The notes under the pieces: generated by a model
What the model was told of the DNA's origin: nothing
Seen by the model: only the letters and a program-made list of their open reading frames with translations
Database searches by the model: none
Part shown: positions 1-53,073 of the stretch, in pieces
Layout: each line of letters starts with the position of its first letter
Position numbering within the stretch: position 1 is the first letter of the stretch
Translations under genes and position numbers: made by a program
Source of the DNA: an uncultured Opitutaceae bacterium
GTDB lineage: Bacteria > Verrucomicrobiota > Verrucomicrobiia > Opitutales > Opitutaceae
Assembly: GCA_903862935.1 (NCBI GenBank)
Contig: CAIOZY010000038.1
Location: 1-53,073 of the forward strand
Direction: 5' to 3'
DNA: 53,073 nucleotides

Positions 1-181
1 CAGTCGGAGTGGCCATGCCCGCAGAATGGGGCTTGATCGCGCTGGCCAAACGCAAAATGCGTCACACCCGCAGCGGCGGGCAACGCCCTGAAAGAGTTTA
101 TGTTACGAAACATCGGCACTCAACATCCCGGACAGCCCTGGTTGGGCATAATGACCTTAACGGACTTCTAGTAATTTTCAT

Positions 182-193
182 AACCGGCCGGTT
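182..193. promoter_or_regulatory. 12-bp perfect palindrome upstream of the small-protein/response-regulator pair
   Basis: A perfect palindrome, AACCGGCCGGTT, ends 35 bp before the ATG of the small protein at 229. It lies in a locally AT-richer stretch (a TTTAAATA run follows at 203-210), where a promoter would be expected. A dimeric regulator could bind here, but nothing identifies one. The remainder of 1-228 shows no gene I can support. Confidence 0.25.
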
Positions 194-228
194 GGATATC
201 TGTTTAAATATGGTGCACCCAAAGGCTA

Positions 229-606
229 ATGGAAAAACCGCAGCTCAACGGGCACAGGCCCACTGTATACGAGATCCTGCTGAGTCTGGAGAGTCATCCG
301 CGCGATGTCTTCCGGGAGATTCGCTCTTGGGTTTTCTCTTGGCGCGGCCGGATGCTGTGGGAGATCTGTCTCCGGTTCGGGGCTGACCCTTTCCCGGCGG
401 CCTCCGAACTGGTCAAGGGGATCGCCGAGTCCTCATCGGGATCCGACGTGGATAACGCCTTTCACCAGTACCATAAGTGTCGCTCCGGGTTGGACCGCCT
501 GGGTGCGCTGCTGACCGGCATGTATCCGCGATACAAAAATGTCTTCAGGTCCTACAGGAGGCTGAAGGCGAGGACCACCGGCAACCCCGTCCTTCAAGGC
601 TTATGA
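229..606 (+). CDS. Hypothetical protein, 125 aa, overlapping or abutting a response regulator gene
   Basis: I do not recognise a family. The product is predicted to be soluble and largely helical. It is rich in Arg and Leu, has several Trp and Tyr residues, and shows no signal peptide or membrane segment. It has no obvious DNA-binding or catalytic motif. Its TGA stop (604-606) overlaps an in-frame ATG (603) of the downstream response regulator, so the two may be translationally coupled. This suggests it is a partner or output of that regulator; a small His-phosphotransfer or adaptor role is possible, but no HPt motif is evident. Coding status is supported by its length, by the absence of a better overlapping frame and by the tight junction. 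Confidence 0.5.
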   Translation: MEKPQLNGHRPTVYEILLSLESHPRDVFREIRSWVFSWRGRMLWEICLRFGADPFPAASELVKGIAESSSGSDVDNAFHQYHKCRSGLDRLGALLTGMYPRYKNVFRSYRRLKARTTGNPVLQGL

Positions 607-650
607 CAGCCGCCGGCCTCGCAATCCCGCCCCCTGCAGAGGGCTCCGCA

Positions 651-1016
651 GTGAAGAAGAGTATTCTGATCGTCGACGACGAAGCGGAGATTAGGAACTT
701 GCTCGGGGAGTTTCTCTCGTACCGGGGCTACGAAATCACCGTGGTGCCGTCGGCAGCCGAGGCAAAGCGCACCGTGGAGAAGGCCCTCCCCAACCTGATC
801 ATCGCCGACCTCGAGCTGGATGAGTCGGACGGGCTGCAGGTGATCGACCAGCTCACGGTCACCGTGCCCCACACGCCGGTCATGCTTCTGACGGGCACGT
901 TCTTCGAGCCGCAGATTGTCCGCGACGTCCTGAGCAAGAAGGTGGCCTCCTACCTCCACAAACCCTCCCCGTCCGCCCGCATCCTCACAGAGGTGCAAAC
1001 GTTGATTGGCACGTAA
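651..1016 (+). CDS. Single-domain response regulator (CheY-like receiver)
   Basis: The protein is a stand-alone receiver domain of 121 aa. It has the N-terminal ILIVDDE motif with the acidic pair, the phospho-acceptor Asp in IADLEL (codon 807-809, residue 53 from the GTG), a Thr in LLTGT, and the conserved Lys in LHKP near the C-terminus. There is no output domain, so it would signal by protein-protein contact. I chose the GTG at 651 because it puts the acidic motif at residues 8-10 as is usual, and an AGAGGG lies 7 nt upstream. An ATG at 603 is in frame and would overlap the upstream stop. No kinase is adjacent; the only histidine kinase in the window lies at 44.9 kb. Confidence 0.85.
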   Translation: MKKSILIVDDEAEIRNLLGEFLSYRGYEITVVPSAAEAKRTVEKALPNLIIADLELDESDGLQVIDQLTVTVPHTPVMLLTGTFFEPQIVRDVLSKKVASYLHKPSPSARILTEVQTLIGT

Positions 1017-1029
1017 CCGTCAGCATCGT

Positions 1030-3564
1030 TCAGGGCCGGCCCCTGATGTTCTGGGCCAACCTGAGGATGTCGGCCAAGACTCCCGAGGCGGTGATCTCGC
1101 CGCCGGCACCGGCGCCGCGCACGATGAGCGGATGCTCGTGGTAGCGTTCGGTGTGAACGGCTACACACGACTCGGTTCCGTGCAGGGACCAGGCGGGATG
1201 GTCGGGTCCGATCTCTACGGGGGACACGGCAACTCGGGGCCCGGATTTGGGCAGATCGATCCGCGCGAGATAGCGCAGGAGCATACCGCGGTGCCTCAGC
1301 CCCTCCATTCGCTCTGCAAAGGCCTGATCGAGCCCCTCAAGCGAGGATAGGAATGCCTCGGGCCCGCCCTGGGCCAAGCCCTCAGCGGGAACGAAGGGCT
1401 CGAGCTTCACGTCTGCAAGGTCGAGCCTCAGGCCCAGCTCGCGCGCCAAGATCAGGGCCTTGCGAGCGACGTCCAGTCCGGAAAGGTCGTCGCGGGGATT
1501 GGGCTCCGTGTAGCCCAAGTCCCGGGCCTTGCGGACGGCAGAAGAGAGCCTCTCCCCCGCCGACAACCGCTCGGACAAAAAGCCGAGGGTGCCCGAGAAG
1601 GCCCCCTCGATCCGCACGACATGGTCGCCGGTGCGGACAAGATTTTTTAGAGTCTCGATGACCGGCAGAGCGGCTCCCACGGTCGTCTCGTAATGGAATG
1701 CCCGGTAGTGGCGTCGAGCAGCCGCCTTAAGCGCATCGTACCGGCTCAGGGGGATTGCCAACGGCTTCTTGTTAGCCGAGACGACGTTCACCCCGCGCGC
1801 GAAGGCCTCCGCGTACAACTCTTCCATGCCGTCCGCCGCGGTACAGTCGACCAGGACAGGATTCGGAAGGCGGGCGAGTTCCGGCAGGAGTGCTTCCGGG
1901 GCGCGCCTTGTCCGGCCTCCCTTCCCTCCTCCGCCGAGGAGCCGCTTTGCCTCCGCCGGTTCCAGCCCCCTCGCCGCGAACACCGCGCCCGAGCTGTCCG
2001 CAAGACCCACAAGCTTCACCTCCGTATCGTGGTGGGTGCGCAGGTCGACGCGGTGACGCTCCAGCTGGTCCAGGAGGCTGCGGCCGACAACGCCCTTGCC
2101 CAGCAGAAGGACACTGATCTCCGCATGGGCGAGGTTGAAGGCGGCGTGGACCGTACGCACTGCCGCAGCCGTGTCCGCAGCGTCCACGACGCAGGATACG
2201 TTGCGCTGGGATGCTCCCTGGGCTATCGCCCGAACCGTCACTCCCGCCCGTCCGATCGCCCCGAGAAAACGCCCGGCCACGTTGGGTCTGTGCCCCATGG
2301 CTTCGGCCACGAGTGTGACGAGGCTCACCGGGGAAATAGGCTCACCTTGCGTTAACTCCCCGGCTGCAGGCTCCCTCTCCAGAGTCTCGGCGATCAGGCG
2401 CCGGGCTGCAGCCTCGTCCGAACAGGGCACGACGACAGAGAAGGTCTGACCGAGGGTCGACTCGGTAGCCAGCCACACGCGGACCCCCGCTGCCACAAGC
2501 CCATCAACAATCCGGGAGCCCACCGGCCGTCCAATCTCCGCCCGGCGCGAGCCGACCCCGAGCAGGGAGAGGTTCTCGAGGCTCGTGACGCAGGTGGGGC
2601 GGTCGGGATCCGGATTTCCCAAGGCGTCTATCCGGGTTCCCGGGGCGCCCGGGTTCGAGGTGCTGCGGATCACGAGAGCCGCCCCGCATTCCCTCAAGGG
2701 GATGATCGTGCGCGGATGGAACATCCGGGTCCCAAAGTAGGCCAACTCCAGCGCCTCGTCATAGGAGAGCCGGTCAACGGGCACGGCCTCGGCAACGATG
2801 GCCGGGTCGGCCGTCATCACCCCGGGGACGTCCGTCCAGACGGTTACCTCGCCGGCGCCGAGCAGCGCCGCAAGGAGGGTCGCGGTGTAGTCCGATCCGT
2901 TACGCCCCAGGGTCGTGGTCTTGCCCTCCCGGGTCGCCGCGACAAATCCCGTGATGACCGGCAGGATCCCCTCCCACCCTGCCGCAACCCCGCCAAAACG
3001 CCGGGAGGTTTCGGCCCAGTCGACCCGCGCCGCGCCCGCCTGGGCATCGGTCACGAGGAATTGCCGGGCATCTTGGGCTCGGGCTGGGACGGAGCGCGCC
3101 CGGAGCGCGGCGGCAACCAGCGCCGCAGCGACCGGCTCCCCAAGGGCCAGGACGGCGTCCAGCTGGCCCGGGGTGCATCGAAGTTCCCGCGAGATCTCAC
3201 CCAGAATGGGATCGGCCGCGGCCAGAATCCGATCGGCCTCTCGGCAGAAGTCCTCAAGCTGCGTCCCCGAAAGAACCTGCCCGGCGGTCGTGCGAGCCAA
3301 GGCCGACACCTTCTGGATCTCGTCCCTTCCAGCTGCGGAGTTACCGAGTGCGGCGGCCTCGGCGCTTGCCTCGAGGTGGTCCGTTGAGTCGCCTAGGGCT
3401 GAAACGACGAGCGCAAGCCGGGTTCCGTCCGCGGGAGCCTCCTCCACGAGCCGCAGCACTTGCGGTAGCCGACCGAGGGAGCCCAGCGAGGTACCGCCGA
3501 ACTTGTAGACCCGCCAAACCGGCTGGGGTTGGGCTCCTCTCGCGTCAGTCATTCCGAAATCCAT
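1030..3564 (-). CDS. thrA: Bifunctional aspartate kinase / homoserine dehydrogenase
   Basis: This 844-aa protein catalyses the first step (aspartate to aspartyl phosphate) and third step (aspartate semialdehyde to homoserine) of the aspartate pathway leading to threonine and methionine; the first also feeds lysine. The N-terminal kinase domain starts with KFGGTS. It is followed by ACT-type regulatory sequence at about residues 320-470, with a GVGSRRAEIG segment. The homoserine dehydrogenase domain carries the nucleotide-binding GKGVVGRSLL, SANKKPL and GAFSGTLGF motifs, and the protein ends in a GAGAGG segment typical of ThrA/MetL. Length matches the fused enzyme (about 810-820 aa). It lies 62 bp downstream of the PHP gene on the same strand and converges on the response regulator with a 13-bp gap. 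ThrA versus MetL (feedback-insensitive) cannot be settled here. Confidence 0.93.
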   Translation of the reverse strand: MDFGMTDARGAQPQPVWRVYKFGGTSLGSLGRLPQVLRLVEEAPADGTRLALVVSALGDSTDHLEASAEAAALGNSAAGRDEIQKVSALARTTAGQVLSGTQLEDFCREADRILAAADPILGEISRELRCTPGQLDAVLALGEPVAAALVAAALRARSVPARAQDARQFLVTDAQAGAARVDWAETSRRFGGVAAGWEGILPVITGFVAATREGKTTTLGRNGSDYTATLLAALLGAGEVTVWTDVPGVMTADPAIVAEAVPVDRLSYDEALELAYFGTRMFHPRTIIPLRECGAALVIRSTSNPGAPGTRIDALGNPDPDRPTCVTSLENLSLLGVGSRRAEIGRPVGSRIVDGLVAAGVRVWLATESTLGQTFSVVVPCSDEAAARRLIAETLEREPAAGELTQGEPISPVSLVTLVAEAMGHRPNVAGRFLGAIGRAGVTVRAIAQGASQRNVSCVVDAADTAAAVRTVHAAFNLAHAEISVLLLGKGVVGRSLLDQLERHRVDLRTHHDTEVKLVGLADSSGAVFAARGLEPAEAKRLLGGGGKGGRTRRAPEALLPELARLPNPVLVDCTAADGMEELYAEAFARGVNVVSANKKPLAIPLSRYDALKAAARRHYRAFHYETTVGAALPVIETLKNLVRTGDHVVRIEGAFSGTLGFLSERLSAGERLSSAVRKARDLGYTEPNPRDDLSGLDVARKALILARELGLRLDLADVKLEPFVPAEGLAQGGPEAFLSSLEGLDQAFAERMEGLRHRGMLLRYLARIDLPKSGPRVAVSPVEIGPDHPAWSLHGTESCVAVHTERYHEHPLIVRGAGAGGEITASGVLADILRLAQNIRGRP

Positions 3565-3626
3565 GCAGCTGGCGGGGTTTTCCGCAATCCATCAGGCGCC
3601 GGGTACAGAAAAAACTGTGCCGGGCC

Positions 3627-4658
3627 CTAATCTGCCTTCCGGCCATCTAAAAAGACGGGCTGGGTCCAGGCCTGATTCCCGTTAGAGTCGGTGATCCGGA
3701 CCCGAACGTACCCCTCGTCACCGTGCGGGACATAGGCTGCCGCGGTGGCGACCGTGTCCTCTAAAATCCTGCCGTTTCGGCCGATGAACTGGATCCGGTA
3801 GCGGGGCTGGTAGTTGCCCCTCGGGTGGACCGAGACCTTCACCTGCTTCGCATCGCCGATGTAATCCAAGAGAGCTACCCCGGTCGAGGCATAGAAGTCC
3901 CCCCGGGCGATGGAGCCCATGATCTCGTCGGTTCCCAAGCGTGCCGCCCGGACCACGATCCAGCCGTGGCCGGGAGTTGCGGCGTGGTCGGTCGACCCGG
4001 TGGTCTCCGGGTCGGCGTCCCGCAGTTGGTGGGCGTCGTCCGAGGCCACGCCCCAGATGACCTTGCCGCGGGAAAGGACCTGGTCCCACATCTCCTCGCA
4101 ACTCGGAGCCGATGGGCCGGCACCGGCGTTGTTGACGCTCGGGTGCATGTTCATGATCTCCATCAATCTCGCTCCCCGTGATGCAGCGATGTCATCGGCG
4201 GTAAGCTGCCAAAGAAAGTTGGGATGATTGATCTGGGCGACCCCGCCGGCTGCTAGGGTTGCGTCGATATCCTTCTGCAGGGTCGCGAGGGCGCTCGGCC
4301 CGGCCTGGTGCTCGACCACGCGCCTGGGGTTCAGGGCGTTGACGTGCACGAACACGGGCGGGGGCACCACATTCGACGTCACCTCCTCGCCGGGGATGAG
4401 CAGGAACCTGCCGTCGGCCCCAAGGAGCGCGTTGAGCGGCTCCACCCGAGTCAGGAAGTCGTGGTCGGTGATGAACAGGAAGTCGTACCCGTGGCCGCGG
4501 TACCACCGGGCGACCTCGTCGGGGGTCGAGCGGCCGTCGCTGTTGAGGGAGTGGGTGTGCGTGTTTCCCTTGAACCAGTCGGCACGGGCCGCGGCCGCCA
4601 GAGTCAGGGCGGCTGCAAGGGCTAGGACTACGCGGGTCCTGTCTTGGGGGCTACGCAT
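3627..4658 (-). CDS. Secreted PHP-domain metallohydrolase (CehA/McbA family)
   Basis: The 343-aa protein has an N-terminal signal peptide: basic residues, an Ala/Leu-rich core, and probable cleavage after the Ala-rich stretch near residue 26. A PHP-type hydrolase domain follows directly. Metal-binding motifs are visible: HTHSLNSDG (His34, His36), TDHD, GEE, HVN, INHPN and DDAH. Members of this family hydrolyse phosphoesters or carbamates with a multinuclear metal centre in the periplasm. The substrate cannot be told from sequence. I chose the ATG at 4658 over an upstream ATG because it starts directly at the signal peptide. It lies downstream of the TonB receptor, but a strong terminator separates them, so it probably has its own promoter. 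Confidence 0.8.
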   Translation of the reverse strand: MRSPQDRTRVVLALAAALTLAAAARADWFKGNTHTHSLNSDGRSTPDEVARWYRGHGYDFLFITDHDFLTRVEPLNALLGADGRFLLIPGEEVTSNVVPPPVFVHVNALNPRRVVEHQAGPSALATLQKDIDATLAAGGVAQINHPNFLWQLTADDIAASRGARLMEIMNMHPSVNNAGAGPSAPSCEEMWDQVLSRGKVIWGVASDDAHQLRDADPETTGSTDHAATPGHGWIVVRAARLGTDEIMGSIARGDFYASTGVALLDYIGDAKQVKVSVHPRGNYQPRYRIQFIGRNGRILEDTVATAAAYVPHGDEGYVRVRITDSNGNQAWTQPVFLDGRKAD

Positions 4659-4725
4659 GTCTTTTCTGCTTTTCCAGTCCGGGGTTCGGGTCGGGACAGC
4701 TCGGCCGATTGAGGTTCCTCGGCCC

Positions 4726-4765
4726 CAAAAAGACAAGCGCTGCGGCGGATAATCCGCCGCAGCGC
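4726..4765 (-). terminator. Rho-independent terminator of the TonB-dependent receptor gene
   Basis: Perfect 14-bp inverted arms (4737-4750 and 4752-4765, GCGCTGCGGCGGAT and its complement) form a very GC-rich hairpin. On the minus strand this is followed at once by a T-rich run (TTGTCTTTTT, 4735-4726). Its orientation and position, about 95 bp after the receptor stop codon, fit termination of that transcript. Confidence 0.85.
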
Positions 4766-4859
4766 CGGGGGCCCTGCACGGGCCAAACCTAGGTTACGCC
4801 ACAGGCGCTCGGAGCGTGCAGGTCACCCTTGCCTATCAAGTCCGCCCGGAGGCGGGAGA

Positions 4860-7103
4860 TCATAGATTGTAGCTGACGGTGAGGACGAACGTACGCGGCG
4901 GGGCGGGGTCGAGGGTGACTCCGCTCTGCAGGCCCATCGGGTATTGCTTGTCGAGCACGTTGTTCACGTTCAGGCGGACTCCCCAGCTCCGGTTGAACTG
5001 GTAGTTCGCAAACGCGGTCACCCAGGTCTCTTGCTGAACCTTGATCAGGTTCGGCTTGACCCATCCGTTCGGGAACGTGATTCCGCTGCTCGTCATGTAG
5101 CGGTCTCCCATCCGGCTCGCGCCGCCACCGAAGGAGAAGCCCGTGAGGGGCGTGTCCTTGGCGAAGTCATACCGGGTGAAGAAGCTCCACGAGTTGCCGT
5201 AGGTGGCCGAGACAGGGTTGCCTGCCTGGTCGCGGACCGTTCCGCGGTAACCGGTGAGCAGAAGCTGCCAGCCCGTCGCGGGCACTAAGGCAACGGTCGC
5301 ATCCCAGCCCCGGGTCGTTGTGGACCCGATCGGGATGTAGTAGCCCAAACCGTACGGGTTCAGGCCAACGCCTATGATCGACTGGTTGGTGAGCTGCTGC
5401 TTAAAGGCAGCGATTGTGGACGTGAGCCGCCCGTTCCACAGCGCGGTCTTCAGACCAACCTCGTCGCCCTTGCCGGTTACGTTGGGCAGGCGGTTGTTGT
5501 TGTAGTCGAAGCCCGTGCCCGGGGTGAAGATCGTGGCCTCAAGCCCGTAGAGCGAAATGTCCTTGGTGACATGGAACACAGCGCCGTAGCGGTGGAGGTA
5601 GGCCGAGCCGGGCAGGTCCGTCGCGCCGGCGGTCGTGGTCGGGGTTGTTCCCAGATAGCCATACGGGGCGTTGTAGGCCAGGTTGGCGTCGGTCACCGTT
5701 TCAATATCGGCGAACGTAAAGCCCACAACGAGCGACAGCCGGTCCGGGATCACGTCCAGCTGGTGCTGGTAGTAGATGTTGTCGCGGTAGGTCTTGAGCC
5801 GGTTGCCAGGATTCGCCGGAACATAGTAGCCTCCGGAGTCCTGCTGGGGCACGACGACGGCGTCGAGCGCAGCAGCGCTGTCGAGCGGGATCGTGTAGGC
5901 GTTGGTGGGCGTTGCCGTGGTCGTCGTCCAGAACTTGCTGATGTCGGAAACATCGGTGTGGTTGAAGCCGAACGAGCTCTGGTGCTTGAAGATGCCCGTC
6001 GTGAACTTCCCGTTGAAGTCGTCCTGGACGGTGCCGACATTGTAAAACTCGTTGTTCTGCCGAACGATGTACGAGGCCTGCATCGTCTGCCAGTTGGTGC
6101 CGGACGGGCCGGTGATGCCGCCGTAGCGCTGGTAGGTCCAGATCTGGGCTGAGAACTTCATTTCCCAGTCGGTCGAGAATCTCTGGATCAGCATCGCGCG
6201 GACGCCGCGCCGTTCCATGTGCTCCATCTGGTTGTTGGCCCATCCGCCCTCGTATTCGCGGCCCCTGCCGGTGTAGAGCTTGCCATCGGGTGTGAGGAAG
6301 CCGTCGCCAGACGGGGGGTGAAGCAGCTTCTGGAAGTCCCAGGCGATCATCGCCGTGGTATTCTTGTAGTCCATCTGGAGCGTCGGGTGTATGGCCAGGA
6401 CGTCGAGCTTCTCGTGCTTGAAGTAGAGGTTGCCGCCCTGATAGGCGCCCTCAACGCGGTAGCTCAGCTTGATGTCTTCCCCGATCTTACCCATCGGCCC
6501 CGTCGAGTCGAAGGTCGCGCGGATCAGCCCGAACTGGTCGGAGGAGAACGTGACGATATTCTGGGAGCGCGGCAGCGGCTTCTTGGTCATCTTCAGGATG
6601 ACGCCGCCCAGCGACGCGTTCGGGTAAAACACCGCCGAGGGTCCCTTGACGACCTCGATCGAGTCCACGTAGACGTTGTCTTCGTAGGGGACGTTATCGA
6701 GCATGTCGTCGATGTACGGATAGCTCGTGCGGGTACCGCGGATCATGTTGGTCTCCCCGCGGAAGTGACCGTTGACGCCTGCATACAGGAGCACGTCCGT
6801 CAGGTCGGTCGCACCGATGTCCCGGATCAGGTCGTTGGTCATGACGAACACCCCTTGCGGGATATCCAGCAGGCGTTGGTTCGACTTGAGGGCGGTCGCC
6901 GCGTTCGCATCGACATAGCCCATGCCCTGGGTCGTCCGAACGACGAACTTGGACATTTGAACGACCTCATCCTGACTCATCCCTGTCGTGTTCGACGAAG
7001 GCGCCAGGGTCTGCCCAAGCGCCGGAACTGATGTGGCCACGGTTAGGGCCACGCACGTTACAAAAGCCCGCAATGGGGCATGAAACGGCCTGTGTGGTGT
7101 CAT
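4860..7103 (-). CDS. TonB-dependent outer-membrane receptor
   Basis: The product is a 747-aa outer-membrane active transporter. It has a signal peptide (residues 1 to about 30, ending ALGQ). A short linker contains VVQMSKFVV, resembling the TonB-box region of Verrucomicrobia receptors. A plug domain spans about residues 65-165 (QGVFVMTNDLIRDIGATDL, GVNGHFRGE, VDSIEVVKGPSAVFYPNASLGG), and the rest is a beta-barrel rich in aromatic and Asn/Gly turns. The final strand (FVLTVSYNL) ends in Leu rather than the usual Phe. It resembles siderophore-type receptors (FhuA/FpvA group) without an N-terminal signalling domain. The ligand is unknown, and no TonB/ExbB or siderophore genes are nearby. It ends in its own terminator, and its upstream region is AT-rich. 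Confidence 0.88.
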   Translation of the reverse strand: MTPHRPFHAPLRAFVTCVALTVATSVPALGQTLAPSSNTTGMSQDEVVQMSKFVVRTTQGMGYVDANAATALKSNQRLLDIPQGVFVMTNDLIRDIGATDLTDVLLYAGVNGHFRGETNMIRGTRTSYPYIDDMLDNVPYEDNVYVDSIEVVKGPSAVFYPNASLGGVILKMTKKPLPRSQNIVTFSSDQFGLIRATFDSTGPMGKIGEDIKLSYRVEGAYQGGNLYFKHEKLDVLAIHPTLQMDYKNTTAMIAWDFQKLLHPPSGDGFLTPDGKLYTGRGREYEGGWANNQMEHMERRGVRAMLIQRFSTDWEMKFSAQIWTYQRYGGITGPSGTNWQTMQASYIVRQNNEFYNVGTVQDDFNGKFTTGIFKHQSSFGFNHTDVSDISKFWTTTTATPTNAYTIPLDSAAALDAVVVPQQDSGGYYVPANPGNRLKTYRDNIYYQHQLDVIPDRLSLVVGFTFADIETVTDANLAYNAPYGYLGTTPTTTAGATDLPGSAYLHRYGAVFHVTKDISLYGLEATIFTPGTGFDYNNNRLPNVTGKGDEVGLKTALWNGRLTSTIAAFKQQLTNQSIIGVGLNPYGLGYYIPIGSTTTRGWDATVALVPATGWQLLLTGYRGTVRDQAGNPVSATYGNSWSFFTRYDFAKDTPLTGFSFGGGASRMGDRYMTSSGITFPNGWVKPNLIKVQQETWVTAFANYQFNRSWGVRLNVNNVLDKQYPMGLQSGVTLDPAPPRTFVLTVSYNL

Positions 7104-7417
7104 GTTTTTAGGGGTTTAACAAGCAGTGGATACACGGAGTACGCCGATGGATTATCAGTGTCAATAGTCAAATCCGGGGCAAATTATATGCTTATAGGTA
7201 ATCTTTTATGAAATCGAAAGATCTCAATTTCTCATCAAATATTGGCCTAATTATAAGAAAAGATCCTGTGTTATGGCCAATTGGATTTTCGTTGTATACT
7301 TAATATCGGAATAAGAGTTCCATCTGTTGAGCGCACAAGAGTCATGGGCTAGCGCTTCCGGTTCAGATTCTGTGACTTGCGGGAAATCCTTAGTGATAAA
7401 CAAAGGACAAAACCACA
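7104..7417. other. AT-rich intergenic region between recD2 and the TonB receptor gene
   Basis: This stretch of 314 bp is visibly AT-richer than the surrounding genes. It holds the candidate receptor promoter and the 3' side of recD2. I see no convincing reading frame: a minus-strand ORF crossing it has no family match and is out of frame with recD2. No clear hairpin-plus-T-run terminator for recD2 is visible, nor a convincing Fur box. Confidence 0.5.
7183..7212 (-). promoter_or_regulatory. Candidate promoter of the TonB-dependent receptor gene
   Basis: On the minus strand TTCATA (7212-7207) is separated by 18 bp from a perfect TATAAT (7188-7183), about 80 bp before the receptor ATG. Nearby are two tandem TTGAC motifs (7159-7172) that could be an operator. 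This is a consensus match only; -10-like sequences arise easily in AT-rich DNA. Confidence 0.35.
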
Positions 7418-9661
7418 TCACAGGGCTCCCAACTTTTCCTTGAGGTGGGTCAGCCGTTGGCGGGCCTCGCTGTTGCGCACGGCCATCGCATAAGCTGCCG
7501 GCTCCCCGACCAGGAAGACCTTCTTCCGACCCCGGGTTATTCCCGTGTAGAGCAAATTGCGCTGCAACATCATGAAGTGGGCCTTGAGCAGCGGGATGAT
7601 CACAACCGGGTACTCGCTGCCCTGGGCCTTGTGGATGCTCGTGCAATAGGCGAGCGCCAGGTCGCCAAAGTCACCCCGGTCAAAGGCGTGGGTCTCCCCG
7701 TCAAAATCTGCCTCCACCGTTCCCGTGACGCCGTCGGCCGCGGTGACGACTCCTATGTCCCCGTTGAACAAGTTCTTGTCGTAGTTGTTGCGCAGCTGGA
7801 TGATCTTGTCGCCCGGCCGCAGCTCTCCGGCGGGGGTTCGGATGCCCCGGGAACTTCCGTTTAGGGCCCCCTGGAGCTGCACGTTCAGATTCGAGACGCC
7901 GGCGACGCCCTTGTGCATCGGAGCCAGGACCTGGACATCGTTGATCGGGTTCAGCCGCGGAAAATGTCGCGGCACAAAGAGGGTGCACAGCTCGATCACC
8001 TTGCGCACGCAGTCCTCGGCCGAACCGGCGCTCACGAACGCAAGGTCGCCCCAGGCCGGGATTGAGGCGACGTCGGGCACGACCGGCGGCAGCGACGGGT
8101 CCCCCTGGTTTATCGCGTGGGCGACCGTGACGATCGAACTCTGCCCCTGCTGCCGGTAGATGACCTCCAGTCGGGTGACCGGGGCCCTCCCCGCGGCGAT
8201 CAGGTCCTTGAGGATATTACCCGCACCGACGCTGGGCAGCTGGTCGACGTCGCCGACGAGGAGCAGGTGGGCCCGGGTGGGAACCGACTGGAACAGCGCC
8301 GAGGCAAGCCTCGTATCGAGCATCGAGGCCTCGTCGACCACCAGAAAATCGGTCGCCAGAGGGTGGTCCTCGTTCGCCAGGAATCCCCCGCCGGCAGGGT
8401 CGAACTTGAGCAGGCGGTGGATCGTCGAGGCGAAGCCTCCGGTCGTCTCGGTCAGCCGCTGCGCCGCGCGTCCGGTCGGTGCCGCCAGGTGAACCCGGGC
8501 CTTCTTCGCCTTGAGAATGTCCACCAGGGCTCGCAGCGTCGTCGTCTTTCCGGAGCCCGGGCCCCCGGTCAGGATCGAGAACTTGTGCTCGAGGGCATTC
8601 TTGACCGCCCTGCGCTGCAGTTCGTGAAAATCGATTTTTGCCCGTTCCTGTGCCCAGACGAGCGCAGCGTCGACTTTGATCGGGGGCAGGCCGCTTGCGG
8701 TTCGCTCGAGCCGGATCACCGCCTCGGCTATCTTGCGCTCTGCCCGATCGTTATGGGGAAGCTGGATAACACTCGCGGGCTGCCTGACAACCTGGGCGGA
8801 CTCGACGAGCGCCTGGACGCGGGCGCGAAGCCTCTCGGCGGAGGTCTCCAGTAGGTTCGCGGCGTAGTCGATCAGGTCGGATTCCGGATACGCCGTGTGT
8901 CCCTCCTCCTGGAGCGTCTCCAAAGCGAAGATAAGCCCGGCGTCGAGCCGCGGGGGGGCGTCATTGGCAAAACCTAGGTTAATGGCGATCCGATCCGCGG
9001 TCTTGAATCCGATGCCGTCGATGTCGCGGGCCACCCGGTAGGGCTCAGAGATGAGGACCTGCCTGGCCTGGCCGCCGTACTGCTTGACCAGCTTGACGCA
9101 CTGGCTCGGAGTGACGCCATAAGTTTGCAGGAAGATGTACAGCTCCCTCTCGGCCTTTTTCTCGTCCCAGGCCTGCTTGATCGCGGCGGCGCGCTTCCGG
9201 CCAATCCCGTCCACCTCGCGCAGCCGCGCGGACTCCTCGCTCAAGACCCGGAAGGTGTCGGTGCCGAATGCGTCGACGATCTTGTTGGCGTAGACCTTGC
9301 CGATTCCGGGGACCAGGCCGCTGCCGAGATACTTGCGGATTCCGTAGACGCTCGCCGGCAGCTCGCTGCGGAAGGAGACGACCTTGAACTGGGCCCCGTG
9401 CTGCGCGTGGCGGGTCCATTCCCCGGTCAGGTGCAGGGTCTCGCCGCACTCCACCCCGGGCAGGGGTCCCACGATGGTCACCGCCTCGGGCCGGCTCTTC
9501 GGGTCGGCCTGGTCGGGCTGGAATTCCGCGATCGTGTAGTGGTTGTCCTCGTTCAGGAAGATGATCCGCTCGACGACTCCGGTCAGGGTTGCGGGGGGGG
9601 TTGAGGGCGTGGGCACGGGCGGAATGTCTCTTGGAGGGCGTGTCGGGACCGGATTGCACAC
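7418..9661 (-). CDS. recD2: RecD2-type ATP-dependent DNA helicase
   Basis: This 747-aa superfamily 1B 5'-3' helicase acts in DNA repair independently of RecBC. It has an N-terminal OB-like region, helix-hairpin-helix segments (LVPGIGKVYANKI, EVDGIGRKRAAAI), a Walker A motif GGPGSGKTT with Lys372, a Walker B-like VDEASMLD, LVGDVDQLPSVG, and the C-terminal STIHKAQGSEYPVVI motif. Length is typical of RecD2 (about 720-800 aa), and the extended N-terminus separates it from RecBCD RecD. The start codon is GTG; the first 25 residues are Pro-rich and probably non-conserved. It is divergent from the NTF2-like gene with 40 bp between start codons. Confidence 0.93.
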   Translation of the reverse strand: MCNPVPTRPPRDIPPVPTPSTPPATLTGVVERIIFLNEDNHYTIAEFQPDQADPKSRPEAVTIVGPLPGVECGETLHLTGEWTRHAQHGAQFKVVSFRSELPASVYGIRKYLGSGLVPGIGKVYANKIVDAFGTDTFRVLSEESARLREVDGIGRKRAAAIKQAWDEKKAERELYIFLQTYGVTPSQCVKLVKQYGGQARQVLISEPYRVARDIDGIGFKTADRIAINLGFANDAPPRLDAGLIFALETLQEEGHTAYPESDLIDYAANLLETSAERLRARVQALVESAQVVRQPASVIQLPHNDRAERKIAEAVIRLERTASGLPPIKVDAALVWAQERAKIDFHELQRRAVKNALEHKFSILTGGPGSGKTTTLRALVDILKAKKARVHLAAPTGRAAQRLTETTGGFASTIHRLLKFDPAGGGFLANEDHPLATDFLVVDEASMLDTRLASALFQSVPTRAHLLLVGDVDQLPSVGAGNILKDLIAAGRAPVTRLEVIYRQQGQSSIVTVAHAINQGDPSLPPVVPDVASIPAWGDLAFVSAGSAEDCVRKVIELCTLFVPRHFPRLNPINDVQVLAPMHKGVAGVSNLNVQLQGALNGSSRGIRTPAGELRPGDKIIQLRNNYDKNLFNGDIGVVTAADGVTGTVEADFDGETHAFDRGDFGDLALAYCTSIHKAQGSEYPVVIIPLLKAHFMMLQRNLLYTGITRGRKKVFLVGEPAAYAMAVRNSEARQRLTHLKEKLGAL

Positions 9662-9701
9662 GTTAGCACGGCCGTGCTAAGAAAGGAAAGCTCCCCCGCA
9701 C

Positions 9702-10163
9702 ATGAAGACCTCCACTGGCCGGCCCGCGGCCCTGTTCCTCTTCCTCGCGCTCTGCGCGACCGCCCTCGCCCAGCCCAAGTCCGGGGAGCCCGAGCTCGCC
9801 CGGCTCAACGAGGCATTCGCCCGCGCGTTCGTCGCCTCCGACGCGGCGGTCTACTCCGCGCTTCTCGCCGGCGACTTCCAGGCCGTCCTCGCCGACGGCC
9901 GGCGGATCAACAGGGAGGAGTTCCTGCTCCAGGCCGCAAGCCCGTCGGGCGCCTCCGGATTCCGGCTGGGGGAGCTTTCCGTGCGGCAATACGGCGAGAC
10001 CGCGGTCATGGGCGCCCTGGCAGACTACCTCAAGGGGGACGGAACCCCCGTGCGCACCCGGTACACCGGGGTTTGGGTCAAAAGCGGCGGCCGCTGGAGG
10101 ATGGTGTCGGTTCAGTTCACCCGCGCGCCCGCACCGCCGCCCGCACCCGCCCGACCGCGCTAG
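9702..10163 (+). CDS. Secreted NTF2-like (DUF4440/SnoaL-type) protein
   Basis: The 153-aa protein begins with a clear signal peptide (hydrophobic core ALFLFLALCATALA, cleavage near AQP). One NTF2-like fold follows, with the characteristic pattern: an N-terminal helix LARLNEAFARAFVASDAAVYSALLAGDF, then INREEFL, then strands RTRYTGVWVKSGGRWRMVSVQF. A Pro/Ala-rich tail ends the protein. Such proteins are periplasmic and of mostly unknown role. The stop codon TAG lies in a CTAG palindrome that also supplies the stop of the convergent HAD gene. Confidence 0.7.
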   Translation: MKTSTGRPAALFLFLALCATALAQPKSGEPELARLNEAFARAFVASDAAVYSALLAGDFQAVLADGRRINREEFLLQAASPSGASGFRLGELSVRQYGETAVMGALADYLKGDGTPVRTRYTGVWVKSGGRWRMVSVQFTRAPAPPPAPARPR

Positions 10164-10801
10164 AGGCCGAGATCACGGGCGATGTCCGACATGCCGGGGT
10201 AGATCCCGTCCGAACCGGCCTCCTTCAACTCCGCAGCCGTGTGCGTGCCAGTGGTGACGCACCAGGCGGGCATCCCCGCGTTGTGTGCGGTCTGGACGTC
10301 GTAGGGGGAGTCTCCGATCAGGAGGGTGCCCGAGCTGGTGGCGCCGATGAGGGCGAGAACGTGGGCAGTGAACTCGGGCTGGGGCTTGAGCCAAGGGGTG
10401 TCCTTCGCCCCGACCACCGCGCGCAGCAGCGGGGTGATCCCCAGATGGTCGCACACCAGCCGCGAGGACGGCCCATGCTTGTTCGTGATGACCGCAAGGA
10501 TGGCGCCCCGGGCGTGGAGTTGCTCGAGTAGCTCCCGCGCTCCGGGCATCAGTTCAACGTCCTCGAGCATCGTCTTCTCCCAGTGGGCGCCGTACTCCCG
10601 CATCGCCCGCGCCGGATCGGAGCCCGGATTGAGCCTCTCCAGCGCATTCTCCACGCCCCCCCCGACCGCCGACCTCACCTCCGCCAGGGTCGGAACGGGC
10701 CCCCCGAGCAGGGCCCGGGTGTGGGCGTGGGACCGGTAGATCGCCGCAAAGTGGTCGAGCAGCGTGCCGTCTAGGTCGAACAGGTAGGTCTGGAATTTCA
10801 T
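10160..10801 (-). CDS. HAD-family phosphatase (phosphoglycolate phosphatase-like)
   Basis: This 213-aa cytosolic hydrolase has HAD motif I FDLDGTLLD (nucleophile Asp9, acid/base Asp11), a helical cap of the Gph/PGMB type, motif II in AVITNK and motif IV GDSPYDVQTA. It is closest in layout to phosphoglycolate phosphatase or pyrophosphatase PpaX; the substrate is not certain. I chose the ATG at 10801 because the longer reading frame (start 10858) adds 19 residues before the nucleophile strand that do not fit the family. It converges with the NTF2-like gene, sharing a 4-bp CTAG. Confidence 0.85.
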   Translation of the reverse strand: MKFQTYLFDLDGTLLDHFAAIYRSHAHTRALLGGPVPTLAEVRSAVGGGVENALERLNPGSDPARAMREYGAHWEKTMLEDVELMPGARELLEQLHARGAILAVITNKHGPSSRLVCDHLGITPLLRAVVGAKDTPWLKPQPEFTAHVLALIGATSSGTLLIGDSPYDVQTAHNAGMPAWCVTTGTHTAAELKEAGSDGIYPGMSDIARDLGL

Positions 10802-10902
10802 GCTCAAAAGCCACGGATCGTGGCGGCCCGGGTCTCCGGGCGCAATATCGCTCGACAAAAAGGGATTGGCGGCAAAGCCCGCTTGGGGAAGACTGCCGGC
10901 CG

Positions 10903-12027
10903 ATGCCTGCGTCCCCCCAGCCCCCAGCGCGCGCGTCCGCCCGGTCCGACGGCGACTGGCTTGAGGTCGAGCTGTCCGGAGACTGGCGGATTACCGGGCG
11001 CACCCCGTCCTGGAGCGAGTGGATAGGCGACCGCAGGCCTGCCGGCGTCAGGATGAGGGACGGCGGGGTTGGGCACTGGGACACCTCGCTTCTGCTGTTC
11101 ATCTGCGCCGCGCGGGAATGGTCCGGCCGGGCCGGGATTACCTGCGAGCTGGCCCCGCTTCCCGAGAAGATGCGGCTTCTCGCCGCCCGCCTAGAGACCA
11201 GCCATTCCGCGGACAAGCCCCGAAGCCGCGCGGAAAACCCGCTCGCGGCGATCGGGCTTGCGACCCTGCAGGCTTGGGCGAGCGCCCGCGGCATCATGCA
11301 GTTTGTAGGGGAGTGCATCTTCGGCGCGGGCCGGGCCATCCGCAGGCCGGGAAAGTTCCGCTGGCGGGACTGCCTGCACCAGATGGCGGAGAGCGGCGCG
11401 ATGGGGCTGCCGATCGTCAGCCTCATCAGCTTCCTGGTGGGCCTGACGCTGGCCTATCAGGCCGCCGTCGAGTTGAGGCAGTTCGGCGCCGACATCTTCG
11501 TCGCGGACATCGTAGGCCTGTCAATTGTCCGGGAGATGGGACCCATGATGGCGGCCGTGATCATCGCCGGGCGCACCGGGGCGGCCTTCGCCGCCGAGCT
11601 GGGCAACATGCGGGCCGACGAGGAGATCGACGCTCTGGAGGTTCTCGGCATCTCGTCTGTGGACTTCCTAGTCCTTCCCCGGCTGCTCGCGATCGGGCTG
11701 ATGATGCCGCTGCTGGCGCTCTACGCCGACTGCGTCGGGATCCTGGGAGGGATGGTAGTCGCCGCCGGAATCCTCCAGATTCCCCCGTCGGCCTTCTTCG
11801 TCGAGGCCCAGACGATCGTCGACCTGACCGACATCAACACAGGCCTGGTCAAGGCGACCACTTTTGGCCTGCTGATCGGCCTGTCGGGATGCCTGCGGGG
11901 CCTCCAGGCCGAGCGCAGCGCGGCGGGCGTGGGGCGCGCGGCCACGTCGGCCGTAGTGACCGCGGTCCTGCTGATCATCGTGGCGGACTCACTCTACGCG
12001 GTGCTCTTCCACATCCTGGGAATCTGA
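10903..12027 (+). CDS. mlaE: MlaE-family ABC permease with N-terminal STAS domain
   Basis: This inner-membrane permease (374 aa) belongs to the Mla/MCE phospholipid transporter. Residues about 10-100 look like a STAS (MlaB-like) domain (DWLEVELSGDW, HWDTSLLLFI). The MlaE core follows from about residue 125, with hallmark sequences GLPIVSLISFLVGLTLAYQ, EMGPMMAAVIIAGRTG, AAELGNMRADEEIDALEVLG and a C-terminal ADSLYAVLF. E. coli uses separate MlaB and MlaE; the fusion here supplies both in one chain. The next gene starts 5 bp after its stop, making it first in a four-gene operon. Confidence 0.9.
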   Translation: MPASPQPPARASARSDGDWLEVELSGDWRITGRTPSWSEWIGDRRPAGVRMRDGGVGHWDTSLLLFICAAREWSGRAGITCELAPLPEKMRLLAARLETSHSADKPRSRAENPLAAIGLATLQAWASARGIMQFVGECIFGAGRAIRRPGKFRWRDCLHQMAESGAMGLPIVSLISFLVGLTLAYQAAVELRQFGADIFVADIVGLSIVREMGPMMAAVIIAGRTGAAFAAELGNMRADEEIDALEVLGISSVDFLVLPRLLAIGLMMPLLALYADCVGILGGMVVAAGILQIPPSAFFVEAQTIVDLTDINTGLVKATTFGLLIGLSGCLRGLQAERSAAGVGRAATSAVVTAVLLIIVADSLYAVLFHILGI

Positions 12028-12031
12028 CCCC

Positions 12032-12799
12032 ATGGAGCCTCAATCGGACATACCAGCGATCGAGGTTGAGAACCTGGACTGCGGCTACGAGGGCAGGCTT
12101 GTCCTGGGTGGCGTGAGCTTCCGCGTGAAGCCCGGCGAGATGTTTTTCATCATCGGCGGGTCGGGCTGCGGAAAAAGCACGCTCCTGCGCCACCTGGTGG
12201 GGCTCAACCGGCCGCTCGGCGGGACGGTGCGGTTCTTCGGGCAGCCCTTCTCCGAGGCCGCGCCCGGGGAGAGGCGCGACCAACTGAAGGGCATCGGCAT
12301 GCTCTTCCAGGGGGGGGCGCTGTGGAGTTCGTTGACACTGCGGCAGAACGTGTCCCTCCCGCTCGAGGAGCACACCGAGCTGTCCCGGCGCGACATCGCG
12401 GAGGTCGCGGCCCTGAAACTTGCCCAGGTGGGCTTAAGCGGGTTCGAGGACTACTACCCCGCCGAGATCAGCGGGGGCATGGCCAAGCGGGCGGGGCTGG
12501 CGCGGGCGCTGGCGCTGGACCCGCAGATCGTGTTCTTCGACGAGCCGTGGGCGGGGTTGGACCCGGTGACCTCCCGAAAGCTGGACGACCTGGTGCGCGA
12601 GATCCGGCACACCCTGGGCACGACACTTGTCATCGTGTCCCACGAACTGGCGTCCATCTTCGGGCTGGCCGATCGGGTCATCATGCTCGACCGGGACACC
12701 CGCGGGGTGATCGCCGAGGGCAACCCCCGGGAGCTCGCGGCGTCCAGCCTAGACGAGCGGGTGAGGGAGTTTTTGCATCGCGGGGCCGAGCCGGCCTAG
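12032..12799 (+). CDS. mlaF: ABC transporter ATPase of the Mla lipid-transport system
   Basis: The 255-aa nucleotide-binding subunit energises the MlaE permease. It has Walker A GGSGCGKST (Lys48), the Q-loop region MLFQGGALWSS, the signature SGGMAKR characteristic of MlaF/TtgA-type ATPases, Walker B VFFDEPWAGLDP and the switch IVSHE. The gene is tightly packed between permease and MCE genes (5 and 16 bp gaps), so it is co-transcribed. Lipid transport direction cannot be read from sequence. Confidence 0.93.
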   Translation: MEPQSDIPAIEVENLDCGYEGRLVLGGVSFRVKPGEMFFIIGGSGCGKSTLLRHLVGLNRPLGGTVRFFGQPFSEAAPGERRDQLKGIGMLFQGGALWSSLTLRQNVSLPLEEHTELSRRDIAEVAALKLAQVGLSGFEDYYPAEISGGMAKRAGLARALALDPQIVFFDEPWAGLDPVTSRKLDDLVREIRHTLGTTLVIVSHELASIFGLADRVIMLDRDTRGVIAEGNPRELAASSLDERVREFLHRGAEPA

Positions 12800-12815
12800 T
12801 CTATAAGGTCCGCCG

Positions 12816-13841
12816 ATGAAACCCCATCTCAGTCCCGCTGTGGTCGGCGCGTTCGTCCTGGGGGCGTTCGCGCTGGGGATCCTGGCGCTTCTGTTCTTCG
12901 GGGGGGTCACCTTCTTCCACCAGCCCCAGCGCTTTGTCGTGTACTTTGACGAGTCGATCCAGGGGCTGAACCTGGGCTCGCCGGTGAAGCTGCGCGGCGT
13001 GGGCGTGGGCCGGGTGGTCGACCTGAACGTTCACTACGACCTGCAGAAAAACCGCTCGGTCGTGGCCGTGGTGTGCGAGTTCGACCGCAACATGATGACC
13101 GACAGCGCGGGAGCGGTGATCGACGTGAGCAACCGAGCCCAGCTGCAGAATCTGGTGGACCACGGGCTTCGGGCCCAGCTGGGCGTCGTCGGTCTTGCCA
13201 CCGGGCTGCTGTTCGTCGAGCTGGACTTCCTCGATCCCGTGCAGGTCCCAGCCGGCGGCCCCTTCCCCGGCGCCAAGTATCCGGTCGTACCCGCAGTGCC
13301 GTCCACCATCTCGGAGTTCCAGGCAAGCGCGACTGACATCCTGACTCGGGTCCGGCGGATCGACTTCGAGGGGATCGCGGGCGATCTCAGGTCGCTGATC
13401 GTCGACACGCACCGCAAGGTCGACAGCATCGACCTCGCTGGGCTGGGCGCCCAGTGGAAGAAGGCGGGGGCCTCGGTGGACGCCCTGGCCAACGCGCCGG
13501 AGATTAAGCAGACCTTCGCGAACCTAAACGCGACACTGGCCGACGTCCGCTCCTCCCTCGCCGAGTTGCACACGACCCTCGCCAAGGTCGACACCCAGGT
13601 GGATTCAAACGGTCAGGCGATGCAGGCTTCGCTCAAGAGGGCCCAGGAGGCCCTCCAGCAGTTCAGCGCGACCTCCGCAACGCTGCGCCGTTTCCTGGAG
13701 GCCCAGCAGAACCTCGGCGACGACAGCCACCAAGCGCTCACTCAGCTCGCCGCGGCCGCGGAGGCCGTCGAACGCCTGGCCGATTTCCTCGACCGAAATC
13801 CCAACGCCCTGGTCTCGGGCCGCAAGCCGCCGCAGCCATGA
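12816..13841 (+). CDS. mlaD: MlaD/MCE-domain periplasmic lipid-binding protein
   Basis: The 341-aa protein is anchored by one N-terminal transmembrane helix (AVVGAFVLGAFALGILALLFF). One MCE domain follows at about residues 35-130 (VVYFDESIQGLNLGSPVKLRGVGVG), then a long helical region (residues about 165-325) with heptad-like Leu/Ala patterns that would form a coiled coil or needle. It is longer than E. coli MlaD (183 aa) and more like PqiB/LetB-type or plant TGD2-type single-MCE proteins. An AAGG lies 7 nt before the ATG, one of the few clear Shine-Dalgarno-like sites in the window. Its end overlaps the next start by 4 bp (ATGA). Confidence 0.9.
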   Translation: MKPHLSPAVVGAFVLGAFALGILALLFFGGVTFFHQPQRFVVYFDESIQGLNLGSPVKLRGVGVGRVVDLNVHYDLQKNRSVVAVVCEFDRNMMTDSAGAVIDVSNRAQLQNLVDHGLRAQLGVVGLATGLLFVELDFLDPVQVPAGGPFPGAKYPVVPAVPSTISEFQASATDILTRVRRIDFEGIAGDLRSLIVDTHRKVDSIDLAGLGAQWKKAGASVDALANAPEIKQTFANLNATLADVRSSLAELHTTLAKVDTQVDSNGQAMQASLKRAQEALQQFSATSATLRRFLEAQQNLGDDSHQALTQLAAAAEAVERLADFLDRNPNALVSGRKPPQP

Positions 13842-14476
13842 AGCACCCGTTTTTCGCCCTTTTCCCGCTTTCCGCCGCGGTCCTGATTGCGGCCGGATGC
13901 AACGTCGTCCCGGCCCCTGAGGCCGACATGACCCGCCATTACGTTCTGACCTCCCCCGCGCCCGAGCCTGGCCCCGCGGCCGGCAGCCTCAGGCTGGGGT
14001 TTCACTCGGTCGAGCTCGCCGCCTACCTCGGCACGCGAGACATGGTGCTGCGCAACGGCTCGAACGAGCTCGTGCTCCAGGACTACGCCCGCTGGGCTGA
14101 GCCCCTCGAGGCCGGAATCGGCCGGATCTTGAGGATGCAGCTCGCCTCGGCACCCTCCGTGGGCCGAGTCTACCCCCAGCCGTTCCCGCTCGACGGGGAG
14201 CGCGACTACGACATCTCGGTGTCCGTGCTGCACTGCGAGGGCGGGACTCCCGCGGGCATGATCAGCCACCCGTCGGCGCGCTTTTCGGCGGTCTTTGAGA
14301 TTTCCTCGGTTGGCACGAACCCGAAGGTCGTCGCCCGGAAGGCCTTCACCGCCCCGGAGGCGGCCTGGGATGGCCACGACTATTCCCGGCTAGCCGAGCT
14401 CCTGAGCGAGGACGTGGCCCAGCTGGGCCGCGATATCGTAGCGGCGCTGCCGCCCGCGGCCGAGCCTAAGCCTTGA
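13838..14476 (+). CDS. ABC-type transport auxiliary lipoprotein (PqiC-like)
   Basis: The 212-aa lipoprotein has a signal peptide and lipobox (LIAAGC, Cys at about residue 21). A TRHYVLT segment and an alternating-strand domain of the ABC_trans_aux/PqiC type follow (RLGFHSVELAAYLGTRDMVLR, VLQDYARWAEPLE). In MCE systems such lipoproteins sit in the outer membrane and complete the lipid path. The start ATG overlaps the stop of the MCE gene, so translation is coupled. No MlaC (soluble shuttle) or MlaA gene lies in the operon, suggesting the long MCE protein plus this lipoprotein bridge the periplasm directly. Confidence 0.8.
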   Translation: MKHPFFALFPLSAAVLIAAGCNVVPAPEADMTRHYVLTSPAPEPGPAAGSLRLGFHSVELAAYLGTRDMVLRNGSNELVLQDYARWAEPLEAGIGRILRMQLASAPSVGRVYPQPFPLDGERDYDISVSVLHCEGGTPAGMISHPSARFSAVFEISSVGTNPKVVARKAFTAPEAAWDGHDYSRLAELLSEDVAQLGRDIVAALPPAAEPKP

Positions 14477-14479
14477 GGG

Positions 14480-14499
14480 CCGCGCCCTAAAGGGCGCGG
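14480..14499. terminator. Bidirectional hairpin between converging mla and dapL genes
   Basis: CCGCGCCC and GGGCGCGG form a perfect 8-bp stem with a TAAA loop. The hairpin lies just after the lipoprotein stop and overlaps the 3' end of dapL, whose stop codon falls in the loop side (14487-14489). No T-run follows in either direction, so it may act with Rho or as an mRNA 3' barrier rather than as a classic intrinsic terminator. Confidence 0.5.
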
Positions 14500-15707
14500 G
14501 CGATCCGATCGAGGGCCGAGACGACGTTTTCGCGGCTGTTGAAGGCGCTGATCCTCACATGACCCTCGCCGCAGCGGCCGAATCCGGCTCCCGGCGTGCA
14601 CACCACCTGGGCCCGGTTGAGCAGCAGGTCGAAAAATTCCCAGGAGTCCCGGCCCGTGTTGACCCAGATGTAGGGGGCGTTGTCGCCGCCGACGCACCGC
14701 AACCTCAGCCTGCCCATCGCCTGGCGGACCAGCTTGGCGTTGCCGAGATAGAAGTCCGCTAAGGCCCGGGTCTGCCTCCTGCCCTCCTCGGTGTAGGTGG
14801 CCGCGGCCGCCTTCTGCACCGGATAGGCGACCCCGTTGAACTTCGTCGTGTGGCGGCGGTTCCACAGATTGTGCAGGGAATGCGGCTTGCCCGCCGTGTC
14901 GTAGGCGACGACCCCCTTCGGGACGACGAGGTAGGCGCACCGGGTTCCGGTGAAGCCGGCCGTCTTCGAGAAGCTGCGGAATTCCAGCGCGACATCCCGG
15001 GCGCCCTCAATCTCGTAGATCGAGTGCGGGATCTGGGGATCTCGGATGAACGCCTCGTAGGCGGAGTCGAACAGGATCACCGCGTGGTTCCGGCGGGCGT
15101 AGTCGACCCAGGCGGCCAGCTGGGCGCGGGTAGCAACAGCGCCGGTCGGGTTGTTGGGAAAGCACAGGTAGATTAGGTCGGTCGGAACGGACGGCACATC
15201 CGGGACGTAGCCGTTTGCGGCGGTGCTCTCGAGGTAGGTGACGCCCTGGTAGCGCCCGCCGATGCTGGGGCCGGTGCGTCCGGCCATGACGTTCGTGTCC
15301 AGGTAGACCGGGTAGACCGGGTCGGGAATGGCCAGGCGGATGTCCCCGGCAAACAGCTCCTGGATGTTGGCGCAGTCGCACTTGGCCCCGTCAGAGACGA
15401 AGATCTCATCCGGGGAGATTGCGCACCCCCGCTCCACGTAGTCGTTCTGAGCGATCGCCTCCCGCAGGAAGGCGTAACCCTGCTCGGGCCCGGAGCCCTT
15501 GAAGGTCGCCCGCTCGCCCATTTCGGCGGAGGCCGCGCGCAGCGCCTCGACACAGACAGGGGGGAGCGGCTCGGTGACGTCGCCGATACCCAGCCGGATC
15601 ACGGGCTTGCTGGGGTTTGCCGCGACATAGGCGGCAACCCGGCGAGCGATATCCGCGAAAAGGTAGGAGGAGGCCAGCTTGGTGTAGTTTTCGTTGATGC
15701 GGATCAT
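14487..15707 (-). CDS. dapL: LL-diaminopimelate aminotransferase
   Basis: This PLP enzyme of 406 aa converts tetrahydrodipicolinate directly to LL-diaminopimelate, for lysine and peptidoglycan synthesis. It replaces the DapD/C/E route in Verrucomicrobiota, Chlamydiae, plants and others. The N-terminus (INENYTKLASSYLFADIARRV) and RLGIGDVTEPLPP are diagnostic of DapL. The Schiff-base Lys248 lies in SFSKTAGFTGTRC. Length matches the family (about 410 aa). The start codons of this gene and panE are only 24 bp apart and divergent, so at least one promoter must overlap a coding region. Confidence 0.95.
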   Translation of the reverse strand: MIRINENYTKLASSYLFADIARRVAAYVAANPSKPVIRLGIGDVTEPLPPVCVEALRAASAEMGERATFKGSGPEQGYAFLREAIAQNDYVERGCAISPDEIFVSDGAKCDCANIQELFAGDIRLAIPDPVYPVYLDTNVMAGRTGPSIGGRYQGVTYLESTAANGYVPDVPSVPTDLIYLCFPNNPTGAVATRAQLAAWVDYARRNHAVILFDSAYEAFIRDPQIPHSIYEIEGARDVALEFRSFSKTAGFTGTRCAYLVVPKGVVAYDTAGKPHSLHNLWNRRHTTKFNGVAYPVQKAAAATYTEEGRRQTRALADFYLGNAKLVRQAMGRLRLRCVGGDNAPYIWVNTGRDSWEFFDLLLNRAQVVCTPGAGFGRCGEGHVRISAFNSRENVVSALDRIARAL

Positions 15708-15731
15708 GGAAAAAGAGATGGTCGCTGAGCG

Positions 15732-16676
15732 ATGAGTGACAAGACCAGAAGATTCTCCTCGGTTGCCGTGGTTGGGGCCGGGGCGATCGGCCTGTACTAC
15801 GGGATCCGGCTCGCCCTGGGGGGCGCAGGGGTGCGCTTCCTGATGAGGTCCGACCTCGGGGAGGTTCGGCGCCGGGACTCCGCAATCCTGCGGCTGAAGG
15901 AAGGGGCCTCGGAGCTCAAGCCCGTTCAGGCCTTCGGCTCGGCGGCCGAGATAGGCCCAGTGGACCTGGTCGTCGTCACGCTAAAAACCACCTCAAACGG
16001 GGAACTCGGCAGCCTGCTGCCGCCGCTCATCGGGCCCGAAACAGCGATTCTCACCCTCCAAAACGGGCTCGGAGCAGACGAGCTCCTCGCGACTCTTTTC
16101 GGGGCGGAACGGGTGATGGGGGGCCTGGCGTTCATCGCGTGCAACCGGACGGGCCCTGGCGAGGTCACGTGCTTCCACCCGGGATCGCTGCTGGTCGGGG
16201 AGTTCGGCCGCCCTCCCGGCGAGCGGATCCGCGGTCTGGCAAACCAATTCGAGCAGGCCGGCGTCGCGACCAAAGTGGCCGACAACCTGGAGTCCGCCCG
16301 CTGGCACAAGCTGATCTGGAACGTGCCCTTCAACGGCCTGCCCATTGTGGCCGGCGGCGTTACGACCGACAGGATATGCTCGGACCCGGAGCTTGCGGCC
16401 GAGGCCCGGGCTCTCATGGAGGAGATCCGCGGGGCCGCGGGACGGCTCGGGCACACGATCTCGCCGGAGTTCCTCCGGCGCCAGTTCGCCGTCACCCCCG
16501 GAATGGGGCCGTACCGGCCCTCAAGCCTGATCGACTTTCTTGAGGGGCGCTCGGTGGAGGTGGAGTCGATCTGGGGGGAGCCTCTCCGGAGGGCCCAGGC
16601 CGCCGGGGCTGCCGTGCCCCGGCTCTCGCTGCTCCACGCGCTGCTCAAGAGCCTCGACCACCGACCCAAAGATTAG
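15732..16676 (+). CDS. panE: 2-dehydropantoate 2-reductase family protein
   Basis: The 314-aa protein has an N-terminal Rossmann fold with VVGAGAIGLYYG, followed by VVTLKTTSN and the LQNGLGAD motif. The C-terminal ApbA domain has the catalytic-Lys region SARWHKLIWNVPFNGLP. Canonical members reduce ketopantoate with NADPH for pantothenate and CoA synthesis; paralogues act on other 2-oxo acids, so the exact substrate is not certain. Length is typical. It is divergent from dapL and 36 bp upstream of the first M13 protease gene. Confidence 0.85.
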   Translation: MSDKTRRFSSVAVVGAGAIGLYYGIRLALGGAGVRFLMRSDLGEVRRRDSAILRLKEGASELKPVQAFGSAAEIGPVDLVVVTLKTTSNGELGSLLPPLIGPETAILTLQNGLGADELLATLFGAERVMGGLAFIACNRTGPGEVTCFHPGSLLVGEFGRPPGERIRGLANQFEQAGVATKVADNLESARWHKLIWNVPFNGLPIVAGGVTTDRICSDPELAAEARALMEEIRGAAGRLGHTISPEFLRRQFAVTPGMGPYRPSSLIDFLEGRSVEVESIWGEPLRRAQAAGAAVPRLSLLHALLKSLDHRPKD

Positions 16677-16712
16677 GGTGGCAATCGCCGGGCCTGCGAT
16701 TAATTCGCCCCC

Positions 16713-18719
16713 ATGGTCAAAACGGTCCTGGCGGCATGCGCCGCCCTCGCGCTGTGCGGCATTGCCCGGGCAGCATTCCTCCCCGACAACTTCGACCCTT
16801 CGGTTAAGCCGCAGGACGACTTTTACCGCTATGTGAATGGCGGATGGATCAAAAAGACGAAGTTTCCCACCGGCTACACCCGCTGGGGATCCTTTGACGA
16901 GCTCCAGGAGCGAAACGAGGAGGCCCTGCACCTGCTCTGCCAGCGCGCCTCGGCCCAGGACAACCACGCCGCCGCCGTCGAGCGGATGGTCGGCGACTTC
17001 TTCTCGAGCGGCATGGACGAGGCTACCATCAACGATGCGGGGGTCTCCCCACTGCGCTTCGAGCTGGACCGGATCGACGCGGTGAAGACCCCGGCGGGGG
17101 TTCTGGTCGAACTCGCCCACCTGCACTCCCTCGGCGTGTCCGCCGGTTTCGCTTTCTCAAGCGGAGCCGACGACAAGGACAGCACCCGCGAGATCGCGCA
17201 GCTGTACCAGGGGGGCCTGGGCCTGCCCGAGCGCGACTACTACTTCCGGGACGACCCGAAGTCCAAACAGCTGCGCGAGCGCTATGTGGCCCACGTGGCG
17301 CGGATGCTGGAGCTGCTGGGCGATACCCCCCAGGCCTCGCAGGCAGGCGCCCAGGCGGTCCTCAAGCTCGAGACCACCCTGGCCCAGGGCTCCCTTCCCC
17401 GCGTCGCGCTCCGGAACCCCTACGCGAGCTACCACAAGATGACCCTCGAGAAGGCCTCGTCGATCGCCCCCGGGATCGACTGGAAGCTCTACTTCGAGCA
17501 GACCTCCGCGCCGAAGTTCGACACGCTCAACTTCGCCCACCCCGACTTCTTCAAGGGGTTCGCCGCGGCCCTGGCCCAGACCCCGGTCGGAGACTGGCGC
17601 ACCTACATGCGCTGGCATCTGGTCCGGACTTACGCCCCTTACCTGAACGAGGCGTTCTTCCGGGAGAATTTCGCCTTCTACGAGACGACCCTGTCCGGGG
17701 CGGAGGCGCCCAAACCCCGCTGGCAGAGGGTTGTCGCAACGATCGACGGGTGCATCGGGGAGGCCCTCGGGCAGCTCTATGTCGCCGAGTACTTCCCCCC
17801 CGAAGCCAAGGCTCGTGCCCTGGAGTTGGTCGGCAATCTCCGAGCGGCCCTTCACGACCGGATCCAGACCCTGGAGTGGATGGACGGGCCGACGCGGGCG
17901 AAGGCGCAGGCCAAGCTCGACGCCTTCACGGTCAAGATCGGCTATCCCGACAAGTGGCGTGACTACAGCACCCTCATCATCGACCGGGGACCCTATGTCC
18001 TGAACGTCCTGCGCTCAAACGCCTTTGAAGTGCGCCGCAGGCTTTCCAAGATCGGCGGCCTCGTCGACCGGAGCGAGTGGGGTATGACCCCGTCGACGGT
18101 CAACGCCTACTACCGGCCGAGCGCCAACGAGATCGTGTTTCCGGCCGGCATCCTTCAGCCGCCCTTCTTCGACGCAAAGGCCGACGACGCGGTCAACTAC
18201 GGCGGCATCGGCGCGGTCATCGGCCACGAGATGACCCATGGCTACGACGACTCCGGGCGGCAGTTCGACGGCCAGGGCAACCTCACCGACTGGTGGACCG
18301 TCGACAGCGCCGCCCGCTTCAAGACCAGGGCCGGGGCTATCGTCAAGCAATACAACGGGTTCTACGTCTTCCCGGACCTCCATGTGAACGGCGAACTCAC
18401 CCAGGGCGAGAACATCGCCGACCTGGGCGGGATCCGCATCGCCTACGCCGCCCTCCAGAAGGCCCTCGCGGGCCGGCCCCACGACGCGATCGCCGGCTTC
18501 ACGCCCGAGCAGCGCTTCTTCCTGAGCTTCGGCTCCCTGTGGGCCGTCCTCTACACGCCCGACCGGATGCGGCTCCAAGTCCACACCAACCCCCATTCGC
18601 CGGGTGAATTCCGGTGCAACGGGACCCTGTCGAACGTGGACGAGTTCGCCGCGGCCTTTGGAGTCCCCGAGGGAGCCCCGATGCGCCGGCCCGCCGCGGA
18701 CCGCGTGACTATCTGGTAA
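16713..18719 (+). CDS. Secreted M13-family zinc metallopeptidase (PepO/neprilysin type), copy 1
   Basis: The 668-aa protein has a signal peptide (ALALCGIARA) followed by the M13 N-terminal signature DPSVKPQDDFYRYVNGGW. The catalytic domain carries HEMTH (His505, Glu506, His509), the third zinc ligand Glu566 in GENIADLGG, the substrate-binding NAYYRP, and ends RPAADRVTIW as in neprilysins. It should cleave peptides in the periplasm or outside the cell. It has no lipobox. Together with the next gene it forms a tandem duplication of similar length, and both probably lie on one transcript (32-bp gap). Confidence 0.93.
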   Translation: MVKTVLAACAALALCGIARAAFLPDNFDPSVKPQDDFYRYVNGGWIKKTKFPTGYTRWGSFDELQERNEEALHLLCQRASAQDNHAAAVERMVGDFFSSGMDEATINDAGVSPLRFELDRIDAVKTPAGVLVELAHLHSLGVSAGFAFSSGADDKDSTREIAQLYQGGLGLPERDYYFRDDPKSKQLRERYVAHVARMLELLGDTPQASQAGAQAVLKLETTLAQGSLPRVALRNPYASYHKMTLEKASSIAPGIDWKLYFEQTSAPKFDTLNFAHPDFFKGFAAALAQTPVGDWRTYMRWHLVRTYAPYLNEAFFRENFAFYETTLSGAEAPKPRWQRVVATIDGCIGEALGQLYVAEYFPPEAKARALELVGNLRAALHDRIQTLEWMDGPTRAKAQAKLDAFTVKIGYPDKWRDYSTLIIDRGPYVLNVLRSNAFEVRRRLSKIGGLVDRSEWGMTPSTVNAYYRPSANEIVFPAGILQPPFFDAKADDAVNYGGIGAVIGHEMTHGYDDSGRQFDGQGNLTDWWTVDSAARFKTRAGAIVKQYNGFYVFPDLHVNGELTQGENIADLGGIRIAYAALQKALAGRPHDAIAGFTPEQRFFLSFGSLWAVLYTPDRMRLQVHTNPHSPGEFRCNGTLSNVDEFAAAFGVPEGAPMRRPAADRVTIW

Positions 18720-18751
18720 CACACTCACCCCAAATCGGTTTTCTTAGACCC

Positions 18752-20752
18752 ATGCATCACAAGCACACCACCCTGCTCCTGGCGCTGTTCGCAGCCGGAC
18801 TCGCCCGCGCCGCCATCGAGCCCGCTAACCTCGACCCCTCGGTTAAGCCAGGGGACGATTTTTACCGGTACGCCAACGGCGGCTGGATGAAAAAAAACCC
18901 GGTGCCGGCCGCTTACAGCGCCTGGGGCGCCTTTTACGAGCGCGACCTCGAGAACCGCGAGGATCTCCACACGATCCTTGAGGGGACCGCCAAGGCCAAG
19001 GGCGCAACCGGCCTTGAGCAACAGGTGGGCGACTTCTACGCGAGCGGCATGGACGAGGCGGCCGTGAACGCGGCTGGCATCGCGCCGGTCGAGCCTGAAC
19101 TCGCCAAGATCGCGGCTCTCCGCTCCGCAGGCGAGCTTCCGGCCGCTGTGGGGCACATGCACCGGCTGGGCTCAGGGGCCCTTTTCTCCTTCGGTTCCGA
19201 GCAGGACCCCAAGAACAGCACGATGGTGATCGGCGCCGGGGGCCAGGGAGGCCTCGGCATGCCGGATCGCGACTACTACCTGCGCGTGGATGCGAAGTCG
19301 GCCGAGCTGAGGCGCCAGTACGCCGAGCACGTCGCCCGGATGCTCGAACTGTCTGGCACGCCGAAGGCCGAGACCCAGGCGGACGCCCAGACCGTCATGC
19401 GGATTGAGACCGCCCTCGCGAAGGCATCGAAGACCAACGTCGACCTGCGCGACCCGGTGGCCAACTACCACAAGACGACGCAGGCCGAGCTCCAGAAGCT
19501 CACGCCTCACTTCGATTGGAATGCCTACTTCACCTCGGTCGGGCTCGCCAACCCCGGCGACATCGACGTCGGGCAGCCGGAGTTCTTCAAGGGCATGGAC
19601 GAGATGATTGGCACGGTGGGAATCGCCGACTGGAAGGTGTACCTGCGCTGGCACCTGGTCCACGCGGTGGCCCCGTACCTGAGCCAGTCGTTTGTCGACG
19701 AGAACTTCGCCTTCTACGGCAAGGCCCTCACCGGGACGCCCAAGTTAAAGGAGCGCTGGAAGCGGGTGCTCGCCCGCGTCGACGGATCCGTCGGCGAGGC
19801 CTTGGGCCAGCTCTACGTCGCAAGGTACTTTCCGCCAGAGTCCAAGGCGCGGATGCTCGCCCTGGTCGGCAATCTCCGGGCCGAACTGCGCGACCGCATC
19901 CAGCACCTGGCCTGGATGGACGAGCCCACGCGGGCGAGGGCTCTCGGCAAGCTGGACGCCTTCGGGGTTAAGATAGGCTACCCCGACAAGTGGATCGACT
20001 ACAGCAAGCTGCGGGTTGACCGCGGCTCGTACGTCATGAACGTCCTGCGCGCGAATGAGTTCAACATCCAGCGCGACCTGGACAAGGTCGGCAAGCCGAA
20101 GGACCGCACGGAATGGGGCATGACCCCGCCGACCGTGAACGCCTACTACGACCCGACGATGAACGAGATCGTCTTCCCCGCGGGGATCCTGAGGCCACCG
20201 TTCTTCGACGCGAAGGCCGACGACGCCGTAAACTACGGCGGGATAGGCACCGTGATCGGCCACGAGATGACCCACGGCTTCGACGACGAGGGGCGCCAGT
20301 TCGACGCCCACGGCAACCTTGACGACTGGTGGACCAAGGAGAGCGCGGAGCGCTTCACGGCCCGCTCAGGGGCGGTCATCAGGCAGTTCAACGCCTGCCA
20401 CGTCTTCCCCGACCTGACCGTCAACGGAAGCCTGACCCAAGGCGAGAACATCGCCGACTTGGGCGGGGTCAAGATCGCCTACGCCGCGCTCCAGCGTGCC
20501 CTCGGCGGCAAGCGCGAGGTGATCGCGGGATTCACTCCCGAACAGCGCTTCTTCCTGAGCTTCGCCACGGTCTGGAGGGAGAACATCCGGCCCGAGGCGC
20601 TGCGCCTCCAAGTTAACACCGACCCCCACTCACCGCCGGAATTCCGCGTGAACGTGCCCCTGTCCAACCTGGACGAGTTCGCCGCCGCCTTCCACGTTCC
20701 GGAGGGCGCGCCGATGCGGCGCCCGGCCGCCGACCGGGTTCAGATCTGGTAA
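18752..20752 (+). CDS. Secreted M13-family zinc metallopeptidase, copy 2
   Basis: The 666-aa paralogue of the preceding gene has a signal peptide (LLLALFAAGLARA) and then DPSVKPGDDFYRYANGGWM. Zinc ligands are in HEMTH (His504, His508) and GENIADLGG (Glu565), with NAYYDPTMNEI and the C-terminal RPAADRVQIW. I chose the ATG at 18752 because it begins at the signal peptide; upstream codons in the same frame lie inside the previous gene. The mature halves align along their whole length with many substitutions, indicating an old tandem duplication kept under selection. Different peptide preferences are likely but not visible. Confidence 0.93.
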   Translation: MHHKHTTLLLALFAAGLARAAIEPANLDPSVKPGDDFYRYANGGWMKKNPVPAAYSAWGAFYERDLENREDLHTILEGTAKAKGATGLEQQVGDFYASGMDEAAVNAAGIAPVEPELAKIAALRSAGELPAAVGHMHRLGSGALFSFGSEQDPKNSTMVIGAGGQGGLGMPDRDYYLRVDAKSAELRRQYAEHVARMLELSGTPKAETQADAQTVMRIETALAKASKTNVDLRDPVANYHKTTQAELQKLTPHFDWNAYFTSVGLANPGDIDVGQPEFFKGMDEMIGTVGIADWKVYLRWHLVHAVAPYLSQSFVDENFAFYGKALTGTPKLKERWKRVLARVDGSVGEALGQLYVARYFPPESKARMLALVGNLRAELRDRIQHLAWMDEPTRARALGKLDAFGVKIGYPDKWIDYSKLRVDRGSYVMNVLRANEFNIQRDLDKVGKPKDRTEWGMTPPTVNAYYDPTMNEIVFPAGILRPPFFDAKADDAVNYGGIGTVIGHEMTHGFDDEGRQFDAHGNLDDWWTKESAERFTARSGAVIRQFNACHVFPDLTVNGSLTQGENIADLGGVKIAYAALQRALGGKREVIAGFTPEQRFFLSFATVWRENIRPEALRLQVNTDPHSPPEFRVNVPLSNLDEFAAAFHVPEGAPMRRPAADRVQIW

Positions 20753-20768
20753 GGGCCGGGCCCGAGGC

Positions 20769-21572
20769 CTAGACCCTCTCGTTCACCACGGGGTTCGTGA
20801 GGGTCCCGATCTTCTCTATCTCGACCGACACCGTGTCGCCGGCCTTCATGAAGACCGGCGGCTTGCGGGCGAAGCCGACGCCGTGGGGCGTCCCGGTGAG
20901 GATCAGAGTCCCCGGGAGCAGCGTCTTGCTGCCGCTCAGGAACTCGATCAGGGTCGCCACGTCGAAGACCATGTCGTTGGTGTTGCAGTCCTGCATCACC
21001 TGGCCATTGAGGACCGTCTTGATCTGAAGCGCGTTCGGGTTGGGGATCTCGTCCCGGGTCACCAAGACCGGCCCCAACGGGCAGAACGTGTCGAAGCTCT
21101 TGCTCTGGCAGAACTGGCCGCCGCCCCACTTCTGCTGCCAGTCGCGGGCGGACACGTCGTTTGCGGCCGTGTAGCCAAAGACGTAGTCGAGCGCCTTCTC
21201 GCGCGGGACATTCTTGCACCGCTTGCCGATGACGACCGCCAGCTCGCACTCCCAGTCGACCTCATGGCTCGCGAGCTTAACCGGCAGCTCGATCGGGTCG
21301 CCCGGATTTTGCAGGCAGGTCGTGCTCTTCAGAAACAGCATGGGCCGCTCCGGGACGCCCTTTCCTCCCTCGGCCGCGTGCTTTCGGTAGTTCAGGCCGA
21401 TCGCGAGGATGTTCGGCGGGGAGAGCGGGGCAAGGATCTTGCCCGGTTTGACGACCTTGTCGGTGACTCGGGCGCCGGCGAAGATGTCGCCGGCGATTTC
21501 ACGGGCCGAGCCGTCGGGCTGGAGCGCGGCGTAGGCCGGCCCGCCCGGGGCGAGGTGACGGATGATTTTCAT
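20769..21572 (-). CDS. Fumarylacetoacetate hydrolase (FAH) fold family enzyme
   Basis: The 267-aa cytosolic enzyme has the FAH C-terminal domain: GLNYRKHAAE, the metal-site region EVDWECELAVVIGK, GYTAANDVSARDWQ and LTGTPHGVGF. Relatives hydrolyse acylpyruvates such as fumarylpyruvate, decarboxylate oxaloacetate, or act in aromatic-ring catabolism. No ring-cleavage genes are nearby, so a housekeeping acylpyruvase or oxaloacetate decarboxylase role is as likely. It lies 21 bp downstream of gcvP on the same strand and converges on the M13 gene. Confidence 0.85.
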   Translation of the reverse strand: MKIIRHLAPGGPAYAALQPDGSAREIAGDIFAGARVTDKVVKPGKILAPLSPPNILAIGLNYRKHAAEGGKGVPERPMLFLKSTTCLQNPGDPIELPVKLASHEVDWECELAVVIGKRCKNVPREKALDYVFGYTAANDVSARDWQQKWGGGQFCQSKSFDTFCPLGPVLVTRDEIPNPNALQIKTVLNGQVMQDCNTNDMVFDVATLIEFLSGSKTLLPGTLILTGTPHGVGFARKPPVFMKAGDTVSVEIEKIGTLTNPVVNERV

Positions 21573-21593
21573 AGGGAAGGAAGGAGATGGGGG

Positions 21594-24431
21594 CTACTTC
21601 GCCCCGTCCGCGTAGGCATCCATGCCCGCGCACGAGCAGACGAGGTTTCGGTCCCCGTAGACATTGTCAACCCGGCCCACGGCCGGCCAGAACTTTGCCT
21701 CGCGCGTCCACGGCGCCGGAAAGGCGCCAAGTTCCCGCGGATACGGCCGGTCCCAGGTGTCGGCGCACACGGCCCGAGCGGTGTGAGGGGCGTGTTTGAG
21801 CGGGTTGTTGGCGGGGTCGGCTGAGCCCCCCGCCACCGCCTCCATCTCGCCGTGGATCGACACCATCGCGTCGCAGAAGCGGTCGAGCTCGTGCTTGGTC
21901 TCGCTCTCCGTGGGCTCGATCATGAAGGTGCCCGGGACCGGGAAGGACATGGTCGGGGCGTGGTAGCCGTAGTCGATGAGCCGCTTGGCCGCGTCCTCGA
22001 CCTCGATTCCGAATTTCTTCCAGGCCCGCAGGTCGACGATGCACTCGTGGGCGACCAGGCCCCCGGCCCCGCGGTAGAGCACGGGGAAGTAGCCGTCGAG
22101 GCGCTTGGCAACGTAGTTTGCGTTGAGGATTGCCGCCTTGGTCGCGGCCGCGAGCCCGTCGGGGCCCATCATGCGGATGTACATCCAGGAGATAGGCAGG
22201 ATCGACGCCGAGCCCCAGGCCGCCGCCGAGACCGCCCCCACCCCCGGGGAGCTCACCGGGTGCCCGGGCAGGAAGGGGGCAAGGTGGGAGGCGACGGCAA
22301 TCGGTCCCACGCCCGGACCGCCCCCGCCGTGGGGGATGCAGAAGGTCTTGTGAAGATTGAGGTGGCAGACATCGGCGCCGATGCGGCCCGGGGAGGTGAG
22401 GCCTATCTGGGCGTTGAGGTTAGCCCCGTCCATGTAGACCTGGCCACCGTGGGCGTGGATCACCGCGCAGATGTCTTTGATCGAACCCTCGAAGACCCCG
22501 TGGGTCGACGGATAGGTCACCATGAGGGCCGCCAGGTCCGAGGCGTTGGCCTGGGCCTTGGCCTTCAGGTCCTCAACGTCGATGTTGCCCTGGGCGTCGC
22601 AGGCGACTGGCACGACCCTCAGGCCGCACATGGCCGCGCTTGCAGGATTGGTCCCGTGGGCGCTTGTCGGGATCAGGCAGGTGGCGCGCTTCTCCCCGCG
22701 GGATGAGTGGTAGGCCCGTATCGTCAGGAGCCCCGCATACTCGCCCTGGGACCCGGCGTTGGGCTGCAGGGACACGGCGGCGAGCCCGGTGATCTCCGCA
22801 AGCCAGGACTCCAGGTCCCTAAACAGCCTATGGAAGCCCTTGGCCTGGTCGGCCGGAGCGAACGGGTGTAGGCGGCCGAACTCGGGCCAGGAAATCGGAA
22901 GCATCTCGCTGGCGGCGTTCAGCTTCATCGTGCACGAGCCGAGCGAAATCATCGAGTGGCACAGCGAGAGGTCCCGCGATTCGAGCCGCTTGATGTAGCG
23001 CAGCATCTCGTGCTCGGTGTGGTGCCGGTTGAAGACCGCGTGGGCGAGGAAGCCCGAGATCCGGGCGTGGGGCGCGGGGAAGTTCGCCGCCGCGTCCGTC
23101 TCCCTGGGCGACACGCCGAACAGCCCGAGGATCGACGAGACCTCCTCCGAGGTCGTCGTCTCGTCCAGGGATATCCCGACCGTGCGCTCGTCCACGCGCC
23201 TCAGGTTCATTTTCCGGGCCGCCGCCGCAGCGTGGATCCGTCCGGCATCGACATTGCGGACCATGACGGTGTCAAAAATCGGCTCGGTGTTCACCGCGGC
23301 GCCTGCTCGGCGCAGGCCGTCGACCAGCCGCTCCGCAAGGCCCTTCACCCTGCGGGCAATCCGGAGAAGACCCTCCGGCCCGTGGTAGACGGCGTACATC
23401 GAGGCCATGACCGCCAGGAGCACCTGGGCTGTGCAGATGTTGGACGTGGCCTTGTCGCGGCGGATGTGCTGCTCGCGCGTCCCCAGGGCCAGCCTGAGCG
23501 CGGGATCGCCGTGCGAGTCCTTCGAGACCCCCACCAGCCTGCCGGGCATCTGGCGCTTGAAGGCGTCCTTGGTGGCCAGAAAACCCGCGTGCGGGCCGCC
23601 AAACCCCATCGGGACGCCAAAGCGCTGGGCTGAGCCGACAGCGGCATCCGCACCGAACTCACCCGGAGGCCTCAAAAGCGCGAGCGACAACAGGTCCGCT
23701 GCCGCGACGCACAGGGCGCCCGCCGCGTGGGCCTTCTCAAAGAAGGGGGCAAAGTCGTGCACCGAACCGGTCGTGTCCGGGTACTGCACAAGGACCCCGA
23801 AGCAGCCCGGACCCGGGGAAAACTTCCGGTGGTCGCCGACTGCGACCTCAATTCCCAGGGGCTTGGCCCGGGTCCTGACGACATCGATGGTCTGGGGATG
23901 GCAGCCGTCCGACACGAAGAACTCCCTGCGGGCTGCGCCGGACCCATCCTTCAGCCGGTGGCACATCGTCATCGCCTCGGCGGCCGCGGTCGCCTCGTCC
24001 AGCATCGAGGCGTTGGCGATCTCCAGACCGGTCAGCTCGCAAACCACCGTCTGGAAGTTGAGCAACGCCTCGAGGCGGCCCTGCGAGATTTCCGACTGGT
24101 AGGGGGTGTACGCGGTGTACCAGGCCGGGTTCTCGAAGATCGTCCGCTGGATGACCGCCGGGGTAGCCGTGTCGTAGTAGCCCTGCCCGATGAAGCTGCG
24201 GAAAATCCGGTTCTCACCGGCTATCCCACGCAGCTCGGCCAGGGCCTCGCTTTCGCCGACGGCCGCCGGCAGGCGCAGAGCGCCCCCGCGGATCTGAGCC
24301 GGGACAGTCGCCGCGACCAGATCGTCGACCGAAGCATAGCCCAAAAGCCCGAGCATCTCCGCCGTGGCTTTGGTGTCGTCACCGAGGTGCCGGCGGGCGA
24401 ACGAGTCGGAGGGTTCGAAGGGATCGGCCAT
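21594..24431 (-). CDS. gcvP: Glycine dehydrogenase (decarboxylating), P protein of the glycine cleavage system
   Basis: This 945-aa PLP enzyme is the large single-chain P protein that decarboxylates glycine and passes the aminomethyl group to lipoyl-GcvH. The N-terminus FARRHLGDD is typical, the PLP Lys695 lies in [18 protein letters not shown], and both homologous halves are present, so it is the fused form rather than GcvPA/GcvPB. I chose the ATG at 24431 because it precedes the conserved FARRHLG segment directly; an ATG at 24467 adds 12 doubtful residues. gcvT and gcvH are not in the window. I looked for a glycine riboswitch in the 119-bp upstream region and saw none. Confidence 0.95.
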
Positions 24432-24550
24432 ACCCTCGGACGGTATGCGCGGCCGGGGGGCGCGCAACCGAGATTTGCGTGGCCTCGGGGGGGCTGGGGG
24501 GCCCTGTAAAAAGGATTTGAATCCGCCAAGTGTTCCTTAGGGTTCCCCCC

Positions 24551-26839
24551 ATGCCCCAAGCCTCCCCCCCGTTCGAGCCCTTCATCCTGCCTCAGACTGT
24601 CGCGCGCGAGTTCACCCTCAGGGCCGTCCTGACCGGGACCATTCTCGGCGTAATATTCGGCGCCTCCTCCCTGTACCTTGCGCTGAAGGTGGGACTCACG
24701 GTCAGCGCATCGATCCCGGTTGCCGTCATCTCGCTGGCGATGTTCCGGGGCCTGTCGAAGGTGGGTGTGCGCGACGCGACGATCCTAGAGAACAACATCA
24801 CCCAGACCGCGGGATCCGCGGGCGAGTCGATCGCCTTCGGCGTCGCTGTCACGATGCCGGCGATCCTGATCCTGGGCTTCGACCTGGAGTTGAGCCGCGT
24901 GCTGCTGGTGGCGGCCCTGGGCGGGCTCCTCGGGATCCTGATGATGATTCCCCTGAGGCGGGCCCTGATCGTCAAGGAGCACGGGGTCCTCAAGTTTCCG
25001 GAGGGCACGGCCTGCGCCACGGTCCTGATAGCGGGAGCCTCCGAAGCGGACCAGCAGATGGCCTCACCCTCGGCCCGTGCGGAGATCCGCGCGGCGGAGG
25101 CGGCCGGCCTCGGCAAGTCGCCCGGGGGCAAGGTCATCTTCTTCGGTTTCTTCATCGGGCTTGTCTACAAGGTCCTCAATGTCGCCTTCAAGGGATGGCG
25201 CGACGTCCCGGAGAAAATCTTCGGGGCCCCGTTCACCGCCGGTTCGGTCAGCGTCGAGGTCTCCCCGGAATTGCTCGGAGTCGGCTACGTCATCGGCCCC
25301 AGGATTGCCTCGCTCATGTGCGCCGGCGGCGTCCTCGCCTACCTCGTCCTGATCCCGATGATCCGGTTTTTCGGCGAGCAGATCCCCGGACCCCTGTCCC
25401 CCGGGGCGATTCCCATCTCCCAGATGTCGCCCGCGCAGATCCGAAGCGCCTACGTCCTTTACATCGGGGCCGGTGCGGTCGCCGCCGGGGGCATTATCAG
25501 CCTGTTCCGCTCAATCCCGACGATTTGGCACGGTCTTCGCGCCGGGCTCCGCGACGTCGGGCTTTCACGCTCCAACTCTCCGGAGGCGAAGGCGGCGCCC
25601 CGAACCGACGTCGATCTTCCCATGAAGCTCGTCGGGATCGGCATTATCGTCCTGATCGTGGGGATCATTGCCGCGCCGGCCCTCCACATGAATCTGCTTG
25701 GGGCCCTCATGATCGTCGTATTTGGGTTTCTGTTCGTGACCGTGTCCTCCCGGCTGACCGGCGAGATCGGCTCCTCGTCGAATCCGATCTCCGGCATGAC
25801 GGTGGCGACGCTTTTGCTCACGTGCCTGGTCTTCCTGCTGGTCGGCTGGACGGGCGGAACCTACTACGTGACGGCCCTTTCCGTCGGGGCAATCGTCTGC
25901 ATCGCGGCCTCCAACGGGGGCGCGACCGCGCAGCCGCTCAAGACGGGATACCTGCTCGGCTCCACGCCCAAGTACCAGCAGATCGCGATCATATGCGGGG
26001 CGTTCGCCTCCGCCCTGACCCTGGGGCCCATCCTGCTAAAGCTGAACGAATCGGCCACGGTGTACGTCCCGATCGCCGAGGTGGCGCCGGCGGGCCTGCA
26101 GACCAACCCGGCGACCCTGTCGGTCCGGGAGAAGGTGGCCGGGATCCAGTCCCGCGACGACGCGGCAACTTACCTAGTCTGGCAAAAAACAAGCTTGGAG
26201 GGCGGAAGGCCGGGCAAATACCTCGTGGACCCGTCCGGAAAGGCCGTCTGGTACGTCGATCCCGGAATCAACGGCAGCTTCAACCGGCGCCCCGACGGCA
26301 GTGTTGTCCGCAAGTTTGACGCGCCCAAGGCAACGCTCATGTCCTACATCATCAAGGGAATACTCGATCGGAAGCTTCCCTGGGCCCTGGTGCTTCTGGG
26401 GGTCATGATCGCCATCGTACTGGAGATGTGTGGCCTTCCTTCTCTCGCGTTTGCGGTCGGCGTCTACCTGCCCCTGTCCTCGTCGACCCCAATCTGGATC
26501 GGAGGCCTCGTCCGCTGGCTTGTCGATTGGCATGTGTGGCGCAAGCACCGGCATGCCAACCTGACCGAGGACCAGCTGGTCGCTGAGGGCGACAAGAATC
26601 CCGGGGTGCTGCTTTCCTCCGGTTACATCGCGGGCGGCGCGATCGCCGGCATCATCATCGCCTTCCTCGCGGGGATCCTCGAGCCCGTGGACGCCGCACT
26701 CACCCGGTGGTCCACCACCCACAATCCCCTTTTCAACGGCCCGAACGCTGACCTGTTCTCGACGCTGCCCTTCCTCGCCCTTGCTGTGATCCTATACCTG
26801 GTGGGCCACGAAAAGCTCTTCAAGCCGGGCAAGGCATGA
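24551..26839 (+). CDS. OPT-family oligopeptide transporter
   Basis: The 762-aa membrane protein has many transmembrane segments. The OPT N-terminal pattern EFTLRAVLTGTILGVIFG and the following YLALKVGLTVSASIP are diagnostic, as are NNITQTAGSAGES and KFPEGTACATVL. In bacteria these proteins import peptides or metal chelates, probably with protons. A soluble loop (residues about 505-590) lies between transmembrane blocks. The start at 24551 is the ATG nearest the conserved N-terminus. Its last codons overlap nth by 4 bp (ATGA), linking the two genes translationally. Neighbouring M13 proteases could supply peptides, but a different substrate is possible. Confidence 0.9.
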   Translation: MPQASPPFEPFILPQTVAREFTLRAVLTGTILGVIFGASSLYLALKVGLTVSASIPVAVISLAMFRGLSKVGVRDATILENNITQTAGSAGESIAFGVAVTMPAILILGFDLELSRVLLVAALGGLLGILMMIPLRRALIVKEHGVLKFPEGTACATVLIAGASEADQQMASPSARAEIRAAEAAGLGKSPGGKVIFFGFFIGLVYKVLNVAFKGWRDVPEKIFGAPFTAGSVSVEVSPELLGVGYVIGPRIASLMCAGGVLAYLVLIPMIRFFGEQIPGPLSPGAIPISQMSPAQIRSAYVLYIGAGAVAAGGIISLFRSIPTIWHGLRAGLRDVGLSRSNSPEAKAAPRTDVDLPMKLVGIGIIVLIVGIIAAPALHMNLLGALMIVVFGFLFVTVSSRLTGEIGSSSNPISGMTVATLLLTCLVFLLVGWTGGTYYVTALSVGAIVCIAASNGGATAQPLKTGYLLGSTPKYQQIAIICGAFASALTLGPILLKLNESATVYVPIAEVAPAGLQTNPATLSVREKVAGIQSRDDAATYLVWQKTSLEGGRPGKYLVDPSGKAVWYVDPGINGSFNRRPDGSVVRKFDAPKATLMSYIIKGILDRKLPWALVLLGVMIAIVLEMCGLPSLAFAVGVYLPLSSSTPIWIGGLVRWLVDWHVWRKHRHANLTEDQLVAEGDKNPGVLLSSGYIAGGAIAGIIIAFLAGILEPVDAALTRWSTTHNPLFNGPNADLFSTLPFLALAVILYLVGHEKLFKPGKA

Positions 26840-27504
26840 GGACCGCGGCGGACTTCTCGACCCGGGCCGCGCGGGCCGCCTACATCGGCCGACGCCTGGC
26901 CGAGCTCTATCCGGAGACCCCCATACCGCTTGAGCACCGCGACCCCTACACCCTGCTAGTCGCGGTCGTCCTGTCAGCCCAGTGCACGGATAAGCGGGTC
27001 AACGAGGTGGCCCCAAGACTGTTCGCCCTGGCCGACAGCCCTGAGGGGATGACCCGCCTGCCGCTCGCCCGGATCCAGGAAACCATCCGCCCCTGCGGCC
27101 TGTCCCCGCAGAAGGCCCGGGCAATCCTCGGTTTGTCCCGGATCCTGGTCGAACGGCACCACGGCAGCGTCCCCCAGAGCTTTGAGGAATTGGAGGCCCT
27201 GCCCGGGGTCGGGCACAAGACGGCCAGCGTCGTCATGGCGCAGGCCTTTGGAGAACCCGCGTTTCCCGTCGACACCCACATCCACCGCCTGGCCCAGCGC
27301 TGGCGCCTGACCAGCGGACGGAACGTGGAGCAAACCGAGCGCGACCTGAAGCAGCTGTTTCCACGCAACCAATGGAACATCATGCACCTGCGCATAATCT
27401 ATTACGGCCGTGAGCACTGCACGGCCCGCGGCTGCGACGGCACGGTGTGCGAGATCTGCCGGACCCTGTTTTCCGCCCGCCGGCCGGTTTCGACCCGCAA
27501 ATAA
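26836..27504 (+). CDS. nth: Endonuclease III (DNA glycosylase/AP lyase)
   Basis: The 222-aa base-excision-repair enzyme removes oxidised pyrimidines. The helix-hairpin-helix LPGVGHKTASVV carries the catalytic Lys, and VDTHIHR carries the catalytic Asp. The C-terminal iron-sulfur region has four Cys, but spaced C-x4-C-x4-C-x2-C, ending CEIC, instead of the classical C-x6-C-x2-C-x5-C. Whether a 4Fe-4S cluster forms with this spacing is open. It overlaps the OPT transporter stop by 4 bp, an unusual partner for a repair gene. Confidence 0.92.
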   Translation: MRTAADFSTRAARAAYIGRRLAELYPETPIPLEHRDPYTLLVAVVLSAQCTDKRVNEVAPRLFALADSPEGMTRLPLARIQETIRPCGLSPQKARAILGLSRILVERHHGSVPQSFEELEALPGVGHKTASVVMAQAFGEPAFPVDTHIHRLAQRWRLTSGRNVEQTERDLKQLFPRNQWNIMHLRIIYYGREHCTARGCDGTVCEICRTLFSARRPVSTRK

Positions 27505-27620
27505 GCGCTTGCAAGGAGGGCCCGGCTCCTGTGTGTTCGACCCTCCATTGTCAGAAAGCACCCGTTCGATAAACAACAACCATCAACCATCGATCGCAAG
27601 GCGGCCCAACGGCCGACCTG

Positions 27621-27637
27621 TGTATTGAGAGAATACA
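27621..27637 (+). promoter_or_regulatory. Hairpin in the rpsB leader next to the start codon
   Basis: TGTATT-GAGAG-AATACA forms a 6-bp perfect stem with a 5-nt loop, ending 10 nt before the rpsB ATG, where a ribosome-binding site would be. No Shine-Dalgarno sequence is visible in the remaining nucleotides. A second GC-rich inverted pair (GGC...GCC, around 27601-27616) lies just upstream. It could be a translational operator for S2 autoregulation; that role is inference from position. Confidence 0.35.
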
Positions 27638-27647
27638 TAGATCACCC

Positions 27648-28556
27648 ATGAGCATCACCGTCACCCCCAAGGACCTGCTAGACGCAGGCGTTCATTTCGG
27701 GCACCAGACCAAGCGCTGGAACCCGCGTTCCAAGCCGTACGTCTTCGACCATCGTCAGGGCGTCACGATCATCGACCTGACGAAGACGTACGTGGCCCTA
27801 GAGAAGGCCTGCGCCTTCATCGAAGACACGGTCGCCAACGGAAACACGATTCTCCTGGTCGGCACCAAGCGCCAGGCCAAGGAAATCGTTCGCGAGGCCG
27901 CCGCTGCGACCAGCATGCCCTTCTGCGTCGACCGCTGGCTGGGCGGGACCCTCACCAACTACGAGACCGTCCGCCGCTCGATCGCGAAGTTCAAGAAGTA
28001 CCAGCAGATGGAAACCGCGGGCGAGCTCTCCAAGCTGCCCCGCAAGGAGGAGTCGGCCATCAAGCGCGCGATGGGCCGGATGCAGCGCAACTTCAACGGA
28101 ATCGTCGAAATGGGGGGGCTGCCCACTGCCCTGTTTGTCGTAGACATCAACCACGAGAAGATCGCCGTGGCCGAGGCCGCCCGCTGCAAGATCCCGTGCG
28201 CGGCGATCGTGGACACCAACTCTGACCCGGGAGCCGTCTCCCATCCGATCCCCGGCAACGACGACGCGGTCAAGTCGATCCGGATCATCGTCGACACCGT
28301 CGTCGCCGCGATCCAGTCCGGTCTTGCCCTGCGTGAGAGCCGCCGCGCCCAGCGCGGCACCGCTGAACTCAAGGCCCAGCAGGTAGCCGATGCGCCCGCC
28401 GCCCCGGTTCCCGCCGCCCCGGTGTCCGCCACCGAGGAGATCGACCTGTCCAAGGTGGAGATCCCCTCCGATGTCGTCCCCCTGGTTGAAGGCGACGCCG
28501 AGGCGCCGAAGCGCAAGATCGCCCGCCCCCGCAAGACCCCTGTCAAAGCCGAATAA
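27648..28556 (+). CDS. rpsB: 30S ribosomal protein S2
   Basis: The 302-aa small-subunit protein has a typical N-terminus (DLLDAGVHFGHQTKRWNP), followed by FVDRWLGGTLTNY, KLPRKEESAIKR, DINHEKIAVAEA and PGNDDAVKSI, all S2 signatures. It is longer than E. coli S2 (241 aa) because of a C-terminal tail of about 60 residues, Ala/Pro-rich and then acidic, ending in a basic Arg/Lys stretch. Such tails occur in several phyla. It is followed after 7 bp by tsf in the standard rpsB-tsf operon. Confidence 0.97.
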   Translation: MSITVTPKDLLDAGVHFGHQTKRWNPRSKPYVFDHRQGVTIIDLTKTYVALEKACAFIEDTVANGNTILLVGTKRQAKEIVREAAAATSMPFCVDRWLGGTLTNYETVRRSIAKFKKYQQMETAGELSKLPRKEESAIKRAMGRMQRNFNGIVEMGGLPTALFVVDINHEKIAVAEAARCKIPCAAIVDTNSDPGAVSHPIPGNDDAVKSIRIIVDTVVAAIQSGLALRESRRAQRGTAELKAQQVADAPAAPVPAAPVSATEEIDLSKVEIPSDVVPLVEGDAEAPKRKIARPRKTPVKAE

Positions 28557-28563
28557 GCACTCC

Positions 28564-29157
28564 ATGAGCATCGTCATTAACGCACAAATGGTCAACGACC
28601 TGCGCACCCAAACGGGTGCGGGTCTGCTCGACTGCAAGAAGGCCCTCACCGAGGCGAACGGCAACACGGAGGAGGCGATCACGATCCTGCGCAAGAAGGG
28701 GGCGGCGTCGGCGGCTAAGAAGGCCGACCGAGTCACCCGCGAAGGATTGATCGAGAGCTACATCCACGTCGGCTCCAAGGTCGGCGTCATGATCGAAGTC
28801 AACTGCGAGACCGACTTCGTCGCCCGCAATGAGGAGTTCAAGGTGTTCGTCCGCGACCTGTGCCTTCAGATTGCGGCCGCAAGCCCCCTGTACGTCTCCC
28901 GCGACCAGGTCCCCGAGGCCGATCTCGCAAAGGAGCGCGACATCGCGACCGCCCAAGTCCAGGGCAAGCCGCCGGCCGCTGTGCAGAAGATCGTCGAGGG
29001 CAAGCTCGAGAAGTACTTTTCGACTGTCTGCCTGATCGACCAGCCTTTCGTCAAGATGCCCGACAAGACGGTGAAGGAGATGCTCACCGAGAAGGTCGCA
29101 AAGATCGGCGAGAATATCCAGATTCGCCGTTTCGTGCGCTACCAGCTCGGCTCCTGA
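28564..29157 (+). CDS. tsf: Elongation factor Ts (short form)
   Basis: The 197-aa nucleotide-exchange factor acts on EF-Tu. The UBA-like N-terminal domain (LRTQTGAGLLDCKKALTEANGN) and the TDFVARN motif that inserts into EF-Tu are present. The length is close to the short Thermus-type EF-Ts (196 aa), which has one core subdomain, rather than the 283-aa E. coli type. The ATG at 28564 is 7 bp after the rpsB stop and directly precedes the conserved domain. Confidence 0.96.
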   Translation: MSIVINAQMVNDLRTQTGAGLLDCKKALTEANGNTEEAITILRKKGAASAAKKADRVTREGLIESYIHVGSKVGVMIEVNCETDFVARNEEFKVFVRDLCLQIAAASPLYVSRDQVPEADLAKERDIATAQVQGKPPAAVQKIVEGKLEKYFSTVCLIDQPFVKMPDKTVKEMLTEKVAKIGENIQIRRFVRYQLGS

Positions 29158-29219
29158 TCGGAAACGTCCGCAGGGGCGGCTCCTAGAGGACCGCCCCTTG
29201 GATTCCTCCTCGGACCTCG

Positions 29220-29627
29220 ATGAAGGTGACCCGACTGCAAATTGCCGCACGGGGCCTCGCGAACCGCTGCCCCAACTGTGGCGAACGGACGCTGTTCAAG
29301 GCGCGCTCGCTCTTCACGGTGAACCCGGAGTGCCCGGCGTGCGGGCTCAAGATCGAGCGCGACGAGGGGTTCTTCCTGGGATCGATGTCCCTCAACTACG
29401 GCGTCACCCTGGTCTGCTTCCTTATTCCCGTGACGCTGCTCGCCTACCGAGGCGTGATTGGGACGACAGCGGCCATCGTGATAGCCGGGGTTGGGTCAAT
29501 CGCCGTTCCGGCCCTCCTGTATCGATCGTCCCGCAGCTGCTGGCTGATGGCCTACTATCTGTTTCTTCCCAAGCACCTGCCCGCAAATCAGCCCGGGACG
29601 CAGCCCGGGGAAGATCAAAACACCTAA
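29220..29627 (+). CDS. DUF983 family membrane protein
   Basis: The 135-aa protein starts with a zinc-ribbon-like pair of motifs (CPNCG at about residues 18-22 and CPACG at about residues 38-42), followed by GFFLGSMSLNYG and two hydrophobic segments (GVTLVCFLIPVTLLAY and AAIVIAGVGSIAVPALLY). This is the DUF983 layout. The function is unknown. It lies 62 bp after tsf on the same strand and may be read through from that operon. Confidence 0.8.
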   Translation: MKVTRLQIAARGLANRCPNCGERTLFKARSLFTVNPECPACGLKIERDEGFFLGSMSLNYGVTLVCFLIPVTLLAYRGVIGTTAAIVIAGVGSIAVPALLYRSSRSCWLMAYYLFLPKHLPANQPGTQPGEDQNT

Positions 29628-29725
29628 GCGGTGGACGGGGCGTCAAGGACGCCGAAAATAGGCCCGCCGAAAATTTATAAGTTTATATTTTAAAATTACT
29701 TACAAATCTAAAAAGGGCCGCTCAT

Positions 29726-29754
29726 TTGACAGCGCAAAATTAGGCCCCTAATTG
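29726..29754 (+). promoter_or_regulatory. Candidate kamA promoter
   Basis: A perfect -35 TTGACA (29726-29731) lies 17 bp from TAATTG (29749-29754), in a strongly AT-rich 75-bp island (about 29660-29740) that may act as an UP element. The -10 match is poor. If correct, transcription would start only about 6-7 nt before the kamA ATG, giving an almost leaderless mRNA. Confidence 0.3.
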
Positions 29755-29767
29755 TCCGCTCACGCCG

Positions 29768-30967
29768 ATGCCCTTTTCCGATGACCGCACCTCCTGGTTT
29801 GAAGGTCAGGGATTGTGGCAGCATGTTCCCGAGTCCGATTGGCAAGACTGGATCTGGCAGCTAAAGAACCGGCTGACGACGATCGGGCAACTCGAGCAGT
29901 ACATGACCCTTACGGCCGAGGAGAGGGCAGGCTGCATCAACGCAAGCCACAAGCTCGCGCTGGCGATCACCCCCTACTTCTTCAACCTGATCGACCGGGA
30001 AAATCCCGACTGCCCTATCCGTCGACAGGTCATTCCTCGGGCTGCAGAAATGCTTGTGACCGAGGAGGAAATGCTCGATTCACTCGGCGAGGACAGCCAT
30101 TCGCCGGTTCCGGGCCTGGTCCACCGCTATCCCGACCGCGTGCTCTTCCTGGTGACGGACCGCTGCGCGGCCTACTGCCGCTACTGCACGCGGAGCCGCC
30201 TCGTGTCGAACGCCCAGGACTACAACTTCCACCCCGAGTTTGAGCAGGGCCTGCGCTACATCGAGGCCCATCCCGAGGTTCGCGACGTGCTGCTTTCGGG
30301 TGGAGACCCCCTGCTGCTCTCCGACAAAAAGATCGAGCACCTGCTGAGCCGCCTGCGCGAAATCCCCCACGTGGAGTTTATCCGGATCGGCTCCCGAATC
30401 CCGGTGTTTCTGCCCCAGCGCATAACGCCCGCGCTGGCCGACATTTTCCGCAAGTACGGCCCGATTTGGATGAGCATCCACGTGAACCATCCGAACGAGT
30501 GCACGGCCGAGCTCCGGGCGGCCTGCGACCGGCTTTCCTTTGCCGGCGTGCCTCTGGGAAACCAGAGCGTGCTGCTGCGCGGCGTGAACGACGACGCCGA
30601 GGTCATGAAGGCGCTCGTGCACCGGTTGCTGAGAATGCGCGTGCGCCCGTACTACCTGTACCAGATGGACCTCATCACAGGGGGAAGCCACTTCAGGACG
30701 GACATCGCCAAGGGGATCGAGATCATCCGCGCCCTGCGGGGGCACACCTCGGGTTACGCCGTTCCCCAGTTCGTCATCGACGCCCCGGGCGGCGGCGGAA
30801 AGGTGCCGATCAACCCGGACTACATCGAGTCGATCACCGAGGACGAGGCTGTCTTCCGCAACTACGAGGGAAAACTTTTCCGGTACCCGCTTAAGAGCAC
30901 ACCCCGGCGCGAGTCCGGCCAGGTCGAGGTCCAGCCCGAGGCCGTTCCATCCTCTTTTCGGGCCTGA
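29768..30967 (+). CDS. kamA: KamA-family radical SAM lysine 2,3-aminomutase
   Basis: The 399-aa radical SAM/PLP enzyme converts L-lysine to beta-lysine. The 4Fe-4S motif CAAYCRYC uses Cys133, Cys137 and Cys140. Asp301 (in YQMDL) and Asp338 (in VIDAPGGGGK) match the two aspartates, 37 residues apart, that hold the lysine amino group in the clostridial enzyme. Glutamate 2,3-aminomutases change these, so lysine is the likely substrate. The zinc-site cysteines of the clostridial enzyme are missing: NDD replaces NDC, and there is no C-terminal CxCxxC, the chain ending soon after. No beta-lysine acetyltransferase (ablB) or aminomutase pathway genes are adjacent. EF-P-modifying EpmB is a shorter alternative. 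Confidence 0.88.
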   Translation: MPFSDDRTSWFEGQGLWQHVPESDWQDWIWQLKNRLTTIGQLEQYMTLTAEERAGCINASHKLALAITPYFFNLIDRENPDCPIRRQVIPRAAEMLVTEEEMLDSLGEDSHSPVPGLVHRYPDRVLFLVTDRCAAYCRYCTRSRLVSNAQDYNFHPEFEQGLRYIEAHPEVRDVLLSGGDPLLLSDKKIEHLLSRLREIPHVEFIRIGSRIPVFLPQRITPALADIFRKYGPIWMSIHVNHPNECTAELRAACDRLSFAGVPLGNQSVLLRGVNDDAEVMKALVHRLLRMRVRPYYLYQMDLITGGSHFRTDIAKGIEIIRALRGHTSGYAVPQFVIDAPGGGGKVPINPDYIESITEDEAVFRNYEGKLFRYPLKSTPRRESGQVEVQPEAVPSSFRA

Positions 30968-30988
30968 TTGCCCCCCCGGCGCCCGCTC

Positions 30989-31012
30989 TGCCCCATGGGG
31001 CAAAAGATTTTT
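30989..31012 (+). terminator. Weak intrinsic terminator after kamA
   Basis: The palindrome TGCCCCATGGGGCA (30989-31002) can form a 5-bp stem with a CATG loop and is followed by AAAAGATTTTT. It lies 22 bp after the kamA stop. The stem is short, so efficiency is uncertain. Confidence 0.4.
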
Positions 31013-31093
31013 GGATTATTTTTGAGCATTCCCCGCCCCACGGCGTCTATCTCCTCGAAACAAGCCGTTCGCGAGAGCGGTTCTGTTTAAAGT

Positions 31094-31168
31094 AGTTCTT
31101 ACGGTTTGCTTGGTGTTAGGTCACACGGGGCGCTTCGCAAGGAGCGCCTCTTGTGTTTATGGGGGTCA
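31094..31168 (+). repeat. 75-nt repeated element with covarying hairpin, copy 1
   Basis: This aligns without gaps to 31270-31344 with 64 of 75 positions identical; the first 32 are identical. The second half folds into a hairpin with arms 31122-31136 and 31141-31155 and a GCAA loop. It has one C/T mismatch and two G-T wobbles, and is followed by GTTTA. Differences from copy 2 in the stem mostly keep or improve pairing. Likely roles are a small-RNA 3' end with terminator, a processing site, or a genome-wide REP-like element. I do not recognise a named family. Confidence 0.7.
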
Positions 31169-31269
31169 AGGTGCCGGAGAAAAAATCTGGAAATTTGTTT
31201 GATCGTTTTGGGGCCGGACGCGTCTACCTCTGTGCAGCCACAAAGATCGATAGAGCAAAGGGTGGTTGC

Positions 31270-31344
31270 AGTTCTTACGGTTTGCTTGGTGTTAGGTCAC
31301 ATGAGGCGCCCCGCAGGGGGCGCCTCACGTGTTTTAGGGGTTCA
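31270..31344 (+). repeat. 75-nt repeated element with covarying hairpin, copy 2
   Basis: This is the second copy, 176 nt downstream of the first. The stem (arms 31298-31312 and 31317-31331, loop GCAG) has 14 of 15 positions paired by Watson-Crick rules, with one A/C mismatch, and is followed by TTTTAGGGG. Relative to copy 1, T-A becomes C-G at the top of the stem, T-G becomes C-G, and G-T becomes A-T, so the structure rather than the sequence is kept. It lies just upstream of the lipoprotein promoter and would insulate that gene if it terminates transcription. Confidence 0.7.
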
Positions 31345-31348
31345 CTCC

Positions 31349-31377
31349 TTGAATACTTACCTAAGATATTCTATTGT
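31349..31377 (+). promoter_or_regulatory. Candidate promoter of the glycine-zipper lipoprotein gene
   Basis: TTGAAT (31349-31354), a 17-bp spacer and TATTGT (31372-31377) match the sigma-70 consensus at four of six positions in each box. The start would be near 31384, leaving a leader of about 64 nt before the ATG at 31448. The sequence is locally AT-rich, in contrast to the surrounding genes. Confidence 0.45.
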
Positions 31378-31447
31378 AATGTGATGGAAATAACACCGTT
31401 TCCAAAGCAATGGAACAAACGTCTGGGTAGTACGGACTAACTCAGCC

Positions 31448-31960
31448 ATGACCCAACCGACTAAGCTCATCCTAACTTTATCCCTGTGCGCTCTTTGCGC
31501 AGGTTGTGTGGGGACAGGACCCAATACACAGCAAGGGGCCGTCGCCGGTGGCGCATTGGGCGCTCTGGCCGGCGCTATCATTGGAAACAACAGCGCAGGC
31601 CACAACGGACTCGCTGGGGCCCTGATCGGCGGCGCCGCCGGGGCGATTGCCGGCGGAACCCTCGGCAACAGTGTCGATAACCAGAGGGGAACCCTGTACC
31701 GCTCCGAGCAGGAAGCGGCGACTACCGTCACAGTCCAGCAGCCCCCGGCCATGCCCGCGCCGCCCCAGGAGGTCATCACGGTGCAGCCCGGTCCCCCTGG
31801 AGCACTGTGGGTCAACGGGTATTATGCCTTTGATGGCTACCGCTACGTGTGGGTGGGTGGCCACTGGGAGATGCCTCCCCAGGGCTACCGGATCTATGTG
31901 GCTCCGCACTGGGCCTGGAGGCGCGGATCGTACGTCTACATCCGCGGCTACTGGCGCTGA
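31448..31960 (+). CDS. Glycine-zipper lipoprotein with C-terminal YxWxGGHW motif
   Basis: The 170-aa protein has a lipoprotein signal with lipobox LCAGC (Cys20). A glycine-zipper region (GGALGALAGAIIGNN, GALIGGAAGAIAGG) resembles the Gly-zipper segment of outer-membrane SlyB/OmpA-like proteins. A Pro-rich linker follows, then a WVNGYYAFDGYRYVWVGGHWEMPPQGYR segment with aromatic motifs of the WxxGxW/YxWxxG type seen in exported proteins. It is probably a small outer-membrane lipoprotein of envelope integrity or stress. It is preceded by its own promoter-like sequence and the repeat element. Confidence 0.75.
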   Translation: MTQPTKLILTLSLCALCAGCVGTGPNTQQGAVAGGALGALAGAIIGNNSAGHNGLAGALIGGAAGAIAGGTLGNSVDNQRGTLYRSEQEAATTVTVQQPPAMPAPPQEVITVQPGPPGALWVNGYYAFDGYRYVWVGGHWEMPPQGYRIYVAPHWAWRRGSYVYIRGYWR

Positions 31961-32009
31961 TCGGCGAGTCTTGCCGGCCGCCGGCCGCCGCGTTTGAGTA
32001 GGCGGCTGA

Positions 32010-32603
32010 ATGATCTCGCTGCACGAAGGACGGGGACCCGGCCGCAGGAAACCCGCAGAAAAGATCTTCCAGCTCCACCTCAGGGTCGCCGGCTGCCGGC
32101 CGTCGATCTGGAGGAGGCTCGTAGTCCGGGAGTCGATGTGGCTTTCGCGCCTGCACGACGCGATCCAGGTCGCCTTTGACTGGTATGACTACCAGACCCA
32201 CGTCTTCGCATTCGGGGACCTGCGCTTTGGCAATCCCGGAAAACGCGACGAACTCGTGGTCGAGGATGACCGGGACGTGACGCTTGCGGAACTCGGGCTC
32301 GAGCAACACGCCCACTTCACGTACCGGTACGACTTCGATGAAGGTTGGCACGTTGAGATAGCCAACGAGCACCAGAGCGTGTTCAAGCGGGGCCAGGCCT
32401 ACCCGCGGTGCATCGGCGGCGAGCGGGCAGGTCCCCCGGAGGATTGTGGGGGAGTGGAGGCCCACCAGGACATGCTCACGTGCATCAAGGAGCCCGACAC
32501 CGACCTCGGCCGCGAATGGCTCGAGTGGCTCGGTCCCGGATACGACCCGGCCGTATGTGATCTGGCCAAGGTTAACCAGGCCTTGCGCAAACTCGCCAAG
32601 TAG
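32010..32603 (+). CDS. Plasmid pRiA4b ORF-3-like family protein
   Basis: The 197-aa protein has the features of this family: QLHLRVAGCRPSIWRRL near the N-terminus, an LHDAIQVAFDW helix, THVFAFG, a YRYDFDEGWHVEI motif and the Cys/Gly-rich GERAGPPEDCGG. Members occur on plasmids and within transposons such as IS1096 as accessory genes, and their biochemical role is not established. Here it sits as a solitary gene just before carA (16-bp gap) with no transposase near. Codon use looks like that of its neighbours, so if it came with a mobile element it has been resident for long. Confidence 0.75.
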   Translation: MISLHEGRGPGRRKPAEKIFQLHLRVAGCRPSIWRRLVVRESMWLSRLHDAIQVAFDWYDYQTHVFAFGDLRFGNPGKRDELVVEDDRDVTLAELGLEQHAHFTYRYDFDEGWHVEIANEHQSVFKRGQAYPRCIGGERAGPPEDCGGVEAHQDMLTCIKEPDTDLGREWLEWLGPGYDPAVCDLAKVNQALRKLAK

Positions 32604-32619
32604 CGTTTCTTTCGTCCCG

Positions 32620-33792
32620 ATGTCCCAGAGCAAGCCCGCCATCCTGGCCCTAGAAGACGGAAGCGTCTTCCGCGGTCTCGCCTTCGGCGCCGACGCAACA
32701 ATTGCCGGCGAGTGTGTTTTCAACACGTCGATGACCGGCTACCAGGAGATCCTCACTGACCCCTCCTACTTCGGCCAGATCGTGGCGATGACCGCCGTGC
32801 AGATCGGCAACTACGGCGTGAACGAGGCCGATGCGGAGGCTGCCGTTCCGAAGGCAAGCGGTTTTGTCGTGCGCGAGTTGTCGCCTGTGGTGAGCAACTG
32901 GCGCGCAAGCCTCTCCCTGGGTGACTACCTGCGTAAGCACGGCGTCCCTGGGATCAGCGAGGTCGACACGCGGGCCCTGACCAAGAAGCTCCGCGTGGAA
33001 GGTGCCATGAAGAGCTGCCTGAGCACACTGCCCATCGGCGAGGATGAGGCGGTGCGCCTGGCCCGGGGCTGGCGGGACATGGCCGGAAGCGACTACGTCA
33101 AGGACGTCACCTGCGCCCGGCCTTACCTCTGGGAGGCTGGGGACCCATCGCGTTACAACGAGACGTATATTCCGCCGGGAACCGCGTTCGGCGCCTCAAC
33201 CACTCCGTCCCAGCGGTTCAAGGTAGCCGCCTTCGACTACGGGGCTAAGTTCTCGATTTTCCGAAAGCTCGTTCGCCATGGTTTTGAAGTGATCGTCTTC
33301 CCGGCCACGGCGACCGCCTCTGAGGTGCGCGAGCACGCCCCCGATGCGGTGTTTCTGTCAAACGGACCCGGCGATCCGGCCGCCCTCTCCTACCTCTACC
33401 CGACTGTCACCGCGTTGCTTCCCGAGTATCCCGTTTTCGGCATCTGCCTCGGCCACCAGATGATCACCCACGCGCTGGGTGGGTCGACCTTCAAGCTGAA
33501 GTTCGGCCACCGCGGGGGCAACCAGCCGGTGAAGAACCTCGAAACCGGGCGGGTATCGATCACGGCGCAAAACCACGGGTTCGCGACCGATCCGAAGAGC
33601 ATCGAGAACCGGGGGGCGCGGGTCACCGAGATCAACCTGAACGACCAGACGGTTGAGGGGCTCCGCCACAACTCACTTCCGGTCTTCAGCGTCCAGTACC
33701 ATCCGGAGGCCGCGCCCGGTCCGAACGATGCCGATCCCCTGTTCGTCGACTTCTACCGGATGGTAGTTGAGAGGAAGGCCGGGAAGGTCTGA
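32620..33792 (+). CDS. carA: Carbamoyl-phosphate synthase small (glutaminase) subunit
   Basis: The 390-aa glutamine amidotransferase subunit supplies ammonia to CarB for carbamoyl phosphate (arginine and pyrimidine synthesis). The N-terminal CPSase domain has ALEDGSVFRG and FNTSMTGYQEILTDPSY. The class I glutaminase domain has nucleophile Cys276 in GICLGHQM and the His/Glu pair in YHPEAAPGP. Length is normal. The ATG at 32620 precedes the conserved domain by eight residues; the longer frame would overlap the upstream gene. carB is not adjacent downstream. Confidence 0.96.
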   Translation: MSQSKPAILALEDGSVFRGLAFGADATIAGECVFNTSMTGYQEILTDPSYFGQIVAMTAVQIGNYGVNEADAEAAVPKASGFVVRELSPVVSNWRASLSLGDYLRKHGVPGISEVDTRALTKKLRVEGAMKSCLSTLPIGEDEAVRLARGWRDMAGSDYVKDVTCARPYLWEAGDPSRYNETYIPPGTAFGASTTPSQRFKVAAFDYGAKFSIFRKLVRHGFEVIVFPATATASEVREHAPDAVFLSNGPGDPAALSYLYPTVTALLPEYPVFGICLGHQMITHALGGSTFKLKFGHRGGNQPVKNLETGRVSITAQNHGFATDPKSIENRGARVTEINLNDQTVEGLRHNSLPVFSVQYHPEAAPGPNDADPLFVDFYRMVVERKAGKV

Positions 33793-33843
33793 GCGTGTAA
33801 GATGATGAATTTCAAAATCATAGAAAATTTCTTGTGCACCCCA

Positions 33844-33880
33844 GACCCTCTGGCGCCCGGTTTTGGATTGCAAGAGGGTC
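33844..33880 (+). promoter_or_regulatory. Inverted repeat in the leader of the HPr gene
   Basis: GACCCTCT (33844-33851) and AGAGGGTC (33873-33880) are perfect 8-bp inverted arms around a 21-nt loop, 50 bp before the HPr start. AT-rich, promoter-like DNA precedes it (33811-33835). It may be an operator or an mRNA leader hairpin; nothing further identifies it. Confidence 0.35.
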
Positions 33881-33929
33881 CCGTGTGCCGGACGTTCTCG
33901 GCCCTTTTAGACTGACCGTACCGCACGCC

Positions 33930-34244
33930 GTGCCCAACCCGCCTACCAACAAGAGCGACGCGACACCCGCTGGCTCCCAGATCACCAAGGAGCTGGTGGT
34001 GCAAAACAAGATGGGAATTCATGCCCGTCCGGCGGCCATGATCGTGCGAATCACCAACAAGTTTAAAGCCGAGGTCTTCGTCGAGAAGGACGATGAGCAG
34101 GTCAACGGCAAGAGTATCATGGGACTGATGATGCTCGCAGCCGGCAAGGGATCCCTGGTCAAGTTCCTCGTATCAGGGGAGGACGCCCCGCAGATGCTGG
34201 CCGAGTTGGAGGCGCTCTTCGCCCGCAAGTTCGACGAACCCTAG
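33930..34244 (+). CDS. ptsH: HPr phosphocarrier protein with short N-terminal extension
   Basis: HPr receives phosphate from PEP via enzyme I and passes it to sugar transporters or regulators. The active-site His31 lies in MGIHARPAAM, and Ser62 in GKSIMGLM is exactly 31 residues later, as His15 and Ser46 are in Bacillus HPr, so regulation by HPr kinase is possible. The proposed GTG start at 33930 gives 104 aa with about 16 extra N-terminal residues; no ATG lies between it and the conserved domain except within the active-site segment. No enzyme I or HprK gene is in the window. The TAG stop is part of a CTAG shared with tatD. Confidence 0.85.
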   Translation: MPNPPTNKSDATPAGSQITKELVVQNKMGIHARPAAMIVRITNKFKAEVFVEKDDEQVNGKSIMGLMMLAAGKGSLVKFLVSGEDAPQMLAELEALFARKFDEP

Positions 34245-35041
34245 ACTGAGAAGAAAGTCCGTGCGTTTCGGGTCGTGGCGGCGGAGAGCTCATCGAGTGG
34301 AATCTTGAACAGCGCCGCAGCCGCCTCAGCGGTATGGCGCAGGTAAGCCGGTTCGTTCGACTTTCCCCGGTGGGGAACGGGTGCAAGGTACGGGGCGTCC
34401 GTCTCCAGCATCAGGGCCGCCAAGCCCTGGGCGAGCGCAGCGGCCCGGACCGAAGAGGCATTCTTGTAGGTGAGGATTCCGGTGAAGGACGCCCTGCCCC
34501 CGCGGAGGGCGAGCTCGGCCACCTCGGCCTCGCCCTCGCTGAAACAGTGAAAAACGACCCTCGACCAGCTGACGCCGCTGGAATCGATCGCCTCCACGCA
34601 CTCGCGGAAGGCCCCCCGGGAGTGGATGACCACGGGGCAGCACAGCCGCCGTGCCAGAGCGAGCTGCGCCGAAAAAGCCGCCTTCTGCATCGCGAGAATC
34701 CGCTCAGCCTCGTCGTGTTCCTTTGGCAGGTGAAACCGGTCCAGACCGCATTCCCCCAGGGCAACCGGGGAGGGACTCTCGGTCCCGCCCCAGAAGGACT
34801 CAAGCCCGGCGGCCGCCTCTTCCCAGCCGGCGTCCACCGAGCACGGGTGGATGCCCACCGAGTAATGGACCACACCTGGATGACTGCGAGCGAGGTCCCG
34901 GTACAGCCCCCAGTCTCCTGGCTCGGTCCCAATCGATACCACCGCCTCGAGCCCGGCGGTCCTGCATCGCTCAAGGACAGCCTCAAGCTCGCCCTGCCGG
35001 GCGAAGGAGTCCAGGTGCGCGTGCGTGTCGATCAGGCCCAC
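34241..35041 (-). CDS. tatD: TatD-family metal-dependent hydrolase
   Basis: The 266-aa TIM-barrel hydrolase has DTHAHLD at the N-terminus, SVGIHP, GECGLDR, VIHSRGA, VFHCFSEG and ETDAPYLAP, the full set of TatD motifs with metal ligands His, Glu and Asp. Family members show 3'-5' exonuclease or deoxyribonuclease activity and help DNA repair. The start is GTG, 3 bp after the M32 peptidase stop, so the two genes form an operon. It converges with HPr, sharing a palindromic CTAG stop. Confidence 0.92.
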   Translation of the reverse strand: MGLIDTHAHLDSFARQGELEAVLERCRTAGLEAVVSIGTEPGDWGLYRDLARSHPGVVHYSVGIHPCSVDAGWEEAAAGLESFWGGTESPSPVALGECGLDRFHLPKEHDEAERILAMQKAAFSAQLALARRLCCPVVIHSRGAFRECVEAIDSSGVSWSRVVFHCFSEGEAEVAELALRGGRASFTGILTYKNASSVRAAALAQGLAALMLETDAPYLAPVPHRGKSNEPAYLRHTAEAAAALFKIPLDELSAATTRNARTFFSV

Positions 35042-35044
35042 CGG

Positions 35045-36550
35045 TCACCCCAGGTATAGGCTCCCGTAGCGCTCCCGCAGGTAGCGGACGAGAGGCTGCG
35101 GCGAGAGGTCCTCGCCGGTGACGCGTTTCACAAGGGTAAGCGCATCCCAGCGCCGGCCTTGCGCGTGCACGTTTTCGCGCAGCCACTGGAGCAGCCACGA
35201 GAAGTCGCCCCGCGCGAAGTCCTCCTCGAGCGCCGGGCGCTGCGAAAGGGCCCGGTACCAGAGTTGGGAGGCGATCATGTTGCCCAGGCAGTAGCTCGGA
35301 AAATAGCCGAACGCCCCGCCGCTCCAGTGCACGTCCTGGAGGACTCCCTCCCGGTCGCTCGAGATCTCAAGGCCGAGCAGCTCGCGGGCGAGTTCCCTCC
35401 ACGCCGCGGGAAGCCCTCCGACGGCGAGATCGCCGGAGAACAGGCGCTGCTCAAGCTCGAAGCGCAGGATGATGTGAAGGTTGTACGTGACCTCGTCCGA
35501 CTCAACCCGGATGGGAGTCGCGGCGACCGCGTTTATCGCCCGGTACAGGTCCTCAGATCCGACCTCCGCCGCCCCGCCCGGAAACAGCGCCCTCAAACGC
35601 GGCTCGAAGAATCGCCAGAAGCCCCGGCTCCGCGCGACCTGGTTTTCCCAGAGGCGGCTCTGGGACTCGTGGACGGCCATTCCGGCATGCATTCCAAGCG
35701 CCGTTCCGCGCCACCGCGAGGCCGGAAGCCCCTGCTCGTAAATGCCGTGGCCCGCCTCGTGGATGGCGCTGAACAGCGCGTCCAAAGGCTCGTCCTTCTT
35801 AAAGCGAGTCGTCATCCGAACATCGTCGCCGCTGCCCGAGCAGAAGGGGTGCAAGGAGACGTCGATCCGGCCTCGGCGGTAGTCGAAGCCGATGCGGGCC
35901 GTAACGTCGGAAAGGAAAGACTTCTGGGCTTCCTCGGTCAGGCCCTTGAGCGGGCTGGGCTGGGCCGGGCCTGCTGCGGCCACGATCGAGCGCATCAGCG
36001 GCAACAGGTCCCGCTTCAGCTCGGTAAACAGCCGGCTGACCGCAGAGGCGGTCATTCCGGGGTCATTGTAATCCAGGAAATGGTCGTAGGGCGCGTCCGA
36101 GCGGCCGAGGTAGGCGGCCTCGCGGCGCGCCAAATCGATATTCTTCTCTAGGACCGGGGCGTACTTCCCAAAGTCGCCTGCGGCCCGGGCCGCGGCCCAG
36201 GCGTGGTAGCCATGGCTTGCCTGGGTCGCCTTCTCGCGCACGAAATGGACCGGCAACCGGGTCGCCCGCTCGTAGTCGCGCCGCGCCTGGGCGAGCACCG
36301 CCCTCATGTCATCGGTCTGCTCTGCACCGGCCCCGGAAAGCACTGCGATCAGCTCTCCGGTTCGGGGCGCGCTCGAGACCCCGTGAATCACCTCAGCGAG
36401 CGCCGCCAGCTGCTCGCCGCGCTGCGCGGCTCCTAGTTCGGGCAGGTTCACCTGCTCGTCCCATCCCAGCAGGTCGGCGGCAGATTCCAGGGTCTGGACC
36501 CTGCGCAAGTGGACCACCAACTCTTCGAATGCGGACTTGGTCGGGTGCAT
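35045..36550 (-). CDS. M32-family carboxypeptidase (carboxypeptidase Taq type)
   Basis: The 501-aa cytosolic zinc carboxypeptidase has HEAGHGIYEQG with zinc ligands His264 and His268, and downstream a HESQSRLWENQVARS segment with the third ligand Glu, a signature of M32. A C-terminal DVHWSGGAFGYFPSYCLGNM motif is also typical of the family. I chose the ATG at 36550 because it precedes FEELVVHLRRV directly and gives the usual length; the longer frame runs into the next gene. It is followed by tatD after 3 bp. Confidence 0.93.
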   Translation of the reverse strand: MHPTKSAFEELVVHLRRVQTLESAADLLGWDEQVNLPELGAAQRGEQLAALAEVIHGVSSAPRTGELIAVLSGAGAEQTDDMRAVLAQARRDYERATRLPVHFVREKATQASHGYHAWAAARAAGDFGKYAPVLEKNIDLARREAAYLGRSDAPYDHFLDYNDPGMTASAVSRLFTELKRDLLPLMRSIVAAAGPAQPSPLKGLTEEAQKSFLSDVTARIGFDYRRGRIDVSLHPFCSGSGDDVRMTTRFKKDEPLDALFSAIHEAGHGIYEQGLPASRWRGTALGMHAGMAVHESQSRLWENQVARSRGFWRFFEPRLRALFPGGAAEVGSEDLYRAINAVAATPIRVESDEVTYNLHIILRFELEQRLFSGDLAVGGLPAAWRELARELLGLEISSDREGVLQDVHWSGGAFGYFPSYCLGNMIASQLWYRALSQRPALEEDFARGDFSWLLQWLRENVHAQGRRWDALTLVKRVTGEDLSPQPLVRYLRERYGSLYLG

Positions 36551-36570
36551 GACGACTTTCTGCGTCGCCG

Positions 36571-37527
36571 TCAGATCGGCGGCGGCTCGATCCGCAGGTT
36601 GCCGCCGTCGGCATGGAGTTTTAGGAGGGCGCCCCCGCCGTTCAGGCGGCCCTTCAGGCTCTTCTTTCCGTCCCCGCCCGCCTCTACGGTGATCGGCAGG
36701 GTCGTTTGCACCCTGCCCCATACCGCGGAGGCCTGGATCGTGCAATGAACCGCCGGATCAAGCCTCACGACAATCGAGCCCCCGTCGCTCGAGACGCTCG
36801 AGTCCCGGTTGAGTGTCTTGGGGAAGCCGACAAGAATCTCGCCGGCTGTGCCCGCAACCTTCGCGCCCCCCAGGGCGTGCTGGAGTTCGATGTCCCCATT
36901 GGTCACGCGGAGCTCTGCGAAACCGCCGACCGTTCCGACGCGGATACTGCCCACCGTTGCCTTGAGGTCGACGGAGCCCGTGCACCTCGAGACGACGATG
37001 TCGCCGGTGTCCACGATCGCCTTGATGTTGCCCTCCACCGAGCGGAAGAAGACTCCTCCCTTCCTCGCCTTGACGTCCATGTTCCCCACGACGTTCGCCA
37101 TAATCCCCTGCACAGCGACCCCTCCGTCATCGGTGGTCAGGTCGAGGTTGCAAGCCGGCGGCATCGTCACGGCGTACGAGAGCAGGACCTTGCGTGACTT
37201 CTGCCACGCGAAGTGGACAACGGTCTCGGTGGGGTTGCGCGCGGTTATGGAAATCACGGAGCCGGCCTGCCTGATGTCGAGCTGCAGGGTCTGCAGGATG
37301 CGGTCGGCCTCGGCTCGGTCGTCGGTCCCTGGGTCGATGCGGATCTCGACATGCATCTGCTCGTCGGGCGACTGCGTGACGTCAATGCCGCCGCGGTAGG
37401 TGTCGATCTTGAGGGTTGTCCCCGGGGATGCGGAAAAATCCCGGCGTTCGATGCGCTCCGCGGCACGCGCCGGGAGAACAGCCGCGAGGGCGACCAATAT
37501 CAGTGTTAATGGAATGCGGGCTGACAT
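36571..37527 (-). CDS. Exported DUF4097-type beta-strand repeat protein
   Basis: The 318-aa protein has a signal peptide (LTLILVALAAVLPARA). The rest consists of short alternating strands with DGG, GDI and GSI turns repeated about every 18-22 residues (TTDDGGVAVQ, DTGDIVVSR, ATVGSIRVG, TNGDIELQ, SDGGSIVVRL), as in the DUF4097/GIN-domain putative adhesin group, probably a right-handed beta-helix. The function is unknown. It lies 20 bp upstream of the M32 gene on the same strand and 53 bp from the divergent ABC ATPase start. Confidence 0.75.
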   Translation of the reverse strand: MSARIPLTLILVALAAVLPARAAERIERRDFSASPGTTLKIDTYRGGIDVTQSPDEQMHVEIRIDPGTDDRAEADRILQTLQLDIRQAGSVISITARNPTETVVHFAWQKSRKVLLSYAVTMPPACNLDLTTDDGGVAVQGIMANVVGNMDVKARKGGVFFRSVEGNIKAIVDTGDIVVSRCTGSVDLKATVGSIRVGTVGGFAELRVTNGDIELQHALGGAKVAGTAGEILVGFPKTLNRDSSVSSDGGSIVVRLDPAVHCTIQASAVWGRVQTTLPITVEAGGDGKKSLKGRLNGGGALLKLHADGGNLRIEPPPI

Positions 37528-37580
37528 GAGAGACGGGAGCAGTCTTTACTTGGATGGGCCCGCCATCAAGCCTGCACAGG

Positions 37581-38411
37581 ATGAGTTCGATCCTGGAAAT
37601 GTCCGGCATTCACGTCTCGAGGGGGGCCACCGAGATCCTCCGGGACGTCGACTGGCGCGTGGGGCGGGGCGAGCACTGGGTTATCCTGGGGCCAAACGGG
37701 TGCGGCAAGACCTCGCTTCTCAAGACCCTAACCGGTTACCTTTCGCCGGGTTCCGGAATAATCATCCTGCTCGGCCGCCGCTACGGAGAGACCGACTGGC
37801 GGCAGCTCCGCCTGAGGGTTGGTCTCGTCACGAGCGCCCTTCAGGCGTCGATCCCACCCGCAGAGCCGGCCCTGGAGACGGTCGTCAGCGGCCGCTACGG
37901 ACAGCTTGACCTCTGGGCCCGGACCACCCGCGCCGACCTAGTCCGGGGCCGCAGGTGGCTGCGTTTCATGGGCGGGGCACGCCTGGAGTCACGGGAGTGG
38001 ATGTATCTATCCCAGGGGGAGCGCCAGCGCGTGCTCATCGCCCGGGCCCTGATGGCCCGGCCCCGGTTACTCATCCTTGACGAGCCGTGCGCCGGACTGG
38101 ATCCCGTTGCCCGGGAGGAATTCTTGGGGTTTGTCAATGCGCTCACCTCACGGCGCGGAGGCCCTGCGCTCGTTCTGGTTACCCACCACGTAGAGGAGAT
38201 TACTCCCGGGTTTACCCATGCTCTTGTCCTGCGTTCGGGCGGCGTCTTTGCGTCAGGGCCTATCTCGCGGGTTGTGACCGCGCGCACGCTCAGCGCCGCC
38301 TTTGGAGCCCGGATGGGTGTGTCCCGGAGATGCGGACGCTACCGCGCGAATATCTCCCCCAAGAAGGACTCCATGAGGGCCCAGGAACGCCGATCCGCCG
38401 CGGCGTTGTAG
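37581..38411 (+). CDS. ABC transporter ATP-binding protein (orphan)
   Basis: The 276-aa ATPase has Walker A GPNGCGKTSL, signature LSQGERQRV, Walker B LLILDEPCAGLDP and the switch THHVEEI. It resembles the ModF/iron-siderophore-type ATPases that often occur without a permease partner. None is present here. Its last 73 bp (38339-38411) overlap, antisense, the 3' end of the dienelactone-hydrolase gene. This basic, low-complexity tail (SMRAQERRSAAAL) is probably a readthrough extension after an ancestral stop was lost. I chose the ATG at 37581 because it precedes the first strand. Confidence 0.88.
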   Translation: MSSILEMSGIHVSRGATEILRDVDWRVGRGEHWVILGPNGCGKTSLLKTLTGYLSPGSGIIILLGRRYGETDWRQLRLRVGLVTSALQASIPPAEPALETVVSGRYGQLDLWARTTRADLVRGRRWLRFMGGARLESREWMYLSQGERQRVLIARALMARPRLLILDEPCAGLDPVAREEFLGFVNALTSRRGGPALVLVTHHVEEITPGFTHALVLRSGGVFASGPISRVVTARTLSAAFGARMGVSRRCGRYRANISPKKDSMRAQERRSAAAL

Positions 38412-39139
38412 CCGATCCCCTGCAAGTGGTTCGCCTTTGCAAGGGCGTCCGCCCCAGGGTTCGTGAAGGCGTGCACCGCCCCGGCGTAACTGACGAACTG
38501 GTAGTCGAATCGCCCGTCATTCATCGCCTTCTGAAAGGCGTCGATCTGCTCCGGCTTGACCATGGGGTCGATAGCACCGTTGCAGATCAGGATCTTGGCC
38601 CGCGTTCGCTCCGCCGCGCCGGCTGGCACGGGGATAAGTCCGCCGTGGAAGCTTACGATCCCCGCCAGGGGGGCGCCGCTGTAGGCAAGGGCCTGCACGG
38701 TCGACCCACCGAAACAGTAGCCGATGGCGGCCACACGGGAACCGTCGACCAGACCGGTCGCCAGCATCGCGTCAAGCCCGGCCCGGGCGCGGTCGGCCAT
38801 GAGCGGGCTCCCGTAGAACGGGCCAGCCAATTGTCCCGCCCGCTTCGCGTCCTCCGTGACGGTGCCCGCTCCGTACATGTCGGCCGCAAAGGCCACGTAG
38901 CCGAGAAGCGCGAGCTTTTCCGCCCTGGCCTTCGCATAGGCGTTCAGCCCCCACCACTCCGGGACTACGAGAACGCCGGGAAGTGTGCCGCGGGCGGACG
39001 CAACGTCATCGTAGGCAAGATAGCCCTCAAGGCGGACGCCCCCCTGCTCGTAGGCGACCGGACGGGTGATGAGCTTGGCGTGAGCAGCCAGGGGAAGGAT
39101 TAACGCGGCGATCGCAGCCACAAAAGCAGGAGTCTTCAT
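38339..39139 (-). CDS. Secreted dienelactone hydrolase family protein
   Basis: The 266-aa alpha/beta hydrolase has a signal peptide (AAIAALILPLAAHA). The conserved VVPEWWGLN region, nucleophile elbow GYCFGG with Cys, Asp in NGAIDPMV and His in GAVHAFTNPG form the DLH-type Cys-Asp-His triad. DLH opens lactone rings in chlorocatechol breakdown, but most relatives, especially exported ones, act on unknown esters. No catechol pathway genes are nearby. I chose the ATG at 39139 because it begins at the signal peptide. The 3' end overlaps the converging ABC gene. Confidence 0.85.
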   Translation of the reverse strand: MKTPAFVAAIAALILPLAAHAKLITRPVAYEQGGVRLEGYLAYDDVASARGTLPGVLVVPEWWGLNAYAKARAEKLALLGYVAFAADMYGAGTVTEDAKRAGQLAGPFYGSPLMADRARAGLDAMLATGLVDGSRVAAIGYCFGGSTVQALAYSGAPLAGIVSFHGGLIPVPAGAAERTRAKILICNGAIDPMVKPEQIDAFQKAMNDGRFDYQFVSYAGAVHAFTNPGADALAKANHLQGIGYNAAADRRSWALMESFLGEIFAR

Positions 39140-39202
39140 GGAATCGAAACCGTACATCCAGTCCCGCCGGCGTCAAATCGCCGGGCCCTAGGCGGCCCCG
39201 CC

Positions 39203-39646
39203 TCAGGTGGGCAAACCCCCGGCGATGTAGTTCTTGAGGTGCTCGGCCTCGGCACGGTGGGTGTCGACCATCCACCGGGTCACATCGCCGATCGAGATCA
39301 GGCCCAGCAGGCGCCCCTTGGCCACAACCGGCAGGTGCCGGCACCTGCGGTCCGTGAACAGGGTCATCACATCGTCGATGGTTGCCTCCGGAGATATCGT
39401 GATCGGGTCCCGGCTCATCACGTCGGTAATGCAACGGCCCTGCGGGTCTATGCCGCCGCCAACCACCCGCTGCAGCACATCGCGCTCGGTGAAGATCCCC
39501 ACCAGTCTCTCGCCATCCAGAACCACGACGCAGCCGATCCGGTGCCGGTTCATCTCCGCAACGGCCTCGGCGACCGTCGATGCCGCAGACACCGAACGAA
39601 CGGCGGATCCCTTGCGTTCCAGCAGGGCAGAAATAGGCGTGCTCAT
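39203..39646 (-). CDS. Two-CBS-domain protein
   Basis: The 147-aa protein consists of a pair of CBS motifs (SAASTVAEAVAEMNRHRIG ... GIFTERDVL and DPITISPEATIDDVMTLFTDRRCRH ... GLISIGDVTRWM), which usually bind adenosine nucleotides and sense energy state. It has no attached catalytic domain, so it probably regulates another protein. The ATG at 39646 starts close to the first CBS strand. It is divergent from the LemA gene with about 130 bp between. Confidence 0.88.
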   Translation of the reverse strand: MSTPISALLERKGSAVRSVSAASTVAEAVAEMNRHRIGCVVVLDGERLVGIFTERDVLQRVVGGGIDPQGRCITDVMSRDPITISPEATIDDVMTLFTDRRCRHLPVVAKGRLLGLISIGDVTRWMVDTHRAEAEHLKNYIAGGLPT

Positions 39647-39776
39647 GGGCTGATCTATTGGGGTTACTCTTTGGGGGGTAGCAGGACGGAAATCCCGAAG
39701 CCCATTTGAGGCAATCAGAATTCTCCGCGGAGTTCCCGTCTTGCGCGCCATCGCCTTTGCGATTTGAATGGGCTCC

Positions 39777-40394
39777 ATGAGTGCATCCAAGATCCTGCTC
39801 GCAGCGCTCGGGCTTGTTGTCCTCGCCGTCCTCGCGGTCGGCGTCTGGGCGGTTGGAAGCTACAACGGGCTTGTCCGCCTCCAGCAGGGCACGGACAAGC
39901 AGTGGGCCCAGGTCCAGAACGTCTACCAGCGGCGCGCCGACTTGATTCCCAATCTCGTGAGCACGGTCGCAGGCGCCGCCAATTTCGAGAAATCCACGCT
40001 CACCGCGGTCACTGAGGCGCGGGCTTCCGTGGGTCGGGTCCATGTTCCGCCCAGCACGGCGCCGACCAACCCCAGCCAGCTGGCCGCCTTCGACCAGGCC
40101 CAGGGACAGCTCGGGGCCGCACTCTCAAGGCTGCTTGTGGTCTCCGAGAATTACCCGCAGCTCACGGCCACGGCCGGATTCCGCGACCTCCAGGCTCAGC
40201 TCGAGGGCACCGAGAACCGCATCTCCGTCGAGCGCGGGCGCTTTAACGACGCGGTCATGGCCTACGACACGGCGATCCGCCAGTTTCCGGGTGTCATCCT
40301 TGCCGGGGTGTTAGGGTTCGCGGCACGGCCATATTTCACAGCGGCCGCAGGGGCCGAGACAGCGCCCAAGGTCGATTTCGGCGGCAAACCCTGA
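39777..40394 (+). CDS. LemA family protein
   Basis: The 205-aa protein has one N-terminal transmembrane helix (ILLAALGLVVLAVLAVGVWAV). The LemA core follows: SYNGLVRLQQGTDKQWAQVQNVYQRRADLIPNLV, then a long helical bundle ending with YNDAV-like GRFNDAVMAYDTAIRQFPG. The function is not established. LemA genes commonly stand next to TPM-domain genes, as here, so an envelope quality-control or membrane-remodelling role is plausible. An in-frame ATG at 39768 would add three residues. The next gene follows after 14 bp. Confidence 0.9.
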   Translation: MSASKILLAALGLVVLAVLAVGVWAVGSYNGLVRLQQGTDKQWAQVQNVYQRRADLIPNLVSTVAGAANFEKSTLTAVTEARASVGRVHVPPSTAPTNPSQLAAFDQAQGQLGAALSRLLVVSENYPQLTATAGFRDLQAQLEGTENRISVERGRFNDAVMAYDTAIRQFPGVILAGVLGFAARPYFTAAAGAETAPKVDFGGKP

Positions 40395-40408
40395 CCGAGC
40401 GCGGGTTC

Positions 40409-41167
40409 ATGCGCCTCCTCCTGCTCCTCGCATTGGTCCTGCCGTTCAGCCCGGCCGGTCTCCGCGCAGCAGAGGTCATTCCGCCAGCACCGGCCGCCTA
40501 TTTCAACGACTACGCTCGCCTGGTCAGCCCCGGAACCGCGCAGGCCCTCAACGCCCAGCTGGTGCAGTTTGAGCGGGACACCTCCACCCAGATTCTGGTC
40601 GCGATCTACCCGCAGATGCAGTCCGACTCCTCCGTCGAGGACTACACGGTGAGGATTGCCCAAGCCTGGAAGGTCGGCCGGAAGGGCAGCGACAACGGGG
40701 CTGTCCTCTTCGTGTTCGCGCGGGAACACGACCTGTATATCCAGACCGGATATGGCTTGGAGGGCGCCCTTCCCGACGCTCTTTGCAAGCGCATCATCTC
40801 TGATGAGATCGCCCCGCGCCTGCGCACAGGGGACTTCGACGGAGGAATGAGGGCCGGGGTCGGCGCCATTCTTGCCGCAGTGCGCGGCGAGTACCGCGGT
40901 ACGGGTCTGACCGCGGCCGAGGGGAGGGCCCGCTCCGCGGGCTCGGCCGACCTGATTCGAATAGCGCTCCTTCTCGCAGTAGCGCTGGTTTGGTCGGTCG
41001 TGCGCAGCCGCCAGCACGTCGTCTACGGCGCTGCGGGCCGGGCCCGGGTCTGGGGCGGGGGCGCGGGGCCGTGGATCTTTCCCGGTGGCGGATGGTCCTC
41101 CGGCGGCGGCGGCTTTTCCGGGGGTGGCGGGAGCTTCGGCGGCGGGGGCGCCGGGGGAAAGTGGTGA
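40409..41167 (+). CDS. TPM-domain membrane protein (YgcG type)
   Basis: The 252-aa protein has a signal peptide, then a TPM domain at about residues 30-160 (YFNDYARLVSP, QILVAIYPQ, AQAWKVGRKGSDNGAVLFVF, YGLEGALPDALCKRII). A transmembrane helix (IRIALLLAVALVWSVV) and a Gly/Ser-rich C-terminal tail with many GGGG repeats follow, as in YgcG proteins. It is predicted to place the TPM domain in the periplasm. The domain has been linked to photosystem repair and phosphatase activity in plants; the bacterial role is unknown. Confidence 0.88.
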   Translation: MRLLLLLALVLPFSPAGLRAAEVIPPAPAAYFNDYARLVSPGTAQALNAQLVQFERDTSTQILVAIYPQMQSDSSVEDYTVRIAQAWKVGRKGSDNGAVLFVFAREHDLYIQTGYGLEGALPDALCKRIISDEIAPRLRTGDFDGGMRAGVGAILAAVRGEYRGTGLTAAEGRARSAGSADLIRIALLLAVALVWSVVRSRQHVVYGAAGRARVWGGGAGPWIFPGGGWSSGGGGFSGGGGSFGGGGAGGKW

Positions 41168-41173
41168 GCGACC

Positions 41174-41614
41174 ATGAGATGGCTATTCACAAGTCCAGCT
41201 CCGATTGACCACAAGCGGGTCGTTGCCGAGATTGGCCGGGCAGAGAGCCTGACCTCCGGCCAGATCCGGGTCCTCGTCGCCCGGCACAGGGCCCCGGATC
41301 CAGTGGCCGCGGCGCGGAGTCACTTTGAGCGGCTTGGCATGGAACGCACCCGGGAGCGCAACGCGGTCCTCATCTTCATTGCTCCGCGCTCGCGAGCCTT
41401 CGCGGTGATCGGCGACAAGGGAGTACACGAAAAGTGTGGCGATGCATTTTGGCAGGATCTCGCCGCGGCCATGAGCGGTCATTTTCGCAAGGGCGACTTC
41501 ACGGCGGGGCTGATCCACGGGATCGAGCGGGCCGGGGTGCTGCTCGCCGCCCACTTTGCCCCTCTACCGAGCGGGAGGAACGAAATTCCCGACTCGGTCA
41601 CGGAGGTCGACTGA
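41174..41614 (+). CDS. Second TPM-domain protein, without membrane anchor
   Basis: This 146-aa soluble TPM-family protein has AEIGRAESLTSGQIRVLV, ERNAVLIFIAPRSRAFAVIGDKG and the closing helix FRKGDFTAGLIHGIE. It has no signal peptide, so it may act in the cytosol or as part of a complex with the preceding membrane TPM protein (6-bp gap). Its TGA stop shares its A with the ATG of the next gene (TGATG), so translation is coupled. Confidence 0.85.
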   Translation: MRWLFTSPAPIDHKRVVAEIGRAESLTSGQIRVLVARHRAPDPVAAARSHFERLGMERTRERNAVLIFIAPRSRAFAVIGDKGVHEKCGDAFWQDLAAAMSGHFRKGDFTAGLIHGIERAGVLLAAHFAPLPSGRNEIPDSVTEVD

Positions 41615-42123
41615 TGGCCCGCAAGCCCCCCCTTCTTCCCGCAGAGGCCCTGAGGCGCGTGGTTCGCACCGCCCGGTTGGACGGAGGGGGCATCCTTGCT
41701 GTGGCCGGGTTTTTTGCACTGGCTTCGGCCTCGATTCACGACGTCAACGGGGCCGCGGTCGGGCTGCTGGTTGCCGCAGGGGGAGCTATGGAGTTCCATG
41801 GGGCAGGGCTTCTGACAATCGGGGCCCGCACGGGCGTGCGCTGGCTGGTCTCAAGCCAGATTTTTTTGCTCGCGGTTATCCTGCTGTATGTCGCATGGCG
41901 CCTGCACGGGATGGACATATCGCCCATGCGACCTTTGCTGACCGACGAGCAACGGTCCGTAATCGCAGGCGCGGGATTCGGTATCGACGAGTTCCTGCGC
42001 CTGGTCTACCGGGCGACCTACGGAGTCTTTGGAGCCGCCTCGCTAGCCTACCAAGGCGGGCTGGCGCTCTACTACTGGCGTCGCCGGGCCGCCATTAAGG
42101 CCGCCCTGGTCTACGAAGACTGA
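41614..42123 (+). CDS. Uncharacterised membrane protein in the LemA/TPM operon
   Basis: The 169-aa protein has about four hydrophobic segments: GGGILAVAGFFALASASIHD, AAVGLLVAAGGAMEFHGAG, WLVSSQIFLLAVILLYVAW and FGAASLAYQGGLALYYW. I do not recognise a family. Its start codon overlaps the TPM stop, placing it in the LemA-TPM-TPM operon. It may be the membrane partner that the soluble TPM protein lacks; this is inference from position alone. Confidence 0.7.
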   Translation: MARKPPLLPAEALRRVVRTARLDGGGILAVAGFFALASASIHDVNGAAVGLLVAAGGAMEFHGAGLLTIGARTGVRWLVSSQIFLLAVILLYVAWRLHGMDISPMRPLLTDEQRSVIAGAGFGIDEFLRLVYRATYGVFGAASLAYQGGLALYYWRRRAAIKAALVYED

Positions 42124-42158
42124 CCGGGAGCCCTCACTCTTCACTCCATTTTTTAAAC

Positions 42159-43487
42159 ATGAAAGTTCTCGTCTCCTTGCTCTCGACTGTCGCGCTTAGC
42201 CCCCTGCTCGCCTTCAGTGAGCCGGCCGCGCCCGGTTCCCCGATCACCCTGGCGCAGGCGATCGACGCGGTGCTGGCGCGGTATCCGTCGCTCGACGCCG
42301 CACAGGCAGCGGTCGATGCCGCCCGCGGGCGCACGATCCAAAGTAAGTCGGCCCGGATGCCCCAGGTGTCCCTAGACGCCGAATATAGGTATCTTTCGCT
42401 CCGGCCCTATGCGGCGTTCTCGTCCTCGGCCGGCACCAACCTGTTGTACGAGACGATCCGAGACAGCTACACCGCAACCATTCAAGCGAGCCAGTTGCTC
42501 ACCGACTTTGGCCGCACGGACGCCCTGGTTGCGCTCGCCAAGTCGGGCGAGATGTCCGCTCGCGACGCCCTTTCCCAAGCCCGCAACCAACTTGGCTATC
42601 AGACAATCCAGAGCTTTTACAGCGCCCTGCTGCTGCGCGAAGCGGTATCTGTCGCCGACGGCGAGATCCGGGCCTTGGAGGAAGCCAGGCGAATTTCCGA
42701 AAAGAGGTTCTCCGGAGGCACGGCCACACGATTCGACGTTCTGACCACCGAGGTTCGTCTCGCAAACGCCCGGAACGCGCGGACCGACCGGGTCGCCAGC
42801 CTCGAGAAGGTCGAGGCACAGCTCAGGCGGCTGCTCGGCTACGAGGCGGGCTCTCCGGTCGTGCTCTCAGGGGCCCTGGACGTACCCGGGCAACAGCCCG
42901 AAATGACCGCCACGATCGAGGAGGGTCTTAAGAACCGCCCGGAGATCAGACTCGCGCGAGACGCCGAGGCGAGCGCGGGGTTGAGGCTCGACGTCGCGGC
43001 TCGGGAGAATCGCCCCACCCTAGCGGCCCAGGTCGCCGCCGGCCTTGAGGACGGGAACCTGCCCAACATGTACGATAACCGGGGATACATCACTGCCGGC
43101 GTGGGCGTTTCCGTTCCCATCTTCACGGGCAACCGGATTACCGGGGAGCGGATCCAGGCCCGCGCCGACCTTCGGGCTGCACGGGATCAGGTCGGAGAGG
43201 TCTCCCGGACTATAACGGCGGATGTTGAGGAGGCTTTCGCCGGATTCCGCGCCGCCCAACAGAGACTTTTCAGCGCGGACACGCTGGTCGCCCAGGCCCA
43301 AGAGGCCCTGGCCTTGGCGAAGTCGCGCTATACCAACGGGGTCATCACCAATTTCGAGCTGCTCGACGCCCAGAGCAACGCCAGTTCCGCGGAGCTCTCC
43401 CGCCTTCAGGCCCGCTACGATTGCATCTTGGCCCGGCAGGCCGTGGCGCGCGCCGCCGGGCACGAACCCCAGGCACAGCCGAATTGA
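42159..43487 (+). CDS. TolC-family outer-membrane efflux protein
   Basis: The 442-aa protein has a signal peptide and two related halves of the OEP type. These have long coiled-coil helices (GRTIQSKSARMPQVSLDAEYRY, EEARRISEKRFSGGTATRFDVLTTEVRLANA) and the second-repeat motif YTNGVITNFELLDAQ. It should form the outer-membrane channel of a tripartite export or efflux system. No inner-membrane pump or adaptor gene lies next to it in this window, so it may serve several systems. Length is normal for TolC (about 430-490 aa). Confidence 0.9.
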   Translation: MKVLVSLLSTVALSPLLAFSEPAAPGSPITLAQAIDAVLARYPSLDAAQAAVDAARGRTIQSKSARMPQVSLDAEYRYLSLRPYAAFSSSAGTNLLYETIRDSYTATIQASQLLTDFGRTDALVALAKSGEMSARDALSQARNQLGYQTIQSFYSALLLREAVSVADGEIRALEEARRISEKRFSGGTATRFDVLTTEVRLANARNARTDRVASLEKVEAQLRRLLGYEAGSPVVLSGALDVPGQQPEMTATIEEGLKNRPEIRLARDAEASAGLRLDVAARENRPTLAAQVAAGLEDGNLPNMYDNRGYITAGVGVSVPIFTGNRITGERIQARADLRAARDQVGEVSRTITADVEEAFAGFRAAQQRLFSADTLVAQAQEALALAKSRYTNGVITNFELLDAQSNASSAELSRLQARYDCILARQAVARAAGHEPQAQPN

Positions 43488-43518
43488 CGCACGGCCGGGC
43501 GTCTGCTGGAACCGCGGA

Positions 43519-44352
43519 GTGTACACGATCATCGGAGGCGACGGCCAGGAGTACGGACCGGTCCCCACGGACCAGATCAAGGCTTGGATCGCGGGGGGGC
43601 GGGCGAATCTCGACACCCGCGCGAAGGCTCTCGGAACGGAGGAATGGAAGCCCCTCGGTGAGTTCCCGGCGTTCACGCCTGGCGGCGCAGAGCAGTCCGA
43701 CCCGGTCGCGGAAACGGCAGTCTCTGCGGACCCCGAGGCAATTGCCACCGACCTCATAGCTCGGGCTGGAAAACTCGACATCGGCTCCTGCTACGAACGC
43801 AGCTGGCAGCTGCTCAAGTCGGAGTTGTGGCCCCTGGTCGGGGTGGCGGTTCTGGTGAACGCGGTGGGGCTGGTGTTCATGCTCCTGCCCTCTCCTTGGG
43901 ACATGCTGGCCGCATCACTTCTGGGCGGAGTCCTTAACGGGGGCCTGTACTACTTCTTCCTGCTCAAGGTTCGGGGCCGGCCCGCAAGACTGTCCGACGC
44001 CTTCGCAGGGTTTAGTGTCGCCTTCGCTCCCCTGATGCTCGCAGGCATGGCCTCGGCCGGAATGGTCTGCCTCGGGTTGATCCTGCTCGTGATCCCCGGC
44101 ATCTATCTGGCCGTTGCCTACACCTTTGTCTACATCCTGGTCATCGACCGAAAGATGCCCTTCTGGACCGCGATGGAGGTGAGCCGCAGGGTCGTCACGG
44201 CGCAATGGTGGAGGGTCCTCGGCCTGCTGCTCCTCGCCATCCCCTTCGCGTTGCTGGGAATCGCCCTGCTGATCGTCGGAGTCTTCTTCGCAATGCCGCT
44301 CGTCTTCGGGGCTATCGTCTACGCCTACGAGGATCTCTGCAACCCGCGCTGA
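43519..44352 (+). CDS. GYF-domain membrane protein
   Basis: The 277-aa protein has a GYF_2-type domain at the N-terminus (YTIIGGDGQEYGPVPTDQIKAWI ... EEWKPLGEF), followed by a polytopic region of about 150 residues (WPLVGVAVLVNAVGLVFMLL, LILLVIPGIYLAVAYTFVYIL, LLLLAIPFALLGIALLIVG). GYF domains bind Pro-rich peptides, so the soluble part may recruit a partner to the membrane. The function is unknown. The start is probably GTG at 43519, 31 bp after the TolC-family stop; the longer upstream frame lies inside that gene. Confidence 0.75.
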   Translation: MYTIIGGDGQEYGPVPTDQIKAWIAGGRANLDTRAKALGTEEWKPLGEFPAFTPGGAEQSDPVAETAVSADPEAIATDLIARAGKLDIGSCYERSWQLLKSELWPLVGVAVLVNAVGLVFMLLPSPWDMLAASLLGGVLNGGLYYFFLLKVRGRPARLSDAFAGFSVAFAPLMLAGMASAGMVCLGLILLVIPGIYLAVAYTFVYILVIDRKMPFWTAMEVSRRVVTAQWWRVLGLLLLAIPFALLGIALLIVGVFFAMPLVFGAIVYAYEDLCNPR

Positions 44353-44364
44353 CCCGGCGGCCCG

Positions 44365-44841
44365 TCACCGCACTGCGTTGACGAGGACGGGATGGGGGTC
44401 GGAGAAATTCGCCAGCACGATCGCAAAGCTGTTCTGGTTCGAGTACTGGACCCGGCCTCCGAAGGCGATCCGGGCCTCGATGTTGAGCCCGCGCCGCAGC
44501 TGCTCGTCCGTGGCGGTGTATTCAATGCGATAGGGCACGGGGGCCTGCCCCGGGTTGCGGATCGTCTGCTCACCCAGAACCGTGGGCGGCTGGCTCATCT
44601 CGGGTTCCTTCGGTGTAACCTGGCCCATGATCGTGGTCGGCTGAGGAACGGTAGCGCGCGTGGGATCCACCACCCTCACGACCACCACGGCATCGGCAGG
44701 CAAGGCCGCCAGGCCGACCAACTCGACGGTGCCAGAGACGACCCGGCTGGGGTTTCCCTCGGGGGTGAGGTCCAGACTTCCACAGCCCGCCAGCAGTCCG
44801 GCGGCTAGGATCGCAAAAAGAGTCAGAAACGGGTTTTTCAC
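44365..44841 (-). CDS. YbaY-family lipoprotein
   Basis: The 158-aa protein has lipobox LLAGC (Cys20). A single beta-rich domain follows with the YbaY pattern (SGTVELVGLAALPADAVVVVRVVDPTRA, LGEQTIRNPGQAPVPYRIEY, LNIEARIAFGGRVQYSNQNSFAIVLAN). Relatives occur singly or as repeats, and the function is unknown, probably envelope-related. It converges with the GYF gene (12-bp gap). Confidence 0.75.
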   Translation of the reverse strand: MKNPFLTLFAILAAGLLAGCGSLDLTPEGNPSRVVSGTVELVGLAALPADAVVVVRVVDPTRATVPQPTTIMGQVTPKEPEMSQPPTVLGEQTIRNPGQAPVPYRIEYTATDEQLRRGLNIEARIAFGGRVQYSNQNSFAIVLANFSDPHPVLVNAVR

Positions 44842-44901
44842 GAGGGTTACAGTTAGTTCATTTCCGTTGTCTTATCCAGCCGAGACCGCTCCCAACCAAA
44901 G

Positions 44902-47013
44902 TCACCGTCGACGGCTCTCGACGTAGCGCCTCAGACTCGCCGCAAGGTCCCCGACGCTCACAGGCTTTATCAGGTAGTCGTTTGCGCCCACGGCCATCAC
45001 CCGCTCCCTCTGCTCCGGCCGTGCGTCGGCGGTCAGGACCGTGATCCAAAGGCCGCGGGCCTGCTCGCCCACGGCTCCCGCCCTGATCCTTTCGATTGCC
45101 CCCTGCCCGTCCAACTCCGGCATGTGCAGGTCCATGAGAACCAAGTCAAAGCGGGCTCCGGGCTTCGCAAGTTGCTCCAGGGCGATGCGTCCGTTGCCGG
45201 CAAGGGCCGGCCGGCACCCCAGGTTGCTCAGGAGCTTCTGGACAAGCCGCTGGTTGACCAAGTTGTCTTCCACGATGAGGACGCTCAGCCCGAATTTTCC
45301 GGTCTGCGGGGTCTCAGCTACAGGTTCCGACTTGATCCCCGCCAGGAGACCTAGCAGCGCGTCGTGGTGCAGCGGCCGGTTGATCAGCTGGCAGAACTGT
45401 CCCCGCAACGCCGACCGGAGGTCGGCTCCGAGAGAGACCGAGGTAAACCCGTAGGTCTTGGCCGCCGGCCACGGTGCGCGGTCGCCCGAGCCCGTCCCGA
45501 ACCGCAGGGCCAGTTCCTCGTCCAAGTCGACGAAGGCAATGTCCCATCCTGATTTGGGAAGCTCTGCGGGCGAATCGACCACCGACAAGTCAACCCTCCA
45601 GCGATCCGCAAGGCGCCTGAAATGTTCCGCGAACGGCCCGGGGCGGGCCGCAAGCGCAATCCTCAGCCCGCCGAGATCCGGAATCTGGCGCACCACCCCG
45701 GGCACAGCCTCAGCGGCTATCGTGAACCTGAACTCCGAGCCGCGCTCCGGCTCGCTCTTCACAATAATCTCCCCCCCCATCAACTGTACAATATTCTGGG
45801 AAATCGCCAGCCCGAGCCCGTTGCCGCCGTAGCGTCGCGTCGTCGACTCATCCACCTGACTGAACGGCTTGAAGAGGATCGTATGATGCTCGGGGGCGAT
45901 GCCAATGCCCGTGTCCCTGACCGTGAAGGTGAGGTCGACCATCCGGGAGGATACGTGGGCCGGGCTCACGACGGGCTCGGCCTCCAGCAGGACCTCCACC
46001 GTTCCCGAGGCCGTAAACTTGACCGCATTGCTGACGAGGTTTGAGAGCACCTGGCGCAGCCGAAAATCATCCACCATCACGGCGGCAGGAACGTCGCTAC
46101 CAACCCAGTGCAGCAACTCCAATTTCTTCTGAGAGGCCGGAACGGCCAAGATGTCCATCGTATCCTCGACGCACGCGCGCAGATTGGTGGGCTTCGGCTC
46201 GAGTTTCATGCCTCCGGACTCGATCCGGGCAAAGTCCAGGATATCGCTCGTAAGTTGGATCAGCGCCTCGCCGCTTGTGCGTATGGTCTGAACATATTCC
46301 CGCTGCTCGGGCGTAAGCGGGGTCTCAAGCAGCAGGCTCGTGAAACCGATGATTCCGTTTAAGGGGGTTCTGACCTCGTGGCTCATCGTGGCCATGAACC
46401 GTCCCTTGGTCCGGTCGGCAGCCTCGGCCCGTTCGACCGCTGCCCGAAGCGTCGCCTCGCTGCGCCTGACGTCGGTCATGTCTTCAAGAACGGAGACAAA
46501 ACAGACTGTTGTGCCGTCGGGGCCGGTCACCGGAGTGACGAAGCACCGCACCGGATAGGTCTCTCCGCCGCCGCGCCGATTGGGCCACTCGCCCTGCCAC
46601 GACCTGCCGGCGCGTACGTTTGCGAGCATATCGGCGATCAGGTCCGGGGAGGTGCCGGTCTGCTGCAGGTCGCGGACCGGGCGGCCCACGAGATCCCGCC
46701 GGGATCGGCCGAGCTGGTGACAGAGCCCCGCATTGGCGTACTCCACCCTGCCTTCGAGATTTACGATCATCAATGCCGACTGGCTCTGTTCCAGTGCCCC
46801 GAGCAGGTTGCGCAAGGCGGCGCGCTGGCGCCGGAAATTTAGGAACGCGATCAGACCCGCAAAGCCCAGCCCGAAGACGAGCCAGACCGAGACCGCCCGG
46901 ACTAGCACGGGGCCCCACTCCAGCGCACCGCCCAGGAGGCCAGCAGCACATCCGGCCGCGGCGATTATCGCCCAGGCCAGCGCCGCCCTTGGCTTTCTCA
47001 GGTTTGCTGTCAT
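44902..47013 (-). CDS. Hybrid histidine kinase with PAS and receiver domains
   Basis: The 703-aa membrane sensor kinase has two transmembrane helices near the N-terminus and a PAS domain at about residues 75-185 (SALMIVNLEGRVEYANAGL). HisKA carries His212 in MSHEVRTPLNG. HATPase_c has RQVLSNLVSNAVKFT, DTGIGI and GGNGLGLAIS. A degenerate receiver-like segment spans about residues 460-560, and a true C-terminal receiver has Asp628 in LMDLHMPELDG and LIVEDN. The short gap between helices leaves little periplasmic domain, so sensing is probably by PAS or membrane. No dedicated regulator is adjacent; the stand-alone receiver at 0.65 kb is a possible partner. I chose the ATG at 47013 because it precedes the first helix. 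Confidence 0.88.
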   Translation of the reverse strand: MTANLRKPRAALAWAIIAAAGCAAGLLGGALEWGPVLVRAVSVWLVFGLGFAGLIAFLNFRRQRAALRNLLGALEQSQSALMIVNLEGRVEYANAGLCHQLGRSRRDLVGRPVRDLQQTGTSPDLIADMLANVRAGRSWQGEWPNRRGGGETYPVRCFVTPVTGPDGTTVCFVSVLEDMTDVRRSEATLRAAVERAEAADRTKGRFMATMSHEVRTPLNGIIGFTSLLLETPLTPEQREYVQTIRTSGEALIQLTSDILDFARIESGGMKLEPKPTNLRACVEDTMDILAVPASQKKLELLHWVGSDVPAAVMVDDFRLRQVLSNLVSNAVKFTASGTVEVLLEAEPVVSPAHVSSRMVDLTFTVRDTGIGIAPEHHTILFKPFSQVDESTTRRYGGNGLGLAISQNIVQLMGGEIIVKSEPERGSEFRFTIAAEAVPGVVRQIPDLGGLRIALAARPGPFAEHFRRLADRWRVDLSVVDSPAELPKSGWDIAFVDLDEELALRFGTGSGDRAPWPAAKTYGFTSVSLGADLRSALRGQFCQLINRPLHHDALLGLLAGIKSEPVAETPQTGKFGLSVLIVEDNLVNQRLVQKLLSNLGCRPALAGNGRIALEQLAKPGARFDLVLMDLHMPELDGQGAIERIRAGAVGEQARGLWITVLTADARPEQRERVMAVGANDYLIKPVSVGDLAASLRRYVESRRR

Positions 47014-47164
47014 TGCGGAAAAGTGCCGTCCATCCAACGGGGGTCCCAACCTGGGGGCAATTCCGAATAGTACGTAGTCCGCCCGCCGCGGCCTTCCCGC
47101 CTTGATTCAAGGCAGGGGTTACCACAGGCTTTTTGATCGCCCAAAGCCATTCCGACCGACCTTT

Positions 47165-49093
47165 ATGAAACCTGCAGCCCAGCGCGTCCCCACCGCCGAA
47201 AACGAACAGCGCGAGCGCATCCGCACCGTGATCCACGCCGGTGCCGACGACGCGGTCTCCGTCGTGGCCACGGAGATAGCCGAGCTGGTGCGCAAGAACG
47301 TCAAATCCGGGAAGCCCACGGTCCTGGGGCTGCCGACGGGCTCGACACCGGTGCGCCTATACCGGGAGCTGATCCGCAGGCACCGGACTGAAGGGTTGAG
47401 CCTCAAGACCGTAATCACCTTCAACCTAGACGAGTATTACGGGCTGCCCCGCACCCACTCTGAGAGCTACTGGCGCTTCATGCACGAGCAGCTCTTCGAT
47501 CACGTGGACATTCCCGCAGCCAACATCCACGTGCCCGACGGGACTGTTCCGCGGGCCGACGTGTTCGCCTGGAGTCAGAGCTACGAGCAGGCGATTCGGG
47601 AGGCTGGCGGCATAGACCTGCAGATCCTGGGTATCGGCCGCACCGGCCACATCGGGTTCAACGAGCCTGGCTCGGGGCGCGACTCACGCACGCGTCTGGT
47701 CACCCTCGACGCCGTGACCCGCCGCGACGCGGCGCGGGACTTCCTGGGCGAGGCAAACGTGCCGCGCCACGCAATCACGATGGGCGTGGGGACTATACTC
47801 GACGCCCGCCGGATCGTGCTTCTGGCCTGGGGCGAGGCCAAGGCCCGGGCGATCGCTGAGGCGGTCGAGGGCACGCAGAGGGACTCTCTGCCGGCGAGCT
47901 TCCTTCAGGGGCATCCTGCGGTTGAGTTTCACCTCGACCGAGCAGCGGCGGCCCAGCTGACGCGGGCAAGCCGCCCGTGGCTGGTCGGGGCCGTCGCCTG
48001 GGAGCCCACGGTCACCCGGCGGTCCGTGGTCTGGCTTTCCCAGCACCTGAACAAGCCGGTCCTTAAGCTGATTGACGAGGACTACAGCGAGCACGGTATG
48101 GCAGACCTGCTCACGGAGCAGGGTCCGGCCTACGGGCTCAACATCAGGATCTTTAATGAGTTGCAGCACACGATCACGGGGTGGCCGGGGGGAAAGCCCA
48201 ACGCGGACGACACCCACCGCCCCGAAAGGGCCGCTCCTCATCCCAAGCGGGTTCTTGTATTCAGCCCAGAGCCTTCCGACGACGTTCTTGGCATGGGGGG
48301 AACTCTGCGCCGTCTCGTCGATCAGGGCCACGATGTGATCGTCGCCTACCAGACCTCCGGCAACCTCGGAGTCCCCGACGAGGAGGCAGCCACGGCGGCC
48401 GACCTCGTCTTGGAGATATCTAGGGCGGACAACAAGCTGAGTGCCAGCGCGGCCTTCGCCCAGGAGGTCCGCCGCCAGCTCAGCGCCAAAGGTCAGTTCG
48501 ACGGTGACACTCCAGATATCCGCCGCCTGAAGGGCATTGTGCGCCGCGGCGAGGCCCGTGCCTCGCTGCAAGCCTGCGGTATCGACGCCAAGAGGGCCCG
48601 CTTCCTGGACCTGCCCTTCTACGAGAAGGGCCGTTACCGGCAGTTTCGGATCGGAGACGCCGACATAGCGAGCGTGGTCGAAGTCATGCGCGAGGTCCGG
48701 CCCCACCAGATCTTCGCAACCGGCGCCTCCGGAGACCCGAGCTCCCTCTCCGCCGTGTGTTTCGACACCGTATGCCGGGCGCTGTCCGCCACGGCCTCGG
48801 ACCCCTGGCGGGCCGGCTGCCGGGTCTGGCTCTACCGCGGCTTAGAAAGACACTGGGAGCCGGCGGAGATCGAGATGGCCGTGCCCCTGAGCCCCGTCGA
48901 GCTCGACCAAAAGATCCAGTCTATCTACCACCACAAGAGCCAGCGCAGCCAGCAGCCAACCGGGGCGCGCGGCGCTGACGAGTCCTGGCAGAGGGCTGAA
49001 CACCACAACCAGGAGATCGCCCAGGCTTACGACAAGCTCGGGCTCGCTCAGTACGAGGCCATGGAGGCCTTCCAGCGCTGGACCCAAGCTTAA
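47165..49093 (+). CDS. nagB: Glucosamine-6-phosphate deaminase (NagB) fused to degenerate LmbE/PIG-L domain
   Basis: The 642-aa fusion has a NagB domain (about residues 10-275) with LPTGSTP, Asp89-Glu90 in NLDEYYG, His162 and Glu167 in GHIGFNEP. The residue aligned with catalytic Asp141 of E. coli NagB is Thr160. After a linker, the PIG-L/LmbE domain (about residues 360-640) has the family's metal motif changed from PHPDD to PEPSDD (Glu369, Ser371, Asp372). The usual C-terminal His of the third metal site is also missing (DPSSLSA, residues 524-530). This half is probably not a working deacetylase. The product would convert GlcN-6-P to fructose-6-P and ammonia, with the second half regulatory or structural. 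It is first of a same-strand cluster, 3 bp from the ROK gene. Confidence 0.88.
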   Translation: MKPAAQRVPTAENEQRERIRTVIHAGADDAVSVVATEIAELVRKNVKSGKPTVLGLPTGSTPVRLYRELIRRHRTEGLSLKTVITFNLDEYYGLPRTHSESYWRFMHEQLFDHVDIPAANIHVPDGTVPRADVFAWSQSYEQAIREAGGIDLQILGIGRTGHIGFNEPGSGRDSRTRLVTLDAVTRRDAARDFLGEANVPRHAITMGVGTILDARRIVLLAWGEAKARAIAEAVEGTQRDSLPASFLQGHPAVEFHLDRAAAAQLTRASRPWLVGAVAWEPTVTRRSVVWLSQHLNKPVLKLIDEDYSEHGMADLLTEQGPAYGLNIRIFNELQHTITGWPGGKPNADDTHRPERAAPHPKRVLVFSPEPSDDVLGMGGTLRRLVDQGHDVIVAYQTSGNLGVPDEEAATAADLVLEISRADNKLSASAAFAQEVRRQLSAKGQFDGDTPDIRRLKGIVRRGEARASLQACGIDAKRARFLDLPFYEKGRYRQFRIGDADIASVVEVMREVRPHQIFATGASGDPSSLSAVCFDTVCRALSATASDPWRAGCRVWLYRGLERHWEPAEIEMAVPLSPVELDQKIQSIYHHKSQRSQQPTGARGADESWQRAEHHNQEIAQAYDKLGLAQYEAMEAFQRWTQA

Positions 49094-49096
49094 CCA

Positions 49097-50497
49097 ATGG
49101 ACCTCACCGTTCTTCCCCGAAACCGGCCAGTTCTCGACCCGGGCTTCCTTCCGGCCTCCCTTTGGAACCGCGCCTATCGCGCACTCGTTTCCTCAGACCG
49201 GGGTTCGCGCCCCATTGCCCTTGTTCTGATCCGAAGCGGGGCCTCGGCCTCGGTCCATCAAGACAGGGTTCTCTCCGCCTCGCACCCCGGGGCAAGACAC
49301 ACGCTGCGCTACGTTGAGCGGCTGCTCAAGTTCCTGCTCTGGCAGAAGGGCGGAGGCCAAGTGCTCCTGGCGGGTGCGGACGAGATCGCCCAAGCGCTCG
49401 CCCAGGTCTACAGCCCAAGGGGCGTTCGATCCTTCGATCATGGCTTCATGGGGGAAAAGGTTTACGGGCGGGTCTTTTCGGTCGAGCCGAGCGCGCTGGA
49501 TGCCCTGCCCTCCATGCACGAGGCGGGACTGCCCATCGGGCGCAACCTAGACGGGTGTCGGATCGGCTTCGACCTCGGCGGCAGCGACCGCAAGGCGGCG
49601 GCCCTGATCGACGGGCGCGTCGTCTATTCTGAGGAGATCACCTGGGACCCGTACTTTCAGAAGGACCCCGCATACCATGTTGCGGGCGTGCAGGACACGC
49701 TGGCCAAGGCCGCCGCCCACCTCCCCAGGGTCGACGCGATCGGCGGGAGCGCCGCCGGCATCTACGTCGACAACGAGGTGAGGGTCGCCTCCCTGTTCCG
49801 CGGCGTGCCCCCGGACCTGTTCGCCAAGACGATACGCAGGATGTTTCTCGACCTGAAGGACCGCTGGGGCGGCGTCCCCTTCGAGGTGGCCAACGACGGA
49901 GAGGTGACGGCCCTTGCGGGTTCGATGTCGATGAACGACAACGCTGTTCTCGGCGTCTCGATGGGAACGAGCGAGGCCGGCGGCTACGTGACCCCCTCGG
50001 GTAACATCACTCCCTGGCTGAACGAGCTGGCTTTCGCCCCGATCGACTACCGTCCGGATGCACCGGTCGATGAATGGTCGGGGGACGCCGGCTGCGGCGC
50101 ACAGTACTTCTCGCAGCAGGCGGTTGCCCGCCTTGCCCCAGCGGCGGGGTTCTCATTTCCGTCTTCCACCCCCCTGCCCGAAAGGCTGATCGCCGTCCAG
50201 AAGGCAATGGTCTCAGGGGACCCGAAGGCCCGGGCGATCTATGACACGATCGGCGTTTGCTTCGGGTACGCGATCGCCCACTACGCGGACTTCTACGAGA
50301 TCCGGAACCTGCTTGTGCTGGGACGGGTGACCTCGGGAGAAGGCGGTGAGGTCATCCTCGCTCGGGCGACTGAAGTGCTGAAATCAGAGTTTCCTGTGCT
50401 CGCCGATAAGATCCGGCTGCGGACCCCGGACGAGAAAGACAAGCGCCACGGGCAGGCGATCGCCGCCGCTAGCCTTCCGCGTCTCAAGAAGCGTTAA
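49097..50497 (+). CDS. ROK-family sugar kinase-like protein with N-terminal extension
   Basis: The 466-aa protein has an ROK core from about residue 155. The phosphate-binding DLGGSDRK contains Asp159, catalytic Asp267 lies in VANDGEVTALAG, and the second phosphate loop SMGTSEAGGY is present. The usual CxCGxxGC zinc cluster is not present; DAGCGAQY stands at that position. The first 155 residues are unlike ROK proteins and contain no motif I recognise. Its place between NagB and a PIG-L deacetylase suggests it phosphorylates an amino sugar such as glucosamine. A transcription-regulator role is unlikely because there is no helix-turn-helix. It is part of the four-gene unit. Confidence 0.8.
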   Translation: MDLTVLPRNRPVLDPGFLPASLWNRAYRALVSSDRGSRPIALVLIRSGASASVHQDRVLSASHPGARHTLRYVERLLKFLLWQKGGGQVLLAGADEIAQALAQVYSPRGVRSFDHGFMGEKVYGRVFSVEPSALDALPSMHEAGLPIGRNLDGCRIGFDLGGSDRKAAALIDGRVVYSEEITWDPYFQKDPAYHVAGVQDTLAKAAAHLPRVDAIGGSAAGIYVDNEVRVASLFRGVPPDLFAKTIRRMFLDLKDRWGGVPFEVANDGEVTALAGSMSMNDNAVLGVSMGTSEAGGYVTPSGNITPWLNELAFAPIDYRPDAPVDEWSGDAGCGAQYFSQQAVARLAPAAGFSFPSSTPLPERLIAVQKAMVSGDPKARAIYDTIGVCFGYAIAHYADFYEIRNLLVLGRVTSGEGGEVILARATEVLKSEFPVLADKIRLRTPDEKDKRHGQAIAAASLPRLKKR

Positions 50498-50505
50498 ATT
50501 TCACC

Positions 50506-51354
50506 ATGAAGTTCTCCCATCCCGAGGCTGACATCTACGTTCCCGACAACGGCGCACCTGAGGCCGCTCTGGCCCGGACGACCCACCTGTGCATCGCAGC
50601 GCACCAAGACGACATCGAGATCATGGCCTACCATGGGATCGCTGAGTGCTTCGGCCGCCCCGACAAGCGCTTCGGCGGGGTCGTTGTGACCAACGGCGCG
50701 GGAAGCCCCCGGGCGGGCGTCTACGCCGACTATACGGACGCCACAATGCAGGCAGTGCGTCGCCGGGAGCAGCGCAAGGCGGCCCTGGTGGGCGATTACT
50801 CGATCCAACTCCAGCTCGCTCACCCCAGCTCCGCGGTCAAGGACCCGGGAAATGCCGCGGTCCAAGCCGACCTAGCCGCAATTCTTGCGCTGGCCTCTCC
50901 GGCGGTCGTCTACCTCCACCAGCCCGCCGACAAGCACGACACGCACATTGCGGTGCTTTCCCACACGATCCGGGCCCTGCGAGCGATGCCCGCCTCCCGG
51001 CGCCCCAAGAAGGTTCTCGGGTGCGAGGTGTGGCGCGACCTGGATTGGCTCGGCGACAATGAGAAACAGGCCCTGGACGTGGGTTCTTATCCGAACCTCG
51101 CCGCATCCTTGGTGGGCGTTTTCGATTCCCAAATCACGGGCGGAAAACGCTATGACCTTGCCACCGCGGGACGCAGGCTCGCCAACGCGACCTATGCGGC
51201 CTCGCACTCCACGGACAAGTACCAAGCGGTGACTTGGGCGATGGATCTGACTCCGCTCGTCGCCGATCCCAAGCTATCCGTGCCGGAGTTCACACGAGCC
51301 GCAATCGCCCGGTTTCAGGACGACGTCGCCACGCGTTTGGCAAAGTTCTTCTGA
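50506..51354 (+). CDS. PIG-L (LmbE-type) deacetylase, catalytic residues intact
   Basis: The 282-aa enzyme has the zinc motif AAHQDDIE (His33, Asp35, Asp36), GGVVVTNGAGS and the C-terminal KHDTH (His144, His147) expected for the third ligand. It should remove acyl groups from N-acetylglucosamine-type substrates in the cytosol, since no signal peptide is visible. It begins 9 bp after the ROK stop, so it is co-transcribed. It may do what the degenerate domain of the upstream fusion cannot. Confidence 0.85.
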   Translation: MKFSHPEADIYVPDNGAPEAALARTTHLCIAAHQDDIEIMAYHGIAECFGRPDKRFGGVVVTNGAGSPRAGVYADYTDATMQAVRRREQRKAALVGDYSIQLQLAHPSSAVKDPGNAAVQADLAAILALASPAVVYLHQPADKHDTHIAVLSHTIRALRAMPASRRPKKVLGCEVWRDLDWLGDNEKQALDVGSYPNLAASLVGVFDSQITGGKRYDLATAGRRLANATYAASHSTDKYQAVTWAMDLTPLVADPKLSVPEFTRAAIARFQDDVATRLAKFF

Positions 51355-51420
51355 GGGTTCCTGGGGAACCCAAAGAGTTTTGCCGTTGCCACATACCCGG
51401 TTGGGCGTTCGGCTTGACGC

Positions 51421-52803
51421 GTGCGCCTCTTGCTCGCCGAAAAACTGAGGGATAAACAATTTTTCGGGCATCCCGTTGGGTTGTTCGTCCTTTTCTTCAC
51501 GGAGATGTGGGAGAGGTTCTCCTACTACGGCATGCGGGCGCTCCTGGTGCTGTACATGACGAAGCACCTCCTGGCCGATCCCCATACCGCGGGTATCATC
51601 TGGGGCTATGGCGGCCTCGAGCGGCTCCTAATCTCCGTCTTCGGCCCCATGACCGTGCAGCAGATGAGCTCGCAGATCTACGGGCTGTACACGGGTTTCG
51701 TCTACTTCACGCCCTTCTTCGGCGGCATGCTCGCAGACCGCCTGCTCGGCCAGTACCGCACGGTCTACATCGGCGCCATCCTGATGGCGATCGGCCAGTT
51801 CTTGCTCGCGAGCGAACAGATGTTCCTGGTCGGGCTGTTCTTCCTGATTATCGGCAACGGGTGCTTCAAGCCGAACATCTCGACCCAGGTCGGGAGCCTA
51901 TACCCGGAAGGGGATCCCCGTCGGGACGGGGCATTCACGATCTTCTACATGGGGATCAACCTCGGCGCATGTCTCTCCCCTTTGGTCTGTGGAACCCTTG
52001 GCCAGGTGGTAGGGTGGAGCTGGGGGTTTGCCACAGCCGGCGTCGGCATGCTGGTCGGGCTGGTGATCTACTGGCTCGGCAGTGGTTTGGTGCCACATCA
52101 GACCTCGTTTAAACAGGCCGAGGAGAAGGCCCGCGAGCGGGCGAATCAACCGTTTAGCCGCCAGGATTGGATCGCGGTGTCCGCGCTGGTGGCGATGTGC
52201 GTGCTGAACATCATGTTCTGGGCCGTCTACGAGCAGCAGGGCAACACCCTTCAGCTCTGGGCGGACGACCGGACAAACTGGCGCCTGCTCGGGATGAACA
52301 TACCGTCCACGTGGTTCCAGTCGTTCAACCCGGCAATGATCTTTATCTTCGCGCCGCTGTTGAGCTGGATGTGGCTGCGGCAATCGAAGAAGGGGCGCGA
52401 GCCGAGCAGCGTCTCGAAACTGGCGACGGGCTACTATCTGCTCGGCGCAGCCTACCTGTTCATGATCCTCGCGGCCTGGGCTGTCCCCGACGGCCACCGG
52501 GGAAGCGTCCTTTGGCTCGTCGGCACGACCTTCCTGGTGACGATCGGCGAACTCCACCTCTCTCCGATTGGACTATCGCTCGTCACAAAGGTCGCCCCGA
52601 AGAAGGTTGTTTCGATGATGATGGGGGTCTGGTTCTTCTCTAATTTCTTCGGTAACTACATGACTGGTTACCTCGGCACTTTTTATAATACGATGCCGAA
52701 GGAGAGGTTCTTCCTTATGCTGGGGATGATCGGGCTCTGCACCGGGGTCATCTTTACGCTGATCCGCAAGCCCCTCGAGAAGGCCCTCGGAAAGCACGTC
52801 TAG
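51421..52803 (+). CDS. POT-family proton-coupled peptide transporter
   Basis: The 460-aa membrane protein is predicted to have about 12-14 transmembrane helices. The proton-binding signature EMWERFSYYG at the first helix and the FYMGINLGA motif on helix 5 identify the POT/PTR family (DtpT, YdgR). These import di- and tripeptides with protons; a few bacterial members act on other solutes. The GTG at 51421 is the assigned start, 66 bp after the deacetylase stop. Its place at the end of the amino-sugar cluster suggests uptake of an amino-sugar conjugate or muropeptide fragment; this is inference. Confidence 0.88.
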   Translation: MRLLLAEKLRDKQFFGHPVGLFVLFFTEMWERFSYYGMRALLVLYMTKHLLADPHTAGIIWGYGGLERLLISVFGPMTVQQMSSQIYGLYTGFVYFTPFFGGMLADRLLGQYRTVYIGAILMAIGQFLLASEQMFLVGLFFLIIGNGCFKPNISTQVGSLYPEGDPRRDGAFTIFYMGINLGACLSPLVCGTLGQVVGWSWGFATAGVGMLVGLVIYWLGSGLVPHQTSFKQAEEKARERANQPFSRQDWIAVSALVAMCVLNIMFWAVYEQQGNTLQLWADDRTNWRLLGMNIPSTWFQSFNPAMIFIFAPLLSWMWLRQSKKGREPSSVSKLATGYYLLGAAYLFMILAAWAVPDGHRGSVLWLVGTTFLVTIGELHLSPIGLSLVTKVAPKKVVSMMMGVWFFSNFFGNYMTGYLGTFYNTMPKERFFLMLGMIGLCTGVIFTLIRKPLEKALGKHV

Positions 52804-52949
52804 AGGGCGGGTTTGGAGAATCCCCCGGAAGCGGCTCTGGTCGCGGGGCCGCTCGGGGCGGAATCAATGCCGGGTCAGGAGTGCGGGCCGCCCCTCACGC
52901 GATCCTCCCGAAGGACGCACCTTTCTGTGCAACCTAGAGCAATTTCGAT

Positions 52950-53073
52950 TTAGATAGATGTATATTGGGCATGCCGAAAGAATCCTCGGCAGTGATCGGG
53001 TTGGAAGCAGGCGAGGCTGCGTGCGACCGCGGGCTGGAGGGCCTCCAGGGTGCGGGCGGCCTCGCGGCGCAGG
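52950..53073 (-). mobile_element. C-terminal end of an IS630-type transposase, cut by the window edge
   Basis: Reading the minus strand from the right edge, an open frame of 40 codons ends with TAA at 52952-52950. Its translation ends CRGFFRHAQYTSI, preceded by RTLEALQPAVARSLACFQPDH. This matches the typical tail of IS630-family transposases, where a (D/E)C...FFRHAGY segment lies at the end. Only the C-terminus is inside the window, so intactness cannot be judged. The 146 bp between the POT gene and this stop (52804-52949) is otherwise featureless, apart from a weak GCGGC/GCCGC inverted pair. No inverted repeat or TA duplication could be confirmed. Confidence 0.6.

Follow-up and report, generated by a model that had tools for sequence, protein, structure and literature searches.

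What are the two similar elements that lie side by side downstream from a kamA-type gene in an uncultured Opitutaceae bacterium: genes for a structured RNA, leaders of the next gene, mobile repeats, or the product of a local duplication? The window, that is, the whole stretch of DNA analyzed here, comprises the 53,073 nt of contig CAIOZY010000038.1 (assembly GCA_903862935.1). The original prediction had described the elements as ungapped 75-nt copies at an offset of 176 nt with identical first 32 nt, and our repeat search reproduced all of this. The direct repeats occupy positions 31094-31168 and 31270-31344, with a spacing of 176 nt, and align without gaps at 85% identity. The shared 32-mer is found in the window at just these two sites when up to three mismatches are allowed (0 of 100 shuffles). 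The stem changes claimed earlier (T-A to C-G, T-G to C-G and G-T to A-T, with loops GCAA and GCAG) proved correct on reading both arms of the hairpins, which are GGGGCGCTTC-GCAA-GGAGCGCCTC in copy 1 and GAGGCGCCCC-GCAG-GGGGCGCCTC in copy 2.

Two predicted sRNA genes in tandem

As far as the sequence can tell, the 75-nt repeats are the 3' parts of two tandem small RNA (sRNA) genes, whose functional units would span approximately 31022-31160 and 31199-31336. The units are longer than the repeats because a promoter element of its own and a 5' hairpin precede each copy. The features are as follows.

29768-30967, + strand: kamA-type radical SAM gene (lysine 2,3-aminomutase family; PF12544/PF04055), the usual upstream neighbor, outside the RNA
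30989-31012, + strand: terminator-like hairpin, TGCCCCATGGGGCA + AAAGATTTTT (terminator-site prediction)
31022-31049, + strand: promoter-like element of copy 1 (-35 TTGAGC at 31022-31027, 16-nt spacer, -10 CGTCTA at 31044-31049)
31056-31160, + strand: predicted sRNA copy 1, approximately 100-105 nt, its start deduced from the promoter
31058-31088, + strand: variable 5' hairpin of copy 1 (5' segment z -2.9)
31105-31121, + strand: core of copy 1, TTTGCTTGGTGTTAGGT (conservation across copies)
31122-31160, + strand: GC-rich hairpin of copy 1, terminator-like and covarying, with its short U tract (terminator prediction, covariation)
31199-31226, + strand: promoter-like element of copy 2 (-35 TTGATC at 31199-31204, 16-nt spacer, -10 CGTCTA at 31221-31226)
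31233-31336, + strand: predicted sRNA copy 2, approximately 100-104 nt, its start likewise deduced
31233-31270, + strand: variable 5' hairpin of copy 2, unlike that of copy 1 in sequence (5' segment z -3.5)
31281-31297, + strand: core of copy 2, identical to the core of copy 1 (repeat comparison, 60-copy alignment)
31298-31336, + strand: GC-rich hairpin of copy 2, terminator-like and covarying, with its U tract (arms 31298-31331)
31448-31960, + strand (that of the repeats): glycine-zipper lipoprotein-like gene, the next one downstream

The hairpin at 30989-31012 probably closes kamA transcription ahead of the first sRNA promoter. Both copies end in a terminator-like hairpin, although with a short U tract of three to four T directly after the stem. 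The predicted RNAs (approximately 105 and 104 nt) fold with -42.9 kcal/mol (z -4.1) for copy 1 and -46.3 kcal/mol (z -5.0) for copy 2, and for neither did any of 200 shuffles fold as well.

A conserved core and a covarying hairpin

Comparison with other genomes revealed a common layout of the copies: often a T-rich stretch, then TTGARC(GTTTT), a spacer, CGTCTAYC, a variable 5' part, the core, the hairpin and the U tract. We based the comparison on 60 copies, obtained from 68 sites with at most two mismatches to the 17-mer core by removing seven duplicates (leaving 61) and one more copy with an identical core. The window and loci found by BLAST with the 75-mer contributed 31 of them; the other 29 are from loci fetched with a pattern that included most of the 17-mer, so that their core invariance is partly by construction. 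The covariance model found two further copies, complete or almost so, in BLAST loci, and these were left out: one in L030 is truncated at the beginning of its contig, and the other, the second copy of L032, is diverged, falls outside the two-mismatch key and scores 50.6 bits with the model.

Fifteen of the 17 core positions are invariant among the 60 aligned copies and the other two are at least 90% conserved, partly as a result of selection of the copies. Of the 31 copies that pass the key in the window and the BLAST loci, 30 have the exact 17-mer. Diverged cores do occur, in the second copy of L032 and in L145, L146 and L152, and members at second loci vary at the end of the core. A pattern search for AAGG variants of the core returned 23 stretches, all of them assigned to Opitutae, Opitutaceae, Opitutus, Rariglobus, Cephaloticoccus or Verrucomicrobia.

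The 3' hairpin changes in sequence while its pairing is kept. In the 60-copy alignment, which was made by sequence (MAFFT) rather than fitted to a structure and from whose own rows the structure was taken, 12 of the 14 pairs have changed on both sides. The cells of the hairpin are paired in 92.1% of cases, versus 81.7% in shuffled alignments, and none of 500 shuffles scored as high on any of five measures; versions of the structure slid along the alignment reached a pairing of 62.3% at most. The 5' part ahead of the core is different in this respect. It is 12 to 54 nt long, and its segment folds with z < -1.5 in 28 of the 60 copies and more weakly in 19, the remaining 13 being too short to score. 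A 5' hairpin is not a general trait of the RNA family.

A coding repeat was rejected: in 26 of the 60 copies no reading frame that begins with a start codon stays open across the core, and in one frame a stop codon lies in the core of 59 of the 60. An identity as tRNA or tmRNA was rejected as well, after a search for both.

A putative ECF-type promoter at fixed spacing

The motif TTSARY-N16-CRTCT lies upstream of 55 of the 60 copies, with a spacer of 17 nt in three more and of 15 nt in none, compared with a mean of 0.01 in shuffled upstream sequences. The two copies that lack the pattern at all three spacings, one of them copy 2 of the window with its TTGATC, are one base off. The fixed spacing of this element is, like the conserved core and the covarying hairpin, a computational result. 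A matrix built from 49 distinct promoters of the family, both window promoters among them, scores 27.8 at 31022 and 31.2 at 31199; elsewhere in the 53-kb window, on both strands, the score does not exceed 8.9. The element of copy 2 was also recovered by the two promoter-pattern searches described below. The elements do not resemble TTGACA-TATAAT, and no sigma-70-like site was found in positions 30900-31500.

The available part of a source on extracytoplasmic function (ECF) sigma factors gives AAC at -35 and CGT at -10 as the hallmark of their promoters (PMC8103513). Among 50 promoters tabulated here, the -10 element is CGTCT in 39 and CATCT in 11, and the fifth base of the -35 element (TTGAGC/TTGAAC) is G in 32 and A in 17. 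By its spacing and -10 element, TTGAAC/TTGAGC-N16-CGTCTA fits the ECF-sigma type, with the exact AAC of the -35 element in a minority.

The bacterium itself has 16 loci with sigma-70 region 2, primary-type and ECF-sized proteins among them. Within approximately 1.5 kb on each side of these 16 genes, we found no family promoter in front of any; the best score, 14.3, is inside a coding region. The cognate sigma factor would therefore be one without visible autoregulation. As approximately 55% of ECFs are autoregulated, according to the available part of the same source (PMC8103513), this is weak counter-evidence to ECF control.

Other RNA-like units behind the same promoter

A search for the promoter only (TTGARCGTTTTGN10CGTCTAYC, at most two mismatches) in 37 same-family genomes gave 26 matches in 19 genomes, against one for the reversed control. 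On reading, 17 of these precede RNAs with the first core, six precede RNA-like units with another or a diverged core, and three are coding (L083, L084 and L090). The six other-core units comprise three copies in G031, and further ones in G024 and, singly, in G021 and G001. A sister core, CTRGTTTGTAGTTTGATAAGT, occurs in genera that yielded no first core; G024, G334 and G355 have two copies of it each, and G031 has five, approximately 180 nt apart. The sister RNA type with the same promoter was seen at L215:1567-2420, L209, L210 and L214.

With a looser promoter search of 387 genomes sampled evenly across the phylum, the same-family part gave 29 matches in 22 of 37 genomes (reversed control 0). 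The other 350 genomes gave 16 matches in 14 genomes versus eight in the control, so that about half of the outside-family matches are expected by chance. Those at L154, L156-L160, L164 and L173 lie, by eye, in coding sequence and look like chance; L162 (G250) is A/T-rich and may or may not be one of them, and the matches in G230 and G372 are outside those read. In two other families of the order, G218 (a tandem pair) and G209 show the same build, with cores that are perhaps related. At the G218 pair (L133, G218:C1:791754-792102), the promoter is present and the core, CATAAGTTTGTTGTTTGG, is diverged. L153 and L155 (G089 and G273), from a distant family of the phylum, have the same ECF-type promoter ahead of another kind of terminator-ended unit (ACCAACAACTCCCTGA ... 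terminator).

A copy of the core and hairpin on a phage contig

Exact-pattern scans of 2.9 million viral contigs identified the core together with the hairpin on one phage contig of 26 kb, at L216:3979-4045 on the - strand. It consists of GTTTGTAGTTC-TACGGTTTGCTTGGTGTTAGGT and a strong hairpin. Its place is an intergenic gap close to the gene for the major head protein (phrog_1328), from which a small ORF separates it. With the covariance model it scores 39.3 bits (E 5.8e-9). By eye, neither an ECF-type promoter nor a U tract is seen at this copy. The occurrence of core and hairpin without promoter supports a function at the RNA level, and the phage copy may mimic the host sRNA or act as its decoy. 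The other 10 viral contigs with the 17-mer share nothing else with the RNA family, and 18 further contigs from a looser pattern look unrelated by eye, the best of them, L237, having a model E of 0.004. With the method used, no further contig turned up whose head protein is related.

Proposed mode of action

Taking promoter, core and hairpin together, we think it probable that the window holds two tandem sibling sRNA genes of approximately 100 nt, each with its own ECF-type promoter and terminator, whose products act in trans through the core. In the mechanism that we propose, transcription, the ECF sigma factor as reader and the pairing of the core with mRNA are all inferred. Each sRNA would be transcribed from its own ECF-sigma-type promoter and end at the GC-rich hairpin with its short U tract. 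Both RNAs would be made once a signal, probably stress of the envelope or of another kind, sets the sigma factor free. The G/U-rich, mostly unpaired core GGUUUGCUUGGUGUUAGGUCA would then act in trans, most likely by pairing with C/A-rich stretches near the translation starts of several mRNAs, without Hfq or ProQ. The 5' hairpin may protect the RNA while being free to vary, and the presence of two or more copies may supply dose and redundancy.

We searched for the chaperones in 22 genomes, the bacterium's own (G000) and 21 others, most of which carry these sRNA-like genes. Hfq (PF17209) was found in none of the 22, with controls positive in five of 14, and ProQ (PF04352) in none of the 22, with controls positive in one of 14. 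As neither was found, pairing would be unaided or would rely on another protein.

Complements of the core give no excess in the genomes. Matches to the 16-nt core complement with at most two mismatches in 37 genomes numbered 63 in all, of which 35 were assigned to the RNA genes themselves; the 28 non-self matches left compare with 45 for the reversed control. A long partner common to all these genomes, for example rRNA or tRNA, is less likely on this evidence. We also compared core pairing at the starts of 24 genes for TonB-dependent receptors with that at 33 genes of the window, and saw no signal: the mean rank fractions, taken against shuffled cores and with gene starts guessed by script, were 0.38 and 0.41, and short seeds are beyond the power of such target searches. 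The best-pairing receptor start, L247 (G000:C48:34744-35079), reached -25.3 kcal/mol, with one of 200 shuffled cores as good, which is not significant after 24 tests.

Because no mRNA target was found, a protein-binding role of the core stays a serious rival. The sRNAs would be the same, but the core would be a site that titrates an RNA-binding protein, as in a CsrB-like or 6S-like sponge, rather than an mRNA seed. That the core is nearly invariant, yet without an excess of matching complements in the genomes, agrees with such a role. So does the multiplication of copies (the sister type forms a row of five in G031), since tandem copies would add binding sites, and so does the phage contig, where the core has the same sense, as is expected of a decoy or mimic. 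The recognition motif of CsrA is of the GGA type, and by eye the core has no GGA-type repeats; nor do the folds include the long bulged hairpin of 6S RNA, and there is no Rfam match. On balance we consider titration unlikely, and pairing of the core with mRNAs remains our preferred reading. The conserved core and the phage copy suggest binding to something that is important and conserved in the host.

A broader scheme can be put forward tentatively, and we hold it to be more doubtful than not. One alternative sigma factor, conserved in Verrucomicrobiota without Hfq and ProQ, would have mostly sRNA genes as its output, set in tandem sibling arrays. The core would have been swapped in sister genera (TTTGCTTGGTGTTAGGT versus CTRGTTTGTAGTTTGATAAGT), an unrelated RNA may stand in for these sRNAs in a distant family, and at least one phage would have taken the core without the promoter, near a capsid gene, as mimic or decoy.

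Genomic setting

The sRNA-like genes keep their upstream neighbor. Of the 47 loci of the first set, 39 have a kamA homologue upstream and on the same strand, with 66-86% identity (100% for the window itself), and in 32 of these 39 it is estimated to lie 90-420 nt before the core. Another 13 loci had been selected because of a second copy or a weak match, and kamA is present at three of them, which indicates that a second, scattered class of loci exists. The RNAs of this class are short, have little sequence ahead of the core and in many cases show a -10 element of the CGTCTTTC type and the hairpin loop AGGGGT; inspection of their contexts showed no common neighbor gene. Short second-locus members in varied gene contexts, many with the loop AGGGGT, are L137-L144, L147, L038, L040, L042, L044 and L053.

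This setting bears on whether the element could act in cis, as a tandemly duplicated leader or attenuator of the gene that follows, which in the window is that of the glycine-zipper lipoprotein. This gene (31448-31960) is indeed on the same strand, the element ends in a terminator hairpin, and a glycine-zipper gene was detected at three of the other 59 loci compared (L009, L023 and L152). However, the downstream ORF differs between genomes and is on the opposite strand in several (for example, L017, L020, L029 and L033), whereas the upstream kamA is constant in 39 of 47 loci, and no alternative antiterminator fold is apparent in the folds. The variable downstream ORFs largely refute a leader, which we reject as very improbable. 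By these computations the predicted RNA gene is a free-standing unit, independent of the downstream gene.

Spread within Opitutaceae

The original prediction had proposed to search the genome and its relatives and to build a covariance model from the hits. In the genome itself there are two copies only; the next matches, with E 0.06 or worse, cover part of the hairpin half. Among relatives, 28 of 37 same-family genomes have a match to the 75-mer with E < 1e-4, as opposed to none of 20 other genomes of the order. The covariance model, built from the 60 distinct copies and strongly covarying, matched with E <= 1e-5 in 111 of 150 same-family genomes, representing 35 of 49 sampled genera, with one to four matches per matching genome; the other 39 genomes gave no match at this threshold. 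Two copies in any genome and nowhere else was the outcome that the prediction had set against its own claim, and copies were found instead across same-family genomes.

Outside the family the signal fades. Among the 387 evenly sampled phylum genomes, 29 of the 37 same-family ones match at E <= 5.9e-9, and the best of the 350 others are G283 (1.4e-6), G086 (5.7e-6, over model positions 25-72 only) and G422 (1.1e-5). The matches in G283 and G422 read as ordinary gene ends and were rejected as family members. The outside-family matches that were read (L132, L134, L136 and L149-L151) look like ordinary gene ends without promoter, as does L135, in a same-family genome; the G218 pair (L133), with its promoter, is the exception. 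Most other weak matches in the phylum, which were not read individually, cover model positions 25-72 only, that is, a generic GC hairpin. The 117 phylum genomes with a match at E <= 0.01 largely reflect generic terminator hairpins and are unusable as a tally. The RNA family is thus carried by most sampled Opitutaceae bacteria, and is apparently undescribed. Its conserved gene place and its family-wide spread were both established by computation.

The original prediction had left two forms side by side, small RNAs with terminators and a structured intergenic repeat; the sequences favor the former, and the kept place after kamA and the one to four matches per genome go against the latter. A mobile or dispersed structured repeat without RNA function (REP-, BIME- or MITE-like) might have been suspected from the tandem copies, the hairpin and the several loci in some genomes. 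It is not favored because the first locus stays after kamA and because matching genomes hold so few matches. The two copies in the bacterium's own genome and the exact promoter spacing also stand against it, as does a blastn search of 72,556 plasmid and 50,697 phage records, which gave no match; we find this reading hardly tenable. A recent local duplication without function, the null of the original prediction, has in its favor that the genome holds these two copies only, but deserves almost no credence for an RNA that is present in 35 of 49 sampled genera and whose compensatory changes keep the pairing.

Relation to known RNAs

The original prediction knew of no named family that fits, and the Rfam search agrees: no family matched the window at gathering score, so that a known Rfam family was rejected, and the only relaxed match, over 511 bases, was SprD with E 7.6. 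We found no fitting Verrucomicrobiota sRNA or core sequence in the literature searched, outside which most subscription journals lie. A widespread and easily recognized RNA with a defined promoter makes the sigma factor, the signal and the Hfq- and ProQ-free mode of action directly testable.

GcvB has a G/U-rich seed and works with Hfq. In sRNAs of this type an unpaired G/U-rich region pairs with C/A-rich mRNA, as we propose for the Opitutaceae RNAs; the likeness is one of analogy only. A second comparison concerns sibling sRNAs, among which the csRNAs have their core between two hairpins. As described in the available portions of two sources (PMC4507080, PMC4211561), the csRNAs of Streptococcus, OmrA/OmrB, PrrF1/2 and AbcR1/2 are found as two or more related RNAs per genome, often in tandem and under one regulator, and the arrangement here would be likewise. 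According to the same portions, the csRNAs are controlled by CiaR and act additively, and OmrA and OmrB have their first 21 and last 35 nt in common and differ between (PMC4507080, PMC4211561). The Opitutaceae RNAs differ from these known siblings in belonging to another phylum, in their ECF-like promoter, and in having a conserved core before the terminator hairpin and a variable 5' part.

For the promoter, the closest parallel is the ECF41 type. The available text on this characterized ECF class gives the promoter TGTCACA-n16-CGTC, which is bipartite with a 16-nt spacer and CGTC at -10, as in the Opitutaceae element (PMC3426412). The Opitutaceae -35 element is instead TTGARC(G)TTTT, and the genes that it would drive look like RNA genes. 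For function, the comparison is with the RpoE-dependent MicA, RybB and MicL of Escherichia coli, which the available part of the ECF source describes as sRNAs made from strong ECF-sigma promoters; like them, the Opitutaceae RNAs are proposed to be the trans-acting RNA arm of a stress response (PMC8103513). Unlike them, they are tandem siblings with an identical core, have no Rfam match to those RNAs, come from genomes in which Hfq and ProQ were not found, and gave no outer-membrane receptor signal in our limited target test. By kind, the predicted RNAs are a new family within the known class of sigma-controlled sibling sRNAs.
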